From IMG/VR virus record IMGVR_UViG_3300032053_000169, positions 1-41,657 of that record: DNA of 41,657 bases, one strand, 5' to 3'. Both the position numbers and the translations under genes were made by a program. The DNA is from a virus. Every line of letters begins with the position of its first letter. The stretch's first letter is position 1. Shown here one piece after another: positions 1 through 41,657 of the stretch. The notes beneath the pieces were generated by a model that worked only from the letters and a program-made list of their open reading frames with translations, searched no databases and was not told the origin of the DNA.

Positions 1-15
1 TATTGGCTATAGTGA
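1..15. repeat. 15-bp terminal direct repeat (copy at 41643-41657)
   Basis: Positions 1-15 (TATTGGCTATAGTGA) are identical to positions 41643-41657. Removing one copy joins both ends in one open reading frame. This is best read as the overlap left when a circular or circularly permuted phage genome is assembled, not as a physical short terminal repeat, because the cut falls inside a gene. Confidence 0.85.
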
Positions 16-115
16 TGCTATACAGATTATGCAAGATTTTAGAGATAAGCATAATTTAGATGATAGGCAAGCACTAAAAGCGTTTGCCATATCAAAAAAG
101 ATATTTGATATTTAA
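1..115 (+). CDS. C-terminal part of small gene spanning the circle junction
   Basis: This is the 3' part of a gene whose start lies at 41560 at the other end of the window. The first 15 bases repeat the last 15, and when the ends are joined the frame stays open and gives a 65-aa protein ending at the TAA at 113-115. The protein begins MSDAIIDING and ends KKIFDI, is soluble, rich in Asp, Ile and Lys, and has no motif I recognise. The next gene starts 13 bases downstream behind the recurrent AAAGGAGCAACC ribosome-binding cassette. Function unknown; its place in the small early-gene run suggests a host-takeover or accessory role, which is inference. Confidence 0.75.
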   Translation, partial: IGYSDAIQIMQDFRDKHNLDDRQALKAFAISKKIFDI

Positions 116-116
116 C

Positions 117-136
117 AAAGGAGCAACCATGAGTGA
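117..136 (+). promoter_or_regulatory. Recurrent ribosome-binding cassette (first of seven)
   Basis: AAAGGAGCAACCATGAGT carries a strong Shine-Dalgarno eight bases before ATG. Near-identical copies precede the genes at 129, 434, 661, 904 (AGGGAGCAACC), 1323 (AAAGGATCAACC), 41264 and 41560. It fixes the start of the gene at 129 over an upstream in-frame ATG at 84 that lacks a Shine-Dalgarno. Confidence 0.8.
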
Positions 137-437
137 TAGAGAAGCGTTTGAACGTATAGCGTGGGAAGAGTTTAATAATGGGTTATACGATGACAACCAA
201 AGAAAGTGTTTTTTCTCCCCTTTCGATGAAAAAAATGATAGGTATGGCGATATTCTTATGAATCAAAATTACCAGTGGTTCAAGAAAGGTCGCGCACAGG
301 CACTGGATGAGTGCGTGAAAGTTTGCGAAGCTGAAGAAAAACCATTCGTAAAGCAGTTTGACCATCTAACGCAAGGTGAAAATATCGGTGTCAAACGGTG
401 TGCAGACGCAATCAAACAGCTAAAGGAGCAACCATGA
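129..437 (+). CDS. Small early protein with ALDEC motif
   Basis: This 102-aa protein starts at the ATG directly behind the AAAGGAGCAACC cassette; an in-frame ATG at 84 lacks a ribosome site. It has a central GRAQALDEC motif and ends in AIKQLKEQP. The gene at 41264 has the same plan (SRAQAIDEC, then AIKQLKEQP), so the two look like paralogues; the gene at 661 shares the RAQALDEC segment. Such ALDEC proteins are common as unnamed accessory genes in phages of Proteobacteria. Its TGA overlaps the next ATG (ATGA), so translation is probably coupled. No catalytic motif is visible and the function is unknown. Confidence 0.75.
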   Translation: MSDREAFERIAWEEFNNGLYDDNQRKCFFSPFDEKNDRYGDILMNQNYQWFKKGRAQALDECVKVCEAEEKPFVKQFDHLTQGENIGVKRCADAIKQLKEQP

Positions 438-664
438 GTGAATTAAAACCATGCCCGTTTTGTGGTGGTGAAGCAAGCCCTGACGGAGTAGTTAATTATG
501 ATAAAAAACATACAGCGTATTTTGAAGATGGAACAAGAATAATGAAATCATATTATGTTAATTGTGTTTGCTGTGGTGCGTCAACTAAAGGGCTTGTAGG
601 TAGCCAAACAAAGCAAGGTGCGATTGATAAATGGAACACACGCGCACCAAAGGAGCAACCATGA
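434..664 (+). CDS. Lar family restriction-alleviation-like zinc protein
   Basis: This 76-aa protein opens with MSELKPCPFCGG, then VNCVCCGAS and AIDKWNTR. The pattern LKPCPFCGG, C-x2-CGA, then AI..WN.R is the signature of the Lar family, whose Rac-prophage member modulates type I restriction-modification in E. coli. Two CxxC pairs should bind one zinc. The start is fixed by the AAAGGAGCAACC cassette and overlaps the previous stop as ATGA. The protein ends in PKEQP, which is encoded by the ribosome-binding cassette of the next gene. Family membership is fairly clear; restriction alleviation in this phage is inferred, since many Lar-like phage proteins are untested. Confidence 0.85.
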   Translation: MSELKPCPFCGGEASPDGVVNYDKKHTAYFEDGTRIMKSYYVNCVCCGASTKGLVGSQTKQGAIDKWNTRAPKEQP

Positions 665-894
665 GTGATATACCAGTAGAAGATATAGCGCATAGACTAA
701 AGAAAGCAATTAAAAAACTCACTACTCAACAAGTAGAGGCTTTGATAGAAGTCATTGATGATATCGTTACAGAAACTAAAAAAGAATCACGCGCACAGGC
801 ATTGGATGAATGTAGGCAAGAAATTGATAACCTTAAAAGCGAGATAGCTTGCTATGAAAAGTACGGTCTACCGCATAATCCAGACGGTAATTAG
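661..894 (+). CDS. Small early protein with ALDEC motif, predicted helical
   Basis: This 77-aa protein starts behind the AAAGGAGCAACC cassette and overlaps the previous stop. It is charged and probably all-helical: an N-terminal stretch rich in Lys, Ile and Leu (about residues 8-35), then SRAQALDECRQE shared with the genes at 129 and 41264, then a short coiled-coil-like segment. It ends at TAG before a slightly altered cassette (AGGGAGCAACC), and unlike its neighbours it does not end in KEQP because the reading frame there differs. No known domain was recognised; function unknown. Confidence 0.7.
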   Translation: MSDIPVEDIAHRLKKAIKKLTTQQVEALIEVIDDIVTETKKESRAQALDECRQEIDNLKSEIACYEKYGLPHNPDGN

Positions 895-903
895 GGAGCA
901 ACC

Positions 904-1326
904 ATGAGTGAGTTATTACCATGTCCGTGCGGGGAAATACCAACGGCATTAAATATCACAGACGCTAATCAAGGTAGTAAGTGGGCGTTTGCTAGTGGTA
1001 ATTGTTGCGGTGAATGGACTATAGAGTTTCGCACACAATACAGACCGATTGATGGCAGGGAAGTAAAGCATCTTGCTTATGTCGCGTGGAATGATTCACC
1101 TAGAGGAACACCACAATGGCAACCGATAGAAACTGCGCCTAGAGATGGTACTCATATTTTAGGTTATTGGAAAACTATGCGGATAACGGATTATCCTGCC
1201 GTGCTTTATAAAGACGATTGTTTTTTAAATCCAAACGCATTTTCGTTTGTTGGGAAAGTAGAGTTAGAAGAAGTATTCCCTACCCACTGGATGCCTTTAC
1301 CAACACCACCAAAGGATCAACCATGA
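904..1326 (+). CDS. Lar-like zinc domain fused to DUF551
   Basis: This 140-aa protein appears to be a two-domain fusion. Residues 1 to about 65 resemble a degenerate Lar domain: MSELLPCPCGE, a central NCCGEW and a closing AYVAWNDSPR. Residues from about 70 match DUF551: QWQPIETAPRDGTHILGYW near the start and THWMPLPTPP near the end. DUF551 is a small phage and prophage domain of unknown function. The first zinc pair reads CPCG rather than CPFCG, so one ligand spacing is unusual. The protein ends PPKDQP, with the last residues encoded by the next gene's ribosome site. A restriction-related role is possible but not shown. Confidence 0.8.
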   Translation: MSELLPCPCGEIPTALNITDANQGSKWAFASGNCCGEWTIEFRTQYRPIDGREVKHLAYVAWNDSPRGTPQWQPIETAPRDGTHILGYWKTMRITDYPAVLYKDDCFLNPNAFSFVGKVELEEVFPTHWMPLPTPPKDQP

Positions 1327-1664
1327 GTAACGACATAGAAAAACCAATTCACTTCATGCGTGAGTATGCAGACGCATACGCCAAAGCCAAAGCTGATCGT
1401 GTTTATTTACAACACTTCCGCAAGACAAAGAAAGCCCTGCTTATGATCGAAAAAGAAAACTGCGGTAAAAAAACAACAGTGAGTGAGCGCGAGAATTATG
1501 CTTACGCGCATTTAGATTATAAAGAATTGCTCGAAGGATTGAGGGTGGCAACCGAGGTAGAGGAAAAGCTCGCCTTAGATTTTAGGGCAGCCGAACTCGC
1601 TGTGGAAATATGGAGAACGAAGCAAGCTAATGAAAGAGCCGAGCGTCACGGGTATGGCGTATAA
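1323..1664 (+). CDS. Charged helical early protein, unknown function
   Basis: This 113-aa protein starts at 1323, behind AAAGGATCAACC, a one-base variant of the cassette, with an ATGA overlap; a longer in-frame ORF begins at 1218 but lacks a ribosome site and lies inside the preceding gene. It is rich in Lys, Glu, Ala and Arg, has no Cys cluster (one Cys only) and is predicted to be almost entirely helical. It reads like the short coiled-coil proteins often found beside phage recombination genes, but I do not recognise a named family. It ends 14 bases before the next gene. Confidence 0.7.
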   Translation: MSNDIEKPIHFMREYADAYAKAKADRVYLQHFRKTKKALLMIEKENCGKKTTVSERENYAYAHLDYKELLEGLRVATEVEEKLALDFRAAELAVEIWRTKQANERAERHGYGV

Positions 1665-1678
1665 CCAAGGAGAAAGCA

Positions 1679-2119
1679 ATGAGCGAAGAGAAAGCAGAAA
1701 AACCTATGAGTGTACACCTAGCAGATAAAGCTAAACTGCTACTAAAACAAATCTGTGATAGGCAGTTTGCAAACGATATCGATGAGGCTGTTGATACCAT
1801 CATCCAAGCATCGGTTATGCGCCTAGCAGAATTCCAACGGATGGCTCAGGTAACACAGCGACAGCCAACACCCCCGCCTATGTCTGGTTTTAATCGTGCA
1901 GGGAAGCCAACGCCAGAGCAGCCAGAGTTGTTTAATAAACCAAAGGCGGTACGTAAAAAGCACGACCACATGGATATGTGCTGTCGGCACGAGTGTGCGT
2001 TTAGTGATAGTGAATGCCCTATCACGAACGGCAAGCACCACCAACGCAACACCTGCTTTAAGTTAAGGTGTGGCGCGGGCAAAGCCCCGTACACCAGACG
2101 CAGGAGGATTGAAAAATGA
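1679..2119 (+). CDS. Small protein with Cys/His-rich C-terminus
   Basis: This 146-aa protein follows AAGGAGAAAGCA and starts MSEEKAEK. The first 60 residues look helical (ADKAKLLLKQICDRQF and on), followed by a Pro/Gln-rich linker and a C-terminal third rich in Cys and His: CCRHECAFSDSEC, then HHQRNTCFKLRCG, finishing in a basic TRRRRIEK tail. The Cys/His spacing suggests a small metal-binding fold, and the basic tail suggests nucleic-acid contact; both are inference. It overlaps the next gene as ATGA. No family was recognised. Confidence 0.7.
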   Translation: MSEEKAEKPMSVHLADKAKLLLKQICDRQFANDIDEAVDTIIQASVMRLAEFQRMAQVTQRQPTPPPMSGFNRAGKPTPEQPELFNKPKAVRKKHDHMDMCCRHECAFSDSECPITNGKHHQRNTCFKLRCGAGKAPYTRRRRIEK

Positions 2120-2910
2120 TAAGCGCACAGAGAATACTAGATGGATTAGAACGCTCTGATGAAGGCTTTATCACGTCAACGGGGGAGGTGGTTTATCCCA
2201 CCCCCGAAGTTAAATCTTTAACCGCACATATTAAGAAAAAGCTTAGGGATTCAATAAAGTTTAAGCTTGACCAAGAGTTCCCAACGATGAGCAATGAGGA
2301 AATGATGGAAGCGATCAAGGAAATAAAGCTACCGTACCCATGTTGCTTTTTTGATTTAGCTGACACTGGTGTTTCGGTATTATGTGAGCAAGTAAGCGAT
2401 GAGAATATCTGGTATCAATCGTTTTTCACTCGCGGAGAAAGGGCAACAGCACTTGACCCAAGGTGGGAATGCTCCATAGATTTGGAGGATGGGGGTATTG
2501 TTTCTCATACTGGAGTTAAGGAATACAGTGAAAGATGGGCTGCGGGAAAGCTAAACGATGTTGAAAAAATGATGCTAGTGGCAGCACCAAGCTTCATGGT
2601 GCGTGGACTTCAAGTGCTTAATTGCTCAAACGTGGTGCAGATAATAAATAAACCTTCTAAGGTAAAAAACCAGATCAGAAGGTCGAGGGGACTAACACCG
2701 TTGTTTGACTATTACACGATTGAGATTGATACCAAGAGAAAAGTGTACGATACCGATGGAGAGGTTATTTCTACAGGACACACTAAAAGGTTACACTTGA
2801 GGCGCGGGCATATAAGGAAGCTGTCCGATGGTAGAAGGATATGGGTGCAGCCTTGTATGGCAGGCGACCCATTAAAAGGTATGGTCACAAAAGATTATGC
2901 GGTAATTTAA
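2116..2910 (+). CDS. Phage protein with conserved RRGHIRKL..W(V) C-terminus
   Basis: This 264-aa protein starts at an ATGA overlap with the gene before it. The N-terminal 180 residues have no motif I can name. Near the C-terminus is LHLRRGHIRKLSDGRRIWV followed by a PCMAGDP segment and TKDYAV. The pattern [HR]xxRGHxR, then W-V, then G, then Y-x-V recurs at the end of many uncharacterised phage proteins. The function is unknown. It sits between a Cys-rich gene and a Ref-like nuclease gene at the end of the early operon, which would fit DNA metabolism, but this is context only. Confidence 0.7.
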   Translation: MISAQRILDGLERSDEGFITSTGEVVYPTPEVKSLTAHIKKKLRDSIKFKLDQEFPTMSNEEMMEAIKEIKLPYPCCFFDLADTGVSVLCEQVSDENIWYQSFFTRGERATALDPRWECSIDLEDGGIVSHTGVKEYSERWAAGKLNDVEKMMLVAAPSFMVRGLQVLNCSNVVQIINKPSKVKNQIRRSRGLTPLFDYYTIEIDTKRKVYDTDGEVISTGHTKRLHLRRGHIRKLSDGRRIWVQPCMAGDPLKGMVTKDYAVI

Positions 2911-3191
2911 TGTCATTACAAAAACAACCGATGTTCAGAAGTAGGAAATATCTCGACTTTGTTAAGTCGCTCGATTGCTGTAACTGTGGTGCGCCTGCTG
3001 ATGAAGCACATCACATTATAGGCATTGGCGGTCATAGCGGTATGGGCATGAAGCCATCGGATAGTTTAACGATGCCTGTCTGCCGAGGCTGCCATACCAC
3101 CATTCATAATTCGCCCGATATGTGGGAAAGACAATATGAATGGATTGCGCTAACATTAGATAAAGCTATTCGCTCATGTAAAGGTTGGTGA
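2910..3191 (+). CDS. Ref-like HNH nuclease
   Basis: This 93-aa protein starts at 2910 in a TAATG overlap with the preceding stop; an in-frame extension back to 2841 lies inside the other gene. It has CCNCGA near residue 25, then EAHHIIGIGGHSGMGMKPSD and LTMPVCRGCHTTIHN. The combination HHIIG.G, GMG.K, then P-CR.CH..IH matches the Ref family (phage P1 RecA-dependent nuclease) and the related DUF968, an HNH-type fold with zinc. It closes the early gene run just before lysis. Cleavage and RecA dependence are inferred from the family; the P1 protein is longer. Confidence 0.8.
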   Translation: MSLQKQPMFRSRKYLDFVKSLDCCNCGAPADEAHHIIGIGGHSGMGMKPSDSLTMPVCRGCHTTIHNSPDMWERQYEWIALTLDKAIRSCKGW

Positions 3192-3195
3192 TACA

Positions 3196-3570
3196 ATGGT
3201 CAAAAATAAACGGGCTATTTGCCCCATGACTGATCGCAGGACTACAGCCATGATTGACAAAGACCCGTTCGACTTTTCGCTAATAACTTATTTATGGGTA
3301 ATTCTGATCTCCTCGTGGGGTGCTACAGTGAATCTAATCGGCAAGATTAAGAGGCGCGAAGTACAAAGCAGATTTATTTTAGAGTTTATCGGTGAGATAA
3401 TTACATCAAGCTTTGTGGGCATAATCACCTTTTGGTTATGTCAGGCGGGAAATATCTCGCCAGTATGGACATCCGTATTCGTAGCAGTAAGTGGACACAT
3501 GGGTACTCGTGCTTTGTATGGAATAGAGCAACAGGTATGGAAAAGGCTGATGAAGGTATTTGAGCCTTGA
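3196..3570 (+). CDS. Holin with three predicted membrane segments
   Basis: This 124-aa membrane protein has three hydrophobic segments, roughly residues 29-48, 65-83 and 88-105 (YLWVILISSWG, FVGIITFWLC, and WTSVFVAVSG), and resembles the LydA/superfamily III holins that lie directly before endolysin genes. It forms the pore that releases or activates the endolysin. The start is ambiguous. The ATG at 3196 gives a basic N-terminus (KNKR, RR); an ATG at 3250 has a better Shine-Dalgarno (AGGA at 3238-3241) and gives 106 aa. A further in-frame ATG is at 3226. The stop overlaps the next start as TTGA. Confidence 0.75.
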   Translation: MVKNKRAICPMTDRRTTAMIDKDPFDFSLITYLWVILISSWGATVNLIGKIKRREVQSRFILEFIGEIITSSFVGIITFWLCQAGNISPVWTSVFVAVSGHMGTRALYGIEQQVWKRLMKVFEP

Positions 3571-4082
3571 TACCAGAACAGTACAAATGGCTAGACAGGG
3601 AAGTCGCCCCCAAAATGTTAATGGAGGCGATAACGTTACTCGGCACAAAGGAAGTGATCGGCTCGCTCAACAACCCAGTGATTATGGATTGGGCGCAAGC
3701 CTTAAAGATTAAAGAATACAACATGGACAGCATCCCTTGGTGCGGTCTATTCATCGCGTACCTCGCGCTCATCACAAATAAAACCCTTCCCACCTCACCG
3801 CTATGGGCGTTGTCATGGAGCAAATGGGGCGAAGGATGCGAGCCAGAACTCGGATGTGTGCTTACCTTTAAGCGCAACGGAGGTGGTCATGTTGGATTGT
3901 ATGTTGGTGAAGACCTTGAGTGCTATCACGTTCTCGGTGGCAATCAAGGCGACTCCGTATCCATTACCCGAATCAAAAAATCCCGCCTTGACGCAGCCCG
4001 TTGTCATTACAAAAACAAACCCACAACGATCAGAAAAATACACCTATCGCCAGTTGGGTCGGTGTCAACAAACGAAGCTTGA
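3567..4082 (+). CDS. Endolysin, TIGR02594 / NlpC-P60-like amidase
   Basis: This 171-aa protein starts at a TTG that overlaps the holin stop, with GAAGG about 10 bases upstream; the conserved opening (YKWLDRE, then LLGTKEVIG, NNPVIMDW) supports this start over the ATG at 3615. The core reads DSIPWCGLFIAYLA, then a GCVLTFKR segment and GGGHVGLYVGED with HVLGGNQGD. Cys in PWCG and His in GGHVG are the expected catalytic pair of the papain-like NlpC/P60 and CHAP peptidoglycan hydrolases; this arrangement is that of the TIGR02594 family. No signal peptide is seen, so export depends on the holin. No spanin gene was found nearby. Confidence 0.85.
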   Translation: MIPEQYKWLDREVAPKMLMEAITLLGTKEVIGSLNNPVIMDWAQALKIKEYNMDSIPWCGLFIAYLALITNKTLPTSPLWALSWSKWGEGCEPELGCVLTFKRNGGGHVGLYVGEDLECYHVLGGNQGDSVSITRIKKSRLDAARCHYKNKPTTIRKIHLSPVGSVSTNEA

Positions 4083-4107
4083 TTATTATTATTGATAATG
4101 TTCTAAT
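4079..4107 (+). promoter_or_regulatory. Candidate sigma70-type promoter
   Basis: TTGATT at 4079-4084 and TCTAAT at 4102-4107 are separated by 17 bases, and the region between is nearly pure A+T. It overlaps the endolysin stop and lies just before the 4141 gene, which has its own AGAGGA ribosome site. This is a consensus match only. Confidence 0.5.
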
Positions 4108-4140
4108 AACTTCACTACTTAATAAACAGAGGATAAAACT

Positions 4141-4362
4141 ATGTTTGCTTTCTTAGCTATGTTTGGTGGATACAAAACACACGCATTGGTGGTAACTTCA
4201 ATCGTGGCGCAGGCAGTTAAATACTTTAAGCCTGAGTTGGCATCACAATGCGATATGGTATCTGCGGGTGCTTTATCATTAACGCCAACAACGATTCGGA
4301 TGGGTGTGCAGGCTGCAACCAATCAGATCATGGCAGCCATTCCTTCAAAGAGTGGTAAGTAA
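4141..4362 (+). CDS. Small hydrophobic protein, possible membrane protein
   Basis: This 73-aa protein follows an AGAGGA ribosome site seven bases before the ATG. The first 25 residues are hydrophobic (MFAFLAMFGG, then ALVVTSIVAQAV) and a second weaker hydrophobic stretch lies at about residues 40-66. There is no lipobox or clear signal cleavage site. Its position behind holin and endolysin genes would fit an accessory lysis or inner-membrane protein, but no family was recognised. It ends one base before the phosphatase-like gene. Confidence 0.6.
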   Translation: MFAFLAMFGGYKTHALVVTSIVAQAVKYFKPELASQCDMVSAGALSLTPTTIRMGVQAATNQIMAAIPSKSGK

Positions 4363-4363
4363 T

Positions 4364-5065
4364 ATGCCAACGCCAGAGGTTACTTACGACCCAAACCAGA
4401 CCTACCTTGTCGATACCGTTGTTGGTTCGTCAGGTACTTCTTATTTGATTAGAGGTAACCTGCCCATCCTTGAAGATGGCACGTTCGCATATAATGAATT
4501 GAACGCAAAGCTACAAACTTTGATTCCAAACTTTAATCTTAGTACGCACACCGTAATGGATATCAGCCTGATCGACAACCAAGGTGAGCTACCAAGTTTA
4601 GAGTGTGAGTTTGATTCATTCGGTGCGGGTGCGCCACCTACAGTTTGGACTCCATACGCTAACGGTGGCTCGGCAGTATTATTTGCGGGCTATGGCGATG
4701 GTTCGGTAACTGGTGATGGTGGCGCAAGCAGTGGAATGGGTTCACTTATGTGGACTCCCGTTCAAGGATGCGAGCCTTCCAGTTCATGTGGAAGCATTGA
4801 GCCGACTGATTATGACTTCGATGGCGTGGTTAATAACCTAAGAACGCTCATGGAATCGGATGCAAGTTTGGTGATTTATTATCACTGCATGAACGGGCAT
4901 GACCGAGCAGGTAGCTTAACGTGCGGATACCAAATGAAGTATTTGAATTGGTCAATGGAAGCAGCTATGACTGCGGGCGTTGTGATCATGGGACATGGTT
5001 GGCATCATCCGTATAAAAACCTGATCGAGTGGTATGCGGGAACGCTTCCACAGCCATGTGAATAA
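4364..5065 (+). CDS. Protein-tyrosine/dual-specificity phosphatase-like protein
   Basis: This 233-aa protein starts at 4364, one base after the previous stop; an in-frame extension to 4304 lies inside that gene. Residues 169-184 read LVIYYHCMNGHDRAGS, matching the cysteine-phosphatase P-loop HCxxGxxRxG with Cys175 and Arg181 in place. The N-terminal YLIRGNLPILEDG, followed by TVMDISL, resembles the opening strand of cyclin-phosphatase folds, and LTCGYQMKYLNWS plus a C-terminal EWYAGTL resemble the helices after the P-loop. The residue after Arg is Ala rather than the usual Ser/Thr, so activity may be altered. A Gly/Ser-rich stretch (about residues 85-145) separates the halves. Assignment is by motif; substrate unknown. 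It is unusual in a phage. Confidence 0.7.
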   Translation: MPTPEVTYDPNQTYLVDTVVGSSGTSYLIRGNLPILEDGTFAYNELNAKLQTLIPNFNLSTHTVMDISLIDNQGELPSLECEFDSFGAGAPPTVWTPYANGGSAVLFAGYGDGSVTGDGGASSGMGSLMWTPVQGCEPSSSCGSIEPTDYDFDGVVNNLRTLMESDASLVIYYHCMNGHDRAGSLTCGYQMKYLNWSMEAAMTAGVVIMGHGWHHPYKNLIEWYAGTLPQPCE

Positions 5066-5067
5066 CC

Positions 5068-5271
5068 ATGTGGTACTGGCTTTGTTATCAATATGGTAGG
5101 TACTGGTGTTGGAAGCATAATATGTTTCTGACAATGGTATCTACTGAAACAGAGGATGAGGATATCCTTTGCCTCACGGCAACCGATGTTTGCCACCGAA
5201 TCCATAAAGTGTTCTGGGCGGGCATGGAGCTAGAGCAAGACGAACACGGCAGGTCGTTAGGTGCTAGTTAA
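5068..5271 (+). CDS. Small acidic protein with Trp-rich N-terminus, unknown
   Basis: This 67-aa ORF begins two bases after the phosphatase-like gene. The N-terminus is very rich in Trp, Tyr and Cys (MWYWLCYQYGRYWCW), followed by an acidic ETEDEDILCL segment. The start is uncertain: the ATG at 5068 lacks a clear Shine-Dalgarno, while an internal ATG at 5122 has GGAAG six bases upstream and would give 49 aa. It overlaps the next gene by 11 bases. No family recognised. Confidence 0.5.
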   Translation: MWYWLCYQYGRYWCWKHNMFLTMVSTETEDEDILCLTATDVCHRIHKVFWAGMELEQDEHGRSLGAS

Positions 5272-5464
5272 GAAGGGTCACCTTGAGCCTTGGCACATCA
5301 CGGATGATGGAGTGACAGCCCTTTGCGGAGTACCAATAAGACAAGCAATTGATCAGGCGAGGAGTAAAACCCATGCCTACGGTCAAATGTTCTGTAAGGT
5401 TTGCGAGCAAATAAACAGCGGAGAAGATGAGGATGATATTACTATCAGCACCACAACACACTAA
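5261..5464 (+). CDS. Small hypothetical protein with CxxC
   Basis: This 67-aa protein starts at GTG with AGG about eight bases upstream and overlaps the preceding gene. It contains an ALCGVPI segment and MFCKVCEQ, which together supply three cysteines that could bind zinc, and ends in an acidic tail (GEDEDD). It is overlapped at its end by the next gene. Function unknown; the layout resembles small phage zinc-binding proteins, which is inference. Confidence 0.6.
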   Translation: MLVKKGHLEPWHITDDGVTALCGVPIRQAIDQARSKTHAYGQMFCKVCEQINSGEDEDDITISTTTH

Positions 5465-5711
5465 CGGCTCAGTTTTATATCGCATCAAGCAAGCAATAAG
5501 ATTAATCATAAAGGGAAGGACAGCGCGGGAACAACGGCAGGGGGATGCGTTACTCCACCTGATGACCCAAATGACTGACTACATGACACCAATTCAAATG
5601 ATGAAGCTCATCAACGAGATGCAAAAGTACCAAAACCCAAACCAAAAGGTTGATATGACAGGCGTTGTATCTATAAGCGAATTCAAATCAAGGATTAAAA
5701 AGAATGTCTGA
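5433..5711 (+). CDS. Hypothetical protein upstream of the ParB-methyltransferase gene
   Basis: This 92-aa protein starts at ATG 5433, with GGAGAAG at 5420-5426 in good position; an ATG at 5427 in the same frame sits right against the Shine-Dalgarno and is less likely. It has a basic N-terminal part (YRIKQAIRLIIKGRTAREQR) and a helical Met/Gln-rich middle (YMTPIQMMKLINEMQKYQ). No family recognised. It overlaps the next gene by eight bases, so the two are likely translated together and it may act in the same DNA-modification or packaging step. Confidence 0.6.
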   Translation: MILLSAPQHTNGSVLYRIKQAIRLIIKGRTAREQRQGDALLHLMTQMTDYMTPIQMMKLINEMQKYQNPNQKVDMTGVVSISEFKSRIKKNV

Positions 5712-6945
5712 TATGCCAGAGGTAGAGATTGAGTACCGTGACATTGATACCCTAATACCATACGCCCGCAATCCACGCAAAAACGATCACGTTGTTGATA
5801 AGTTTGCATCAATGATTCACGAGTTTGGCTTCCGCATACCCATCAACGTCAAGAAGGATGGCACGATTGTCGATGGTCACCTTCGTTACAAGGCAGCCAA
5901 GAAGCTCGGTTTGAAAATGTTACCCGTTACCTACGTTGACGATATGGGCGAGGGAAAGCTTAAAGCCTTCCGCATCGCCATCAACAAATCGGCAGAGTTG
6001 GCTGATTGGGAAAACGAATTGCTCGATGCCGAGTTTGATGAGTTATTGGAAATGGGCATCGACCTCGATATAACGGGGTTCGACTTTGACGAGCGTAAAG
6101 CGATCAAGATCGAAGGCATAGCCGATGGCTTAACCGATGAGGACTACGTGCCAGAGGTACGCCCCGACCCCATCAGCAAGGAGGGCGATACGTGGCTCTT
6201 GGGCAACCACCGCCTTATGTGTGGGGACAGTACCAATCAGGAAGCCGTGGAAGCCCTGTGTGCGGGCGTGAAGGTCGACCTTTTCCTAACCGACCCACCC
6301 TACAACGTCAATTACGAGGGCAAATCCAAAAACCGCGACAAGATTATGAACGACCACATGGATAACGATACCTTCAGGCAATTCCTGCGGGATGCCTTTA
6401 TCACTGCCGACACTGTTATGAAGGCAGGGGGTGTGTTTTATATCTGGCATGGGGATGGCGAAGGGTACAACTTCCGAGGCGCGTGTAAAGATGTCGGGTG
6501 GACAGTACGCCAATGCTTAATCTGGAACAAAGACAGCATGGTATTGGGTCGACAAGACTATCACTGGAAGCACGAGCCATGTTTGTACGGATGGAAGGAT
6601 GGCGCAGGACACTTATGGGCAAGTGACCGCAAGCAAGTAACCATCATGGATTTCAAACGCCCCGCGAGAAGTGATATCCACCCCACAATGAAGCCAGTGG
6701 AGTTGTTTGAATACCAAATGCTCAACAACACCAAGGGCAGTGATATCGTATTAGATTTGTTCGGTGGGTCAGGCACAACCATAATCGCAGCCGAAAAGAA
6801 TGGTCGTCACGGCTATTTGATGGAGCTAGACCCTAAGTTCTGTGACGTTATCGTAAGACGATGGCAGGAGTACACTGGCAAGGAAGCCACGCTCGAATCA
6901 ACGGGTGAAACATTCGCACAACTCGACAAGGATAAAGCAGCATGA
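5704..6945 (+). CDS. ParB/Srx-domain DNA methyltransferase fusion
   Basis: This 413-aa protein joins an N-terminal ParB-like nuclease domain (about residues 8-100; ARNPRKND, then IVDGHLRYKAAKKLG) to a C-terminal N6-adenine/N4-cytosine methyltransferase. The catalytic DPPY is at residues 197-200, before the AdoMet-binding segment LDLFGGSGTT near residue 355, the order typical of beta-class enzymes. It would methylate phage DNA, most simply for protection from host restriction. It directly precedes and overlaps the small terminase gene (ATGA), a common placement for these fusions. Target sequence cannot be read from the protein. No partner endonuclease is adjacent, so it is an orphan enzyme. 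Confidence 0.9.
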   Translation: MSDMPEVEIEYRDIDTLIPYARNPRKNDHVVDKFASMIHEFGFRIPINVKKDGTIVDGHLRYKAAKKLGLKMLPVTYVDDMGEGKLKAFRIAINKSAELADWENELLDAEFDELLEMGIDLDITGFDFDERKAIKIEGIADGLTDEDYVPEVRPDPISKEGDTWLLGNHRLMCGDSTNQEAVEALCAGVKVDLFLTDPPYNVNYEGKSKNRDKIMNDHMDNDTFRQFLRDAFITADTVMKAGGVFYIWHGDGEGYNFRGACKDVGWTVRQCLIWNKDSMVLGRQDYHWKHEPCLYGWKDGAGHLWASDRKQVTIMDFKRPARSDIHPTMKPVELFEYQMLNNTKGSDIVLDLFGGSGTTIIAAEKNGRHGYLMELDPKFCDVIVRRWQEYTGKEATLESTGETFAQLDKDKAA

Positions 6946-7364
6946 GCCAAGGTGAAGGGGGTGGTAGACCTCTGATGGTTATTGATGATGAGCAGGCAAC
7001 ACAAGTGGAAGCCCTTGCAGCATACTTAACGCAGGAACAAATCGCTGATTACTTTGAGATGAGCCATGACACGTTTGCACGTATATTGGAACGTCAACCT
7101 GAAGTTTTGCGTAAGTATAAAAGAGGTAAGGCTAAGGCAGTCGGTTCGATTGCTAAAAACCTAATCAAAATGGCGCAGAATGGTAATATCACCGCAGCAA
7201 TCTTCTATCTCAAGACACAAGCAGGGTGGAAGGAAGTTAGTCGCACCGAACACACGGGTGCTGATGGTGCTGATCTTATGCAGCCAACGATTGATGTTGG
7301 GTCTTTATCTGATGAAACACTCAAAGAGATTATGCGAGCCAGTGTTGCACCTGAGCAAAGTTAA
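6942..7364 (+). CDS. Terminase small subunit
   Basis: This 140-aa protein starts in an ATGA overlap with the methyltransferase gene. It has a helix-turn-helix (about residues 26-55: LTQEQIADYFEMSHDTFARI), followed by RKYKRGKAKAVGSIAKNL and AAIFYLKTQAGW, a pattern of phage small terminases that bind the packaging site and present DNA to the large subunit. The C-terminal 35 residues are acidic and likely contact the large subunit. It is directly followed by, and overlaps, the large terminase gene. Confidence 0.88.
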   Translation: MSQGEGGGRPLMVIDDEQATQVEALAAYLTQEQIADYFEMSHDTFARILERQPEVLRKYKRGKAKAVGSIAKNLIKMAQNGNITAAIFYLKTQAGWKEVSRTEHTGADGADLMQPTIDVGSLSDETLKEIMRASVAPEQS

Positions 7365-8784
7365 TGAGTTTGCAATCCACAAAGAGGCTGCAACCCGTTT
7401 CCTGTCTGAATTTGTTAGGCAGGCATGGCACGTTATTGAGCCTGCTCAACCTTACATTCACGGGTGGCACATCGATGCAATATGCGACCACCTTGAAGCC
7501 GTACACTACGGACAGATCAATCGGTTATTAATAAACGTGCCAACGGGGATGATGAAGTCTTTGTTGGTGTCAGTGTTCTTTCCTGCATGGGAGTGGGCGC
7601 GTGACCCATCGTTGCGTTATGTAACAGCGAGCCACAGTCAGGAGTTTGCTATCCGCGACACGTTAAAGATGCGTAGGCTCGTTAGTAGCCAGTGGTATCA
7701 AGAGCGATGGAGCGTACCGTTAACCAAAGACCAAAACGAAAAGAGCAAGTTTGAGAACGATAAAACGGGGTTCAGGCAGGCGATGGCTATGAACAGCATG
7801 ACAGGTTCACGGGGTGATCGGGTGCAGCTAGACGACCCGCACAGCATTGAGAGCGCGTTAAGCAAGGCTGACTGTTTGAGAACGCTTCGTATGTTTACCG
7901 AAACCGTACCCACCCGATTAAACAACCCTGAGAAGAGCGCGATCATCGTGGTGATGCAACGTATCACCGAGGGCGATGTGTCTGGTCACATATTGAGCAG
8001 CGACTACGGATACACACACCTCATGTTGCCGATGGAGTTTGAGCCAGAGCGCAGATGCAAGACCTCAATTGGCTTCACCGACCCAAGGAAGAAGGAAGGC
8101 GAGTTATTGTTCCCTGAACGCTTCCCAAAGGAAGTTGTCGAGCGTGATAAAAAAATGATGGGTAGCTACGCTGTTGCAGGGCAATTCCAACAACGCCCAA
8201 CACCTCGCGGGGGTGGCATTATCAAGGGCGAGTGGTTCGGTTCATATAAAATACTTCCAACGCTTGAGTACAAGAAGGTCTTTGCCGACACCGCCATGAA
8301 AACGGGTGAGCGCAACGATTTCAGTGTGTTTGAGTGTTGGGGCAAGGGTACGGATGGTAAGTTATATTTGATTGACCTGTTGCGTGGCAAATGGGAAGCA
8401 CCAGAGTTAAAGCGCAGAGCCGTTGCGTTTTGGGAGAAGCACAAAGCCGAGCGTGATGCGACACTGCGTGAGATGCTGATCGAGGATAAGGCGAGTGGTA
8501 CAGGTTTGATTCAGGATATTAAAAGGGAATCGCGCATACCGATCAAAGGGATTGAGCGGAACAAGGATAAATACACACGGGTAATGGAAGTGGTTTCGTA
8601 CATTGAATCTGGTTATGTTATGATACCAGAGCAAGCGGAATGGGTTAACGACTTTGTGCATGAGTGCGAAGTGTTTACGTCAGACGACACGCATACGCAT
8701 GACGATCAGATCGACCCAATGTGTGATGCCATAAACGATATGCTGTCAAACCGTAAGCCAAAAGGCTTCTTTGATTTAGATTGA
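7342..8784 (+). CDS. Terminase large subunit
   Basis: This ATPase-nuclease translocates DNA into the prohead and cuts it. From the GTG at 7342 it has 480 aa. The Walker A region is [14 protein letters not shown] (about residue 70), a G-x-x-K-S form seen in this terminase family; Walker B is VQLDDPHS; a GSRGDR motif precedes it. The C-terminal nuclease has acidic clusters at [24 protein letters not shown] and HDDQIDPM. The start is uncertain: GTG 7342, TTG 7345 or CTG 7351 all lie inside the small terminase gene and none has a strong Shine-Dalgarno. An open frame back to 7180 is probably not coding. Confidence 0.92.
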
Positions 8785-8791
8785 GGTGATT

Positions 8792-10678
8792 ATGTTTAAG
8801 TGGCTCAAAAACTTTACGACAGCGAAGCCAGAAGCTGAGAAACCAGAGCCGAAGGTAATAAACGGTTTCTTTTCGACAGATTTTAACCCATCAGGCAAAA
8901 CATTACACAGCATCCTTACCGAAGCTAATGCTCGCGTATTCCAACGCAAACCAGAACACTTTAAACCAACAGGCACGATGGATAAGAAAGAAGCCACGTT
9001 GATGAAATCAACAATGGATGCTGCGGGGTTTAATGCTGAGTTTGCCATCGGTGCATCGATACCTCCCGCGCAGATTGGGTGGTATGCATCACAGTCTTTT
9101 ATCGGATACCAGACCTGCGCCATGCTTGCACAGCATTGGCTGATTGACAAAGCATGCTCAATGCCCGCCCGCGATGCTATCAGGAACGGATGGGATGTTA
9201 CTGTCAACAGCGGGGATGAGATCGAAGAGGAAGTGTTCAATTATATCTACCAACGCGACACCGAGTTAGGAATAAACAACGCCCTGCTTGAGTACGTTCG
9301 CATGGGTCGCATATACGGCATACGGATTGCCATGTTTGATATTATGTCCACCGACCCTGAATACTACGAGAAGCCATTTAATATCGATGGCGTGACCGCA
9401 GGCTCTTATCGTGGAATCATTCAGATCGACCCGTATTGGATTGTGCCTGAGTTGGACATGGATGCGTCTATCAACCCAATGAGCCGACATTTCTATGAGC
9501 CGACATATTGGCGTGTGGCAGGAGGCAAGCGGATTCACCGAAGCCATTTAATCATTATGACCCTTGGTGACGTGCCTGATATTTTAAAGCCCACGTATCT
9601 TTATGGATCGCCATCGATACCGCAGAAGATTTACGAACGTGTTTATGGCGCAGAGCGTATTGCCAACGAAGCACCGCTGCTCGCGTTGAGTAAGCGCACC
9701 AATGCATTGCACGTTGATATGAATCAAGTAACCGCACAGCCAGAGAAGTTTCGTACCAAGATGGAAGAGTGGGTCTACTACCGTGACAACTACGGCATCA
9801 AAGTCTTAGGTCTTGAGGAAACGCTCGAACAGTTTGATACCTCATTGACCGACCTTGACGATGTGATTATGACCCAGTTCCAATTGGTTGCAGCGATAGC
9901 CAGTGTGCCTGCCACCAAGCTGCTCGGCACATCACCGAAGGGATTTGGTGCGTCAGGCGAATACGAAGAATCCAGTTACCGCGAGGAGTTGGAGTCTATT
10001 CAGATGCACAACCTCACACCGTTGTTAGACCGCCATTACCTTTTGCTTATTAAGTCAGAGGTACTCAACAAGTTTAGTCTGCCCGCATTGGATTTAAGCG
10101 TGGTGTGGACACCGTTAGACAGCCCGACAGCTAAAGAGCAAGCGGACACCAACAACGTCAAAGCCAACACAGCCAAGACGCTGTTTGATATGGGTGCTAT
10201 CACGGGTGAGGATGAACGTGCGCGTTTGATTATGGATGAGGACAGTGAATACAACGGTCTTGAATCCGATGAAGGTCTTGACCTTGATGCGCCCGCAACG
10301 GCAGACGTACCTGAAAGCGTAAACGAGAACATTAAAAACTTGTCGGGTCGTCAGCACCAGAACATGGAGCGCATTATCCGCAAGCATGAGAAAGGCTCAA
10401 TGACTGAGGAACAAGCTTCGACACTGTTAAAGACAGGTCTTGGTCTTGGTGAAACAGACATCCAAGCACTACTCGGTACAACACCAGAGGAGATACCTGA
10501 TGGCGAGGAAGAAGAAGGAAACCCCAGTGGTAACACCCCCCCAAGTGGAGAGCAGCCCGCAGGAGGAGAACTCCCCGCAGGTGGAGAAACAGCCCCGCCA
10601 GAAGAGGAAAGCGTCACCAAAACAGGTGCTGATAGTGCCATCAAAGCCCGCAAACTCAGAAAGAAAAAGCGCAGATAA
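8792..10678 (+). CDS. Portal protein, DUF1073 family
   Basis: This 628-aa protein starts at ATG 8792 behind GAGGTG; the GTG at 8786 is part of the ribosome site. It matches the DUF1073 portal family: an N-terminal domain with [19 protein letters not shown], a central [20 protein letters not shown] and [18 protein letters not shown]. As the dodecameric portal it forms the DNA channel at one head vertex and binds terminase and neck proteins. The last 75 residues are Gly/Pro/Glu-rich then basic and probably disordered; an out-of-frame ORF overlaps them. Databases sometimes label this family Acb1-like, but nothing here supports anti-CBASS activity. Confidence 0.9.
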
Positions 10679-10724
10679 TAAAATATTGGTTAACCGATCT
10701 GTGAGCATACGGCATCGCACATGA
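10500..10724 (+). CDS. Possible out-of-frame overlapping gene, basic 74-aa protein
   Basis: In the +1 frame relative to the portal gene, ATG 10500 follows AGAGGAG (10486-10492) at seven bases, one of the best Shine-Dalgarno sites in the window. The ORF runs past the portal stop at 10678 and ends at a TGA that overlaps the ATG of the next gene at 10721 (ATGA), the coupling used throughout this genome. The product [11 protein letters not shown] onward is Lys/Pro/Gln/Ser-rich and probably disordered. It would explain how the 10721 gene, which has no ribosome site of its own, is translated. The sequence could instead be a chance shadow of the portal's low-complexity tail. Confidence 0.5.
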
Positions 10725-11617
10725 ACTTAGCCAAACTTGCTATGGATGCGTCAAGGCGAAAGCAGGGGCAACGCGCCAGAAAGAATAACAAACGTGTAAG
10801 GCGCGGGACTATCCTTGCACCCCCAATAAGCATTGAGGCTAAGTTTAGAGTAAGCATCCAACGCCTCGTGCGCCAGATGCACAGGGAAACCATCGAGGCT
10901 GTGCGCCAACTGTATGCCCACCCTGCCGTTACAGAAGTGATGGCAATGGATGGTGCAAAGCGTGACGCAAAAGCCGAAGCGAAGGCTCTCATCGATACAC
11001 TCAACGCCAAGTTTGCAAACCTGTTCGACAGCCACGCCCTTAACCTATCAAGCGGACTAGCAGCCAAGGTGAGTAAGGTATCCGACAAAGCTCTGAAGGG
11101 AAGCCTCAAGGAAGCGAGCGCGGGTCTTACCATCAAGAACGTGGATATCGACAAAGGCACACACAAAATCATCGAGGAGTCGGTTGACGAGAGTGTTGAC
11201 CTGATCAAAACAATTCCAAAAAAGTACATGGCGTATGTGAAGGAAGAGGTTAACAACTCCCTAACCAAGTCGAAGGGCATCGGTGCGCTTATTAAATCCC
11301 TTGACGATATAAAAGGCGTGTCCGAGCGCAGGGCAGCGATGATTGCCCGTGATCAAACGCGCAAGACGTACTCCGATATGAATATCAAACGTTCATCCAA
11401 CGCAGGCGTTAAAAAAGGCGAGTGGGTTCACAGTGGTGGCAGCGATGCTCCACGTGAAACACATATTGAGTTCGATGGGCAGACGTTTGATCTAGACAAA
11501 GGTTTGTACGATGCGGATGCGTGGGGCAAGGGAGTGGGTGCGTGGGTTTTACCCGCAGAGTTACCAAATTGTCGATGCACGTTTATTCCTGTGATAGACT
11601 TAGACGAAGAAGAGTGA
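10721..11617 (+). CDS. Minor head protein, phage Mu gpF-like
   Basis: This 298-aa protein has a basic, helical N-terminal half and a C-terminal domain with IARDQTRKTYSDMN, then EFDGQTFDLDKGLYDADAWG and LPNCRCTFIPVI. The order ARDQT, then G-x-x-F, then PNCRC at the end is that of the Mu F/SPP1 gp7 head-morphogenesis family, which attaches to the portal and helps procapsid assembly. The ATG at 10721 has no clear Shine-Dalgarno and overlaps the stop of the candidate ORF at 10500-10724, suggesting coupled translation. It is followed eight bases later by the DUF2213 gene. Confidence 0.88.
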   Translation: MNLAKLAMDASRRKQGQRARKNNKRVRRGTILAPPISIEAKFRVSIQRLVRQMHRETIEAVRQLYAHPAVTEVMAMDGAKRDAKAEAKALIDTLNAKFANLFDSHALNLSSGLAAKVSKVSDKALKGSLKEASAGLTIKNVDIDKGTHKIIEESVDESVDLIKTIPKKYMAYVKEEVNNSLTKSKGIGALIKSLDDIKGVSERRAAMIARDQTRKTYSDMNIKRSSNAGVKKGEWVHSGGSDAPRETHIEFDGQTFDLDKGLYDADAWGKGVGAWVLPAELPNCRCTFIPVIDLDEEE

Positions 11618-11625
11618 GGTGATTT

Positions 11626-14600
11626 ATGGAAACAAACCGCGAGGTAGATTCAAACGGGTGGTATGAAATCAAACGCAATCCTTTGAGTAAGGTTGGCGTG
11701 TTTGAATACTCTGGCGCATCGATTGGTGATACTGAAAACCCCGATAAGATTTATCGCGTGTATCGCCCTGCCGAATCATTAAGCGACCCTGAAACAATCG
11801 CATCGTTAAAGCTGCTGCCTTGGGTAGATGACCACACCATGCTCGGTGACGAAGAGTTAGGAATGACACCCCCAGAGAAAAAGGGCGTGCAAGGCGTGAT
11901 CGGTGAGAACGTATTCTTTGACCCTGCATCGGGGGTGCTGTACGGCAACATAAAAGTATTCTCGGAAGCGATGAAAAACCTGATTGAGAACGGTAAGGAA
12001 GAGTTGTCGCTTGGCTATCGTTGTAACTATTTATTTGAGAGTGGTATTATTGGCGGGCAGCGTTATGACGCTATTCAAACCGATATTCGTGGTAACCATT
12101 TGGCACTCGTTGAAGAGGGTCGGATGGGCAAAGACGTTAAGGTGCTAGACAGTGCCGAGCGTTTCAAAATAACACTTGATGCGAAGGAACTTACAATGGC
12201 TAAAGATAGCAACATTAATCGCGGAGATTTACAGCGCGAGTTCGCAAGGTCTGGTGGATGGCAAGACCCTATGAAGGTAGCACAAAAAGAAGCTATTGCT
12301 CAGGAGAAAAAACAACGTGCAGAATCATTGGAACGTAACGCTGCGTATCGTAAAGAGCATGGTCTTGAACGGTTAGACTCTGCATCTGGTGACGCTATTA
12401 TCCCATCAGGAACTACTACCACCCCCGAAGAGAAAGCTGCGCGTGAAAAAAGACGTCAAGCCGAAGAGAGTAGGCAAGATCGCATAGCTACAAAAGAAAA
12501 CCAAAAGAAAGACTATGGTGACTTGTTGGACGAGTATGCAGGCGATGCCAGTAATCCTGACAAAATACGTTCAGAACACCAAAGATTGATGAATAAAGAA
12601 TTGAGCGAGCTTAAAGGTATCATTAAAGGTAGTGAAAAAATAATTGATACGAGTGCTTATAGTACAAGAGAGCATGCTGCAACTAAAATCATTAGAGATA
12701 GATATGGCAACAAGGCAGCCAATAGAGCTTTTGGCATTAGTGAAGATGCTATTGCAGGCGATTCACAGGTCGGTGACGATCTATTTAATTCAAAGCGTAA
12801 CCGCATGGGTTCTATGCGCGGTGAGAACGATACGCACGTAGTTGTACGCACAGCAGGCGGTCTTGAGAAGTGGTCTAAGGCTGATGGGCTTCAACGTATT
12901 GTTAACGACTCTATGGATGACCCGCGCTACGAAGAAGCATTCCGTAGAGCTACAACTCCACCTACGAATGAAGAGTTAGCAGAGCATCAACGGCTAGGCA
13001 GGGATGGTGAATATGAAGATCGCGGTAAAAATACTGCTGCGTTGTTTGGTAAGTCTGAAAGCCAATACAAGGCAATGACAGCATCGCAGAAGCCGTTAAA
13101 TCCGTTCTCGAAAGAGGATATGGAAAAGTATGGTAAGCCTGCCCACGATGGTCAGAAGGAAGAACCTAAGCCTATCCTTGATGCCGAGGAAGGCGAAACG
13201 CTCGAAGGCTATGGTTATAGCAGTGATTCTGATGTCTACTGCCCACACTGTGGAGAAAATCACGGCAAAGAGAGCGAATACGGTGGTAAAGTTAAATACT
13301 GCGGTAATTGTGGTTACACAGCGAAGGATGCATATCCTGATGATGATCCTTGGGTAAACCGTAAAGAATCGGTGACGACTATAAACAAACCAAGGAGTGG
13401 TGGAAATCCAAACGACAGACCAAGCAGCCGTAAAATGAATCAAGACGCTGAATGGAATCCTGAGAACGATGACGATTGGGATAAAAGCTTTAGTCAAACC
13501 GCGCCTAGTGCCTCACGTAAAATGCCTGCGGATAAAGGCTACGAGAAACGCACGTCAGGTAAAAACCCGTTCAACGTTCATGACGCAGATATTGATTGGC
13601 AAAGAGAGCAGTGGCTTAAAAAGAATCTTCCTGAACGTGCGGGTGGTAATGGATACCGCAACGGTGAGTTTGGTACAGACAGCGCACTAAAATATGGATA
13701 TGGTTTTGATGAAGCCAGTGCTACAATTAACGAAACTGAAACGTCTGACGAGGACATCGATATGCCAAAAGCACAAGACGCAGACCCTGCATTCGAGCGT
13801 GAGCTAGAAATGTCACGTGGTGGTTATGGTGGTAACTACCGCCCTAACTGTTATGACTTAGAAGGCGAGCCTGATGCTCCTGCTATCGAAGAGCCACCCG
13901 CAGAGGACAGCGACCCAACAAGTCATGAAGATGACCCGATGAAGTTAATCAACCATCCTGATTCACGTAACGATGAAATGGATGAGGACATCGATCAAGA
14001 ATCAATATCGCAAGACAATGAAGTCACTCCAGAGATGGAGAAGTGGTTACGCGCTAATGGATTTAAGCGTGTAGGGGAAGATGCTGACCCAGAAGAAGGC
14101 GAGACCGACTTTGGTGCAGATAAACCTGACGATGAGGAAGGCATAAACCCTGACCTCAAAATGATGGATGCTGAACACGAGCCAAGAAAAGATGGCGAGA
14201 CAAGAGAGGAAATGGCTGCTCGTCAAAAACGTAATCAGGACAGAGATTTTGATTTCTTAAAAGGCGATGCCAAGGATGATGATTTAAGTGGCTCGTTTAC
14301 TTTAACGCCTGAACAAATGAAGCACCCGTTTATTCAAGAGATGCTTAAAAAAGGCGTACAAGATGCTGACCCAGATTGGGCGAAAGACCCACAGCCAAAG
14401 AGTAAGTATGACCCCAACTATAATGTTGGCGGACATAACAAGTGGGAGAACAGAAGTGTTCCACCCCCACGTTATGAAGCAGAAAATGGCTCTGGTTATG
14501 ACGATGAAGAAGCTCCCGCCAAGAAGGAACGTTTCTCAACGCGCCCTATGGGTGGCAGAGAAGCATGGGATGATGACGAAGAAGTACAAGCGTTATTAAA

Positions 14601-15120
14601 CAGCGATGCCGAAGAGCCTCGTGGCTACGTTTTCAATCCTGACGATCCTAATGGTCTGCCAACGAAACAGTACAATCCTGCTGCTGACGTAGCTATAAAA
14701 GTTGCAGAAGATTCTGCTGCCTATAGACGCGCACGTAATAACTCTAGTAAAATTAACTTAACCGACAACCAGAAGAGGACAGTCGCAATGGATGCAATTC
14801 AAAAACTACGTGGTGAAGTAGAATCGCTCAAGAAAGATGGTGTTAAATCTATCATGCGCGAAATTGGTCACCGCGACTTCTTAGCCAATAAACTCTCACA
14901 ACACATTGGTACGTTTGACGCATCTGAAAAGACTGTGTCAGAAGTAGCTAAATATGGCGTTAAAAAATTAGGATTGAAATGTCCTGCGGGTAACGAGGTA
15001 GCCATGTTACACGGCTTCTTCGCTGCACAAAGTAAACAAACACCGACCTTTGCTATGGACACCAAAGCAAAACAAACAACTGGTGCTGTCGATAAATACT
15101 TAAACGGTGAAGGAGAATAG
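11626..15120 (+). CDS. Giant DUF2213 prohead protease/scaffold with embedded zinc ribbon
   Basis: This 1164-aa protein starts behind GAGGTG. Residues 1-190 match DUF2213, a prohead-protease-like domain: WVDDHTMLG (candidate catalytic His), [10 protein letters not shown] (candidate catalytic Ser) and [14 protein letters not shown]. The last 110 residues ([20 protein letters not shown], then [14 protein letters not shown]) match the usual C-terminus of DUF2213 proteins. Between them lie about 850 residues of acidic, Gly/Asp/Glu/Lys-rich, probably disordered sequence with recurring DADP segments and one zinc ribbon: CPHC at residues 539-542 and CGNC at 559-562. Family members are generally a few hundred residues, so this is an extreme expansion. 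The expected role is capsid scaffolding and maturation cleavage. Confidence 0.85.
12184..12198 (+). promoter_or_regulatory. In-frame internal ribosome site and ATG inside the DUF2213 gene
   Basis: AAGGA (12184-12188) lies seven bases before ATG 12196, which is in frame with the 11626 gene (codon 191) and falls right after the protease-like domain. Starting here would give a 974-aa protein lacking the protease, as in the lambda C/Nu3 nested scaffold arrangement. This is inferred from position and site quality. Confidence 0.5.
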
Positions 15121-15122
15121 TC

Positions 15123-15629
15123 ATGGGTTTCCAATCAACAGTTAGCTTTAAACAAGGCTTCGGTGTTATCGGTGAATTATTCTCTGATTCACCAGTTCGC
15201 GGTCAAACGGCAGTATTAGATACTGGCGCAGACAACAACATTGGTCGCGCTTATAGCGTAACCACTGAAGGTAATGCTGCTCAAGGCGGTACGGGTGCTT
15301 ATATTGGTATCTTAGCTGCTCCTAAAAACTATGCTTCATACGGCACAGCAGGAAATACGTTAGCACCAACATTGGTGTTGGCTGATGGTGTTGTAGGTGA
15401 GTTTGTTAATATGGGCGAGATCATCGTCAAATTAACTGGCACAGCAAGCATTGGTGATACGATTGTATACGCCACAGCTACTGGCTTATTAACTGCTATT
15501 GCTCCAACAGATGATTTACCTGTAGGCAGCTTGCCTGCTTATGCAGTAGTAAGTCGTTATGATGTAGGTGCTAATGACCTCGCGGTTATTATGCTAACAG
15601 CAATCAACCCAATCCCTGTCTTAGCGTAA
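15123..15629 (+). CDS. Capsid cement/decoration protein, Gp24-like
   Basis: This 168-aa protein follows AGGAGAATAGTC. It is beta-rich, Gly/Ala/Thr-rich, with MGFQSTVSFKQGFGVIGE at the start, a GTGAYIGILA segment, FVNMGEIIVKLTG and VVSRYDVGANDLAVIML at the end. This is the pattern of the structural cement proteins (Gp24/DUF2190-like) encoded between scaffold and capsid genes; they bind the outside of the capsid lattice and stabilise it. Two bases separate it from the DUF2213 gene and 11 from the capsid start, so the three form a head operon. Confidence 0.8.
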   Translation: MGFQSTVSFKQGFGVIGELFSDSPVRGQTAVLDTGADNNIGRAYSVTTEGNAAQGGTGAYIGILAAPKNYASYGTAGNTLAPTLVLADGVVGEFVNMGEIIVKLTGTASIGDTIVYATATGLLTAIAPTDDLPVGSLPAYAVVSRYDVGANDLAVIMLTAINPIPVLA

Positions 15630-15640
15630 GGAGTATGACG

Positions 15641-16720
15641 ATGCAACAAGGTACTTATATTAGCCCACGTAACGTCAGAGCCTTAAAGCTTACTGCCGAT
15701 CAAGTTGGTGATTTTGAAGATTTAAAACGAGTTGGTTATTGTCTTGATTCCAAAATGGTAAACAAGATGATGGCTGCCCAAGGCTTCGATGCTTTGGAAT
15801 CGTTAGTGACAACCCCAAGTGTAACGACCCCTGTTCAGTTCTTACAGAACTGGTTAGCGGGTAATGTGCAAGTAGCTACCGCTGCTCGTAAGATCGACAC
15901 GTTAGTCGGCATTACGGTATCGGGCGCATGGGAAAACGAAGAGATCGTGCAGGGCTTGTTAGAGTTAACAGGCACGAGCGTTCCCTATGGAGATTACACC
16001 AACCTGCCGTTGAGTTCTTGGAACTTAAACTTTGAGCGCAGAACGGTTGTACGCTTTGAAGAAGGGATGCGTGTTGGTAACTTAGAAGAAGCTCGTGCTG
16101 CTGCTATCCGTATGAATAGCGCACAGAGCAAACGTGATGCTGCAACGCTCGCGTTGGACATTCGCAGAAACAGCGTAGGTTTCATCGGTTTTAACGGTGG
16201 CAACAACCGCACGTATGGTTTCTTGAATGACCCTAGCTTGCCTGCATACCAAGCAGTAGCGGGTGGTACTTGGGCAACCAAGACCTACCTTGAAATTGTT
16301 GGTGATATCTTGACCGCTGTGTCTGCTTTACGTACACAGTCACAAGACTTGATTGACCCTGCAACGATGCCTGTAACATTGGCTGTAGCTACAACAGCGC
16401 GTGATCGTTTATCTACTGTTAGCCAATACGGTAACAGCGTTCAAGATTGGATTAGCGCAACGTATCCTAAGATGCGTGTTGAATCTGCTCCTGAATTAGA
16501 TGGTGCTGACGCAGGTGATAACGTGTTCTATCTGTACGCTGAATCGATTAGTGATAACGGCTCAGACGATGGCGCGACTTTCATCCAAGTCGTACCGACT
16601 CGCTTCATTGTAACTGGCGTTCAAAAACTCGCCAAAGGTTACGAAGAAGGTTACAGCAACGCGACAGCAGGTGTGATGTGCAAACGCCCTTGGGCAGTGT
16701 ATCGCGCATCAGGCATCTAG
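15641..16720 (+). CDS. Major capsid protein, DUF2184 family
   Basis: This 359-aa protein starts at ATG 15641, seven bases after GGAG (15630-15633); an in-frame ATG at 15635 is too close to the ribosome site. It matches DUF2184 capsid proteins: FLQNWLAGNVQVATAARKID, a GAWENEEIVQGLLE segment, FGFN-like FIGFNGGNNRTYGFLNDP and a C-terminal AGVMCKRPWAVYRASGI. It should adopt the HK97 fold. It is followed at once by a strong terminator, as expected for a gene whose product is needed in hundreds of copies. Confidence 0.92.
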   Translation: MQQGTYISPRNVRALKLTADQVGDFEDLKRVGYCLDSKMVNKMMAAQGFDALESLVTTPSVTTPVQFLQNWLAGNVQVATAARKIDTLVGITVSGAWENEEIVQGLLELTGTSVPYGDYTNLPLSSWNLNFERRTVVRFEEGMRVGNLEEARAAAIRMNSAQSKRDAATLALDIRRNSVGFIGFNGGNNRTYGFLNDPSLPAYQAVAGGTWATKTYLEIVGDILTAVSALRTQSQDLIDPATMPVTLAVATTARDRLSTVSQYGNSVQDWISATYPKMRVESAPELDGADAGDNVFYLYAESISDNGSDDGATFIQVVPTRFIVTGVQKLAKGYEEGYSNATAGVMCKRPWAVYRASGI

Positions 16721-16741
16721 TCTTATTGCAAAAATGATAAG

Positions 16742-16769
16742 AGCCTGACACAATAGTGTTGGGCTTTTT
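16742..16769 (+). terminator. Rho-independent terminator after the capsid gene
   Basis: AGCCTGACAC (16742-16751) pairs with GTGTTGGGCT (16756-16765) around an AATA loop, a 10-bp stem with two central G-U pairs, followed by TTTTT and then ATTTT. A weaker 6-bp stem (TCTTAT/ATAAGA) lies just before at 16721-16741. It should separate high capsid expression from the tail genes. Confidence 0.85.
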
Positions 16770-16787
16770 ATTTTATAGGATAAGATT

Positions 16788-17150
16788 ATGAACTACGTTT
16801 ATTCGACAGCAAGTAATGACCGCGCTCACATTGAGTGGATACAAGGGGCAGAAGGTAGTGTTCCTATCCGAGGCAAGTCGGTAGTTATTCATGGCAAGGC
16901 AAACATTGCTGATAAGAACTTCCACACGCCAGAGGGTGTTGTTACCGAAGTGAGTGATGAGGATTTAGCTTTCCTTATGACGCATCGTCAATTCTTGACT
17001 GCCATTGAACGTGGCTTTTATAGTGTTCAAAAGCGGGAATCAGCCGTTGCTAAGGTGGTTAAGGACATGACTAAAAAAGACAAGTCTGCTCCAAAAACAC
17101 ACGAAGATTTCAAAAACGCATCAACATTTAAAGATGAGAAAGTAGCATAG
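16788..17150 (+). CDS. Hypothetical head-tail region protein
   Basis: This 120-aa protein starts behind AGGATAAG directly after the capsid terminator. The N-terminal 85 residues contain a beta-rich segment (VVIHGKANIADKNFHTPEG, then TEVSDEDLAFLMTHRQF) and the last 35 residues are Lys-rich. Small proteins of this type are common between capsid and DUF4054 genes in myophages and often carry a FHTP/VTEV-like segment, but I cannot give a proven role. Likely structural or an assembly factor by position. Confidence 0.65.
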   Translation: MNYVYSTASNDRAHIEWIQGAEGSVPIRGKSVVIHGKANIADKNFHTPEGVVTEVSDEDLAFLMTHRQFLTAIERGFYSVQKRESAVAKVVKDMTKKDKSAPKTHEDFKNASTFKDEKVA

Positions 17151-17162
17151 GAGTAACTCGGC

Positions 17163-17591
17163 ATGGCAGACCTAACATTTAATGTTGCGCAGTTTCGTGT
17201 CGAGTTCCCTGAGTTTGTTGACGTACCAGACCCAACTCTTCAGCAGTATTGGAACACAGCAATCCTGTACATATCGAATCAAAATGCGGGGGTGATGAAC
17301 GGAAGCTCACGCCAATACGCACTCGATCTAATGACAGCGCACCTCACTAAACTGTCCGCACTTATCTTGGCGGGGCAAACGCCTTCAATCGTTAATAGCT
17401 CAAGCATCGATAAAATATCGGTCAGCCTAACGCCACCCCCGTTCAAAACGTCATGGGATTGGTGGCTATCGACAACACCCTACGGATTGCAATTGCTCGC
17501 GCTCCTCAACGTCAACAGCGTGGGCGGTGGGTACTATGGTGGCTTGCCAGAGCGCACAGCGTTCCGCAAGGTGGGTGGAACATATCAATGA
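17163..17591 (+). CDS. Head-tail connector, DUF4054 family
   Basis: This 142-aa protein matches DUF4054: FRVEFPEFVDVPDPTLQQYW at the N-terminus, then RQYALDLMTAHLTKLSALI, a KISVSLTPPP segment and WWLSTTPYGLQLLALL. DUF4054 proteins lie at the head-tail adaptor position and are thought to be neck components analogous to HK97 gp6. The start ATG follows AGGAGTAACTCGGC. It overlaps the next gene as ATGA. Confidence 0.88.
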   Translation: MADLTFNVAQFRVEFPEFVDVPDPTLQQYWNTAILYISNQNAGVMNGSSRQYALDLMTAHLTKLSALILAGQTPSIVNSSSIDKISVSLTPPPFKTSWDWWLSTTPYGLQLLALLNVNSVGGGYYGGLPERTAFRKVGGTYQ

Positions 17592-18154
17592 AGGTAACCT
17601 CAAAGCCATCGCCTGCTAAAAGGTCGGTTCAAGACCTTATTAACTCGCGCACACAGGCGCGTGTGGGGTGGTTTGAATCAGCCAAGTATCCTAGTGGCAC
17701 TCCCGCTGCTTACGTTGCCTCAATCCAAGAGTACGGCTACGCAGGGGGCAAGACCTCGTCAATCCCACCACGACCCTTTATTCGACCCACGATCATCAAT
17801 CAGAAGGCGGTGTGGTTTCAATACGCCTCACGGTTGTTCAAGACATACCTCAAGGGTGGCAATACCATCCAAGACATATTTGAAGTCGTAGGCGAACGGG
17901 CAGCGGGCGATATTCGCAAAGCCATCACCCAAGTGTCTGCACCACCTTTAAGCCCGATCACAATCCTGTTAAGGAAGTGGCGTAAGCAGGGTGCTAAGTC
18001 AGGCAGACCGATAAGGATAACAAGACGCACTGTCGGGTGGGCAGCTGCGGAGTTTAACAAGGGCGCGGTTGATATTAGTGGCGTGTCAACAAAGCCGTTG
18101 AACGATACTGGTTATTTATTAGCAACGCTAACAAACCAAACGGTGAATGGATGA
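17588..18154 (+). CDS. Neck/tail completion protein, HK97 gp10-like
   Basis: This 188-aa basic protein starts in an ATGA overlap; an in-frame extension to 17453 lies inside the DUF4054 gene. Near the N-terminus it has ARVGWFESAKYPSGTPAAYV, followed by a QEYGYAGG segment and IPPRPFIRPTI. The G-x-F, Y-A-x-x-x-E-[FY]-G, then P-x-R-P-F pattern is that of HK97 gp10-like and related tail-completion proteins. It should act at the head-tail joint. The next gene overlaps as ATGA. Confidence 0.82.
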   Translation: MKVTSKPSPAKRSVQDLINSRTQARVGWFESAKYPSGTPAAYVASIQEYGYAGGKTSSIPPRPFIRPTIINQKAVWFQYASRLFKTYLKGGNTIQDIFEVVGERAAGDIRKAITQVSAPPLSPITILLRKWRKQGAKSGRPIRITRRTVGWAAAEFNKGAVDISGVSTKPLNDTGYLLATLTNQTVNG

Positions 18155-18600
18155 TACCTAGCAGCAATATACTCGCGCAGGCGTTGACTGTTATACACCC
18201 GATGCCTGTTAAATACTTTCAGTTTACTGGTCGTGGCGTTAACGATATCGGTTTAGACGTGTCGACTTATGCCGACCCAATAACCGTTTATGGCTCGGTG
18301 CAGGCAGTTAACAGAAGCGTTTATGAAAACCTTGGACTCGATTGGCAGAAGAACTACGTCAATTTGTTTATGAAAAGGTTGATCACTGATATAAATCGTA
18401 ATCAATCGGGCGATCAAATAGAATGGATGGGCAGACGTTTTGAGTGCAAGAGCGAAACAAACTGGTACAATATTGATGGATGGGTAGAGGTTCTTTGTGT
18501 TGATATCGGTGCAGCCTTACCACCTAAGATCGCTTTTGTAGACCCGCTTTCATTATTCGGATTTGGTCGTGCATTTGGCAGAGCGTTCGGGAACTCATAA
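18151..18600 (+). CDS. Neck/collar protein with FGRAFG tail
   Basis: This 149-aa protein starts in an ATGA overlap. It has KYFQFTGRGVNDIGLDVSTY, then a QAVNRSVYENLGLDWQK segment and WMGRRFECKSETNWYNIDGW, as in phage collar proteins encoded between gp10-like and sheath genes. The end is unusual: LFGFGRAFGRAFGNS, a Gly/Phe repeat that recurs in the next small gene. Position indicates a neck or tail-joining role. Stop and next start overlap (TAATG). Confidence 0.75.
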   Translation: MIPSSNILAQALTVIHPMPVKYFQFTGRGVNDIGLDVSTYADPITVYGSVQAVNRSVYENLGLDWQKNYVNLFMKRLITDINRNQSGDQIEWMGRRFECKSETNWYNIDGWVEVLCVDIGAALPPKIAFVDPLSLFGFGRAFGRAFGNS

Positions 18601-18728
18601 TGGCGATTATTCTAGCGAAGTTTGTTAAAATTATAAGCTCTGGCAAAAGCGGTGGTCAGGGCGGGGAAGTAAATCCCAACTCAGGCAAAGGGTTCGGTGC
18701 TGCATTTGGCACATCATTCCCATCATAA
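18600..18728 (+). CDS. 42-aa protein with GFGAAFGTSF tail
   Basis: This very short gene starts at an ATG overlapping the previous stop. The product begins MAIILAKFVKII, continues through a Gly/Ser-rich linker, and ends SGKGFGAAFGTSFPS. That ending mirrors the GFGRAFGRAFGNS end of the preceding gene, so the two share a C-terminal tail module. It is followed by AAGGA for the next gene. It may be a real small structural peptide or a relic created by recombination at the adhesin insertion; there is no direct evidence for expression. Confidence 0.5.
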   Translation: MAIILAKFVKIISSGKSGGQGGEVNPNSGKGFGAAFGTSFPS

Positions 18729-18741
18729 TAAAGGATAAGAC

Positions 18742-19785
18742 ATGGCTATTTCATACGCACCAAAACTTAAAAAACTGATCAACGCCAACAAGGATGAAGC
18801 GTATCTTGACTCGTTCAGGTCTTTCCTTCGCGCATTTGATCAGTTGATTCATCAAAGCGTCAAGGAAGTGAATCAGGTCAATCCACCCCCAACACCTGCC
18901 AACGGTGACGCTTATCACATCCAAGCGGGTTCATCACCAACGGGCGCATGGGCGGGTCAAGATGGCAAGATTGCTGTGTGGACTACTGATGCAAGCCTTC
19001 CCAATTCAAACACGCCTGACCCACAGTGGGAGTTTTATCAGCCCAATGTCGGTGATCAATTCTATTGCTCAAACAACAATCAATTTCATTATGAAGTTGA
19101 TGTCAATTTCACAATTTTTGCTGTCACACCTTATTGGCAAGGTGCTTTAAGCGGTGTGACAGGTCAAACCAATCGCAGTCTTTTGGGGTCTGCGGGCATG
19201 GATTATCTTGAATTGAATGAAGATGGCTTGACCATATATGGCAATGTGACAGGTTATGGTTCAATTCAACATAATGCTTTGGCTTGCGGTGCTAATGAAG
19301 GGCTTTATATTGAAACTTTTGGGGGTTCGGGGGTTGATCAATTTGGTATTTTTTCAAACGTCATCAGCGAGTATTGGAACACCTTCCAAGATGGCACAAA
19401 AACCATTGATTTTCTTGGGCAGAATTGGAACAGCCCTTGGCACAGTCAACATGGTTTAATCGGCAACCGCTACAAGAGTATTGCTGTCTTTTCTGGCATT
19501 GATGTTATGCCCAATAATACTTCATACAACCAAGCCCCCAACGTATCATTTAACGGTGGCGGTGTTGTGGCTGTGACTGAAGTTCTTTGCACAGCCATGT
19601 CGAGTGAACATGTTCCCATCGTTTTTGGCTGTACGATTGGTCAAGTTGGTTCAAGTCTTGTTCACGATGGTGTCAAAATTAAATTGGCGGGGGGTGTTGA
19701 TTATGTCTTCAGCACTATTGATTCAAGAATATGCCTAGAATTAAGGGGCGGTAACGCTTTGGAACTATGGCGCAACAACCTATAA
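18742..19785 (+). CDS. DUF2793-containing adhesin-like protein inside the tail cluster
   Basis: This 347-aa protein has a DUF2793-like segment at residues 45-100: VNPPPTPANGDAYHIQAG, then GAWAGQDGKIAVWTTD and WEFYQPNVGDQF. DUF2793 occurs in phage tail-fibre and receptor-associated proteins. The rest is beta-rich, Gly/Asn/Thr-rich, with no enzyme motif, as in receptor-binding domains. Its place between neck and tail-terminator genes is odd, since fibre genes normally follow the baseplate. It starts behind AAAGGATAAGAC. It may be a head or neck fibre or an inserted accessory (moron) gene. Confidence 0.7.
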   Translation: MAISYAPKLKKLINANKDEAYLDSFRSFLRAFDQLIHQSVKEVNQVNPPPTPANGDAYHIQAGSSPTGAWAGQDGKIAVWTTDASLPNSNTPDPQWEFYQPNVGDQFYCSNNNQFHYEVDVNFTIFAVTPYWQGALSGVTGQTNRSLLGSAGMDYLELNEDGLTIYGNVTGYGSIQHNALACGANEGLYIETFGGSGVDQFGIFSNVISEYWNTFQDGTKTIDFLGQNWNSPWHSQHGLIGNRYKSIAVFSGIDVMPNNTSYNQAPNVSFNGGGVVAVTEVLCTAMSSEHVPIVFGCTIGQVGSSLVHDGVKIKLAGGVDYVFSTIDSRICLELRGGNALELWRNNL

Positions 19786-19795
19786 GGGAATAAAT

Positions 19796-20287
19796 ATGCA
19801 ACCGTATGATGACTTATTCGCAAAGCATGGCGCAACAGCACGTTCAACCAATGGCTGTTCTCCTGCGAACCCGCACTATTTTTGGTGTGCTGAACGTGTA
19901 GCACCCAACAGTTCTGTGCTTGATGTCGGTTCAGGTCTTGGGTGGTTGAAGCCACACTTGCCAGAAGGTGTGACCTATAAAGGGATTGACGCTTGCCAAG
20001 GGCTTGCAGAATCAACGGGTGATGAACACTGCGACATTCTAAGCTATACGGGCGACAAGGTTGATTATGTTTGTTGCTTCGGTGTGTTGGTTAAGAACGA
20101 CCCACGCGAACAGCCTGTCAATCTTCAAGCGGTGGCAGACAAATTGAAAAGCCTTGCCAATGTCGCTGTGCTGTTCGCGGTGTGCTTGGATGGGTTCAGC
20201 TTGCAGGAGGTGGAGACTGCGTTCGGTGGATTGGATGAAGTATCACCAATCACGTTGGGCGAACACTTCTGTCGGGTGAATGTTTAA
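19796..20287 (+). CDS. Class I SAM-dependent methyltransferase-like protein
   Basis: This 163-aa protein has VLDVGSGLGWLKPHLPEG (motif I) followed by YKGIDAC (acidic end of strand 2), a CDILSYTGDKVDYVCCFGVL region (motif IV position) and a downstream helix NLQAVADKLK. There is no DPPY, so it is not obviously a DNA adenine methylase; a protein, glycan or small-molecule target is more likely. It is short for the fold. It lies between a DUF2793 gene and the tail terminator, apart from other DNA-modification genes, so it may modify the adjacent adhesin or a surface glycan. That is speculation from context. Confidence 0.75.
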   Translation: MQPYDDLFAKHGATARSTNGCSPANPHYFWCAERVAPNSSVLDVGSGLGWLKPHLPEGVTYKGIDACQGLAESTGDEHCDILSYTGDKVDYVCCFGVLVKNDPREQPVNLQAVADKLKSLANVAVLFAVCLDGFSLQEVETAFGGLDEVSPITLGEHFCRVNV

Positions 20288-20844
20288 TGCGTGATAACGA
20301 AATAATGAGAGTGCTGATACCAAACTTGACCGCTTCACTGGTTGAGTTTGTTGCGTCTAGCAATTTTGCCGTACAGCCTCCCATTGTTAAGCAATCCTAT
20401 CAGCCTACTCAACAAGGCGTACCGACCTGCCCTACTGTGTTTATTCACAAAGTTGGTGACCATCGATACGGATTTCCAAGGAAGGAATATCAATGGAATG
20501 AAGTTAAGCAGAGAATGGTAGACACTGAAACGCAGGTCATGGAAACAACCTACCAAGTGAACGCCTTATACGTTCAAGACCCTGCTAACATGGTGCAGTT
20601 AACCTCAAGTGATTTGGTTAATGAAACGGCTGCTATTTTACAGAGTGATTTCTTTTTAAATATCCTTCACGAGAATGATATTGGCATGGAAAGGATAACA
20701 GATATCAGACAGACTTATTTTCAAGATGACCGTGATCGCAGCGAAGCATCACCATCATTCGACTTCACGATTGCACATAAACAAGTTACAATAAGGAACG
20801 CCCCAATAGTTAATTCTATTGTAGAAGGCATCTACCCTATCTAG
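20287..20844 (+). CDS. Tail terminator/gateway protein
   Basis: This 185-aa protein lies directly before the sheath gene and starts by overlapping the previous stop (TAATG). It has QPTQQGVPTCPTVFIHKVGD, then TYQVNALYVQDPA, SSDLVNETAAILQS and RSEASPSFDFTIAHKQ, matching the phage gateway/tail-terminator proteins found before DUF3383 sheath genes. It should cap the tail tube and sheath at the neck. An alternative ATG lies at 20305. No unusual features. Confidence 0.78.
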   Translation: MRDNEIMRVLIPNLTASLVEFVASSNFAVQPPIVKQSYQPTQQGVPTCPTVFIHKVGDHRYGFPRKEYQWNEVKQRMVDTETQVMETTYQVNALYVQDPANMVQLTSSDLVNETAAILQSDFFLNILHENDIGMERITDIRQTYFQDDRDRSEASPSFDFTIAHKQVTIRNAPIVNSIVEGIYPI

Positions 20845-20854
20845 GAGAGCAGAA

Positions 20855-22360
20855 ATGGCTATTGATTTTAGTAAATATGTGGACATAACAAGTGGCGTAG
20901 GCGGTACGGGTGGAGTAGCAAGCCGTGATTTAATCGGGCGCATTTTCACGCCAAACCTTTATGTTAGCGACAATAAAGCAGTAACCTTTACCTCTGCCGA
21001 TCAGGTGGGTGAAGCGTTCGGAACGACATCAGAAGAATACTTACGCGCAGTTTTCTATTTTGGATTCATCGGTAAGAACATTACCTCTGCTCGTAAATTA
21101 TCCTATGTTGGTTGGTTCAAAACCGCTACGCCTCCACGTATTATCGGTGGCACAGCTAATACAAGCCTCGGTGCTTATACAAGTAAAACCGATGTGATCT
21201 TAACCCTTTCTATTGATGGCACACCATCTTCAACAGGTTCGCTTGATTTATCTGTAGCATCAAACCTTGCTGATGTGGCTTCAATCTTGGAAGCGGGCAT
21301 CAGTGCCATTGGTGGTGCTTATGCAGGAAGCACAGTGACCTATGACGCTATTGCTAAAAACTTCACATGGGAATCAGCTCTTGCAGCCAAGATCAGCACA
21401 CTTGCTGTTGAAGATGGTGGCGGTGTTGATGATGTGATTGCCACAATGGGATGGACTAATCCTACCTATTTCACTGGCTCTGATGGTGACACTGTGACTG
21501 ATATGCTGATCAACAGCACATCACAAAGCAATAACTTCGGTTCATTCTGTTTCCTTCGCGGAACGACTGATGCTGATTTATTGGCAGCTTCTGTTTGGAA
21601 CACGACTAACAACGAGCAGTTTATTTTCGTTGTGGCTACGGATGCCGAAGCAGGTGCTAATGATGATTATGTTGGCAACGCGGGTACTGCGGTAACTGCG
21701 GTGGATTTAACATTGGATGAGTACCCTGAAATGTGTCCAATGATTATCCTTGCCTCTACTGACTACAGCAGACGTAACAGCGTAGTGAACTATATGTTCC
21801 AACGCTTCGATTTAACTCCGCTATCAATCGGTACGCAGTTAATGAACACGGCTCAGTCTGATGCGTTCGATGTGAAGCGTAATAACTACTACGCTGCTAC
21901 ACAAACGGCAGGACAGTTAGTGGCTTTTTATCAACGGGGTTACTTGTGCGGTGGTGCTACCGATGCAAGCGATCAGAATGTGTTTGCGAATGAAATATGG
22001 TTGAAGGATGCAGCAGGCGCAGCGATTCTTAGCTTGTTATTAGCCCTTGGTAAAGTATCAGCCAACACAGAAGGTCGCGGTCAGCTTATGGCTGTGCTGC
22101 AATCGATTGTTGATGCTGCTTTAAACAACGGCACAATCTCTGTAGGCAAGCCTATAACAACCGAGCAAAAGTTATTCATTGGTCAAATTACTGGTGACGA
22201 CTTAGCATGGCATCAAGTGCAAAACATTGGCTACTGGTTAGAAGCCAAGGTAGAGCCATACGTGTTAAACGACTTGACCGAATGGCGAGCAGTTTACACT
22301 TTGGTTTACAGCAAAGACGATGATATCCGTAAGGTTGAAGGCTCACACGTTCTGATTTAA
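20855..22360 (+). CDS. Tail sheath protein, DUF3383 family
   Basis: This 501-aa protein is the contractile sheath subunit of the DUF3383 family. It begins [17 protein letters not shown], contains [21 protein letters not shown] and a central [20 protein letters not shown], followed by [17 protein letters not shown], and ends [20 protein letters not shown] with EGSHVLI. A DUF3383 sheath is diagnostic of a contractile (myovirus) tail. The start follows AGGAGAG. The downstream gene encodes the tube. Confidence 0.93.
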
Positions 22361-22373
22361 TTGGGAGATTAAA

Positions 22374-22820
22374 ATGACACAAGATATAACTGCGTTTGGT
22401 TTAAAGGTACGAGTGATCGCTTCTAACAGCTTCCCTGCGGGCTTCACGGTCACGCAGTTTGCGGATGATGGCGACCCGTTCGATATTCCAAGCATCAAGA
22501 TTGCTGAAACAGCTATGGGCTTGAATGGTGACCTGATTGTGTGGGCTAAGGCTAACCCTATCACGGTTACGATTAATGTTATACCTGACAGTGATGATGA
22601 TAAAAACCTATCGGTTATCTTTGAAAATAACCGAGTGGGCAAAAACAAGTCTAGCGTTAAAGACTCGATCACCCTTGTCGGCTTATACCCAAGTGGTAAA
22701 ACTGTCACGATGACAGCGGGTAAAATGACCGATGGTATGGCGGGTTCTGGTGTGGCTAGTGCGGGGCGTTTAAAGACAAAGGCTTATATGTTCGCCTTTG
22801 AAAATAAAATCAGCACATAA
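22374..22820 (+). CDS. Tail tube protein
   Basis: This 148-aa protein comes straight after the sheath gene with GGGAG as ribosome site. It has [19 protein letters not shown], then the [11 protein letters not shown] motif, a [10 protein letters not shown] segment and [21 protein letters not shown], as in tail tube proteins (often listed as phage tail fibre or DUF3277-like) that pair with DUF3383 sheaths. It polymerises into the inner tube through which DNA passes. It is followed by tail chaperone genes, as usual. Confidence 0.85.
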
Positions 22821-22830
22821 GGAATAGACA

Positions 22831-23298
22831 ATGCTTGAGCCGAAAGAGCTAACCCTAACGGACATGAATGGGGTGGCGAAAACTTTCGTTATCTCAAAAA
22901 TGCCTTACTATCCTGCGAGAGAAGTTATCTCTCAATTCATTCCTACGGGGTCGCCAAAGATAGGCGACTACCGTGAGAACGAGAAGCTGTCGCAGATTAT
23001 GTTTCGCTACGTGTCAATAGTGCTACCAGAGGGGCAGAAGCTCGCATTGACCACTCCCACGCTTGTAGAAAACCATGTCGACTTTAAGACAGGCATTCTG
23101 CTTGAGAAGGCTATGTTGGAGTACAATGCGGGTTTTTTCGACTACGGAGCGATCTCGAATTCGTTAAGCGGTTTCGCTCAGACAGCCCAAGTGTGGATTA
23201 CCAAAATCTTGACGGACTCGCAGGCGCGATCATCAGCGAAGGAAAAGCAAGCCTCTACGAACTCAAAACGATCTACACGCTCGAAGATGCGTTCTTAA
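22831..23298 (+). CDS. Tail assembly chaperone (G-type)
   Basis: This 155-aa protein starts behind AAGGAATAGACA. It has MLEPKELTLTDMNGVAKTF, a YPAREVISQFIP segment and NEKLSQIMFRYVSIVLPEG, typical of tail assembly chaperones between tube and tape-measure genes. Up to about residue 130 the sequence looks natural; the last 25 residues are Ser/Lys/Arg-rich and look like translation out of the real frame. The -1 frame over the same bases encodes a good chaperone C-terminus ending at 23366, so this is the short product of a probable programmed -1 frameshift pair, like lambda G and GT. Confidence 0.85.
   Translation: MLEPKELTLTDMNGVAKTFVISKMPYYPAREVISQFIPTGSPKIGDYRENEKLSQIMFRYVSIVLPEGQKLALTTPTLVENHVDFKTGILLEKAMLEYNAGFFDYGAISNSLSGFAQTAQVWITKILTDSQARSSAKEKQASTNSKRSTRSKMRS
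23133..23139 (+). promoter_or_regulatory. Candidate -1 frameshift slippery site T TTT TTC
   Basis: In the frame of the 22831 gene the codons are GGT TTT TTC, so TTTTTTC forms a canonical X-XXY-YYZ heptamer. A -1 slip here leads into a frame open until 23366. The coding character seems to change nearer 23200-23215, so another slip point downstream is possible. No stable downstream structure was verified by eye. Confidence 0.45.
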
Positions 23299-23366
23299 TG
23301 TGGGAGTCTATCGTTGTGCCTCGGTACAATGAATGGTTGGCGATGGAGCATTCTAAAAAGAGATAA
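23133..23366 (+). CDS. Frameshift extension of the tail assembly chaperone (T-type part)
   Basis: Read in the -1 frame, these bases end with LAGAIISEGKASLYELKTIY, a TLEDAFLMWES segment and VPRYNEWLAMEHSKKR before TAA at 23364-23366. The ELKTIYTLEDA and MWE-x8-YNEWLA pattern is that of the T-part of tail chaperones that bind the tape measure. There is no ATG or ribosome site in this frame upstream; a GTG at 23193 has no Shine-Dalgarno. It is therefore most likely made as a fusion with the 22831 product by -1 frameshifting. It ends three bases before the tape-measure start. Confidence 0.7.
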   Translation, partial: FFRLRSDLEFVKRFRSDSPSVDYQNLDGLAGAIISEGKASLYELKTIYTLEDAFLMWESIVVPRYNEWLAMEHSKKR

Positions 23367-23369
23367 GAA

Positions 23370-25034
23370 ATGAATATCATTGAAACACTATTCCTTGTCT
23401 TTGAAGCGGACACCGATCAACTAAAGGATGCCCTTCGACAAATTGAAGAGGGCGGTAAAAAAACAGAGGAATCGCTCAAGGGCGTTGACCTCGTTGTTCA
23501 CAAAACAAAATCCAACTTTTTAGACTTTGCTAAAACCGCAACAGCAGCACTCGCGGGTATGTTTGCTCTCAAGCACGTATTCAGTGAGATACTGGATGTG
23601 TCCGCAGCCAATGCTCACCTATCGGAGTTGTCGAAACAGCTAGGCGTTACGGCAGCCGACTTGGGTGCTTTTGCTGATGCTACGGGGGGTGACGTAGGGA
23701 AGGCGGGCGAGATATTCGGTGGGCTTAATCGTGAAATGGAAAGCCTCGCGCAGACAGGTAATTCACGTATCGCACCCTTCATGCATAGACTTGGCATCCA
23801 CATGCTCGACCTACACGGTCACGCAAAGAAGGCACAAGACGTTCTTCCTGAGATTGCTAAAGCATTTGAGGGAATGTCTAAGCAGCAATCGACAGCATTT
23901 GGTCAGAAGCTTGGTCTAGACGATGATACGATTGGACTGCTTCAACTAGGCAAGAAAGGATATGAAGAGGTTATTGCCGAACAGAAAAAACTTGGGCAAA
24001 TGACTGAAGCGGATGAGAAAGCAGCTAACGAATTCAAAGCAGCAATGAAAGACGTGGTACACGTAATGAAATCGATCTACACAACACTTGCTACCATTGT
24101 GTTGCCAATCCTCACGTTCTTTCTGAATGTAATTACAAAAACGTTCCTGTTTATTAAAGACCATAAGGCGTTTGTTGTTGCTGCGCTTGTCGCCATTGGT
24201 GCAACGATGATCTGGCTCAAGTGGTCAGCCATCATGGGATTAGTGTCTGGGCTTCTGTTGCAGGCAGCAACGTGGGCGGTAGCTACCGCAGCGATGTGGT
24301 TATTCGACACAGCAGCAGCCGTAGCAGCGACACAGGCGTGGTTATTAAACGCAGCAATCATGGCTATACCTCTGGCGTTGATTGCGCTCGCAGCGTTACT
24401 GGCAGCGGTGGTCGAGGACTTCTGGGTCTGGTCGCATGGCGGTGAATCTGCCATCGGTGATCTCGTGGGTAACTTCTCTGATTTTGAGGTGTGGCTGTTT
24501 GATTGGATTGATCGGATAGCAGCGTTCTTTAGTGATACGTGGGATGGCGTAATGAAGTTCTTCACTTGGGAAGGCTTCAAAGAGGACACGCTTGCCTTCG
24601 GTGAATGGCTGTTGGGATGGGCAACGAAGCTGTTTGCGAAGCTCGGTGAAATGTGGACTAGCACGAAGGAATACTTCGGGTTCGGTGGAGATGAGGAAGG
24701 GGAAGGTAAAACACCCGCGCCTACTGAAAAAGACAAAACACAGGAAGTCGCAGCGAAGGAATCGGTTGAAGCAGATAAACAAATGCAGGAGGCACTTGAA
24801 AAAGGTGCTGTGCAAATTGGTGGTGCATCAGCGACAGGTTTAAACTCTATTAATGGCGGTTCAATAATGAACAGCAACCAACAATCTACAAAGAAAACGG
24901 ATATTCAAATAGCTAAGATTGAGGTGACCACCAATGCAACCGATGCCGAAGGTGTTGCTCAGGGATTAGGGAATGCACTCGTGCCTCACTTAAGGCAGGC
25001 ATCAGATCATTATGATGATGGGATAGGTGGATAA
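23370..25034 (+). CDS. Tail tape measure protein
   Basis: This 554-aa protein follows the chaperone pair, as tape measures do. The N-terminal 80 residues are charged helix (ADTDQLKDALRQIEEGGKKT), followed by LSKQLGVTAADLGAFADATG, typical of such proteins. Residues about 235-350 carry several hydrophobic segments (TLATIVLPILTFFLNVI, FVVAALVAIGATMIW, IPLALIALAALLAAVV) that probably help membrane passage of DNA. The C-terminal 120 residues are charged and low in complexity. At the usual 1.5 angstrom per residue, the tail would be roughly 80 nm long. The ribosome site is weak, so translation may be coupled to the frameshift product. Confidence 0.88.
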   Translation: MNIIETLFLVFEADTDQLKDALRQIEEGGKKTEESLKGVDLVVHKTKSNFLDFAKTATAALAGMFALKHVFSEILDVSAANAHLSELSKQLGVTAADLGAFADATGGDVGKAGEIFGGLNREMESLAQTGNSRIAPFMHRLGIHMLDLHGHAKKAQDVLPEIAKAFEGMSKQQSTAFGQKLGLDDDTIGLLQLGKKGYEEVIAEQKKLGQMTEADEKAANEFKAAMKDVVHVMKSIYTTLATIVLPILTFFLNVITKTFLFIKDHKAFVVAALVAIGATMIWLKWSAIMGLVSGLLLQAATWAVATAAMWLFDTAAAVAATQAWLLNAAIMAIPLALIALAALLAAVVEDFWVWSHGGESAIGDLVGNFSDFEVWLFDWIDRIAAFFSDTWDGVMKFFTWEGFKEDTLAFGEWLLGWATKLFAKLGEMWTSTKEYFGFGGDEEGEGKTPAPTEKDKTQEVAAKESVEADKQMQEALEKGAVQIGGASATGLNSINGGSIMNSNQQSTKKTDIQIAKIEVTTNATDAEGVAQGLGNALVPHLRQASDHYDDGIGG

Positions 25035-25594
25035 TGGCTATTGAATCAGTATTAGCGAGCATTGCAGGGGCATCTGGTTTATTGCCGACCACCGATGTTG
25101 TGGCGGTCTATGATCAAAGCTTCTCACAAGTTTTCCAAACGGCAAGACCGCTTAAGGCAGAGGTTAGTGAAACCGCTATGGCGATGGAGCATCCTGTTGA
25201 GTCGGGCGCGACCATTACGGACTACAGGATTATTAATCCAGTTGAGATCAAGCTATCAATGATTCTTGAGCCTGCGTCATACAAGGATACTTACAGCACA
25301 ATAAAACAGTTTTTTGTATCGTCAACGCTGCTAACCGTTCAAACGTTAACGGGTACGTATGACAACATGATGATCACGCAGATGCCCCACGAAGAAGATC
25401 CCAATATCTTCGACACGATCACAATGGCACTTACTCTTAAAGAAGTGTTGTTGGTTGAGGCTCAGTATGGAACACTTCCCCCAAGGGCAGTGGCAAAGAA
25501 GGCTGACGCATCAACAACCGACACGGGACAGAAAAACCCTGCGCCTTCACGATCAATTCTTAAGTCTGCAAAAGATAAAATATCAGGGAGCTAG
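25034..25594 (+). CDS. Dit-like baseplate/tail protein
   Basis: This 186-aa protein starts by overlapping the tape-measure stop (TAATG). It has VVAVYDQSFSQVFQTARPLK, then VSETAMAMEHPVESGATITD and a LEPASYKDTYSTIKQFF region, as in the Dit-like tail proteins encoded after the tape measure in this type of myophage. The last 35 residues are basic and disordered. It should form part of the baseplate hub ring. The next gene starts two bases beyond the overlap region with its own GGGAG site. Confidence 0.8.
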   Translation: MAIESVLASIAGASGLLPTTDVVAVYDQSFSQVFQTARPLKAEVSETAMAMEHPVESGATITDYRIINPVEIKLSMILEPASYKDTYSTIKQFFVSSTLLTVQTLTGTYDNMMITQMPHEEDPNIFDTITMALTLKEVLLVEAQYGTLPPRAVAKKADASTTDTGQKNPAPSRSILKSAKDKISGS

Positions 25595-25596
25595 TG

Positions 25597-25917
25597 ATGC
25601 AGGAAATACAGCTCGCAACAATACCGAATCAAACATTTAACGTTAGGCTAGATAACCATCGGTATGAGATCACGTTACAAACGTGTGAGGCTATTATGGC
25701 AGCTTCAATTGTTAGGGATGGAGTACCCATTGTGAGTGGTGCGCGTTGCGTGTCTGGTTACCCATTGATTAACTATCGAGCAATCGAAGATTTGAAGGGC
25801 AACTTTGTATTCGACACACTAAACGAAGAGCTTCCTTTTTGGGAGAAGTTCGGGCAGACGCAGTTTTTATACTACGTCACACAAGACGAATTGATCGAGG
25901 CGCGAAGCGGTGGCTAA
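25597..25917 (+). CDS. Baseplate plug-like protein
   Basis: This 106-aa protein starts at ATG 25597, six bases after GGGAG; a GTG at 25594 in frame is less well spaced. It has MQEIQLATIPNQTFNVRLD, then YEITLQTCEAIMAASIVRDG, an NYRAIEDLKGNF segment and EELPFWEKFGQTQFLYYV, matching the small baseplate plug proteins of myophages. It should sit in the baseplate hub. The end overlaps the next gene by eight bases. Confidence 0.82.
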   Translation: MQEIQLATIPNQTFNVRLDNHRYEITLQTCEAIMAASIVRDGVPIVSGARCVSGYPLINYRAIEDLKGNFVFDTLNEELPFWEKFGQTQFLYYVTQDELIEARSGG

Positions 25918-26740
25918 CGTCATTGATGACCGTATTGTTCGAGTTGGCTTTGAAATTAATGGTCAGCTAAAAACCTTTGAGCGTTTATGGATTGAAGCGT
26001 CTGGCACTAAGTTTGCCAATCCAAATCAAAACGAGTGTCAGGTAAGAATAAACAACCTAAGCAAAGAGGACAGGGATTACCTGATCACCGAAACTTCACC
26101 GTTTAATAAAACAAAGAAACCAAAGAGGCTCGTGATTGAGGCGGGCAGAGTATCAACGGGGGTGAGCAGGATATTTGTTGGCGACATTACCGAGTGCAGC
26201 CCATCACAGCCACCCGATATTTCGCTCGACATTAAAGCCAAGACCGCCAACTTTCAAAAGGGAAACATCGTATCAACGACAGCCCCTGCGGGTTCTTCGC
26301 TAACCGAGATCGCTGCTGTGGCTGCCGATCAATTGGGCGTGACGCTGCAAATGGAAGCGCAGAACAAAAACATATCAAACGCCTCTTATAACGGTTCGCA
26401 GGCAAAGATGGTTGATGCTCTTGGTGAAACGGGCGGTGTTAATGCGTACATTGATAACGATGTATTGGTGGTGAAAGACTACAACGTGCCATTAAAAAAC
26501 GTCATGCGTATCTTAGATGAAACAACGGGTATGATTGGCATCCCTGAAATAACCGAAGAGGGCATCAAGGTTAAGATGCTGTACGATAACAAAACCGTGT
26601 GCGGGGGTGGTGTGCAAATAAAAAGCGTACTAAACCCCGCTGCTAACGGGACATACGTTATCTATAAATTAAGCTTTGATATTTGCTCACGCGATACGGC
26701 ATTTTATCTCACGGCAGAGGGCAAGCGTTTAAATGGCTAA
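25910..26740 (+). CDS. Baseplate hub protein
   Basis: This 276-aa protein starts at GTG 25910 inside the end of the plug gene. It has RVGFEINGQLKTFERLWIEA, NECQVRINNLSKEDRDYL and a central SLTEIAAVAADQLGVTLQ, followed by ALGETGGVNAYIDNDVLVV, the pattern of gp27-like hub proteins (Mu gp44/T4 gp27 fold). The hub joins the tube to the central spike. It overlaps the spike gene by eight bases. Confidence 0.85.
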   Translation: MANVIDDRIVRVGFEINGQLKTFERLWIEASGTKFANPNQNECQVRINNLSKEDRDYLITETSPFNKTKKPKRLVIEAGRVSTGVSRIFVGDITECSPSQPPDISLDIKAKTANFQKGNIVSTTAPAGSSLTEIAAVAADQLGVTLQMEAQNKNISNASYNGSQAKMVDALGETGGVNAYIDNDVLVVKDYNVPLKNVMRILDETTGMIGIPEITEEGIKVKMLYDNKTVCGGGVQIKSVLNPAANGTYVIYKLSFDICSRDTAFYLTAEGKRLNG

Positions 26741-27482
26741 AGAAGCGAAGGCGCAGATACCGAGCAAAGACCCTGCCGACAACGATACGCTTGTTGGGTG
26801 CTTCAACACGATATTAAAAAAGTTCCTTCAGGGCGTAGACGATATGCTTCCTGCAACGGTTATCGCTTACGATAGAGTAGCAAATGTAGCAACCATCCAC
26901 CCCCAAGTAATGATTTTAAGCACCGAGGGAGAATCAGTTACACGGGCGCAGTACGCATCGATACCAGTGTTTGCTTTTGGTGGTGGTGGCATCGGGATTA
27001 ACTTCCCATTGCAGGCGGGTGACACAGGGTGGATAAAAGCCAATGACCGTGACATCAGCCTTTACCTTCAAGGCATGAAAGAAAACAAACCGAACACACT
27101 TCGCTTGCATAAGTTTCAGGATGCCATGTTCTTCCCTGATGTATTGAGGAAGCTCATCATTGATGGCGAAGATGAAGATGCGATGGTGATTCAGCTCTAC
27201 GATAACACCTCGAAGATTGCTGTGCATAGAAGCGGGAATGTCGTGGTTAGGGCAGACCAATCGAAGCTCATCATGCTCCCCGATGGGACAGTTACTTTGG
27301 ATGCTCCGACCTCGGTGACGATTACAACTCCCGACTTCATTATTGACGCAACGGATATCACGCTCACTGGCAATGTAGAATCAACAGGCACGTTCAAGAA
27401 TAATGGTATTAACATCGGATCAACTCACACTCATGGTGGGGTTCAAGTTGGTGGTGGCAACACGGCAGTACCTAACCCATAG
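26733..27482 (+). CDS. Baseplate central spike, Gp138 family, with HxH tip
   Basis: This 249-aa protein matches the Gp138 membrane-puncturing spike family: an N-terminal OB-fold region (MLPATVIAYDRVANVATIHP, then FGGGGIGINFPLQAGDTGWI) and a C-terminal beta-helix made of short strands (VTLDAPTSVTITTPDFIID and similar). It ends INIGSTHTHGGVQVGGG. The HTH histidines fit the HxH iron-binding apex known from P2 gpV and phi92 gp138. The trimer would pierce the outer membrane on sheath contraction, which also argues for a Gram-negative host. Confidence 0.9.
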   Translation: MAKEAKAQIPSKDPADNDTLVGCFNTILKKFLQGVDDMLPATVIAYDRVANVATIHPQVMILSTEGESVTRAQYASIPVFAFGGGGIGINFPLQAGDTGWIKANDRDISLYLQGMKENKPNTLRLHKFQDAMFFPDVLRKLIIDGEDEDAMVIQLYDNTSKIAVHRSGNVVVRADQSKLIMLPDGTVTLDAPTSVTITTPDFIIDATDITLTGNVESTGTFKNNGINIGSTHTHGGVQVGGGNTAVPNP

Positions 27483-27491
27483 GAGAATAAA

Positions 27492-27839
27492 ATGGCTATT
27501 ACTTCAATCGCAACAAACGCTCGGAACGATATGTTTTTAGCTGATAACAATAACCTAGCGATGGTTTCTAATATCGATGCTGTTTTACAAGACTGTGAGC
27601 ATGCTATGAAGGCTCAATTCCAAGAAATGATTTATGCCTATAACCGAGGGATGCCTTACATGGATACGGTATGGCAACGTAAAAACTTCGTTCAATTTGA
27701 AGGTTTTGCTCGTAGTACATTACGTAGAGTGAACGGGGTTAAGAAAGTATTATCGTTCGCTGTAGCGACTAATAATGATGTGTTGCAGTATAATGCCGTT
27801 ATAGAAACAATTTACGGGGAAGGAACGTTCAATGGCTGA
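27492..27839 (+). CDS. Baseplate wedge protein, gp25-like
   Basis: This 115-aa protein starts behind AGGAGAATAAA. It has NNLAMVSNIDAVLQDCEHAM, then EMIYAYNRGMPYMDTVW and FEGFARSTLRRVNGVKKV, as in the short gp25/Mu gp46-like wedge proteins that precede baseplate J genes. It likely links sheath and baseplate wedges. It overlaps the J gene by eight bases. Confidence 0.82.
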   Translation: MAITSIATNARNDMFLADNNNLAMVSNIDAVLQDCEHAMKAQFQEMIYAYNRGMPYMDTVWQRKNFVQFEGFARSTLRRVNGVKKVLSFAVATNNDVLQYNAVIETIYGEGTFNG

Positions 27840-29025
27840 TTATCAATACATAAACAACACTGGCGTAATCATTCCCGACACTGAAACTTTACTCATTGAG
27901 GTTCAGGATGAGTTTAAGAATGCGTTCGGTGCAGATATGTCCACCGACCCTTCCACCCCGCAAGGTCTTTTAATCACGGGTGAAACGATTGCCCGTAAAA
28001 AGGTCGTTGATAACAACTCAGCCCTCGCCAATCAGATCAATCCGAATGTCGCGGGCGGTGTATTCCTTGACGCGATCTGCGCTCTCACAGGGTTGAGACG
28101 AGCTGTCGCCACTCCATCCCTTGTGAAGAGTGCGCCTCTGACAGGGATTGCAGGAGCAATCATTCCATCTGGCTCTCGAGCGAAGACGACCGACTTCGAG
28201 TTCGAGTTGATCAGCACAGCGATCATCGCTCTTGATGGGACTGCGACAGGCGACTTTCAATCGGTGAATCTTGGTGCAATTCCCTGTGGGATTGGTGACC
28301 TAAATACTATTGTGACAACCGTTTTAGGATGGGAAACAGTAACCAATCCTGATGTGGCTATCCTTGGAACGGATGAGCAAAGCGATGAGAGCCTGAGAAG
28401 CCTTCGCAGGAACACTCTCGCGTTGCAGGGGGTGGCTCTTGTCGAATCAATCATATCCGCTCTGTATGACACAATCGGAGTTCGATCACTCCAATTCCGC
28501 GAGAATATCGCCTCAACGATACAGGTGATTGATGGCATCACAATGATTCCTCACTCGATATGGGCTTGCGTTGATGGCGGGACAGATGAAGCCATCGGTG
28601 AAGCGTTGCTTAATAACAAGTCGCTCGGTGCGGGCTATAACGGGGTTCAAGTCGTTAACGTGGTTGAGCCAATCAGTGGTCAGACGTATGTCGTGAACTT
28701 CGACAGACCCGACCCAATCTCTGTGATCTGTAGAATCACCGTAAAGGTTAATGCCTCACTTGTGAATCCAGTGACATCCGTTAAGGAAGCGATCATTTTG
28801 TGGGCAAACGGGGGTGTCAATGGTGAAGATGGATTGACCGTTGGGACTCCTGTATCACCGTTCGAGATTGGCGCGACAGTCAATTCACAAATCCAAGGAA
28901 TATACATTCAGCTCGTTGAGTTGTCATACGAAACCCCAGTGGCGTGGCAGTCAACAGAATTAGCAATTGCCATTGATGAGATTGCGATTCTTGTGGCGGG
29001 TGGAATCACAGTGGTGATCGTGTAA
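27832..29025 (+). CDS. Baseplate J-like wedge protein
   Basis: This 397-aa protein matches the baseplate J family (P2 gpJ, Mu gp47, T4 gp6 core): TGVIIPDTETLLIEVQDEFK and STDPSTPQGLLITGETIARK at the N-terminus, then FLDAICALTGLRRAVATPS, EQSDESLRSLRRNTLALQGV in the middle and a C-terminal IQLVELSYETP. It forms the wedge ring that triggers sheath contraction. The stretch at about 28020-28260 has visibly different codon use (more CTC, TCG, GAC) from its flanks, which suggests recombination inside the gene. The next gene overlaps as TAATG. Confidence 0.9.
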   Translation: MADYQYINNTGVIIPDTETLLIEVQDEFKNAFGADMSTDPSTPQGLLITGETIARKKVVDNNSALANQINPNVAGGVFLDAICALTGLRRAVATPSLVKSAPLTGIAGAIIPSGSRAKTTDFEFELISTAIIALDGTATGDFQSVNLGAIPCGIGDLNTIVTTVLGWETVTNPDVAILGTDEQSDESLRSLRRNTLALQGVALVESIISALYDTIGVRSLQFRENIASTIQVIDGITMIPHSIWACVDGGTDEAIGEALLNNKSLGAGYNGVQVVNVVEPISGQTYVVNFDRPDPISVICRITVKVNASLVNPVTSVKEAIILWANGGVNGEDGLTVGTPVSPFEIGATVNSQIQGIYIQLVELSYETPVAWQSTELAIAIDEIAILVAGGITVVIV

Positions 29026-29681
29026 TGAAAAAACAACTGTTCGATGATAGCGTAGATATTCTGCGGTGCATCTTGTGGCAGTACAATGATGCGGAGAATC
29101 TTCAATCACTGATTAAGCAGAAGCAGGAGTGGTATGACGAATCATACCGCGACTTTTGGGATGATTGGATTGTCAACGTATTCACATTAGAAACGCTCAA
29201 CGACTTCGGTTGTTCGGTATGGTCAATCATTCTTGGTATTAACTTCACTGTCACGATTCCCGCATCCACAACACCATCGTGGGGGTTTGACCCGTACAAT
29301 AAAAACTTCTTCAATGGTAACTTTGGAAACGCTTCGCAGGGCGAGCAGGGTGCGACACTGAAGCAGAAGCGTCTTATCCTTAAGCTCAGATATTATCAGC
29401 TCATTGGTCGCGGTACTGTTCCTGAATCTAATCGCTTTATGAAAGACGTATTTCAAAACGATGGAACAGTGTTTGTACAAGATTTATATGACATGACCTA
29501 CGCTGTGTATGTGTTCGATTTTATGCCTGACAGCCAGACTCTTTTCGTCTTGCAGCAGTATGATCTCTTACCTCGACCCGCAGGAGTTGGTATACTTCTC
29601 ACAATAGCGAATCGTATACCTTGGGGATTTGACCCGTATGACACGAACTTCTTCAACGGCAACTTTATAGGACAACCATAA
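29025..29681 (+). CDS. DUF2612 baseplate protein with WGFDPY repeats
   Basis: This 218-aa protein matches DUF2612: ILRCILWQYNDAENLQSLIK, then DDWIVNVFTLETLNDFGCSV and LKQKRLILKLRYYQLIGRGT. It contains two copies of a motif, WGFDPYNKNFFNGNFGN (about residue 85) and WGFDPYDTNFFNGNFIG at the extreme C-terminus. DUF2612 proteins fill the gpI/tail-joining position between baseplate J and the fibre gene. The start overlaps the J stop (TAATG), the end overlaps the fibre start. Confidence 0.88.
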   Translation: MKKQLFDDSVDILRCILWQYNDAENLQSLIKQKQEWYDESYRDFWDDWIVNVFTLETLNDFGCSVWSIILGINFTVTIPASTTPSWGFDPYNKNFFNGNFGNASQGEQGATLKQKRLILKLRYYQLIGRGTVPESNRFMKDVFQNDGTVFVQDLYDMTYAVYVFDFMPDSQTLFVLQQYDLLPRPAGVGILLTIANRIPWGFDPYDTNFFNGNFIGQP

Positions 29682-31510
29682 TGGCACGATATTACTTCCG
29701 TATTCCATTTGCTACGAGTGGAGATAAAACCGCAGTACCTGTTCCCATTCAAGGTGGTGGAGAGGTTTCATACACCGAAGGCTTCGGCTTTGACTATCAG
29801 CGCGAGATCGGTGTAGACCCTGATGCGTTGTTGATTGTTCGTGAGAATTACAACGAACTTAGCTACCAAGAAGAACTTGCGATCAAAGACCTTCAAGAGT
29901 GGTATGTTCCTGAGTTCATCACAACGGCTGAAAACGGTGGTGCGCCATTTTCCTATTCACAAAAGATGCGCGTTAAATTATCGGGTGAGGTTTACGAATC
30001 ATTAACAAACTCGAACACGACCACACCGCCAAGTGCTAACTGGATTATTGTTCCGACTACGGGAACGGTAGGCATCCCTGAAACAACTGCGGGCGGTACT
30101 AACAACGATGTGACTGCGGTATTCCCGTTCCCATTATCAACGCTCGCTCAGAACATCATTGTCGGTGTGCGTTCGGCTTCTGCCAACACGACAGCGATGA
30201 CATTCAATCCAGATGGATTGGGTGTGCGTGATGTCTACAAGGGCGCGAACGCTCCTATCGCTTCGGGCGATGTTCCATCAGCAGGATATTGGATGCTCCT
30301 TCAACGTGATCAGACGTTGGACAAGTGGCAACTGATCAATCCGTTCGTGAGCGTGACTGCTGTACCTGATGCAAGCGAAACCGTGAAGGGCATTCTTGAG
30401 ATTGCCACAACAGCCGAAGCTCAAGCAGGGACTGATGACCTTCGCGCTATCACTCCATTGAAGCTTCAACAAGTGACTGCGACCCAGACTCGTAAAGGTG
30501 TATTAGAAACCTCGACAGACTTGGAAACCCAAACAGGTGCAAATACTGATGTGGCTGTCACCCCCGCTTCTTTATCATCGCGCACAGCTTTGACAACGCG
30601 CACAGGTATCGCGTTCCTTGCCACACAAGCTGAAGTCAATGCGGGGTCTGTGACTGATAAGATCGTCACTCCTGCAACGCTTCAAAACAAGCCCGCTTCG
30701 ATGCCAACAGGTTACATTTCAAAATTGTTGCTGTCGAACAATGCGCTTGATTCTGACAAAGACCTTGATGTTGGTGTCGGCAACGCTCGATCAACCAATC
30801 TGTCGATGGACATGATTGTTGCGTCAGCTATCGGTAAAAGAATTGACGCTCCTTGGGCTTCGGGCGGTACTCCTGCATCTACAACGGGTGGATTCCCGAC
30901 AGGCATCACCCTAACAAATGGCACTTGGTATCGTGTATTCTTGCTCGGCAATCCTTCAACGGGTGTTGTGAACATGGGATTTGACACATCAGCAACCGCT
31001 TCAAATCTTTTGACAACGGCTGCGGTGATCAGTGCGGGCATGACTGCCTACAGACAGATCGGGTGGTGTGACTACGGCAATCAAACAGGAAGCAAATTGA
31101 GCAAGTTCTATCAGGTGGGGAATGAGTTCACGTTCAGCGAACCTGAAGAAACTGACACCCATGCAAGCACAGGCGTGACAACTGCATTCTTGATGAATAT
31201 AAACGCACCCCCAACCACAGAAGTGTTGGCAAAATTGGCGTTCAACCAAGACCAAGCTGCTGTGGCTCAAAACATTTGGTACAACATTTGGTCACCCATT
31301 AGTGTGGCTGACGTTGCACCAACAGCAAACCGTTGGAATCATGTGAAACGGGGTGAAAATGATGACCCTGCAAACTCAAATATCACACTGAACTTATTGT
31401 CTGACCCATCAAGCCAAGTGCGGGGTCGGTCAATCAGTGATTCGGGTGGTGGTAATAATGGAACTTATACGGTTTCAAGTCTTGGATGGATTGACACGAG
31501 GGGAATGTAG
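29681..31510 (+). CDS. Tail fibre protein
   Basis: This 609-aa protein starts MARYYFRIPFATSGDKT, overlapping the previous stop. Residues 1-125 form the baseplate-attachment part. Residues about 230-340 hold phage-fibre repeats of the form ATTAEAQAGTDDLRAITP, then ETSTDLETQTG and ATQAEVNAGSVTDKIVTP, expected to make a trimeric shaft. The last 270 residues are Gly/Thr/Asn-rich and probably form the receptor-binding tip. The C-terminus ends LGWIDTRGM. The next gene begins with a GTG overlapping this stop. Confidence 0.85.
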   Translation: MARYYFRIPFATSGDKTAVPVPIQGGGEVSYTEGFGFDYQREIGVDPDALLIVRENYNELSYQEELAIKDLQEWYVPEFITTAENGGAPFSYSQKMRVKLSGEVYESLTNSNTTTPPSANWIIVPTTGTVGIPETTAGGTNNDVTAVFPFPLSTLAQNIIVGVRSASANTTAMTFNPDGLGVRDVYKGANAPIASGDVPSAGYWMLLQRDQTLDKWQLINPFVSVTAVPDASETVKGILEIATTAEAQAGTDDLRAITPLKLQQVTATQTRKGVLETSTDLETQTGANTDVAVTPASLSSRTALTTRTGIAFLATQAEVNAGSVTDKIVTPATLQNKPASMPTGYISKLLLSNNALDSDKDLDVGVGNARSTNLSMDMIVASAIGKRIDAPWASGGTPASTTGGFPTGITLTNGTWYRVFLLGNPSTGVVNMGFDTSATASNLLTTAAVISAGMTAYRQIGWCDYGNQTGSKLSKFYQVGNEFTFSEPEETDTHASTGVTTAFLMNINAPPTTEVLAKLAFNQDQAAVAQNIWYNIWSPISVADVAPTANRWNHVKRGENDDPANSNITLNLLSDPSSQVRGRSISDSGGGNNGTYTVSSLGWIDTRGM

Positions 31511-31863
31511 TGCAACCAATTCAGGATAATTGGACAATCTATCAAGGCTCGACATTCAAGCAGATTTATCAACTGATTGACGAGCTTGGCTTGCCTTTTA
31601 ATTTATCTGGTTACACAGCGAAGCTTCAATGCCGACAAACAATCCAAAGCATTATCGTTTTATTTGAGTGTAGTACGGAGAATGGTGGGATTGAGATATT
31701 TGAATCGCTCGGCTTAATCCACGTTGATTTAACCGATACTCAAACTCAAGCATTAACCTTTACCGCGCCTGCCGTATTCGACTTAGAACTTTATCACGAT
31801 GCAATCACCGAAAGAATGGTGTTTGGCAATGTGACACTCAGCTTTGAGGTTACGCGCCCATGA
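31510..31863 (+). CDS. Tail fibre-associated protein (BppU-like region)
   Basis: This 117-aa protein starts at GTG overlapping the fibre stop. It has DNWTIYQGSTFKQIYQLID, then LPFNLSGYTAKLQCRQ and FDLELYHDAITERMVFGNVT near the end. The opening Y-x-G-x-[TD]-F-x-x-x-[FY] followed by DLSGYTAR-like sequence is that of small phage fibre-attachment proteins related to the N-terminal BppU domain. It probably joins a fibre or spike to the baseplate. It overlaps the next gene as ATGA. Confidence 0.7.
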   Translation: MQPIQDNWTIYQGSTFKQIYQLIDELGLPFNLSGYTAKLQCRQTIQSIIVLFECSTENGGIEIFESLGLIHVDLTDTQTQALTFTAPAVFDLELYHDAITERMVFGNVTLSFEVTRP

Positions 31864-32294
31864 GTGCTTGCGAGCCAATAATTGTCGTAGTTAAAGAGCA
31901 GACAGTAAAAGTAATTGACCCATGCGGTGCTTATACAAACTCCGAAGATGTTATTACTAAATTGGCTGCTACGGATATTGGCGGGCATCGTGTTGTTAAA
32001 GCGATCTCTGCGACCCACGTTGATTATGCCGACAACTCGGTTTTAAATGATTCGACTCAAATACTCGGATTAACGCTTGGAGCAGCTTCGGGCGGTGAAA
32101 AGGTTTTGATCAGAACATGGGGTGAAGTAGAAGAACCCACATGGAATTGGACTGAGGGATGGGTGTGGTTAGATCACAACGGTTTGCTCACACAAACTCC
32201 ACCAGTTTCACCAAGCGCGTTCAACATGATTATTGGTCAGGCACTATCGCCAACTCTCATGCGCGTGTTATTATTATCACCAATAACTCTCTAG
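31860..32294 (+). CDS. Tail fibre-region protein
   Basis: This 144-aa protein starts in an ATGA overlap. It has VVVKEQTVKVIDPCG, GGHRVVKAISATHVDYADN, an EEPTWNWTEGWVWLDHNG segment and AFNMIIGQALSPTLMRVLL. The WNWTEG-[PW]-[IV]-x-LD-x-G-x-LTQTPP arrangement is seen in small proteins of phage fibre operons. It is likely structural, an adhesin tip or an accessory of it; exact role unknown. Confidence 0.65.
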   Translation: MSACEPIIVVVKEQTVKVIDPCGAYTNSEDVITKLAATDIGGHRVVKAISATHVDYADNSVLNDSTQILGLTLGAASGGEKVLIRTWGEVEEPTWNWTEGWVWLDHNGLLTQTPPVSPSAFNMIIGQALSPTLMRVLLLSPITL

Positions 32295-32304
32295 GAGAAT
32301 TGAA

Positions 32305-32814
32305 ATGGCAGCACCTCGGTATATTCGTAATAATGCAGGCACATTAACTGAAACAATCGCAATCACTTCTTCTGCGGGTGTTGCTGATGCTGAGAAAATT
32401 GTTGCCACGGGGACTAATGGTCTTCTGGATATCACCTTAATGCCGACAGGTATTTCACCACCTGTGTTGACTGTGTTGGCAAGTGAAAACTTGGCTGCGG
32501 GTGATTTTGTAAACATTTACAACAATGGTGGCACAGCCAACGTGCGTAAAGCTGACGCTACAACGTCAGGCAAAGAAGCACACGGGTTTGTTTTGTCTGC
32601 GGTATTAGCAGCAGCAAACGCCACAGTGTATTTTGGTGACAGCAACACTGCGGTCACGGGTCGCACAGCAGGTGTTCAATACTTATCAACCACAGCAGGA
32701 AGCACAACCACAACCGCACCAAGCGGTTCGGGTAATGTTGTTCAGCGTGTTGGTGTTGCGTCATCCGCAACAGAGATCGGATTTTTATATTCTCAGCCTA
32801 TTGTTCTAGCGTAA
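32305..32814 (+). CDS. Beta-rich structural protein of the fibre operon
   Basis: This 169-aa protein follows AGGAGAATTGAA. It is Ala/Thr/Gly-rich and contains SENLAAGDFVNIYNNGGTAN, then KEAHGFVLSAVLAAANATVY and a C-terminal GVASSATEIGFLYSQPIVL. The A-G-D-x-V-N-[IL]-[YW], then A-x-G-[FY]-V and G-x-A pattern is common in small phage structural proteins encoded near fibres. Likely virion-associated; receptor binding or assembly role is inferred only from position. Confidence 0.65.
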   Translation: MAAPRYIRNNAGTLTETIAITSSAGVADAEKIVATGTNGLLDITLMPTGISPPVLTVLASENLAAGDFVNIYNNGGTANVRKADATTSGKEAHGFVLSAVLAAANATVYFGDSNTAVTGRTAGVQYLSTTAGSTTTTAPSGSGNVVQRVGVASSATEIGFLYSQPIVLA

Positions 32815-32824
32815 GGATTAAGCG

Positions 32825-34639
32825 ATGGCGGTCAAAAGCCCGCTTTGTAATTACGCAGGCACAGTCAAGGAGTTGCAAGCGGGCGACTCTTTGCCTGCGG
32901 GAACACCAATATCTTCGGTGCTTGGTGCGAGTTATTATGACCTGAGTTATTCGGGATATAATACGCTCGACAATGGTCGATATTACTTCGTCACCACGGG
33001 CGCGAACATCGTCAACTATCCCGATCTCGTTCCGCTTTACAGCGCGAACACATATCTTTTCGTCTTCAATATCGACAACACAACGAACACTCAATACCAG
33101 TCGATCTTGACGATCACTTCAGGAGATTCGGGAGCGGAAGCGACAACAACTTGGATTCAGCAAGGGACTTCAAAGTCGGACGCTGATTCGCGTGGGTGGG
33201 TTCAGTACAACGTAGTCCCTCAGTTCGTGAAGTTGGTGATGTGTGAAGATGATCTTCCTGCGCCAACGACTGCTCCATTCGGCTCATACACTTCGACAGT
33301 TCATGTCCTCAATGGTGAGTTCGAGTATGTGGTCGGAGCTTATATTTCGCTCACTCGTCCGCTTTATTGCGCGGGAGCTGTTGTTCATTCTGCTGACTCG
33401 AATCAGTGGTGGCTTGGGTTCGAGTGGACACTCAACACAGATGCTTGTCTTGTCAATGCGGGGGTGGATGGATACTTCGATGCTGACTTCCATCATCTCT
33501 GGCTACAATCGAACGGGACTGCGCCACTCTTTGCGATGATCAACTCAACCACGACCTTCGAGGGTTGCTACCTTGTGATGAACAACGCTTCACAGACAAC
33601 ATTCGGAACATTGTCAGCCACAGCAGGCGACTCAACAACTTTCTTCGTTGGGAATTGTCAGTTCACCTCGTTGGTTCAGACAGGACTCCCGATCACTTGT
33701 GCAAGCACAAGCACGTTCAAGAATCGTGTGGTTGTGAGAGAGCATGATGCTCGTATTTTTATGCCTTACTATTGCAACACCACGACTTCGCTCGGTACTA
33801 CAACGACCATCAATGGTGTCGTGATCAATCGCACTTATAATCAAGTCAGCCCGCGATTCGACTTCACGGGCTGTCAAACAAACTCAGTGATTCTTCGTCT
33901 TGAGTCATGTCAGTTCTTTATGAGGGCGAACATCGGTGGCACTGTTTACGACTCAGGCAAGTACATCGCCTTCACGAACAATGCGTTCGGAAAGTTCTTC
34001 TCCCTGCACGTTGTCGGCTGTACGATGGTGTCTTCGCAATCGAACGCACAACTCAACTCAACGCAGACAGGTCTTAGTCAGACGAACTTCTGCGACACCA
34101 CGAACTATCAACGGCAAGGCAACGCAAACATCTCCGCTTGTTTCAACATCCCCAACACAAGAATCATGGGTGTTGTCACAGGAACAAACACAAGCACAGC
34201 ATCAGCGACATCAACATATAAAGTCTTCGCTGTGTCGGGTGGTAGTAATAACGCGCTGAAAGCTGAGAGCAACACGATGTTCGATGCGGGTGGGCAAACA
34301 GCACTCCCCGCAATCAGATACCTTGGAACGCTTCCAATGGATTATCAAGTGGACTGTCATTTTGTTTTCAACAACACATTCAACTCAAACACCTTGTTTG
34401 ATTTTGCCATGTTCCAACAGGCAAGCAGTGGTGTTGCCAATAATTCAGGAACAAACATTGGCACAATCAGCGACAGTTCAAGCTCGAACGGGAATATAGT
34501 CGGGATAACCTTCTTCGGGATTGGTCAATTCACGGCTGTCAATGATACGGTCACACTGCAATGGAAGCAAAACACGGGTGCGCTCCGCACTGCGGGGATT
34601 GCTTCTTATACCATCGTCATACATGAAGCGGGGTCTTAA
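32825..34639 (+). CDS. Putative receptor-binding / tailspike protein
   Basis: This 604-aa protein is rich in Thr, Ser, Asn and Phe, has no enzymatic motif I can see, and contains many short beta-strand-like segments (residues 180-470) with repeated FxGCxxxM/FxNCxF patterns, for example FEGCYLVMNNASQTTFG and FFVGNCQFTSLVQ, suggesting a parallel beta-helix. The first two thirds use TTC, ATC and CTC strongly, while the last part (after about 34350) uses more TTT and AAT, pointing to a mosaic origin. It is the best candidate for the main host-range determinant. Enzymatic (depolymerase) activity can neither be shown nor excluded. Confidence 0.65.
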   Translation: MAVKSPLCNYAGTVKELQAGDSLPAGTPISSVLGASYYDLSYSGYNTLDNGRYYFVTTGANIVNYPDLVPLYSANTYLFVFNIDNTTNTQYQSILTITSGDSGAEATTTWIQQGTSKSDADSRGWVQYNVVPQFVKLVMCEDDLPAPTTAPFGSYTSTVHVLNGEFEYVVGAYISLTRPLYCAGAVVHSADSNQWWLGFEWTLNTDACLVNAGVDGYFDADFHHLWLQSNGTAPLFAMINSTTTFEGCYLVMNNASQTTFGTLSATAGDSTTFFVGNCQFTSLVQTGLPITCASTSTFKNRVVVREHDARIFMPYYCNTTTSLGTTTTINGVVINRTYNQVSPRFDFTGCQTNSVILRLESCQFFMRANIGGTVYDSGKYIAFTNNAFGKFFSLHVVGCTMVSSQSNAQLNSTQTGLSQTNFCDTTNYQRQGNANISACFNIPNTRIMGVVTGTNTSTASATSTYKVFAVSGGSNNALKAESNTMFDAGGQTALPAIRYLGTLPMDYQVDCHFVFNNTFNSNTLFDFAMFQQASSGVANNSGTNIGTISDSSSSNGNIVGITFFGIGQFTAVNDTVTLQWKQNTGALRTAGIASYTIVIHEAGS

Positions 34640-34641
34640 TA

Positions 34642-34827
34642 ATGGCTGACGTATATGTGAAGTTCACGGCAATCCCTGTCAATCAACAACCAACAGCAAC
34701 AGGCATGTGCTATCTTGAAAACGGTGTCGCCAAGTACAAAATGGATATGGCGGGAATTGTTGTCGCCAATGAACAGCAAGCCAATGACCCCGAACTTGGA
34801 TGGGTTGATCTAAAACCCAACACCTGA
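34642..34827 (+). CDS. Small protein at the end of the fibre operon
   Basis: This 61-aa protein starts two bases after the spike-like gene. Its sequence MADVYVKFTAIPVNQQPTAT, then CYLENGVAKYKMDMAGIVV, is beta-rich and resembles small tail-associated proteins. It could be a chaperone or cap of the preceding protein. It is the last rightward late gene; the 44 bases before the leftward gene show no convincing terminator hairpin. Confidence 0.65.
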   Translation: MADVYVKFTAIPVNQQPTATGMCYLENGVAKYKMDMAGIVVANEQQANDPELGWVDLKPNT

Positions 34828-34871
34828 CCGTTTAGCTGAACAACTCAACCTTATTAGCAATCGCTGAAGAA

Positions 34872-35057
34872 CTAAACAACCCCAGTTAAAAGTTTGTACG
34901 GCTCGTTATCAATAATCACCACGCGATTATCCTTAAGCCATCGATAGAGTGTAGGAAAAGACACGCCCCACGAATCAGCAAGGCGAAGCTTTGCAGCACC
35001 TTCCGAGATCATATTTACCGAAGCGTAGCTTTGTATGTAGTGATTTAATAATACCAT
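34872..35057 (-). CDS. Small helix-turn-helix regulator (only leftward gene)
   Basis: This 61-aa protein is the only gene on the minus strand. Residues 20-44 (GAAKLRLADSWGVSFPTLYR followed by WLKDN) form a helix-turn-helix, and the end (IDNEPYKLL) resembles the short C-terminal strand of Cro-like proteins. It faces away from a region with 21-bp repeats, as repressor genes do. There is no clear Shine-Dalgarno; TAGAAT lies six bases before its ATG on the minus strand, with TTAGCA 18 bases further back, so a leaderless message is possible. It probably represses the early operon and itself. Confidence 0.7.
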   Translation of the reverse strand: MVLLNHYIQSYASVNMISEGAAKLRLADSWGVSFPTLYRWLKDNRVVIIDNEPYKLLTGVV

Positions 35058-35063
35058 CCGACT

Positions 35064-35093
35064 ATTCTAACAGGCTCTTAGCACAAATGCTAA
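35064..35093 (-). promoter_or_regulatory. Candidate leftward promoter of the HTH gene
   Basis: On the minus strand TTAGCA (35088-35093) and TAGAAT (35064-35069) are spaced 18 bases apart. The -10 lies so close to the ATG at 35057 that transcription would start at or near the start codon. The -35 overlaps an imperfect inverted copy (CTAACTCGG at 35090-35098) of the 21-bp repeat core. Confidence 0.4.
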
Positions 35094-35102
35094 CTCGGAG
35101 TA

Positions 35103-35165
35103 AAACCGAATTAGGATTGTGCGAAACCGAATTCGGTATTTGGTAAACCGAATTAGGACTTTGGG
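35103..35165. repeat. Three 21-bp direct repeats, candidate operators or iterons
   Basis: AAACCGAATTAGGA at 35103 and 35145 and AAACCGAATTCGGT at 35124 start exactly 21 bases apart, two helical turns, so all lie on the same face of DNA. The middle copy contains a perfect 12-bp palindrome, ACCGAATTCGGT (35126-35137). Inverted copies flank the array: CTAACTCGG at 35090-35098 (one mismatch) and CTAATTCGG at 35224-35232. They lie upstream of the divergent HTH gene and the early operon, so they are most likely its operators; an iteron-type origin is the alternative. Confidence 0.8.
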
Positions 35166-35237
35166 ACATTCAGGACTTCACCTAGTCAAGTTATTTCTGT
35201 GTAACCGACCCTGAGATAACTGGCTAATTCGGGGAAC

Positions 35238-35271
35238 GCGCTGTCGCGCTTCTTCGGGGGTCACCACCCCC
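35238..35271. promoter_or_regulatory. Two adjacent hairpins in the control region
   Basis: GCGC-TGTC-GCGC (35238-35249) is followed by GGGGGT-CACC-ACCCCC (35256-35271), a 6-bp perfect stem with a four-base loop. Neither is followed by a T-run on either strand, so they are not ordinary terminators. The role is unknown; a protein-binding site, leader structure or origin element are possible. Confidence 0.5.
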
Positions 35272-35314
35272 AAAACGCCAAAGAATAGCCCCACACGCGC
35301 CATAATGCTGTAAG

Positions 35315-35345
35315 CCTTTGATAGTACAAAGGTTATAGTTATCAT
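35315..35345 (+). promoter_or_regulatory. Candidate early promoter overlapped by inverted repeat
   Basis: TTGATA (35318-35323) and TATCAT (35340-35345) are spaced by 16 bases. CCTTTG-ATAGTA-CAAAGG (35315-35332) is a perfect 6-6-6 inverted repeat covering the -35 element, so a second regulator could bind here. It would drive the early operon starting at 35430. Another A/T-rich stretch at 35351-35395 could also supply promoter elements. Confidence 0.5.
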
Positions 35346-35429
35346 GCGGGCGCATTAAATATTTGCACACTTGTATATATGATGCCATTATACCCATGTG
35401 GCAAACCCGCCACGTTACGGAGAACGGAT

Positions 35430-35600
35430 ATGAATCGATTTATAACTGCGGATATCGGTGAAAACGGTGAAAACTGGAGCCTGCTCGCATGGCAGGTTTT
35501 GACCACCAACGATGAAGACTACGATCCTACGGATGCGGAGTTAGAAGAAGTTGTTCGCGCTCTTGAGGACGAACACGCCCGCAGCATGGGAGGTGTTTAA
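35430..35600 (+). CDS. First gene of the early operon, acidic 56-aa protein
   Basis: The start at 35430 is set by GGAGAACGGATATG (35419-35432); an in-frame ORF opens at 35379 without a ribosome site. A small hairpin (GTGGC/GCCAC, 35398-35413) lies just before. The 56-aa product, MNRFITADIGENGENW onward, is very acidic (DEDYDPTDAELEEVV), which suggests a DNA mimic or an inhibitor of a basic host protein, though this is only a guess. First genes of early operons often act against the host. It ends two bases before the next gene. Confidence 0.7.
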   Translation: MNRFITADIGENGENWSLLAWQVLTTNDEDYDPTDAELEEVVRALEDEHARSMGGV

Positions 35601-35602
35601 TC

Positions 35603-35809
35603 ATGGCTTACGTATCAGGCAGGCAGGTTAAGGTAGGCGACTACGTTTGCTTTAAATCGGATGTTGAACAGGGTGGCAAGATCGTGGAAATAAACGGCAA
35701 CGACCTAACGCTCCACAACCCAACGGGATTTGAAGGTGGCTATATTGGTGGCTCTACACACACCGTTGAGAACGCTCGTGACTGTTGGTTAGAGGGGAAC
35801 TCAATATGA
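35603..35809 (+). CDS. Small beta-rich early protein
   Basis: This 68-aa protein reads MAYVSGRQVKVGDYVCFKSD, then GGKIVEINGNDLTLHNPTG. The V-x-V-G-D-Y-V, then G-x-I-x-x-I-x-G-x-x-[LV]-x-[LV] pattern suggests a small beta-barrel (SH3- or KOW-like), as found in many short phage proteins. Function unknown. It overlaps the next gene as ATGA, so translation is coupled. Confidence 0.65.
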   Translation: MAYVSGRQVKVGDYVCFKSDVEQGGKIVEINGNDLTLHNPTGFEGGYIGGSTHTVENARDCWLEGNSI

Positions 35810-35997
35810 CCAAACTTAAACTCAGCGATAAGCACAGACAGTTTTTTGGTGGTATCGAGTTTGTGTGCGTCAGCAAGGCGGGCAGGGTGGAGGGGGTTTT
35901 ATACCCGCAAGACCCTGATATGCAATCAATCAAAAGCCTCCCGCAATCAGTGGTGGCAGACCTGATGTCATTAAAACTCAGCGAGTTTGTAAGTTGA
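35806..35997 (+). CDS. Small early protein, unknown
   Basis: This 63-aa protein starts at ATG 35806 in an ATGA overlap with AGAGGGG upstream; a GTG at 35785 in frame is not needed. It begins MTKLKLSDKHRQFFGGIEF and ends LMSLKLSEFVS. No family recognised. It is followed by a 67-base leader with a GGAGAACGGATATG site for the DUF932 gene. Confidence 0.6.
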   Translation: MTKLKLSDKHRQFFGGIEFVCVSKAGRVEGVLYPQDPDMQSIKSLPQSVVADLMSLKLSEFVS

Positions 35998-36064
35998 GAC
36001 GTTTTAGGGCATCGGGAGGTGTCCTAGCGCGTACCAACTTCGGTGCGATAACAGGAGAACGGAT

Positions 36065-36940
36065 ATGTACCAAACAACAGCTTTGACCCAAGACCACATT
36101 CGTAAGTTTGCGCCATCGGTGTTCGCGGAACGCCCATACGAACAAACGAGCGAAAAATACCAATTCATTCCAACGTCTAAAATCGTCAGCGCATTGGAGC
36201 GTGAAGGCTTTGGAGTTTTTAGAGCGCAGGAATCGCGCACGAGGAACGAAGCCAAACAGGGTTTTACGAAGCACATGCTACGCCTCCGCAGGAACGAAGA
36301 TATGGGCGCACCAAAAGGTGGCTGCGTACCTGAGATCATTATCACCAACTCGCACGATGGCAGCGGAAGCTACAAAGTGCAGTCGGGTATATTTGAGATC
36401 GCCTGCATGAATGGATTGGTGGTTGCCCGCGAAAAGATGTCGGATATACGGGTGCGTCACCAAGGCGACATTGTCGGCAGGGTGATCGAGGGCGTTTACG
36501 AAGTGGTTGACGACTTTGAGCGCGTGATGAGTGTGCGGGAAGATTGGCAGGGATTGATGCTTGACCGCGAGGAGCGCAGAGCGTTTGCCGAATCCGCACA
36601 TGGCTTGAAGTGGGATGCAGAAGTCGAGGAGCATGTTGCGGGCTTGTCATTTAATAACGAGGGTGACGTTGTTATACAGCAAGAGCGCATGAAGTTTGAC
36701 CCGACTAAACTCCTAGCGGTTAAGCGCGAGGCAGACAATAACGATAGCCTCTGGTCAACGTTTAATCGGGTGCAGGAGAACATAATCCGAGGCGGTATCC
36801 ACTACGTCAGCGTAGACGCAAATGGTCGACCACGAGCCAACACAACGCGACCTGTTAAGGCAGTCGGGGAAGATATGCGCCTCAACTTGGCATTATGGAA
36901 GCTTGCCGAAGCGATGGCACAACACAAACACGCAGCATAA
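36065..36940 (+). CDS. DUF932 family protein
   Basis: This 291-aa protein starts behind GGAGAACGGATATG (36054-36067). It matches DUF932: YQFIPTSKIVSALEREGFGV, then KHMLRLRRNED, EIIITNSHDGSGSYKVQSGI and FEIACMNGLVVAREKMSDIR. DUF932 proteins are found in phages and plasmids, often called LGT_TIGR03299-like or phage/plasmid-like; their function is not settled, though an involvement in DNA protection or replication is often supposed. It is followed by a strong terminator, so it closes the first early transcription block. Confidence 0.88.
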   Translation: MYQTTALTQDHIRKFAPSVFAERPYEQTSEKYQFIPTSKIVSALEREGFGVFRAQESRTRNEAKQGFTKHMLRLRRNEDMGAPKGGCVPEIIITNSHDGSGSYKVQSGIFEIACMNGLVVAREKMSDIRVRHQGDIVGRVIEGVYEVVDDFERVMSVREDWQGLMLDREERRAFAESAHGLKWDAEVEEHVAGLSFNNEGDVVIQQERMKFDPTKLLAVKREADNNDSLWSTFNRVQENIIRGGIHYVSVDANGRPRANTTRPVKAVGEDMRLNLALWKLAEAMAQHKHAA

Positions 36941-36947
36941 AACTCAC

Positions 36948-36978
36948 GGGGGGAAGTAACATTCCCCCCACCTTTTTT
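36948..36978 (+). terminator. Rho-independent terminator after the DUF932 gene
   Basis: GGGGGGAA (36948-36955) pairs with TTCCCCCC (36962-36969) around a GTAACA loop, followed by ACC and TTTTTT (36973-36978). The next Shine-Dalgarno starts right at its end, so partial read-through must serve the following genes unless an antiterminator or further promoter exists. Confidence 0.85.
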
Positions 36979-36988
36979 GGAGAACGAT

Positions 36989-37204
36989 ATGTCATTAGAA
37001 GATACGTTACTAAAGTCGCATGAAGATTCATTGGCTGACCTTCAAAAGCTGCGCGAGAACATCGAGCATTGCAGGTTGATGATACGCGCCATCACGCAGG
37101 GCGTTGTGCAGGGAACAGAAACGATCACCTCGGATGGGGTTTTATACTCGATGCCACGCCACGTATGGGATGCCATCACTGACGCAGCGCAGGGTATAAA
37201 ATGA
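36989..37204 (+). CDS. Small coiled-coil-like early protein
   Basis: This 71-aa protein starts at ATG 36989 behind GGAGAACGATATG; a TTG at 36977 in frame lies in the terminator. It is helical at the N-terminus (SLEDTLLKSHEDSLADLQKL and on), then GVVQGTETITSDGVLYSMPR. Function unknown. It directly follows the DUF932 terminator and overlaps the next gene as ATGA. Confidence 0.65.
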   Translation: MSLEDTLLKSHEDSLADLQKLRENIEHCRLMIRAITQGVVQGTETITSDGVLYSMPRHVWDAITDAAQGIK

Positions 37205-37419
37205 GAGCCTTTATCCTCGGCTTACTAAAGGTACGCATCCCGCTTTACAAGTGGGTGAAGATAAAAAACTCCCCTTTGCGATCACCTTGGGTCAGACCCA
37301 TTTATTATGGTGACGACTACGTTGTCATGGAATCGCTGAGTGTGGGGTGGTATTTCTCGGATTACATAACGCTTCATAAATACTACGAGGTGGCAAATGA
37401 AACGACAATCCTTGCCTGA
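37201..37419 (+). CDS. Small basic early protein, unknown
   Basis: This 72-aa protein begins MRAFILGLLKVRIPLYKWVK in an ATGA overlap, and continues with WVRPIYYGDDYVVMESLSVG. The N-terminus is hydrophobic and basic but too short for a convincing membrane segment. No family recognised. Its end is overlapped by 23 bases by the next gene. Confidence 0.6.
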   Translation: MRAFILGLLKVRIPLYKWVKIKNSPLRSPWVRPIYYGDDYVVMESLSVGWYFSDYITLHKYYEVANETTILA

Positions 37420-37654
37420 GTTGATCGAGATAATCATGTCCGATGGCGCGGAGTACACGCCCTACGATGTGCGTGAGGCGTTGATAAAGGAGTTCAATCG
37501 TTACCATAGTGATGGCACAGTGTCGCGCTCAATGCGCCACCTGCGGGAACGGGGGTGGGATATGCATTGGCGTTACAAGGGGGAGGGGTCGGCTACGACC
37601 CTTTATAGGATTGAACGGGCGAAGCCCGCAGGATATCAGGAGGCTCTACTCTGA
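37397..37654 (+). CDS. Winged helix-turn-helix-like protein
   Basis: This 85-aa basic protein has LPELIEIIMSDGAEYTPYDV, then YHSDGTVSRSMRHLRERGW and a closing TTLYRIERA. The sequence of helix, recognition-like helix (SDGTVSRSMRHLRERG) and a following beta-hairpin looks like a winged helix, as in small phage regulators encoded just before replication initiators. It may regulate the replication genes. It overlaps the DUF1376 gene by one base (TGATG). Confidence 0.65.
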   Translation: MKRQSLPELIEIIMSDGAEYTPYDVREALIKEFNRYHSDGTVSRSMRHLRERGWDMHWRYKGEGSATTLYRIERAKPAGYQEALL

Positions 37655-38418
37655 TGCATTATTACCAGTTTGCCATTAACGAATACCAAAGCCACACCGC
37701 GCACCTCGACCACGTTGAGGATATCGCGTACAGGCGCATGATGGATTGGGCGTATCTGCACGAACGCCCGCTGCCAATTGACCCCGAAGAGATATGCCGT
37801 TTAATTCGTATGCGAACGCAATGCGATAGCATAAGAATTGTGCTGCGTGAGTTCTGGGTGCTGCATGAAGATGGTTATCACAACCATCGAGTTGATGAGG
37901 AGTTGTCGCGGTATAGAGCCAAAAGTGACAAGGCAACCACCTCGGCAAACACCAGATGGGGCAGTAAAAACAAAGCCTTAGCCAAACGATGCGAACGCAT
38001 AGCGAAGGCAAAGCCAACGCATAGCGAAGGCAATGCTAATAATAAATCATTAATCATTAATAAAACTATAGAGATACCGTTTGATAAGTTCTGGTCTTTA
38101 TACCCAAGGAAGTCTGCCAAGGCAGCAGCAAATAAAGTGTGGAGCAAACTTTGCAATAATGATAAGATAGATGCCTTAGATAAGTTACCGAGGCATATTG
38201 CCAAATGGACAGACCCGCAGTTTATACCTCATGCCACAACGTGGTTAAACCAAAAGCGGTGGGAGGATGTGTTAGAGGTTAATGTTGTAACGGCAGCAGC
38301 GCATAAAACTTATGAGCCGAAAGTGGAGACCGAAGAAGAGAAGAAGGAAAACGCACGAAGGGCAACGGAGCAGCTTGCGAAATATCAAGCGATGTTAAAT
38401 AAACCTAAAACGGAGTGA
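37654..38418 (+). CDS. DUF1376 replication initiator-like protein
   Basis: This 254-aa protein starts MHYYQFAINEYQSHTAHLDH and continues with VEDIAYRRMMDWAYLHERPL, the DUF1376 domain of phage replication (O-like) proteins. A linker (about residues 105-140) is followed by a C-terminal region (EIPFDKFWSLYPRKSAKAAA, then HATTWLNQKRWEDV) that resembles the helicase-loader-interacting domain of such initiators. The linker DNA carries direct repeats and an A/T-rich block that look like an origin, as in lambda O. It likely binds the origin and recruits the host helicase, since no phage helicase gene is visible. Confidence 0.85.
   Translation: MHYYQFAINEYQSHTAHLDHVEDIAYRRMMDWAYLHERPLPIDPEEICRLIRMRTQCDSIRIVLREFWVLHEDGYHNHRVDEELSRYRAKSDKATTSANTRWGSKNKALAKRCERIAKAKPTHSEGNANNKSLIINKTIEIPFDKFWSLYPRKSAKAAANKVWSKLCNNDKIDALDKLPRHIAKWTDPQFIPHATTWLNQKRWEDVLEVNVVTAAAHKTYEPKVETEEEKKENARRATEQLAKYQAMLNKPKTE
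37989..38073 (+). other. Candidate replication origin inside the DUF1376 gene
   Basis: Two 18-bp identical direct repeats, AACGCATAGCGAAGGCAA, lie at 37994-38011 and 38016-38033 (22-bp period). A palindrome ATGCG-AA-CGCAT (37989-38000) overlaps the first. Immediately after comes an A/T-rich block (38034-38073) with tandem ATCATTA (38046-38059). Iterons followed by an A/T-rich melting region in the linker of the initiator gene is the lambda ori plan. Confidence 0.65.
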
Positions 38419-38420
38419 TT

Positions 38421-38624
38421 ATGAAACTAGATCGGGAAGCATTACGCAAACGGTTGAGTGAGGAGTGGGTCGGTGATGGGGAAGCATTCCTTTATTACGA
38501 AGCCCGCGAACTCATTCGTCACGGTCAACTTGAGGATTTAACTGCCGATCACTGGCAAGCAATATCCTCTTATCAACGTACCCGCTTAAACATTCAGCCT
38601 ACAGGAACAGGGAGCATATTCTAA
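38421..38624 (+). CDS. Small early protein, unknown
   Basis: This 67-aa protein starts at ATG 38421 behind GGAG (38412-38415); a GTG at 38415 in frame is within that site. It has KLDREALRKRLSEEWVGDGE, then YYEARELIRHGQLEDLTADH, and appears helical and charged. No family recognised. It overlaps the Gp157 gene by one base (TAATG) and so probably belongs to the recombination-replication operon. Confidence 0.65.
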   Translation: MKLDREALRKRLSEEWVGDGEAFLYYEARELIRHGQLEDLTADHWQAISSYQRTRLNIQPTGTGSIF

Positions 38625-39133
38625 TGACAGCACTTTATCAGATCGCAAACGAGTACAACCAATTACTAACCGAGTGGGCAGAAAGCGAAACGCCAGAAAT
38701 GGAACAAGCGTACCTCGACACACTAGAGGGTATGGAAATCGCTCTGGTTGAAAAGGGCATCAACGTTGGCGCGTTTATCCTTAACCGCAGAGTTTGGACA
38801 GACGCGAAAGAAGAGTTAGCCAAAAAGCTACTGGCAGAGGTAAAGCGCGAGCGCGGGCAAGACGATCACTGGATGGGCTACCTTAAAGTTAATATGCTGA
38901 AGGCGGGCATCAGTGAGATAAAGGCGAACGATGGAACGTTCACCATCAAGCTAGGCAGGGAAAGTAAATCACTCATCGTTGACGATTTGGAGCGCGTACC
39001 CAAGGAGTACGTAACCACGAAAACGGTAACAACCGAATCGGTTGATAAAAACCAACTCAAAAAACTGATCGAGGAAGGCACTGAAATATCGGGTGTCCAC
39101 ATCGAAGTTAACCAATCAATCTCTATTAAATAA
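38624..39133 (+). CDS. Siphovirus Gp157 family protein
   Basis: This 169-aa protein has LYQIANEYNQLLTEWAESET at the N-terminus, a central KINV-like GINVGAFILNRR, helical LLAEVKRERG, then LKVNMLKAGISEIKANDGTF and VPKEYVTTKTVTTESVDKNQ. This is the Gp157 pattern, common in phages of many bacteria next to recombinase and SSB genes. It is thought to take part in DNA recombination or host range but has no proven activity. It precedes the ATPase gene by 11 bases. Confidence 0.88.
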   Translation: MTALYQIANEYNQLLTEWAESETPEMEQAYLDTLEGMEIALVEKGINVGAFILNRRVWTDAKEELAKKLLAEVKRERGQDDHWMGYLKVNMLKAGISEIKANDGTFTIKLGRESKSLIVDDLERVPKEYVTTKTVTTESVDKNQLKKLIEEGTEISGVHIEVNQSISIK

Positions 39134-39144
39134 GGAACACGGAT

Positions 39145-39786
39145 ATGAGTACAGCGACACTAGTTATTGGTGAAAGCGGGTCAGGCAAAACAACAAGCCT
39201 TCGTAACTTTGACGAATCGGAGTTGTTAGTCATTCAAACCATCAAAAAGCCAATGCCATTCAGGAGCAATTGGGTCGAGTTTAATGGTAAGGGCGGGAAC
39301 ATATTTGTGACCGACCTGAGCCACGAAATCATAAAGATAATGGAAGGCACTAAGAAAAAGGTGATCGTCATAGACGACTTCCAATATCTGGTCGCCAACG
39401 AGTTCATGCGTAGGAGCGCGGAGCGTGGCTACGATAAGTTCACGGAGATGGCTTGCCATCTGCACGAAGTTATTATGGCTGCGACCCGCCTCAAGGATGA
39501 GGATAAGCGCGTGTACTTCCTGAGCCACAGCGAAACGTCTGAAACGGGTCGAGTGAAGTTTAAGACCATCGGCAAGATGCTAGATGAGAAAATCGTTATC
39601 GAAGGGCTTTTCACAATTGTGTTAAAGACGTTCACCGAGGATGGTAAGTTTTACTTTGCCACCAAGAACAACGGATTTGATACGGTCAAAGCCCCGATGG
39701 GTATGTTTGAGGATGATCGCATCGAGAACGACCTGCGTGTTGTTGATCAAACGGTGTGCGCCTACTACGGCATCAACCATGAATAG
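39145..39786 (+). CDS. AAA ATPase, Sak4-like recombinase
   Basis: This 213-aa ATPase starts behind AAGGAACACGGATATG. Walker A is VIGESGSGKTTSLRN (residues 7-21) and Walker B is KKVIVIDDFQYL (about residue 75). The downstream VYFLSHSETSETGRVKFKTI corresponds to the sensor strand of RecA-like folds, and the protein is a single RecA-core domain. Together with the neighbouring Gp157 and ssDNA-binding-like genes, this suggests the Sak4 type of phage annealing/recombination ATPase. General AAA ATPase with another role is the alternative. It overlaps the next gene by eight bases. Confidence 0.82.
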   Translation: MSTATLVIGESGSGKTTSLRNFDESELLVIQTIKKPMPFRSNWVEFNGKGGNIFVTDLSHEIIKIMEGTKKKVIVIDDFQYLVANEFMRRSAERGYDKFTEMACHLHEVIMAATRLKDEDKRVYFLSHSETSETGRVKFKTIGKMLDEKIVIEGLFTIVLKTFTEDGKFYFATKNNGFDTVKAPMGMFEDDRIENDLRVVDQTVCAYYGINHE

Positions 39787-40288
39787 ACCTGAGTTATTGC
39801 TGATGCCCAACGTGCCAAAGCCCCTGCATGGTCTTGCCCCGCGCACGATCAAGGGGCAGGCATGGTGGGATGAAGTACGGCAGGCAGCGTACAGGAACGC
39901 TAACTTTAAGTGTGAGGCGTGTGGCATCCCAAAGGAGGATGCCCACTATCACAAGTGGTTAGAGGCGCACGAGTTTTATGAGTATGACTACGAAAGCTGC
40001 ACAGCGACCTTTTTGTATCTGGTTGCCCTGTGCCATTCGTGTCACAACTTTATTCACTCTGGGCGCATGAAGGCATTGCTCGATAAGGGTGAGATGGCGC
40101 AGTACAAGTACGATCATATTATCAATCACGGAGAGGAGGTGTTAGCGAAGGCGGGGCTTATAAAAGTACAACCGCCAACAGAGGTCGTGGATGGAGCGTG
40201 GAAGAAGTGGAGGCTGATATTTGATGGCAAAGAGCATCGAGGTCAGTTTGAAACCTTTGACGATTGGAATAATCACTATAACGGTTAA
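39779..40288 (+). CDS. HNH-like zinc protein
   Basis: This 169-aa protein starts at ATG 39779 inside the ATPase gene end; the frame is open back to 39641 but that part overlaps the ATPase. It has FKCEACGIPKEDAHYHKWLE, then AHEFYEYDY and LVALCHSCHNFIHSGRM. Two CxxC pairs flanking E-A-H-E, with a final H-x-x-x-H-like CHNFIH, suggest an HNH-fold nuclease or a zinc-binding relative. The position between a Sak4-like ATPase and an ssDNA-binding-like protein fits recombination. Activity is not proven; the HNH catalytic His could be in EAHE. Confidence 0.7.
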   Translation: MNRPELLLMPNVPKPLHGLAPRTIKGQAWWDEVRQAAYRNANFKCEACGIPKEDAHYHKWLEAHEFYEYDYESCTATFLYLVALCHSCHNFIHSGRMKALLDKGEMAQYKYDHIINHGEEVLAKAGLIKVQPPTEVVDGAWKKWRLIFDGKEHRGQFETFDDWNNHYNG

Positions 40289-40299
40289 CGGAGAAAGTT

Positions 40300-40923
40300 A
40301 TGTACGAATATGACGCAAAAGCAGCAAGTAAGAGCGAAGGTGGGCGCATTACGCAAACGTGTAAGGTTAAGGGGATGTTTACCTCGGCTTACAAAATGGA
40401 AGCCAACGAGCGCGGGACAGTGGGCGTGGAGTTAAACTTTAAGGCAGACGATGGTTTAACTGCTGATGGTTTGAGGCTCTACACCATAAACGGGAAGGGC
40501 GATCACATTTACGGGTTTAATATCCTGCAAGCCATCATGGGATGCCTAAACATAAAAACCGTGACCGAGGTAAATGGTCAGGCAGAGGTTTGGGATTCAG
40601 GGTCTGGCAAAAAGGTGATGAAGCCAGTAACCATGCACCCTGAGTTAATGCGTAAGCCAATCGGATTGTTATTGCAGCGCGAGGAGTACAAAAACTCACA
40701 AGGTGAAGTTAAATCGCGCCTTAATATCGTCATGCCATTCACGCATGACAAGGAGTGGAGTATCTCGGAGCTTCAAGCAAGCGGGGGGAGTGGCATTGTT
40801 AACAAACGTTTAGCAACGCTGACCGACAAGGTGTTACGAAAAGACACCGCACCCGCACCCATCGATGATGATTGGCGCAGTAGCTTTGAACACGAAGCTG
40901 CGCCAGAAGGTGGTAATTATTAA
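40300..40923 (+). CDS. Probable phage single-stranded DNA-binding protein
   Basis: This 207-aa protein starts behind CGGAGAAAGTT. It has KVKGMFTSAYKMEANERGTV followed by GVELNFKADDG, then DHIYGFNILQAIMGCLNIKT and a KPIGLLLQREEYKNSQGEV segment. This is the DUF669-like/ssDNA-binding type found next to Sak4-like ATPases, with a beta-rich core and an acidic flexible C-terminal part (PIDDDWRSSFEHEAAPE). It would coat single-stranded intermediates. Assignment depends on context and overall pattern more than on one strict motif. Confidence 0.7.
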   Translation: MYEYDAKAASKSEGGRITQTCKVKGMFTSAYKMEANERGTVGVELNFKADDGLTADGLRLYTINGKGDHIYGFNILQAIMGCLNIKTVTEVNGQAEVWDSGSGKKVMKPVTMHPELMRKPIGLLLQREEYKNSQGEVKSRLNIVMPFTHDKEWSISELQASGGSGIVNKRLATLTDKVLRKDTAPAPIDDDWRSSFEHEAAPEGGNY

Positions 40924-41267
40924 TGTCCGAGCATAACGAGCAGGCAGCACTTATCTCTTGGTTTGATATTCAGATCAAGAGTGAGCGCATCTTTGCTATA
41001 CCCAACGCAGCCAAACGCAGCGTCAGGTTAGCCTCGTACATGAAAGCGGAAGGCATGAGGTCGGGTGTTCCTGACCTCTTTATGCCAACACCGAACGCAA
41101 AGTATCACGGACTGTTTATTGAAATGAAATGGAAGAAGAACAAATTAACAGAGGCTCAAAGCGAGTGGGCAGACTACCTAAACAGCCGAGGTTTTATGGC
41201 TACCGCCTGTTGGAGCTTTGCCGAGGCGAAGGAAGTAATAATTAACTATTTAAAGGAGCAACCATGA
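40923..41267 (+). CDS. VRR-NUC domain nuclease
   Basis: This 114-aa protein overlaps the previous stop (TAATG). It has SEHNEQAALISWFDIQ, then IFAIPNAAKRSVRLASYMKA, EGMRSGVPDLFMPTP, GLFIEMKWKKNKLTEAQSEW and RGFMATACWSF. Catalytic positions E (NEQ), D (VPDL), E-x-K (IEMK) and Q (EAQ) are all present, the arrangement of the VRR-NUC (PD-(D/E)XK) family that includes phage Holliday-junction resolvase-like enzymes. It probably resolves branched DNA before packaging. The end NYLKEQP is encoded by the ribosome cassette of the next gene. Confidence 0.9.
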   Translation: MSEHNEQAALISWFDIQIKSERIFAIPNAAKRSVRLASYMKAEGMRSGVPDLFMPTPNAKYHGLFIEMKWKKNKLTEAQSEWADYLNSRGFMATACWSFAEAKEVIINYLKEQP

Positions 41268-41563
41268 GTGCGAGAGAATCGTTTGAAAAGTGGATAACCG
41301 TATTTTATAACAATGAAGTGCCTAGAAAATTAGATGATGGAGTTTATATTGATAATGATATACGCACACGATGGATAGCATGGCAAGCATCACGCGCACA
41401 GGCTATTGATGAGTGCTTACAATTACATGAGTCGATTAAAGTAACGCCTCTACATGAGTCGATTAAAATAACGCCTCCAGATAATGATGATTGGATTGAC
41501 GCCATTATTGACAGTCGTGAGGCATATCAACAAGCAATCAAACAGCTAAAGGAGCAACCATGA
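41264..41563 (+). CDS. Small early protein with ALDEC-like motif and internal repeat
   Basis: This 99-aa protein starts behind AAAGGAGCAACC in an ATGA overlap. It has ESFEKWITVF near the start, SRAQAIDECLQ in the middle, an internal 9-residue duplication (LHESIKVTP then LHESIKITP) and the end AIKQLKEQP. It is a paralogue of the 129 gene by layout and shared motifs. The duplication is exact at the DNA level except for one base, so it is recent. Function unknown. Confidence 0.72.
   Translation: MSARESFEKWITVFYNNEVPRKLDDGVYIDNDIRTRWIAWQASRAQAIDECLQLHESIKVTPLHESIKITPPDNDDWIDAIIDSREAYQQAIKQLKEQP
41424..41477 (+). repeat. 27-bp tandem duplication inside the 41264 gene
   Basis: Positions 41424-41450 and 41451-41477 are 27-bp units beginning TACATGAGTCGATTAAA and differing at a single base (G/A). 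The period is a multiple of three, so the reading frame is kept, adding nine residues. Confidence 0.9.
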
Positions 41564-41657
41564 GTGATGCGATTATTGATATAAATGGATTGGATAATCT
41601 AACATTGAGAGAGATAGCTGACTTGTATTTTAATTGTAATCATATTGGCTATAGTGA
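41560..41657 (+). CDS. N-terminal part of gene spanning the circle junction
   Basis: This ATG lies behind the AAAGGAGCAACC cassette and overlaps the previous stop as ATGA. The frame MSDAIIDINGLDNLTLREIA runs to the end of the window without a stop and continues at base 14 of the window once the 15-bp overlap is merged, ending at 115. The complete product has 65 aa and no recognised family. The LTLREIADLYF stretch could be the start of a helix-turn-helix, but it is too short to call. Confidence 0.75.
   Translation, partial: MSDAIIDINGLDNLTLREIADLYFNCNHIGYS

What the first reader, a model, noticed from the sequence alone, without database searches (positions are those of the whole stretch)
4364..5065. 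Phage-encoded protein-tyrosine/dual-specificity phosphatase-like protein next to the lysis genes
The 233-aa product carries HCMNGHDRAG (Cys175, Arg181), an exact fit to the cysteine-phosphatase loop HCxxGxxRxG, with plausible flanking fold elements (TVMDISL upstream, YQMKYLN and EWYAGTL downstream). Such enzymes are rare in tailed phages and are better known from eukaryotes and from bacteria that live in them. The residue after Arg is Ala, not Ser/Thr, so it could be a slow enzyme, a substrate trap or a phosphoinositide/phosphotyrosine binder. The family resemblance is established knowledge; a role in blocking host tyrosine-kinase signalling or in a host-of-host interaction is inference.
Basis: partly seen in the sequence, partly recalled or inferred. 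Interest (0 to 1): 0.8.

Follow-up and report, generated by a model that had tools for sequence, protein, structure and literature searches.

The report
Diverged phosphatase gene in a phage
A virus of bacteria carries a real gene for a cysteine-based phosphatase-type enzyme, part of a small family scattered among environmental phages and not in the protein-family libraries searched, but this copy has lost two residues that normally speed the reaction, so it may bind or trap a phosphorylated molecule rather than process it quickly.

Summary
Window 4364-5065 (+) encodes 233 aa with HCMNGHDRAG at 174-183. Pfam DSPc matches (E=3.4e-5, below its cut-off), an AlphaFold2 model has the expected order of elements, and the leading Foldseek matches are cysteine phosphatases. 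Motif scans of IMG/VR found seven further members on phage contigs of 27-619 kb (25-35% identity to the six full-length ones). No relative appeared in sequenced phages or, with short patterns, in 84,980 bacterial and archaeal genomes.

The window copy is the outlier. All other members have Thr after the catalytic Arg (Ala here) and Glu in a WPD-loop-like W[WP]xIEG segment (Gln here). In PRL phosphatases the Ser/Thr-to-Ala change leaves a long-lived phosphocysteine (PMC10040874). A slow or trapping enzyme is the best guess. An enzyme for good leaving groups, such as RNA 5'-phosphates, is a serious rival, because RNA 5'-phosphatases are the nearest solved structures. The gene follows holin and endolysin genes, but no relative examined has lysis-gene neighbours, so a lysis role is unsupported. 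Blocking host kinases or acting on a host's host has no evidence.

The parts
4364..5065 (+). DSP/PTP-fold cysteine phosphatase-like protein, 233 aa (P0001)
   Evidence: Pfam DSPc E=3.4e-5; AlphaFold2 model pLDDT 70.8, pTM 0.75; Foldseek PTP/DSP matches; seven relatives
4883..4912 (+). P-loop HCMNGHDRAG, residues 174-183 (nucleophile Cys175, Arg181; Ala182 where the relatives have Thr)
4751..4771 (+). WPD-loop-like segment WTPVQGC, residues 130-136; full-length relatives have WW[QP]IEGG; Gln134 replaces an invariant Glu
   Evidence: the strand-loop-helix position in the models fits the general-acid loop (assignment is inference)
4451..4465 (+). RGNLP, residues 30-34, N-terminal family motif (RGN[LF]P)
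   Evidence: invariant R, G, N, P; end of strand 24-30
4141..4362 (+). 73-aa ORF directly upstream; its stop lies one base before the phosphatase ATG
   Evidence: no Pfam or PHROG match
3567..4082 (+). endolysin-like protein (TIGR02594)
   Evidence: 86.3 bits, cut-off 70.55; phrog_1259 and phrog_9589
3196..3570 (+). holin
   Evidence: phrog_785 E=8e-21
5704..6945 (+). ParB-N / DNA methyltransferase fusion, next large gene downstream
   Evidence: PF01555 E=2.9e-26; phrog_498 E=8e-160

Best explanation
The gene encodes a stand-alone enzyme of the dual-specificity / protein-tyrosine phosphatase fold, carried as an accessory gene between the lysis and packaging genes of a tailed phage. Shown: the fold class (by prediction), the P-loop, and conservation of Cys175, Arg181, His174, Asn177, Gly178 and Asp180 in a family found on several unlike phage contigs. 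Inferred: Cys175 takes the phosphoryl group from a phosphorylated host or phage molecule. Because the Thr that helps hydrolyse the phosphocysteine is Ala182 here, and the Glu in the likely general-acid position is Gln134, release of phosphate is slow. The protein then behaves as a slow or single-turnover phosphatase, or as a phosphate-dependent binder (trap), rather than as an efficient enzyme. The substrate is unknown.
For: Pfam DSPc hit; the family profile against PDB sequences hits cysteine phosphatases in all 60 listed matches; AlphaFold2 element order and Foldseek; the relative L109 gives a better model (pLDDT 81.3, pTM 0.85) with 148 PDB matches at E<=1e-3, the 50 listed ones all cysteine phosphatases. 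Of 48 columns invariant in six full-length relatives P0001 keeps 31. By count, the P-loop stretch 172-183 keeps 8 of 9 such columns (only T182 changed, to A), whereas the WWxIEGG stretch keeps 2 of 6 (W131T, I133V, E134Q, G136C). Published: nearly all class-1 Cys phosphatases have Ser/Thr after the Arg; the Ala of PRLs goes with a long-lived phosphocysteine and burst kinetics, and reversion raises turnover (PMC10040874).
Against: No activity was measured. Ser184 replaces an Ala of the relatives two residues on and could compensate for Ala182. Other acidic residues lie in or near the diverged loop (Glu137, Glu146, Asp149, Asp151, Asp153), and remote general acids are known (VHZ Glu134, TkPTP; PMC9038691). 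The loop is modelled with low confidence (residues 135-144 have pLDDT < 50), so the Glu/Gln134 assignment rests on alignment. From memory, not checked here: some active plant phosphoglucan phosphatases also have Ala after the Arg.
Confidence: 0.55

Rival explanations
1. It is an active phosphatase for substrates with a good leaving group, such as RNA 5'-tri/diphosphates or another phosphoanhydride, which need no general acid. The phage would use it to alter RNA 5' ends or a nucleotide signal.
For: Nearest solved sequences and folds are RNA 5'-phosphatases: phmmer of P0001 to mRNA-capping enzyme (E=0.0032), family profile E=7.7e-8, top Foldseek hits baculovirus RNA 5'-phosphatase and RNGTT. PMC9038691 lists such enzymes (baculovirus RNA 5'-phosphatase, PIR1, an mRNA-processing enzyme, Siw14) as PTPs lacking the classical WPD acid. 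Two related phages carry an RtcB RNA ligase within 6 kb.
Against: The RNGTT loop HCTHGFNRTG (printed) is not shared: P0001 has Met-Asn for Thr-His, Asp for Asn and Ala for Thr. The other family members keep a Glu at the loop position. Missing Thr would still slow the second chemical step.
Confidence: 0.22
2. It is an ordinary active DSP acting on host phosphoproteins or phosphorylated polysaccharide, with another loop carboxylate as acid and Ser184 standing in for Thr182.
For: All invariant P-loop residues except Thr182 are kept; acidic residues near the loop; TGA in relatives becomes AGS here, so a hydroxyl is kept two residues on.
Against: Thr182 and Glu134 are invariant in the other full-length members over 34-79% identity, which argues that they matter in this family.
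Confidence: 0.13
3. It is a decaying copy with no function.
For: It is the most diverged member (25-35% identity) and has lost two catalytic-type residues. A broken relative exists: L159/L091 carries a 17-bp tandem repeat and frame breaks.
Against: Intact 233-codon ORF whose codon usage fits the phage's other genes only in this frame, packed one base from the upstream gene, with the P-loop kept almost intact despite overall divergence.
Confidence: 0.07
4. It dampens host tyrosine-kinase signalling or acts on a eukaryotic host of the bacterium.
For: Only the general use of PTP-fold proteins by some intracellular bacteria (established knowledge). SET-domain genes lie near the relatives in L110 and L161, but none was seen in this window.
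Against: No obvious N-terminal hydrophobic signal stretch (inspection only); annotated portal relatives come mostly from phages of Pseudomonas, Vibrio, Acinetobacter, Xanthomonas and similar hosts, not of obligate intracellular bacteria; no eukaryote-type domain was noticed elsewhere in the window.
Confidence: 0.03

Closest known systems
DSPc family, Pfam PF00782 (dual-specificity phosphatases)
   Same: P-loop HCx5R, strand-loop-helix arrangement, best Pfam match of P0001 and of all seven relatives
   Different: P0001 scores below the curated cut-off; extra N-terminal RGNLP motif and long variable region 90-145; Ala after Arg; Gln at the family's loop Glu
RNA 5'-phosphatase / capping-enzyme triphosphatases (RNGTT, baculovirus RNA 5'-phosphatase, PIR1)
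   Same: Best solved matches by sequence and by fold; similar C-terminal helix pattern after the P-loop
   Different: P-loop HCMNGHDRAG against HCTHGFNRTG; about 12-15% identity over the fold alignment of P0001; no RNA context in the window
PRL phosphatases (PTP4A)
   Same: Ala directly after the catalytic Arg; predicted slow phosphocysteine hydrolysis
   Different: No C-terminal prenylation motif (P0001 ends QPCE); eukaryotic; remote in sequence; human PRL-1 is only a lower-ranked fold match
Vibrio phage DSP-like proteins (PHROG 17568, labelled 'thymidylate synthase')
   Same: DSP-type phosphatases in tailed phages
   Different: About 150 aa, P-loop GCLGGIGRTG in Vibrio phage 29Fa.3, no RGNLP or WWxIEGG motifs; matched by relative L112 (E=1e-3), not by P0001

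Membership tests
Class I cysteine phosphatase superfamily (PTP/DSP) | HCx5R P-loop with invariant Cys and Arg | tested here: met
   present and invariant in eight family members
Class I cysteine phosphatase superfamily (PTP/DSP) | PTP fold, with the P-loop between a beta strand and an alpha helix | tested here: met
   (predicted models)
Class I cysteine phosphatase superfamily (PTP/DSP) | Ser/Thr after the catalytic Arg (present in nearly all members) | tested here: not met
   Ala182 in P0001; Thr in all seven relatives. PRLs are accepted members without it
Class I cysteine phosphatase superfamily (PTP/DSP) | Asp/Glu general acid in the WPD loop | tested here: inconclusive
   Gln134 at the aligned position of an invariant Glu; nearby acids could serve; loop modelled with low confidence
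Class I cysteine phosphatase superfamily (PTP/DSP) | Phosphatase activity dependent on the P-loop Cys | not testable with these tools
   needs purified protein
Pfam PF00782 DSPc | score above the curated cut-off (33.5 bits) | tested here: not met
   P0001 24.1 bits; relatives L110, L111, L112 and the L091 fragment 33.6-38.4 bits
RNA 5'-phosphatase (capping-enzyme type) | P-loop HCTHGxNRTG as seen in RNGTT | tested here: not met
   P0001 HCMNGHDRAG against HCTHGFNRTG
RNA 5'-phosphatase (capping-enzyme type) | release of phosphate from RNA 5' ends | not testable with these tools
   needs an assay
PRL (PTP4A) | Ala after catalytic Arg | tested here: met
   definition from PMC10040874
PRL (PTP4A) | C-terminal prenylation (CAAX) motif | tested here: not met
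   C-terminus is QPCE

The most novel reading that the evidence does not exclude
A phage-borne family of DSP-fold phosphatases, without a PHROG or NCBIfam model of its own, in which one lineage has turned the enzyme into a phosphocysteine-trapping or substrate-trapping protein by losing both the phosphocysteine-hydrolysing Thr and the loop Glu: a bacterial-virus parallel to eukaryotic PRL pseudophosphatases.
Probability: 0.35. Interest if true: 0.6.

Novelty: new variant of a known kind. Interest (0 to 1): 0.42.

Why it matters
Cysteine-based phosphatases are rarely discussed in tailed phages. This defines a small family with clear marks (RGN[LF]P, WW[QP]IEGG, HC[MLR]NG[TS]DRTG) on phage contigs from about 27 to 619 kb, and gives a natural comparison of members with and without the usual catalytic residues. 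If the window copy forms a stable phosphocysteine, it would suggest that phages use such proteins as phosphate-dependent traps, and the substrate would be a way into phosphosignalling or RNA-end control during infection.

Tried and rejected
Direct searches for P0001 in sequenced phages, IMG/VR exact peptides and GTDB genomes found no relative; plasmids gave one weak DSP hit, E=0.09. The patterns used are short, so absence from genomes is not proof. Portal relatives of the same phage group (80 loci) lack the gene: tblastn and PF00782 in 38 records (many are fragments). Most hits of the HCxNGxDRxG scan are chance or wrong-frame matches. L087/L113 is a different, shorter phage DSP and was left out of the family. 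One Pfam call failed for a wrong frame and was repeated without that protein. Searches for papers on phage-encoded PTPs or DSPs found nothing on this family. The host of the window phage was not identified.

Full report
What was checked. The window is the whole of an IMG/VR virus record of 41,657 bases, completeness not given. The ORF at 4364-5065 (+) encodes the 233-aa protein described, with HCMNGHDRAG at residues 174-183. The motif is found nowhere else in window ORFs of 60 aa or more and in 4 of 200,000 shuffles of the protein; codon usage favours the annotated frame, and gene GC (0.473) is that of the window (0.467). Sequence comparison alone gives DSPc at E=3.4e-5, below Pfam's curated score, and weak matches to mRNA-capping enzymes and PTPMT1 in the PDB.

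Finding a family. Searches with the single protein found no relatives. A degenerate DNA pattern for HCxNGxDRxG in IMG/VR returned 24 stretches, five of which carry true relatives. Alignment-based and second-motif scans added two more contigs and longer flanks. The family now has eight members: the window, L108 (619-kb contig), L109 (36 kb), L110 (27 kb), L111 (72 kb), L112 (225 kb), L161/L097 (73 kb) and L159/L091 (96 kb, frame-broken). Identities to P0001 are 25-35% for the six full-length ones; those share 34-79% among themselves. Shared marks are RGN[LF]P near the N-terminus, a W..[EQ]G segment before the catalytic helix, and the P-loop. All relatives hit PF00782, four of the seven above its cut-off. 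Those scanned against PHROGs match nothing informative (only the DSP-like phrog_17568, weakly).

Fold. An AlphaFold2 model of P0001 from the eight-sequence alignment has mean pLDDT 70.8 and pTM 0.75. It shows strand 169-175, then the P-loop, then helix 180-193, with the variable region 93-125 and loop 135-144 uncertain. Foldseek against the PDB returns cysteine phosphatases throughout the listed matches, led by RNA 5'-phosphatases; TM-scores normalised by target reach 0.63, those normalised by the query only about 0.35-0.46, so the match covers the core of the model and not its whole length. Viral matches are mostly DSPs and PTPs of giant and insect viruses and a few phages. The relative L109 models better (pLDDT 81.3, pTM 0.85), with 148 PDB matches at E<=1e-3 and target TM-scores up to 0.71.

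What is unusual in this copy. Of 48 columns invariant in the six full-length relatives, P0001 keeps 31, including D9, R30, G31, N32, D71, N72, W130, H174, C175, N177, G178, D180, R181 and G183. Among the 17 changed are Thr182 to Ala and Glu134 to Gln. Four of six such columns in the WWxIEGG segment are changed, against one of nine in the P-loop stretch. Nearly all class-1 Cys phosphatases have Ser/Thr after the Arg, helping to hydrolyse the phosphocysteine; PRLs have Ala there and show burst kinetics with a long-lived phosphocysteine (PMC10040874). The WWxIEG segment sits between a strand and the helix before the catalytic strand, where the WPD loop lies in PTPs, so its Glu is the likely general acid. 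That assignment is inference from alignment and model order, not from measured geometry. Together these changes favour a slow or trapping protein. Two cautions: TGA of the relatives is AGS here, which may compensate, and PTPs with displaced or absent loop acids exist, notably among RNA 5'-phosphatases and inositol-pyrophosphatases (PMC9038691).

Neighbourhood. Upstream lie a holin (3196-3570, phrog_785), an endolysin-like gene (3567-4082, TIGR02594) and a 73-aa ORF ending one base before the phosphatase ATG. Downstream are small ORFs, a ParB-methyltransferase (5704-6945), terminase and portal. The gene is thus an insert in or after the lysis module. In the relatives the neighbours differ: a short gene that looks GIY-YIG-like by eye and genes of unknown function in L109 and L110, a few kb from a major head protein gene; DNA methyltransferases on both sides in L111; genes of unknown function in L112 and L161. 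No lysis gene was identified beside them, so the lysis setting in the window is probably incidental. DNA methyltransferases near the gene in the window and in L111 may be chance, since such genes are common in phages.

Where it stands. It works like, and by predicted fold belongs to, the cysteine phosphatases. It is not a PRL (no prenylation motif) and does not carry the capping-enzyme P-loop. I place it as a diverged member of a small, apparently unnamed phage subfamily of DSP-like proteins. Function beyond phosphate chemistry is unknown; slow/trap behaviour is the favoured reading at about even odds. Host-signalling and host-of-host roles have no positive evidence.

Noticed in passing
window 118-132, 423-437, 650-664, 893-907, 1312-1326, 41253-41267, 41549-41563: AAGGAGCAACCATGA recurs at gene junctions (7 matches at up to 2 mismatches, 0.24 expected): a Shine-Dalgarno sequence plus overlapping stop/start, so several upstream proteins end in KEQP or KDQP. 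Its presence at both ends suggests one gene cluster split by the record's ends.
   Followed up: partly
L162:2348-2809 (Vibrio phage 29Fa.3, UYD21540.1): Annotated 'thymidylate synthase' but is a DSP-type phosphatase with GCLGGIGRTG (Pfam Tc-R-P 36.9 bits, above cut-off); PHROG 17568 carries the same label.
   Followed up: yes
L161:32-502, L110:3329-3709 (-), L110:4309-5055: SET-domain proteins (E=6e-14 and 2e-12) and a papain-like peptidase match (E=8e-4, just below cut-off) near the phosphatase gene in related phage contigs.
   Followed up: partly
L108:753-2300, L161:5574-6998: RtcB RNA ligase genes within about 6 kb of the phosphatase gene.
   Followed up: no
L159:7900-8800 (same gene as in L091): Family member interrupted by a 17-bp tandem repeat and frame breaks; pseudogene or assembly error.
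   Followed up: no
L163 (CAKLQH020000002.1): Record called Acinetobacter phage MD-2021a carries secA, ahpC, folC and accD, so it looks like bacterial chromosome rather than phage.
   Followed up: no
window 19796-20287: Possible SAM-dependent methyltransferase inside the virion structural gene region (Methyltransf_23, E=3e-5, below cut-off).
   Followed up: no

Follow-up and report, generated by a model that had tools for sequence, protein, structure and literature searches.

The OR and OL regions of lambda are the familiar case of phage repressor operator arrays. Plasmid iterons are direct repeats of a size comparable to a 21-bp period, and in origins of the lambda O type the iterons lie inside the initiator gene.

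Among satellites, PICMI elements are described in the available text of PMC10803314 as induced by virulent phages, with the helper switching on alpA; their gene iolg overlaps the integrase gene and is required for excision. How the early (alpA) regulon comes to be activated by the helper is posed there as a question. CapR of PLE satellites represses capsid expression of phage ICP1 (PMC10448857, available portion). Below we describe an array of palindromes in a phage genome and compare it with these systems.

The analysed phage genome

We analysed a whole IMG/VR entry (IMGVR_UViG_3300032053_000169), a phage of ~41.7 kb, whose full 41,657 nucleotides are called the window. Bases 1-15 and 41643-41657 of the record are identical (15 bases), so the genome is probably complete, circular or permuted; the record is not classed as having end repeats. 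The window gave no match to the Phage_integrase or Resolvase domains, as expected from the original prediction of a phage without integrase, and domain search found in it no homologue of R, the protein family described below. Away from the array, a 413-aa gene just before the terminase genes (5704-6945) combines an N-terminal half matching ParB-like nuclease families with a C-terminal half matching DNA methyltransferases, an ORF close to the record end contains two copies of a 27-bp unit that are 96% identical (41424-41477), and a Lar restriction-alleviation match (398-664) adjoins a weak match to an H-NS-like N-terminal domain (631-894, E 0.0003, below cut-off).

A 21-bp palindrome array

Three copies of AAACCGAATTMGG start at 35103, 35124 and 35145, in steps of 21 + 21 bp, with the common unit AAACCGAATT(A/C)GG(A/T). 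Each site is palindromic or nearly so. The features of the region are as follows.

34872..35057, - strand: P0001, a 61-aa HTH-like ORF transcribed away from the array
35064..35093, - strand: weak leftward promoter-like site TTAGCA-18-TAGAAT, from a consensus scan
35089..35098, - strand: left degenerate inverted site, reading CCGAGTTAGC, 17 bp from copy 1
35103..35116, + strand: putative operator copy 1, AAACCGAATTAGGA, with core CCGAATTAGG at 35106-35115
35124..35137, + strand: putative operator copy 2, AAACCGAATTCGGT, with the perfect palindrome CCGAATTCGG at 35127-35136
35145..35158, + strand: putative operator copy 3, AAACCGAATTAGGA, with core CCGAATTAGG at 35148-35157
35223..35232, - strand: right degenerate inverted site, reading CCGAATTAGC
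35318..35345, + strand: TTGATA-16-TATCAT, a rightward promoter-like site ahead of the early operon, a consensus match only

The sequence thus bears out the prediction of three copies at 21-bp spacing with inverted copies on either side, with two adjustments. The repeat, called exact, is so in its 13-14 bp cores, to which near-identity is confined, and not over the full 22-bp units, which are 73-86% alike; and while CTAATTCGG (35224-35232) is an exact inverted 9-mer of the array motif, CTAACTCGG (35090-35098) carries one mismatch. The left degenerate site (35089-35098) shares bases with the -35-like hexamer of the leftward candidate promoter, and its A-to-G change alters the same position that is altered in arms behind R genes. 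Five sites with at most one mismatch from CCGARTTMGG lie within 144 bp (35089-35232), compared with a maximum of 2 in 200 shuffles, and when the whole window was shuffled 100 times with dinucleotides preserved, an equally spaced triple of 8-mers or 10-mers never appeared; the sites are clustered beyond chance. We found no close relative of the window that could show conservation, and relatives retrieved through the terminase, the initiator and a late gene had no arrays in the retrieved stretches.

The small leftward ORF that had been predicted to diverge from the array is present, with a weak HTH call (Pfam HTH_23, 16.9 bits versus a cut-off of 24.6). Its single-sequence model, with helices and a small sheet, is weak (pLDDT 73) and gave nothing significant in a fold search. 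P0001 was rejected as a relative of R: hhalign gave a probability of 4%, and a number of HTH proteins from other families scored equally well or better; its likeness to the R domain is that of HTH proteins in general. Among 27 other array-bearing records, the search for P0001 relatives returned one insignificant match (E 0.01). The original designation of this protein as the binder was not supported; it remains a candidate.

The -35 of the leftward promoter candidate sits within a perfect dyad, TTAGCA-CAAA-TGCTAA (35078-35093), and because its -10 ends just 7 bp before the first ATG of P0001, either the leader or the start codon of this gene is uncertain. We regard the promoter calls as weak, since the consensus scan gave 4 promoter-like sites versus 2.2 expected.

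An iteron-based origin had been offered as an alternative role for the array. Two further features bear on this.

37654..38418, + strand: DUF1376 / replication-initiator-like gene, outside the array, holding a rival origin candidate
37991..38061, + strand: candidate origin inside the initiator gene, with 11-bp repeats (37991-38034) followed by an A+T-rich stretch

The initiator-like gene lies 2.5 kb from the array, and in 12 of 29 initiator homologues tandem repeats directly precede the conserved block, versus 6 of 252 control places. Because the initiator gene has iterons of its own, an origin role of the array is unlikely; a candidate origin of the lambda O type lies within that gene instead. 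The suggestion of maintenance without integration likewise found no support in the part of the window proteins that was scanned, which included no ParA-type gene. Two array-bearing phage records (L087, L099) have a parA-like gene near the pair by eye, which hints at plasmid-like maintenance in those phages.

The same palindrome pair in other phages and in bacterial genomes

We scanned viral contigs for CCGAATTMGG occurring twice at a start-to-start spacing of 18-24 bp, yielding 60 loci with a spacing of 21 in 51, 20 in 4, 24 in 3 and 23 in 2. After removal of near-copies, 36 of 43 viral loci were at spacing 21. A scan of bacterial genomes at a fixed spacing of 21 yielded 43 loci, mostly from Alpha-, Beta- and Gammaproteobacteria according to their titles. 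With these loci at hand, we take the 21-bp spacing of the window to be the property of a recurring element. The idea of an operator array with helical phasing was strengthened in this way: the same palindrome and 21-bp spacing recur in unrelated phages and mobile elements, and variant palindromes behind R genes keep the spacing. The CCGAATTAGG arms of the window match those of elements L085, L090 and L164, the last titled Achromobacter. A core regulator of the host was rejected because the scan, which took one genome per species from 84,980 species, gave just 43 stretches, and R is present in 31 of these.

The R family and R elements

All-against-all comparison of the genes near the pairs revealed one family present in 36 loci, usually ending no more than ~30 bp from the pair. 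An integrase-like family was found near the pair in 25 loci, and small AlpA-like genes lie beyond the pair in part of the loci (integrases were named from sequence, and from annotation in L417 and L418). Members of the 36-locus family share an unnamed C-terminal HTH-like domain of ~75 residues, which we call R and which hmmsearch detected in 31 of the 43 loci from bacterial genomes and in 9 of the 60 from viral contigs. Comparison of the R domain with Pfam, PHROGs, NCBIfam, PADLOC and PDB sequences gave weak hits only, none an explaining match. A model built from 25 sequences predicts a compact three-helix fold (pLDDT 90), for which the top match in a fold search was the StbA DNA-binding domain, not significant (E 0.93).

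The usual gene order in R elements is integrase, R, pair, alpA. An annotated plasmid of Legionella adelaidensis carries an integrase, an FRG-domain gene, R (as a hypothetical protein), AlpA and a RepB-type primase, with CCGAATTCGG just past the R stop and a degenerate second site 21 bp on; a Ruegeria plasmid has a similar gene order, with the pair not clearly seen. Integrase, AlpA and RepB-type primase are annotated together in L417, AlpA was recognised by Pfam in L157, and L172 has a Toprim primase. Tandem R genes occur in L085, L090 and L191, where the pair follows the second R gene only, and those of L085 adjoin an XRE repressor-like gene. Many R-element leaders, including those of L140, L169 and L353, have by eye an inverted repeat (CACCTCGT...ACGAGGTG) between the pair and alpA, which would pair with the ribosome-binding site.

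We also searched genomes by R protein alone, with matches in 5 of 369, 4 of 385, 10 of 268, 2 of 298 and 20 of 377 genomes, some genomes recurring between searches. From these we assembled 39 R genes, setting aside the pattern-scan loci L185, L187, L195, L201 and L346, adding the plasmid loci L417 and L418, leaving out L419 (R under the domain cut-off) and including the first genes of tandem pairs. Variant pairs were required to score at least 16 of 20 and to lie no more than 75 bp after the R stop, with spacings of 20-22 allowed. A pair was found just after the R stop in 17 of the 39 R genes, compared with 1 of 259 control places, and at this score was absent after the other 22. The arms behind R genes vary (CCGAATTCGG, CCTAATTAGG, CGCAATTGCG, CTCAATTGAG, CCGTATACGG and CCGATTTCGG) and the spacing stays at 20-22. 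Because variant pairs follow R stops at this rate, we treat the pair as an operator class. The departing arm often has AGTT rather than AATT, in the second arm in L190, L191, L193, L196, L180 and L349 and in the first arm in L351.

Across 40 distinct pairs, mostly from the pattern scan, a -10-like hexamer lies 27 bp past the centre of site 2 (A at position 2 in 30/40, T at position 6 in 23/40), with no -35 seen; given this hexamer, the pair appears to belong to a regulated promoter that serves the next gene. Covariation between the residue before a conserved Thr and the third arm base was suggestive (CCA arms go with E/Q, and most CCG arms of one subfamily with D), and was set aside because the cases were few and related.

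Phages that carry the pair

Within the 46 records searched, window included and many of them fragments, the R domain was found in 2. In the genomes of one podovirus group, the pair directly follows the upstream gene and is closely succeeded by the TTGACA of the promoter of the major capsid gene. We chose capsid relatives regardless of the pair (best 80 of 257), of which 76 had enough upstream sequence, and found the exact pair upstream of the capsid gene in 11 of these 76. Among 53 relatives with a recognisable capsid promoter, 15 had, immediately upstream of it, a perfect 10-bp dyad with a spacing of 20-22, which in 11 was the exact pair; of 159 control places within the capsid gene or behind it, 0 had such a dyad. 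Other arms occupy the same place at the same spacing in L271, L281 and L282; L238 may have a plain terminator there, and a podovirus relative, L249, has by eye a classical intrinsic terminator at the position of the pair. Mapped onto the capsid tree, presence of the pair takes 10 changes, not fewer than with shuffled labels.

A phage-encoded reader in the podoviruses was sought by gene comparison (5 pair-bearing, 3 variant and 16 pair-less genomes) and rejected: no gene was present in 5/5 pair-bearing and 0/16 pair-less genomes, and the best rows resemble spurious overlapping frames. A packaging (pac/cos) site had been suggested by loci in which a terminase-like gene directly follows the gene whose 3' end holds the pair; we rejected this reading because relatives in one podovirus group freely have or lack the pair.

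Interpretation of the array

On balance we favour, with moderate confidence, the reading of the array as a transcriptional operator region at the junction of late and early modules, belonging to the R-type operator class. This class consists of near-palindromic 10-mer pairs, mostly CCnAATTnGG, 20-21 bp apart, whose usual reader would be R, encoded beside the pair in integrase-carrying elements. Because the same 10-bp paired signals, 21 bp apart, adjoin R in satellite-like elements integrated in many bacteria, the array is probably a genuine switch that a protein binds. One HTH dimer would occupy each palindrome. With steps of two helix turns (21 bp), all dimers would sit on the same side of the helix and could bind cooperatively, and control by the array would extend to the leftward HTH gene, to rightward early transcription, or to both. 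Either its own 61-aa HTH protein or the R of a resident element, acting in trans, could be the reader in this phage. The window has arms of the CCnAATTnGG kind (CCGAATTAGG, CCGAATTCGG, CCGAATTAGG) at spacing 21. It shares with most array-bearing phages the lack of an R gene ending just before the pair, and neither of its strands has a -10-like hexamer at offset 27 beyond the centre of the last site (counted by hand). Several observations count against the operator reading: the window has no R homologue, 22 of the 39 R genes show no pair at the set score, no close relative was found in which conservation could be seen, the promoter candidates of the window lack the geometry of R elements, and an optional, scattered pair among podovirus relatives is odd for an essential switch.

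The array could instead be private to this phage, with the 61-aa HTH protein as its sole reader, autoregulating and repressing early transcription in the manner of Cro or of a small repressor, an account that we consider possible if somewhat doubtful. P0001 and the array are adjacent and divergent, the leftward promoter candidate overlaps the degenerate site and the dyad, and the weak P0001 model has helices and a small sheet, all of which fit. The likeness to R operators would then be convergence, and the recurrence of palindrome and spacing a chance event of ~1 in 1000 by our estimate (4^5 choices for a 10-bp palindrome); P0001 is moreover without a relative in other array phages, and unrelated HTH proteins match the R domain as well as or better than it does. 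In a further account, the array would be bound in trans by the R of a resident satellite or prophage, which would either detect the incoming phage by titration or alter its transcription. We are rather doubtful of this account as well, although nearly all array phages tested are without R, the pair lies at the alpA control region in the elements, the podovirus pair lies at a capsid promoter and is gained and lost among relatives, and no phage gene tracks it cleanly between the 5 pair-bearing and 16 pair-less genomes. An R element and an R-less array phage were never found together in one cell, phages could easily lose sites that serve a parasite alone, and the geometry of the window is unlike that of the elements.

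A role at the RNA level, with the paired palindromes forming a hairpin for termination, processing or translation, appears quite unlikely. Pairs can fold, several arm changes preserve G-U pairing, the pair comes close behind the R stop codon, and the L249 terminator occupies the same place; a hairpin, on the other hand, accounts poorly for a spacing of strictly 21 bp and for kept direct repeats that break the pairing (CCGAATTAGG twice, CCGATTTCGG twice in L354). No U-tract was seen by eye, and a scan of the window region gave two terminator-like sites versus 1.6 expected. That the copies are iterons of a replication origin is very improbable. Direct repeats of 21 bp do resemble plasmid iterons, and some array-bearing phages have a parA-like gene near the pair by eye; against this stand the 11-bp repeats and A+T-rich stretch already inside the initiator gene, the enrichment of such repeats in initiator homologues (12/29 versus 6/252), and the many pairs elsewhere that lie at gene ends or promoters.

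Returning to the operator class, the array may be an address common to satellites and phages. As a tentative and rather unlikely extension, we propose a shared operator code in which R, encoded between integrase and alpA, binds the pairs at its own alpA promoter and one matching phage array. Phage sites of this code would be at capsid or terminase genes, or, here, at the late/early boundary; phage arrays would titrate R and so switch on alpA, or would be throttled by R; and arms would diversify in both partners with the 21-bp geometry fixed. An operator that occurs both at alpA control regions and in R-less phages offers a concrete DNA site and protein for tests of helper sensing. It makes the array of the window a member of a recurring operator class. 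R in trans is a more interesting candidate reader than the 61-aa HTH protein.

Comparison with described systems

The array resembles lambda OR/OL in its near-palindromic, evenly spaced sites between divergent units, with an HTH gene beside them. It differs in its spacing of two full turns (21 bp) and in having three copies in direct orientation, of which two are asymmetric in the same way. At the array the window has one HTH ORF and one overlapping weak promoter-like site; unlike in lambda, no CI/Cro pair was recognised and there is no integrase. The likeness of this phage to lambda O-type origins lies in the repeats at 37991-38034, and so concerns another place in the window than the array.

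R elements, likened to PICMI and PICI by their gene content, share with them the order integrase, extra gene, alpA and often primase, and R occupies the position of the PICMI gene iolg/icg, given as of unknown function in the available portions of PMC10803314 and PMC11773190. The R family, the palindrome pair and the presence of the pair in phages do not appear in those portions of the two accounts. The parallels with PICMI and with CapR would motivate the shared-code reading, as analogies and not as tests of it. R, a domain of no named family found, is compared with CapR by role only. In the available text of PMC10448857, CapR is a satellite DNA-binding protein acting on phage capsid transcription, and R could act likewise at the podovirus promoters.
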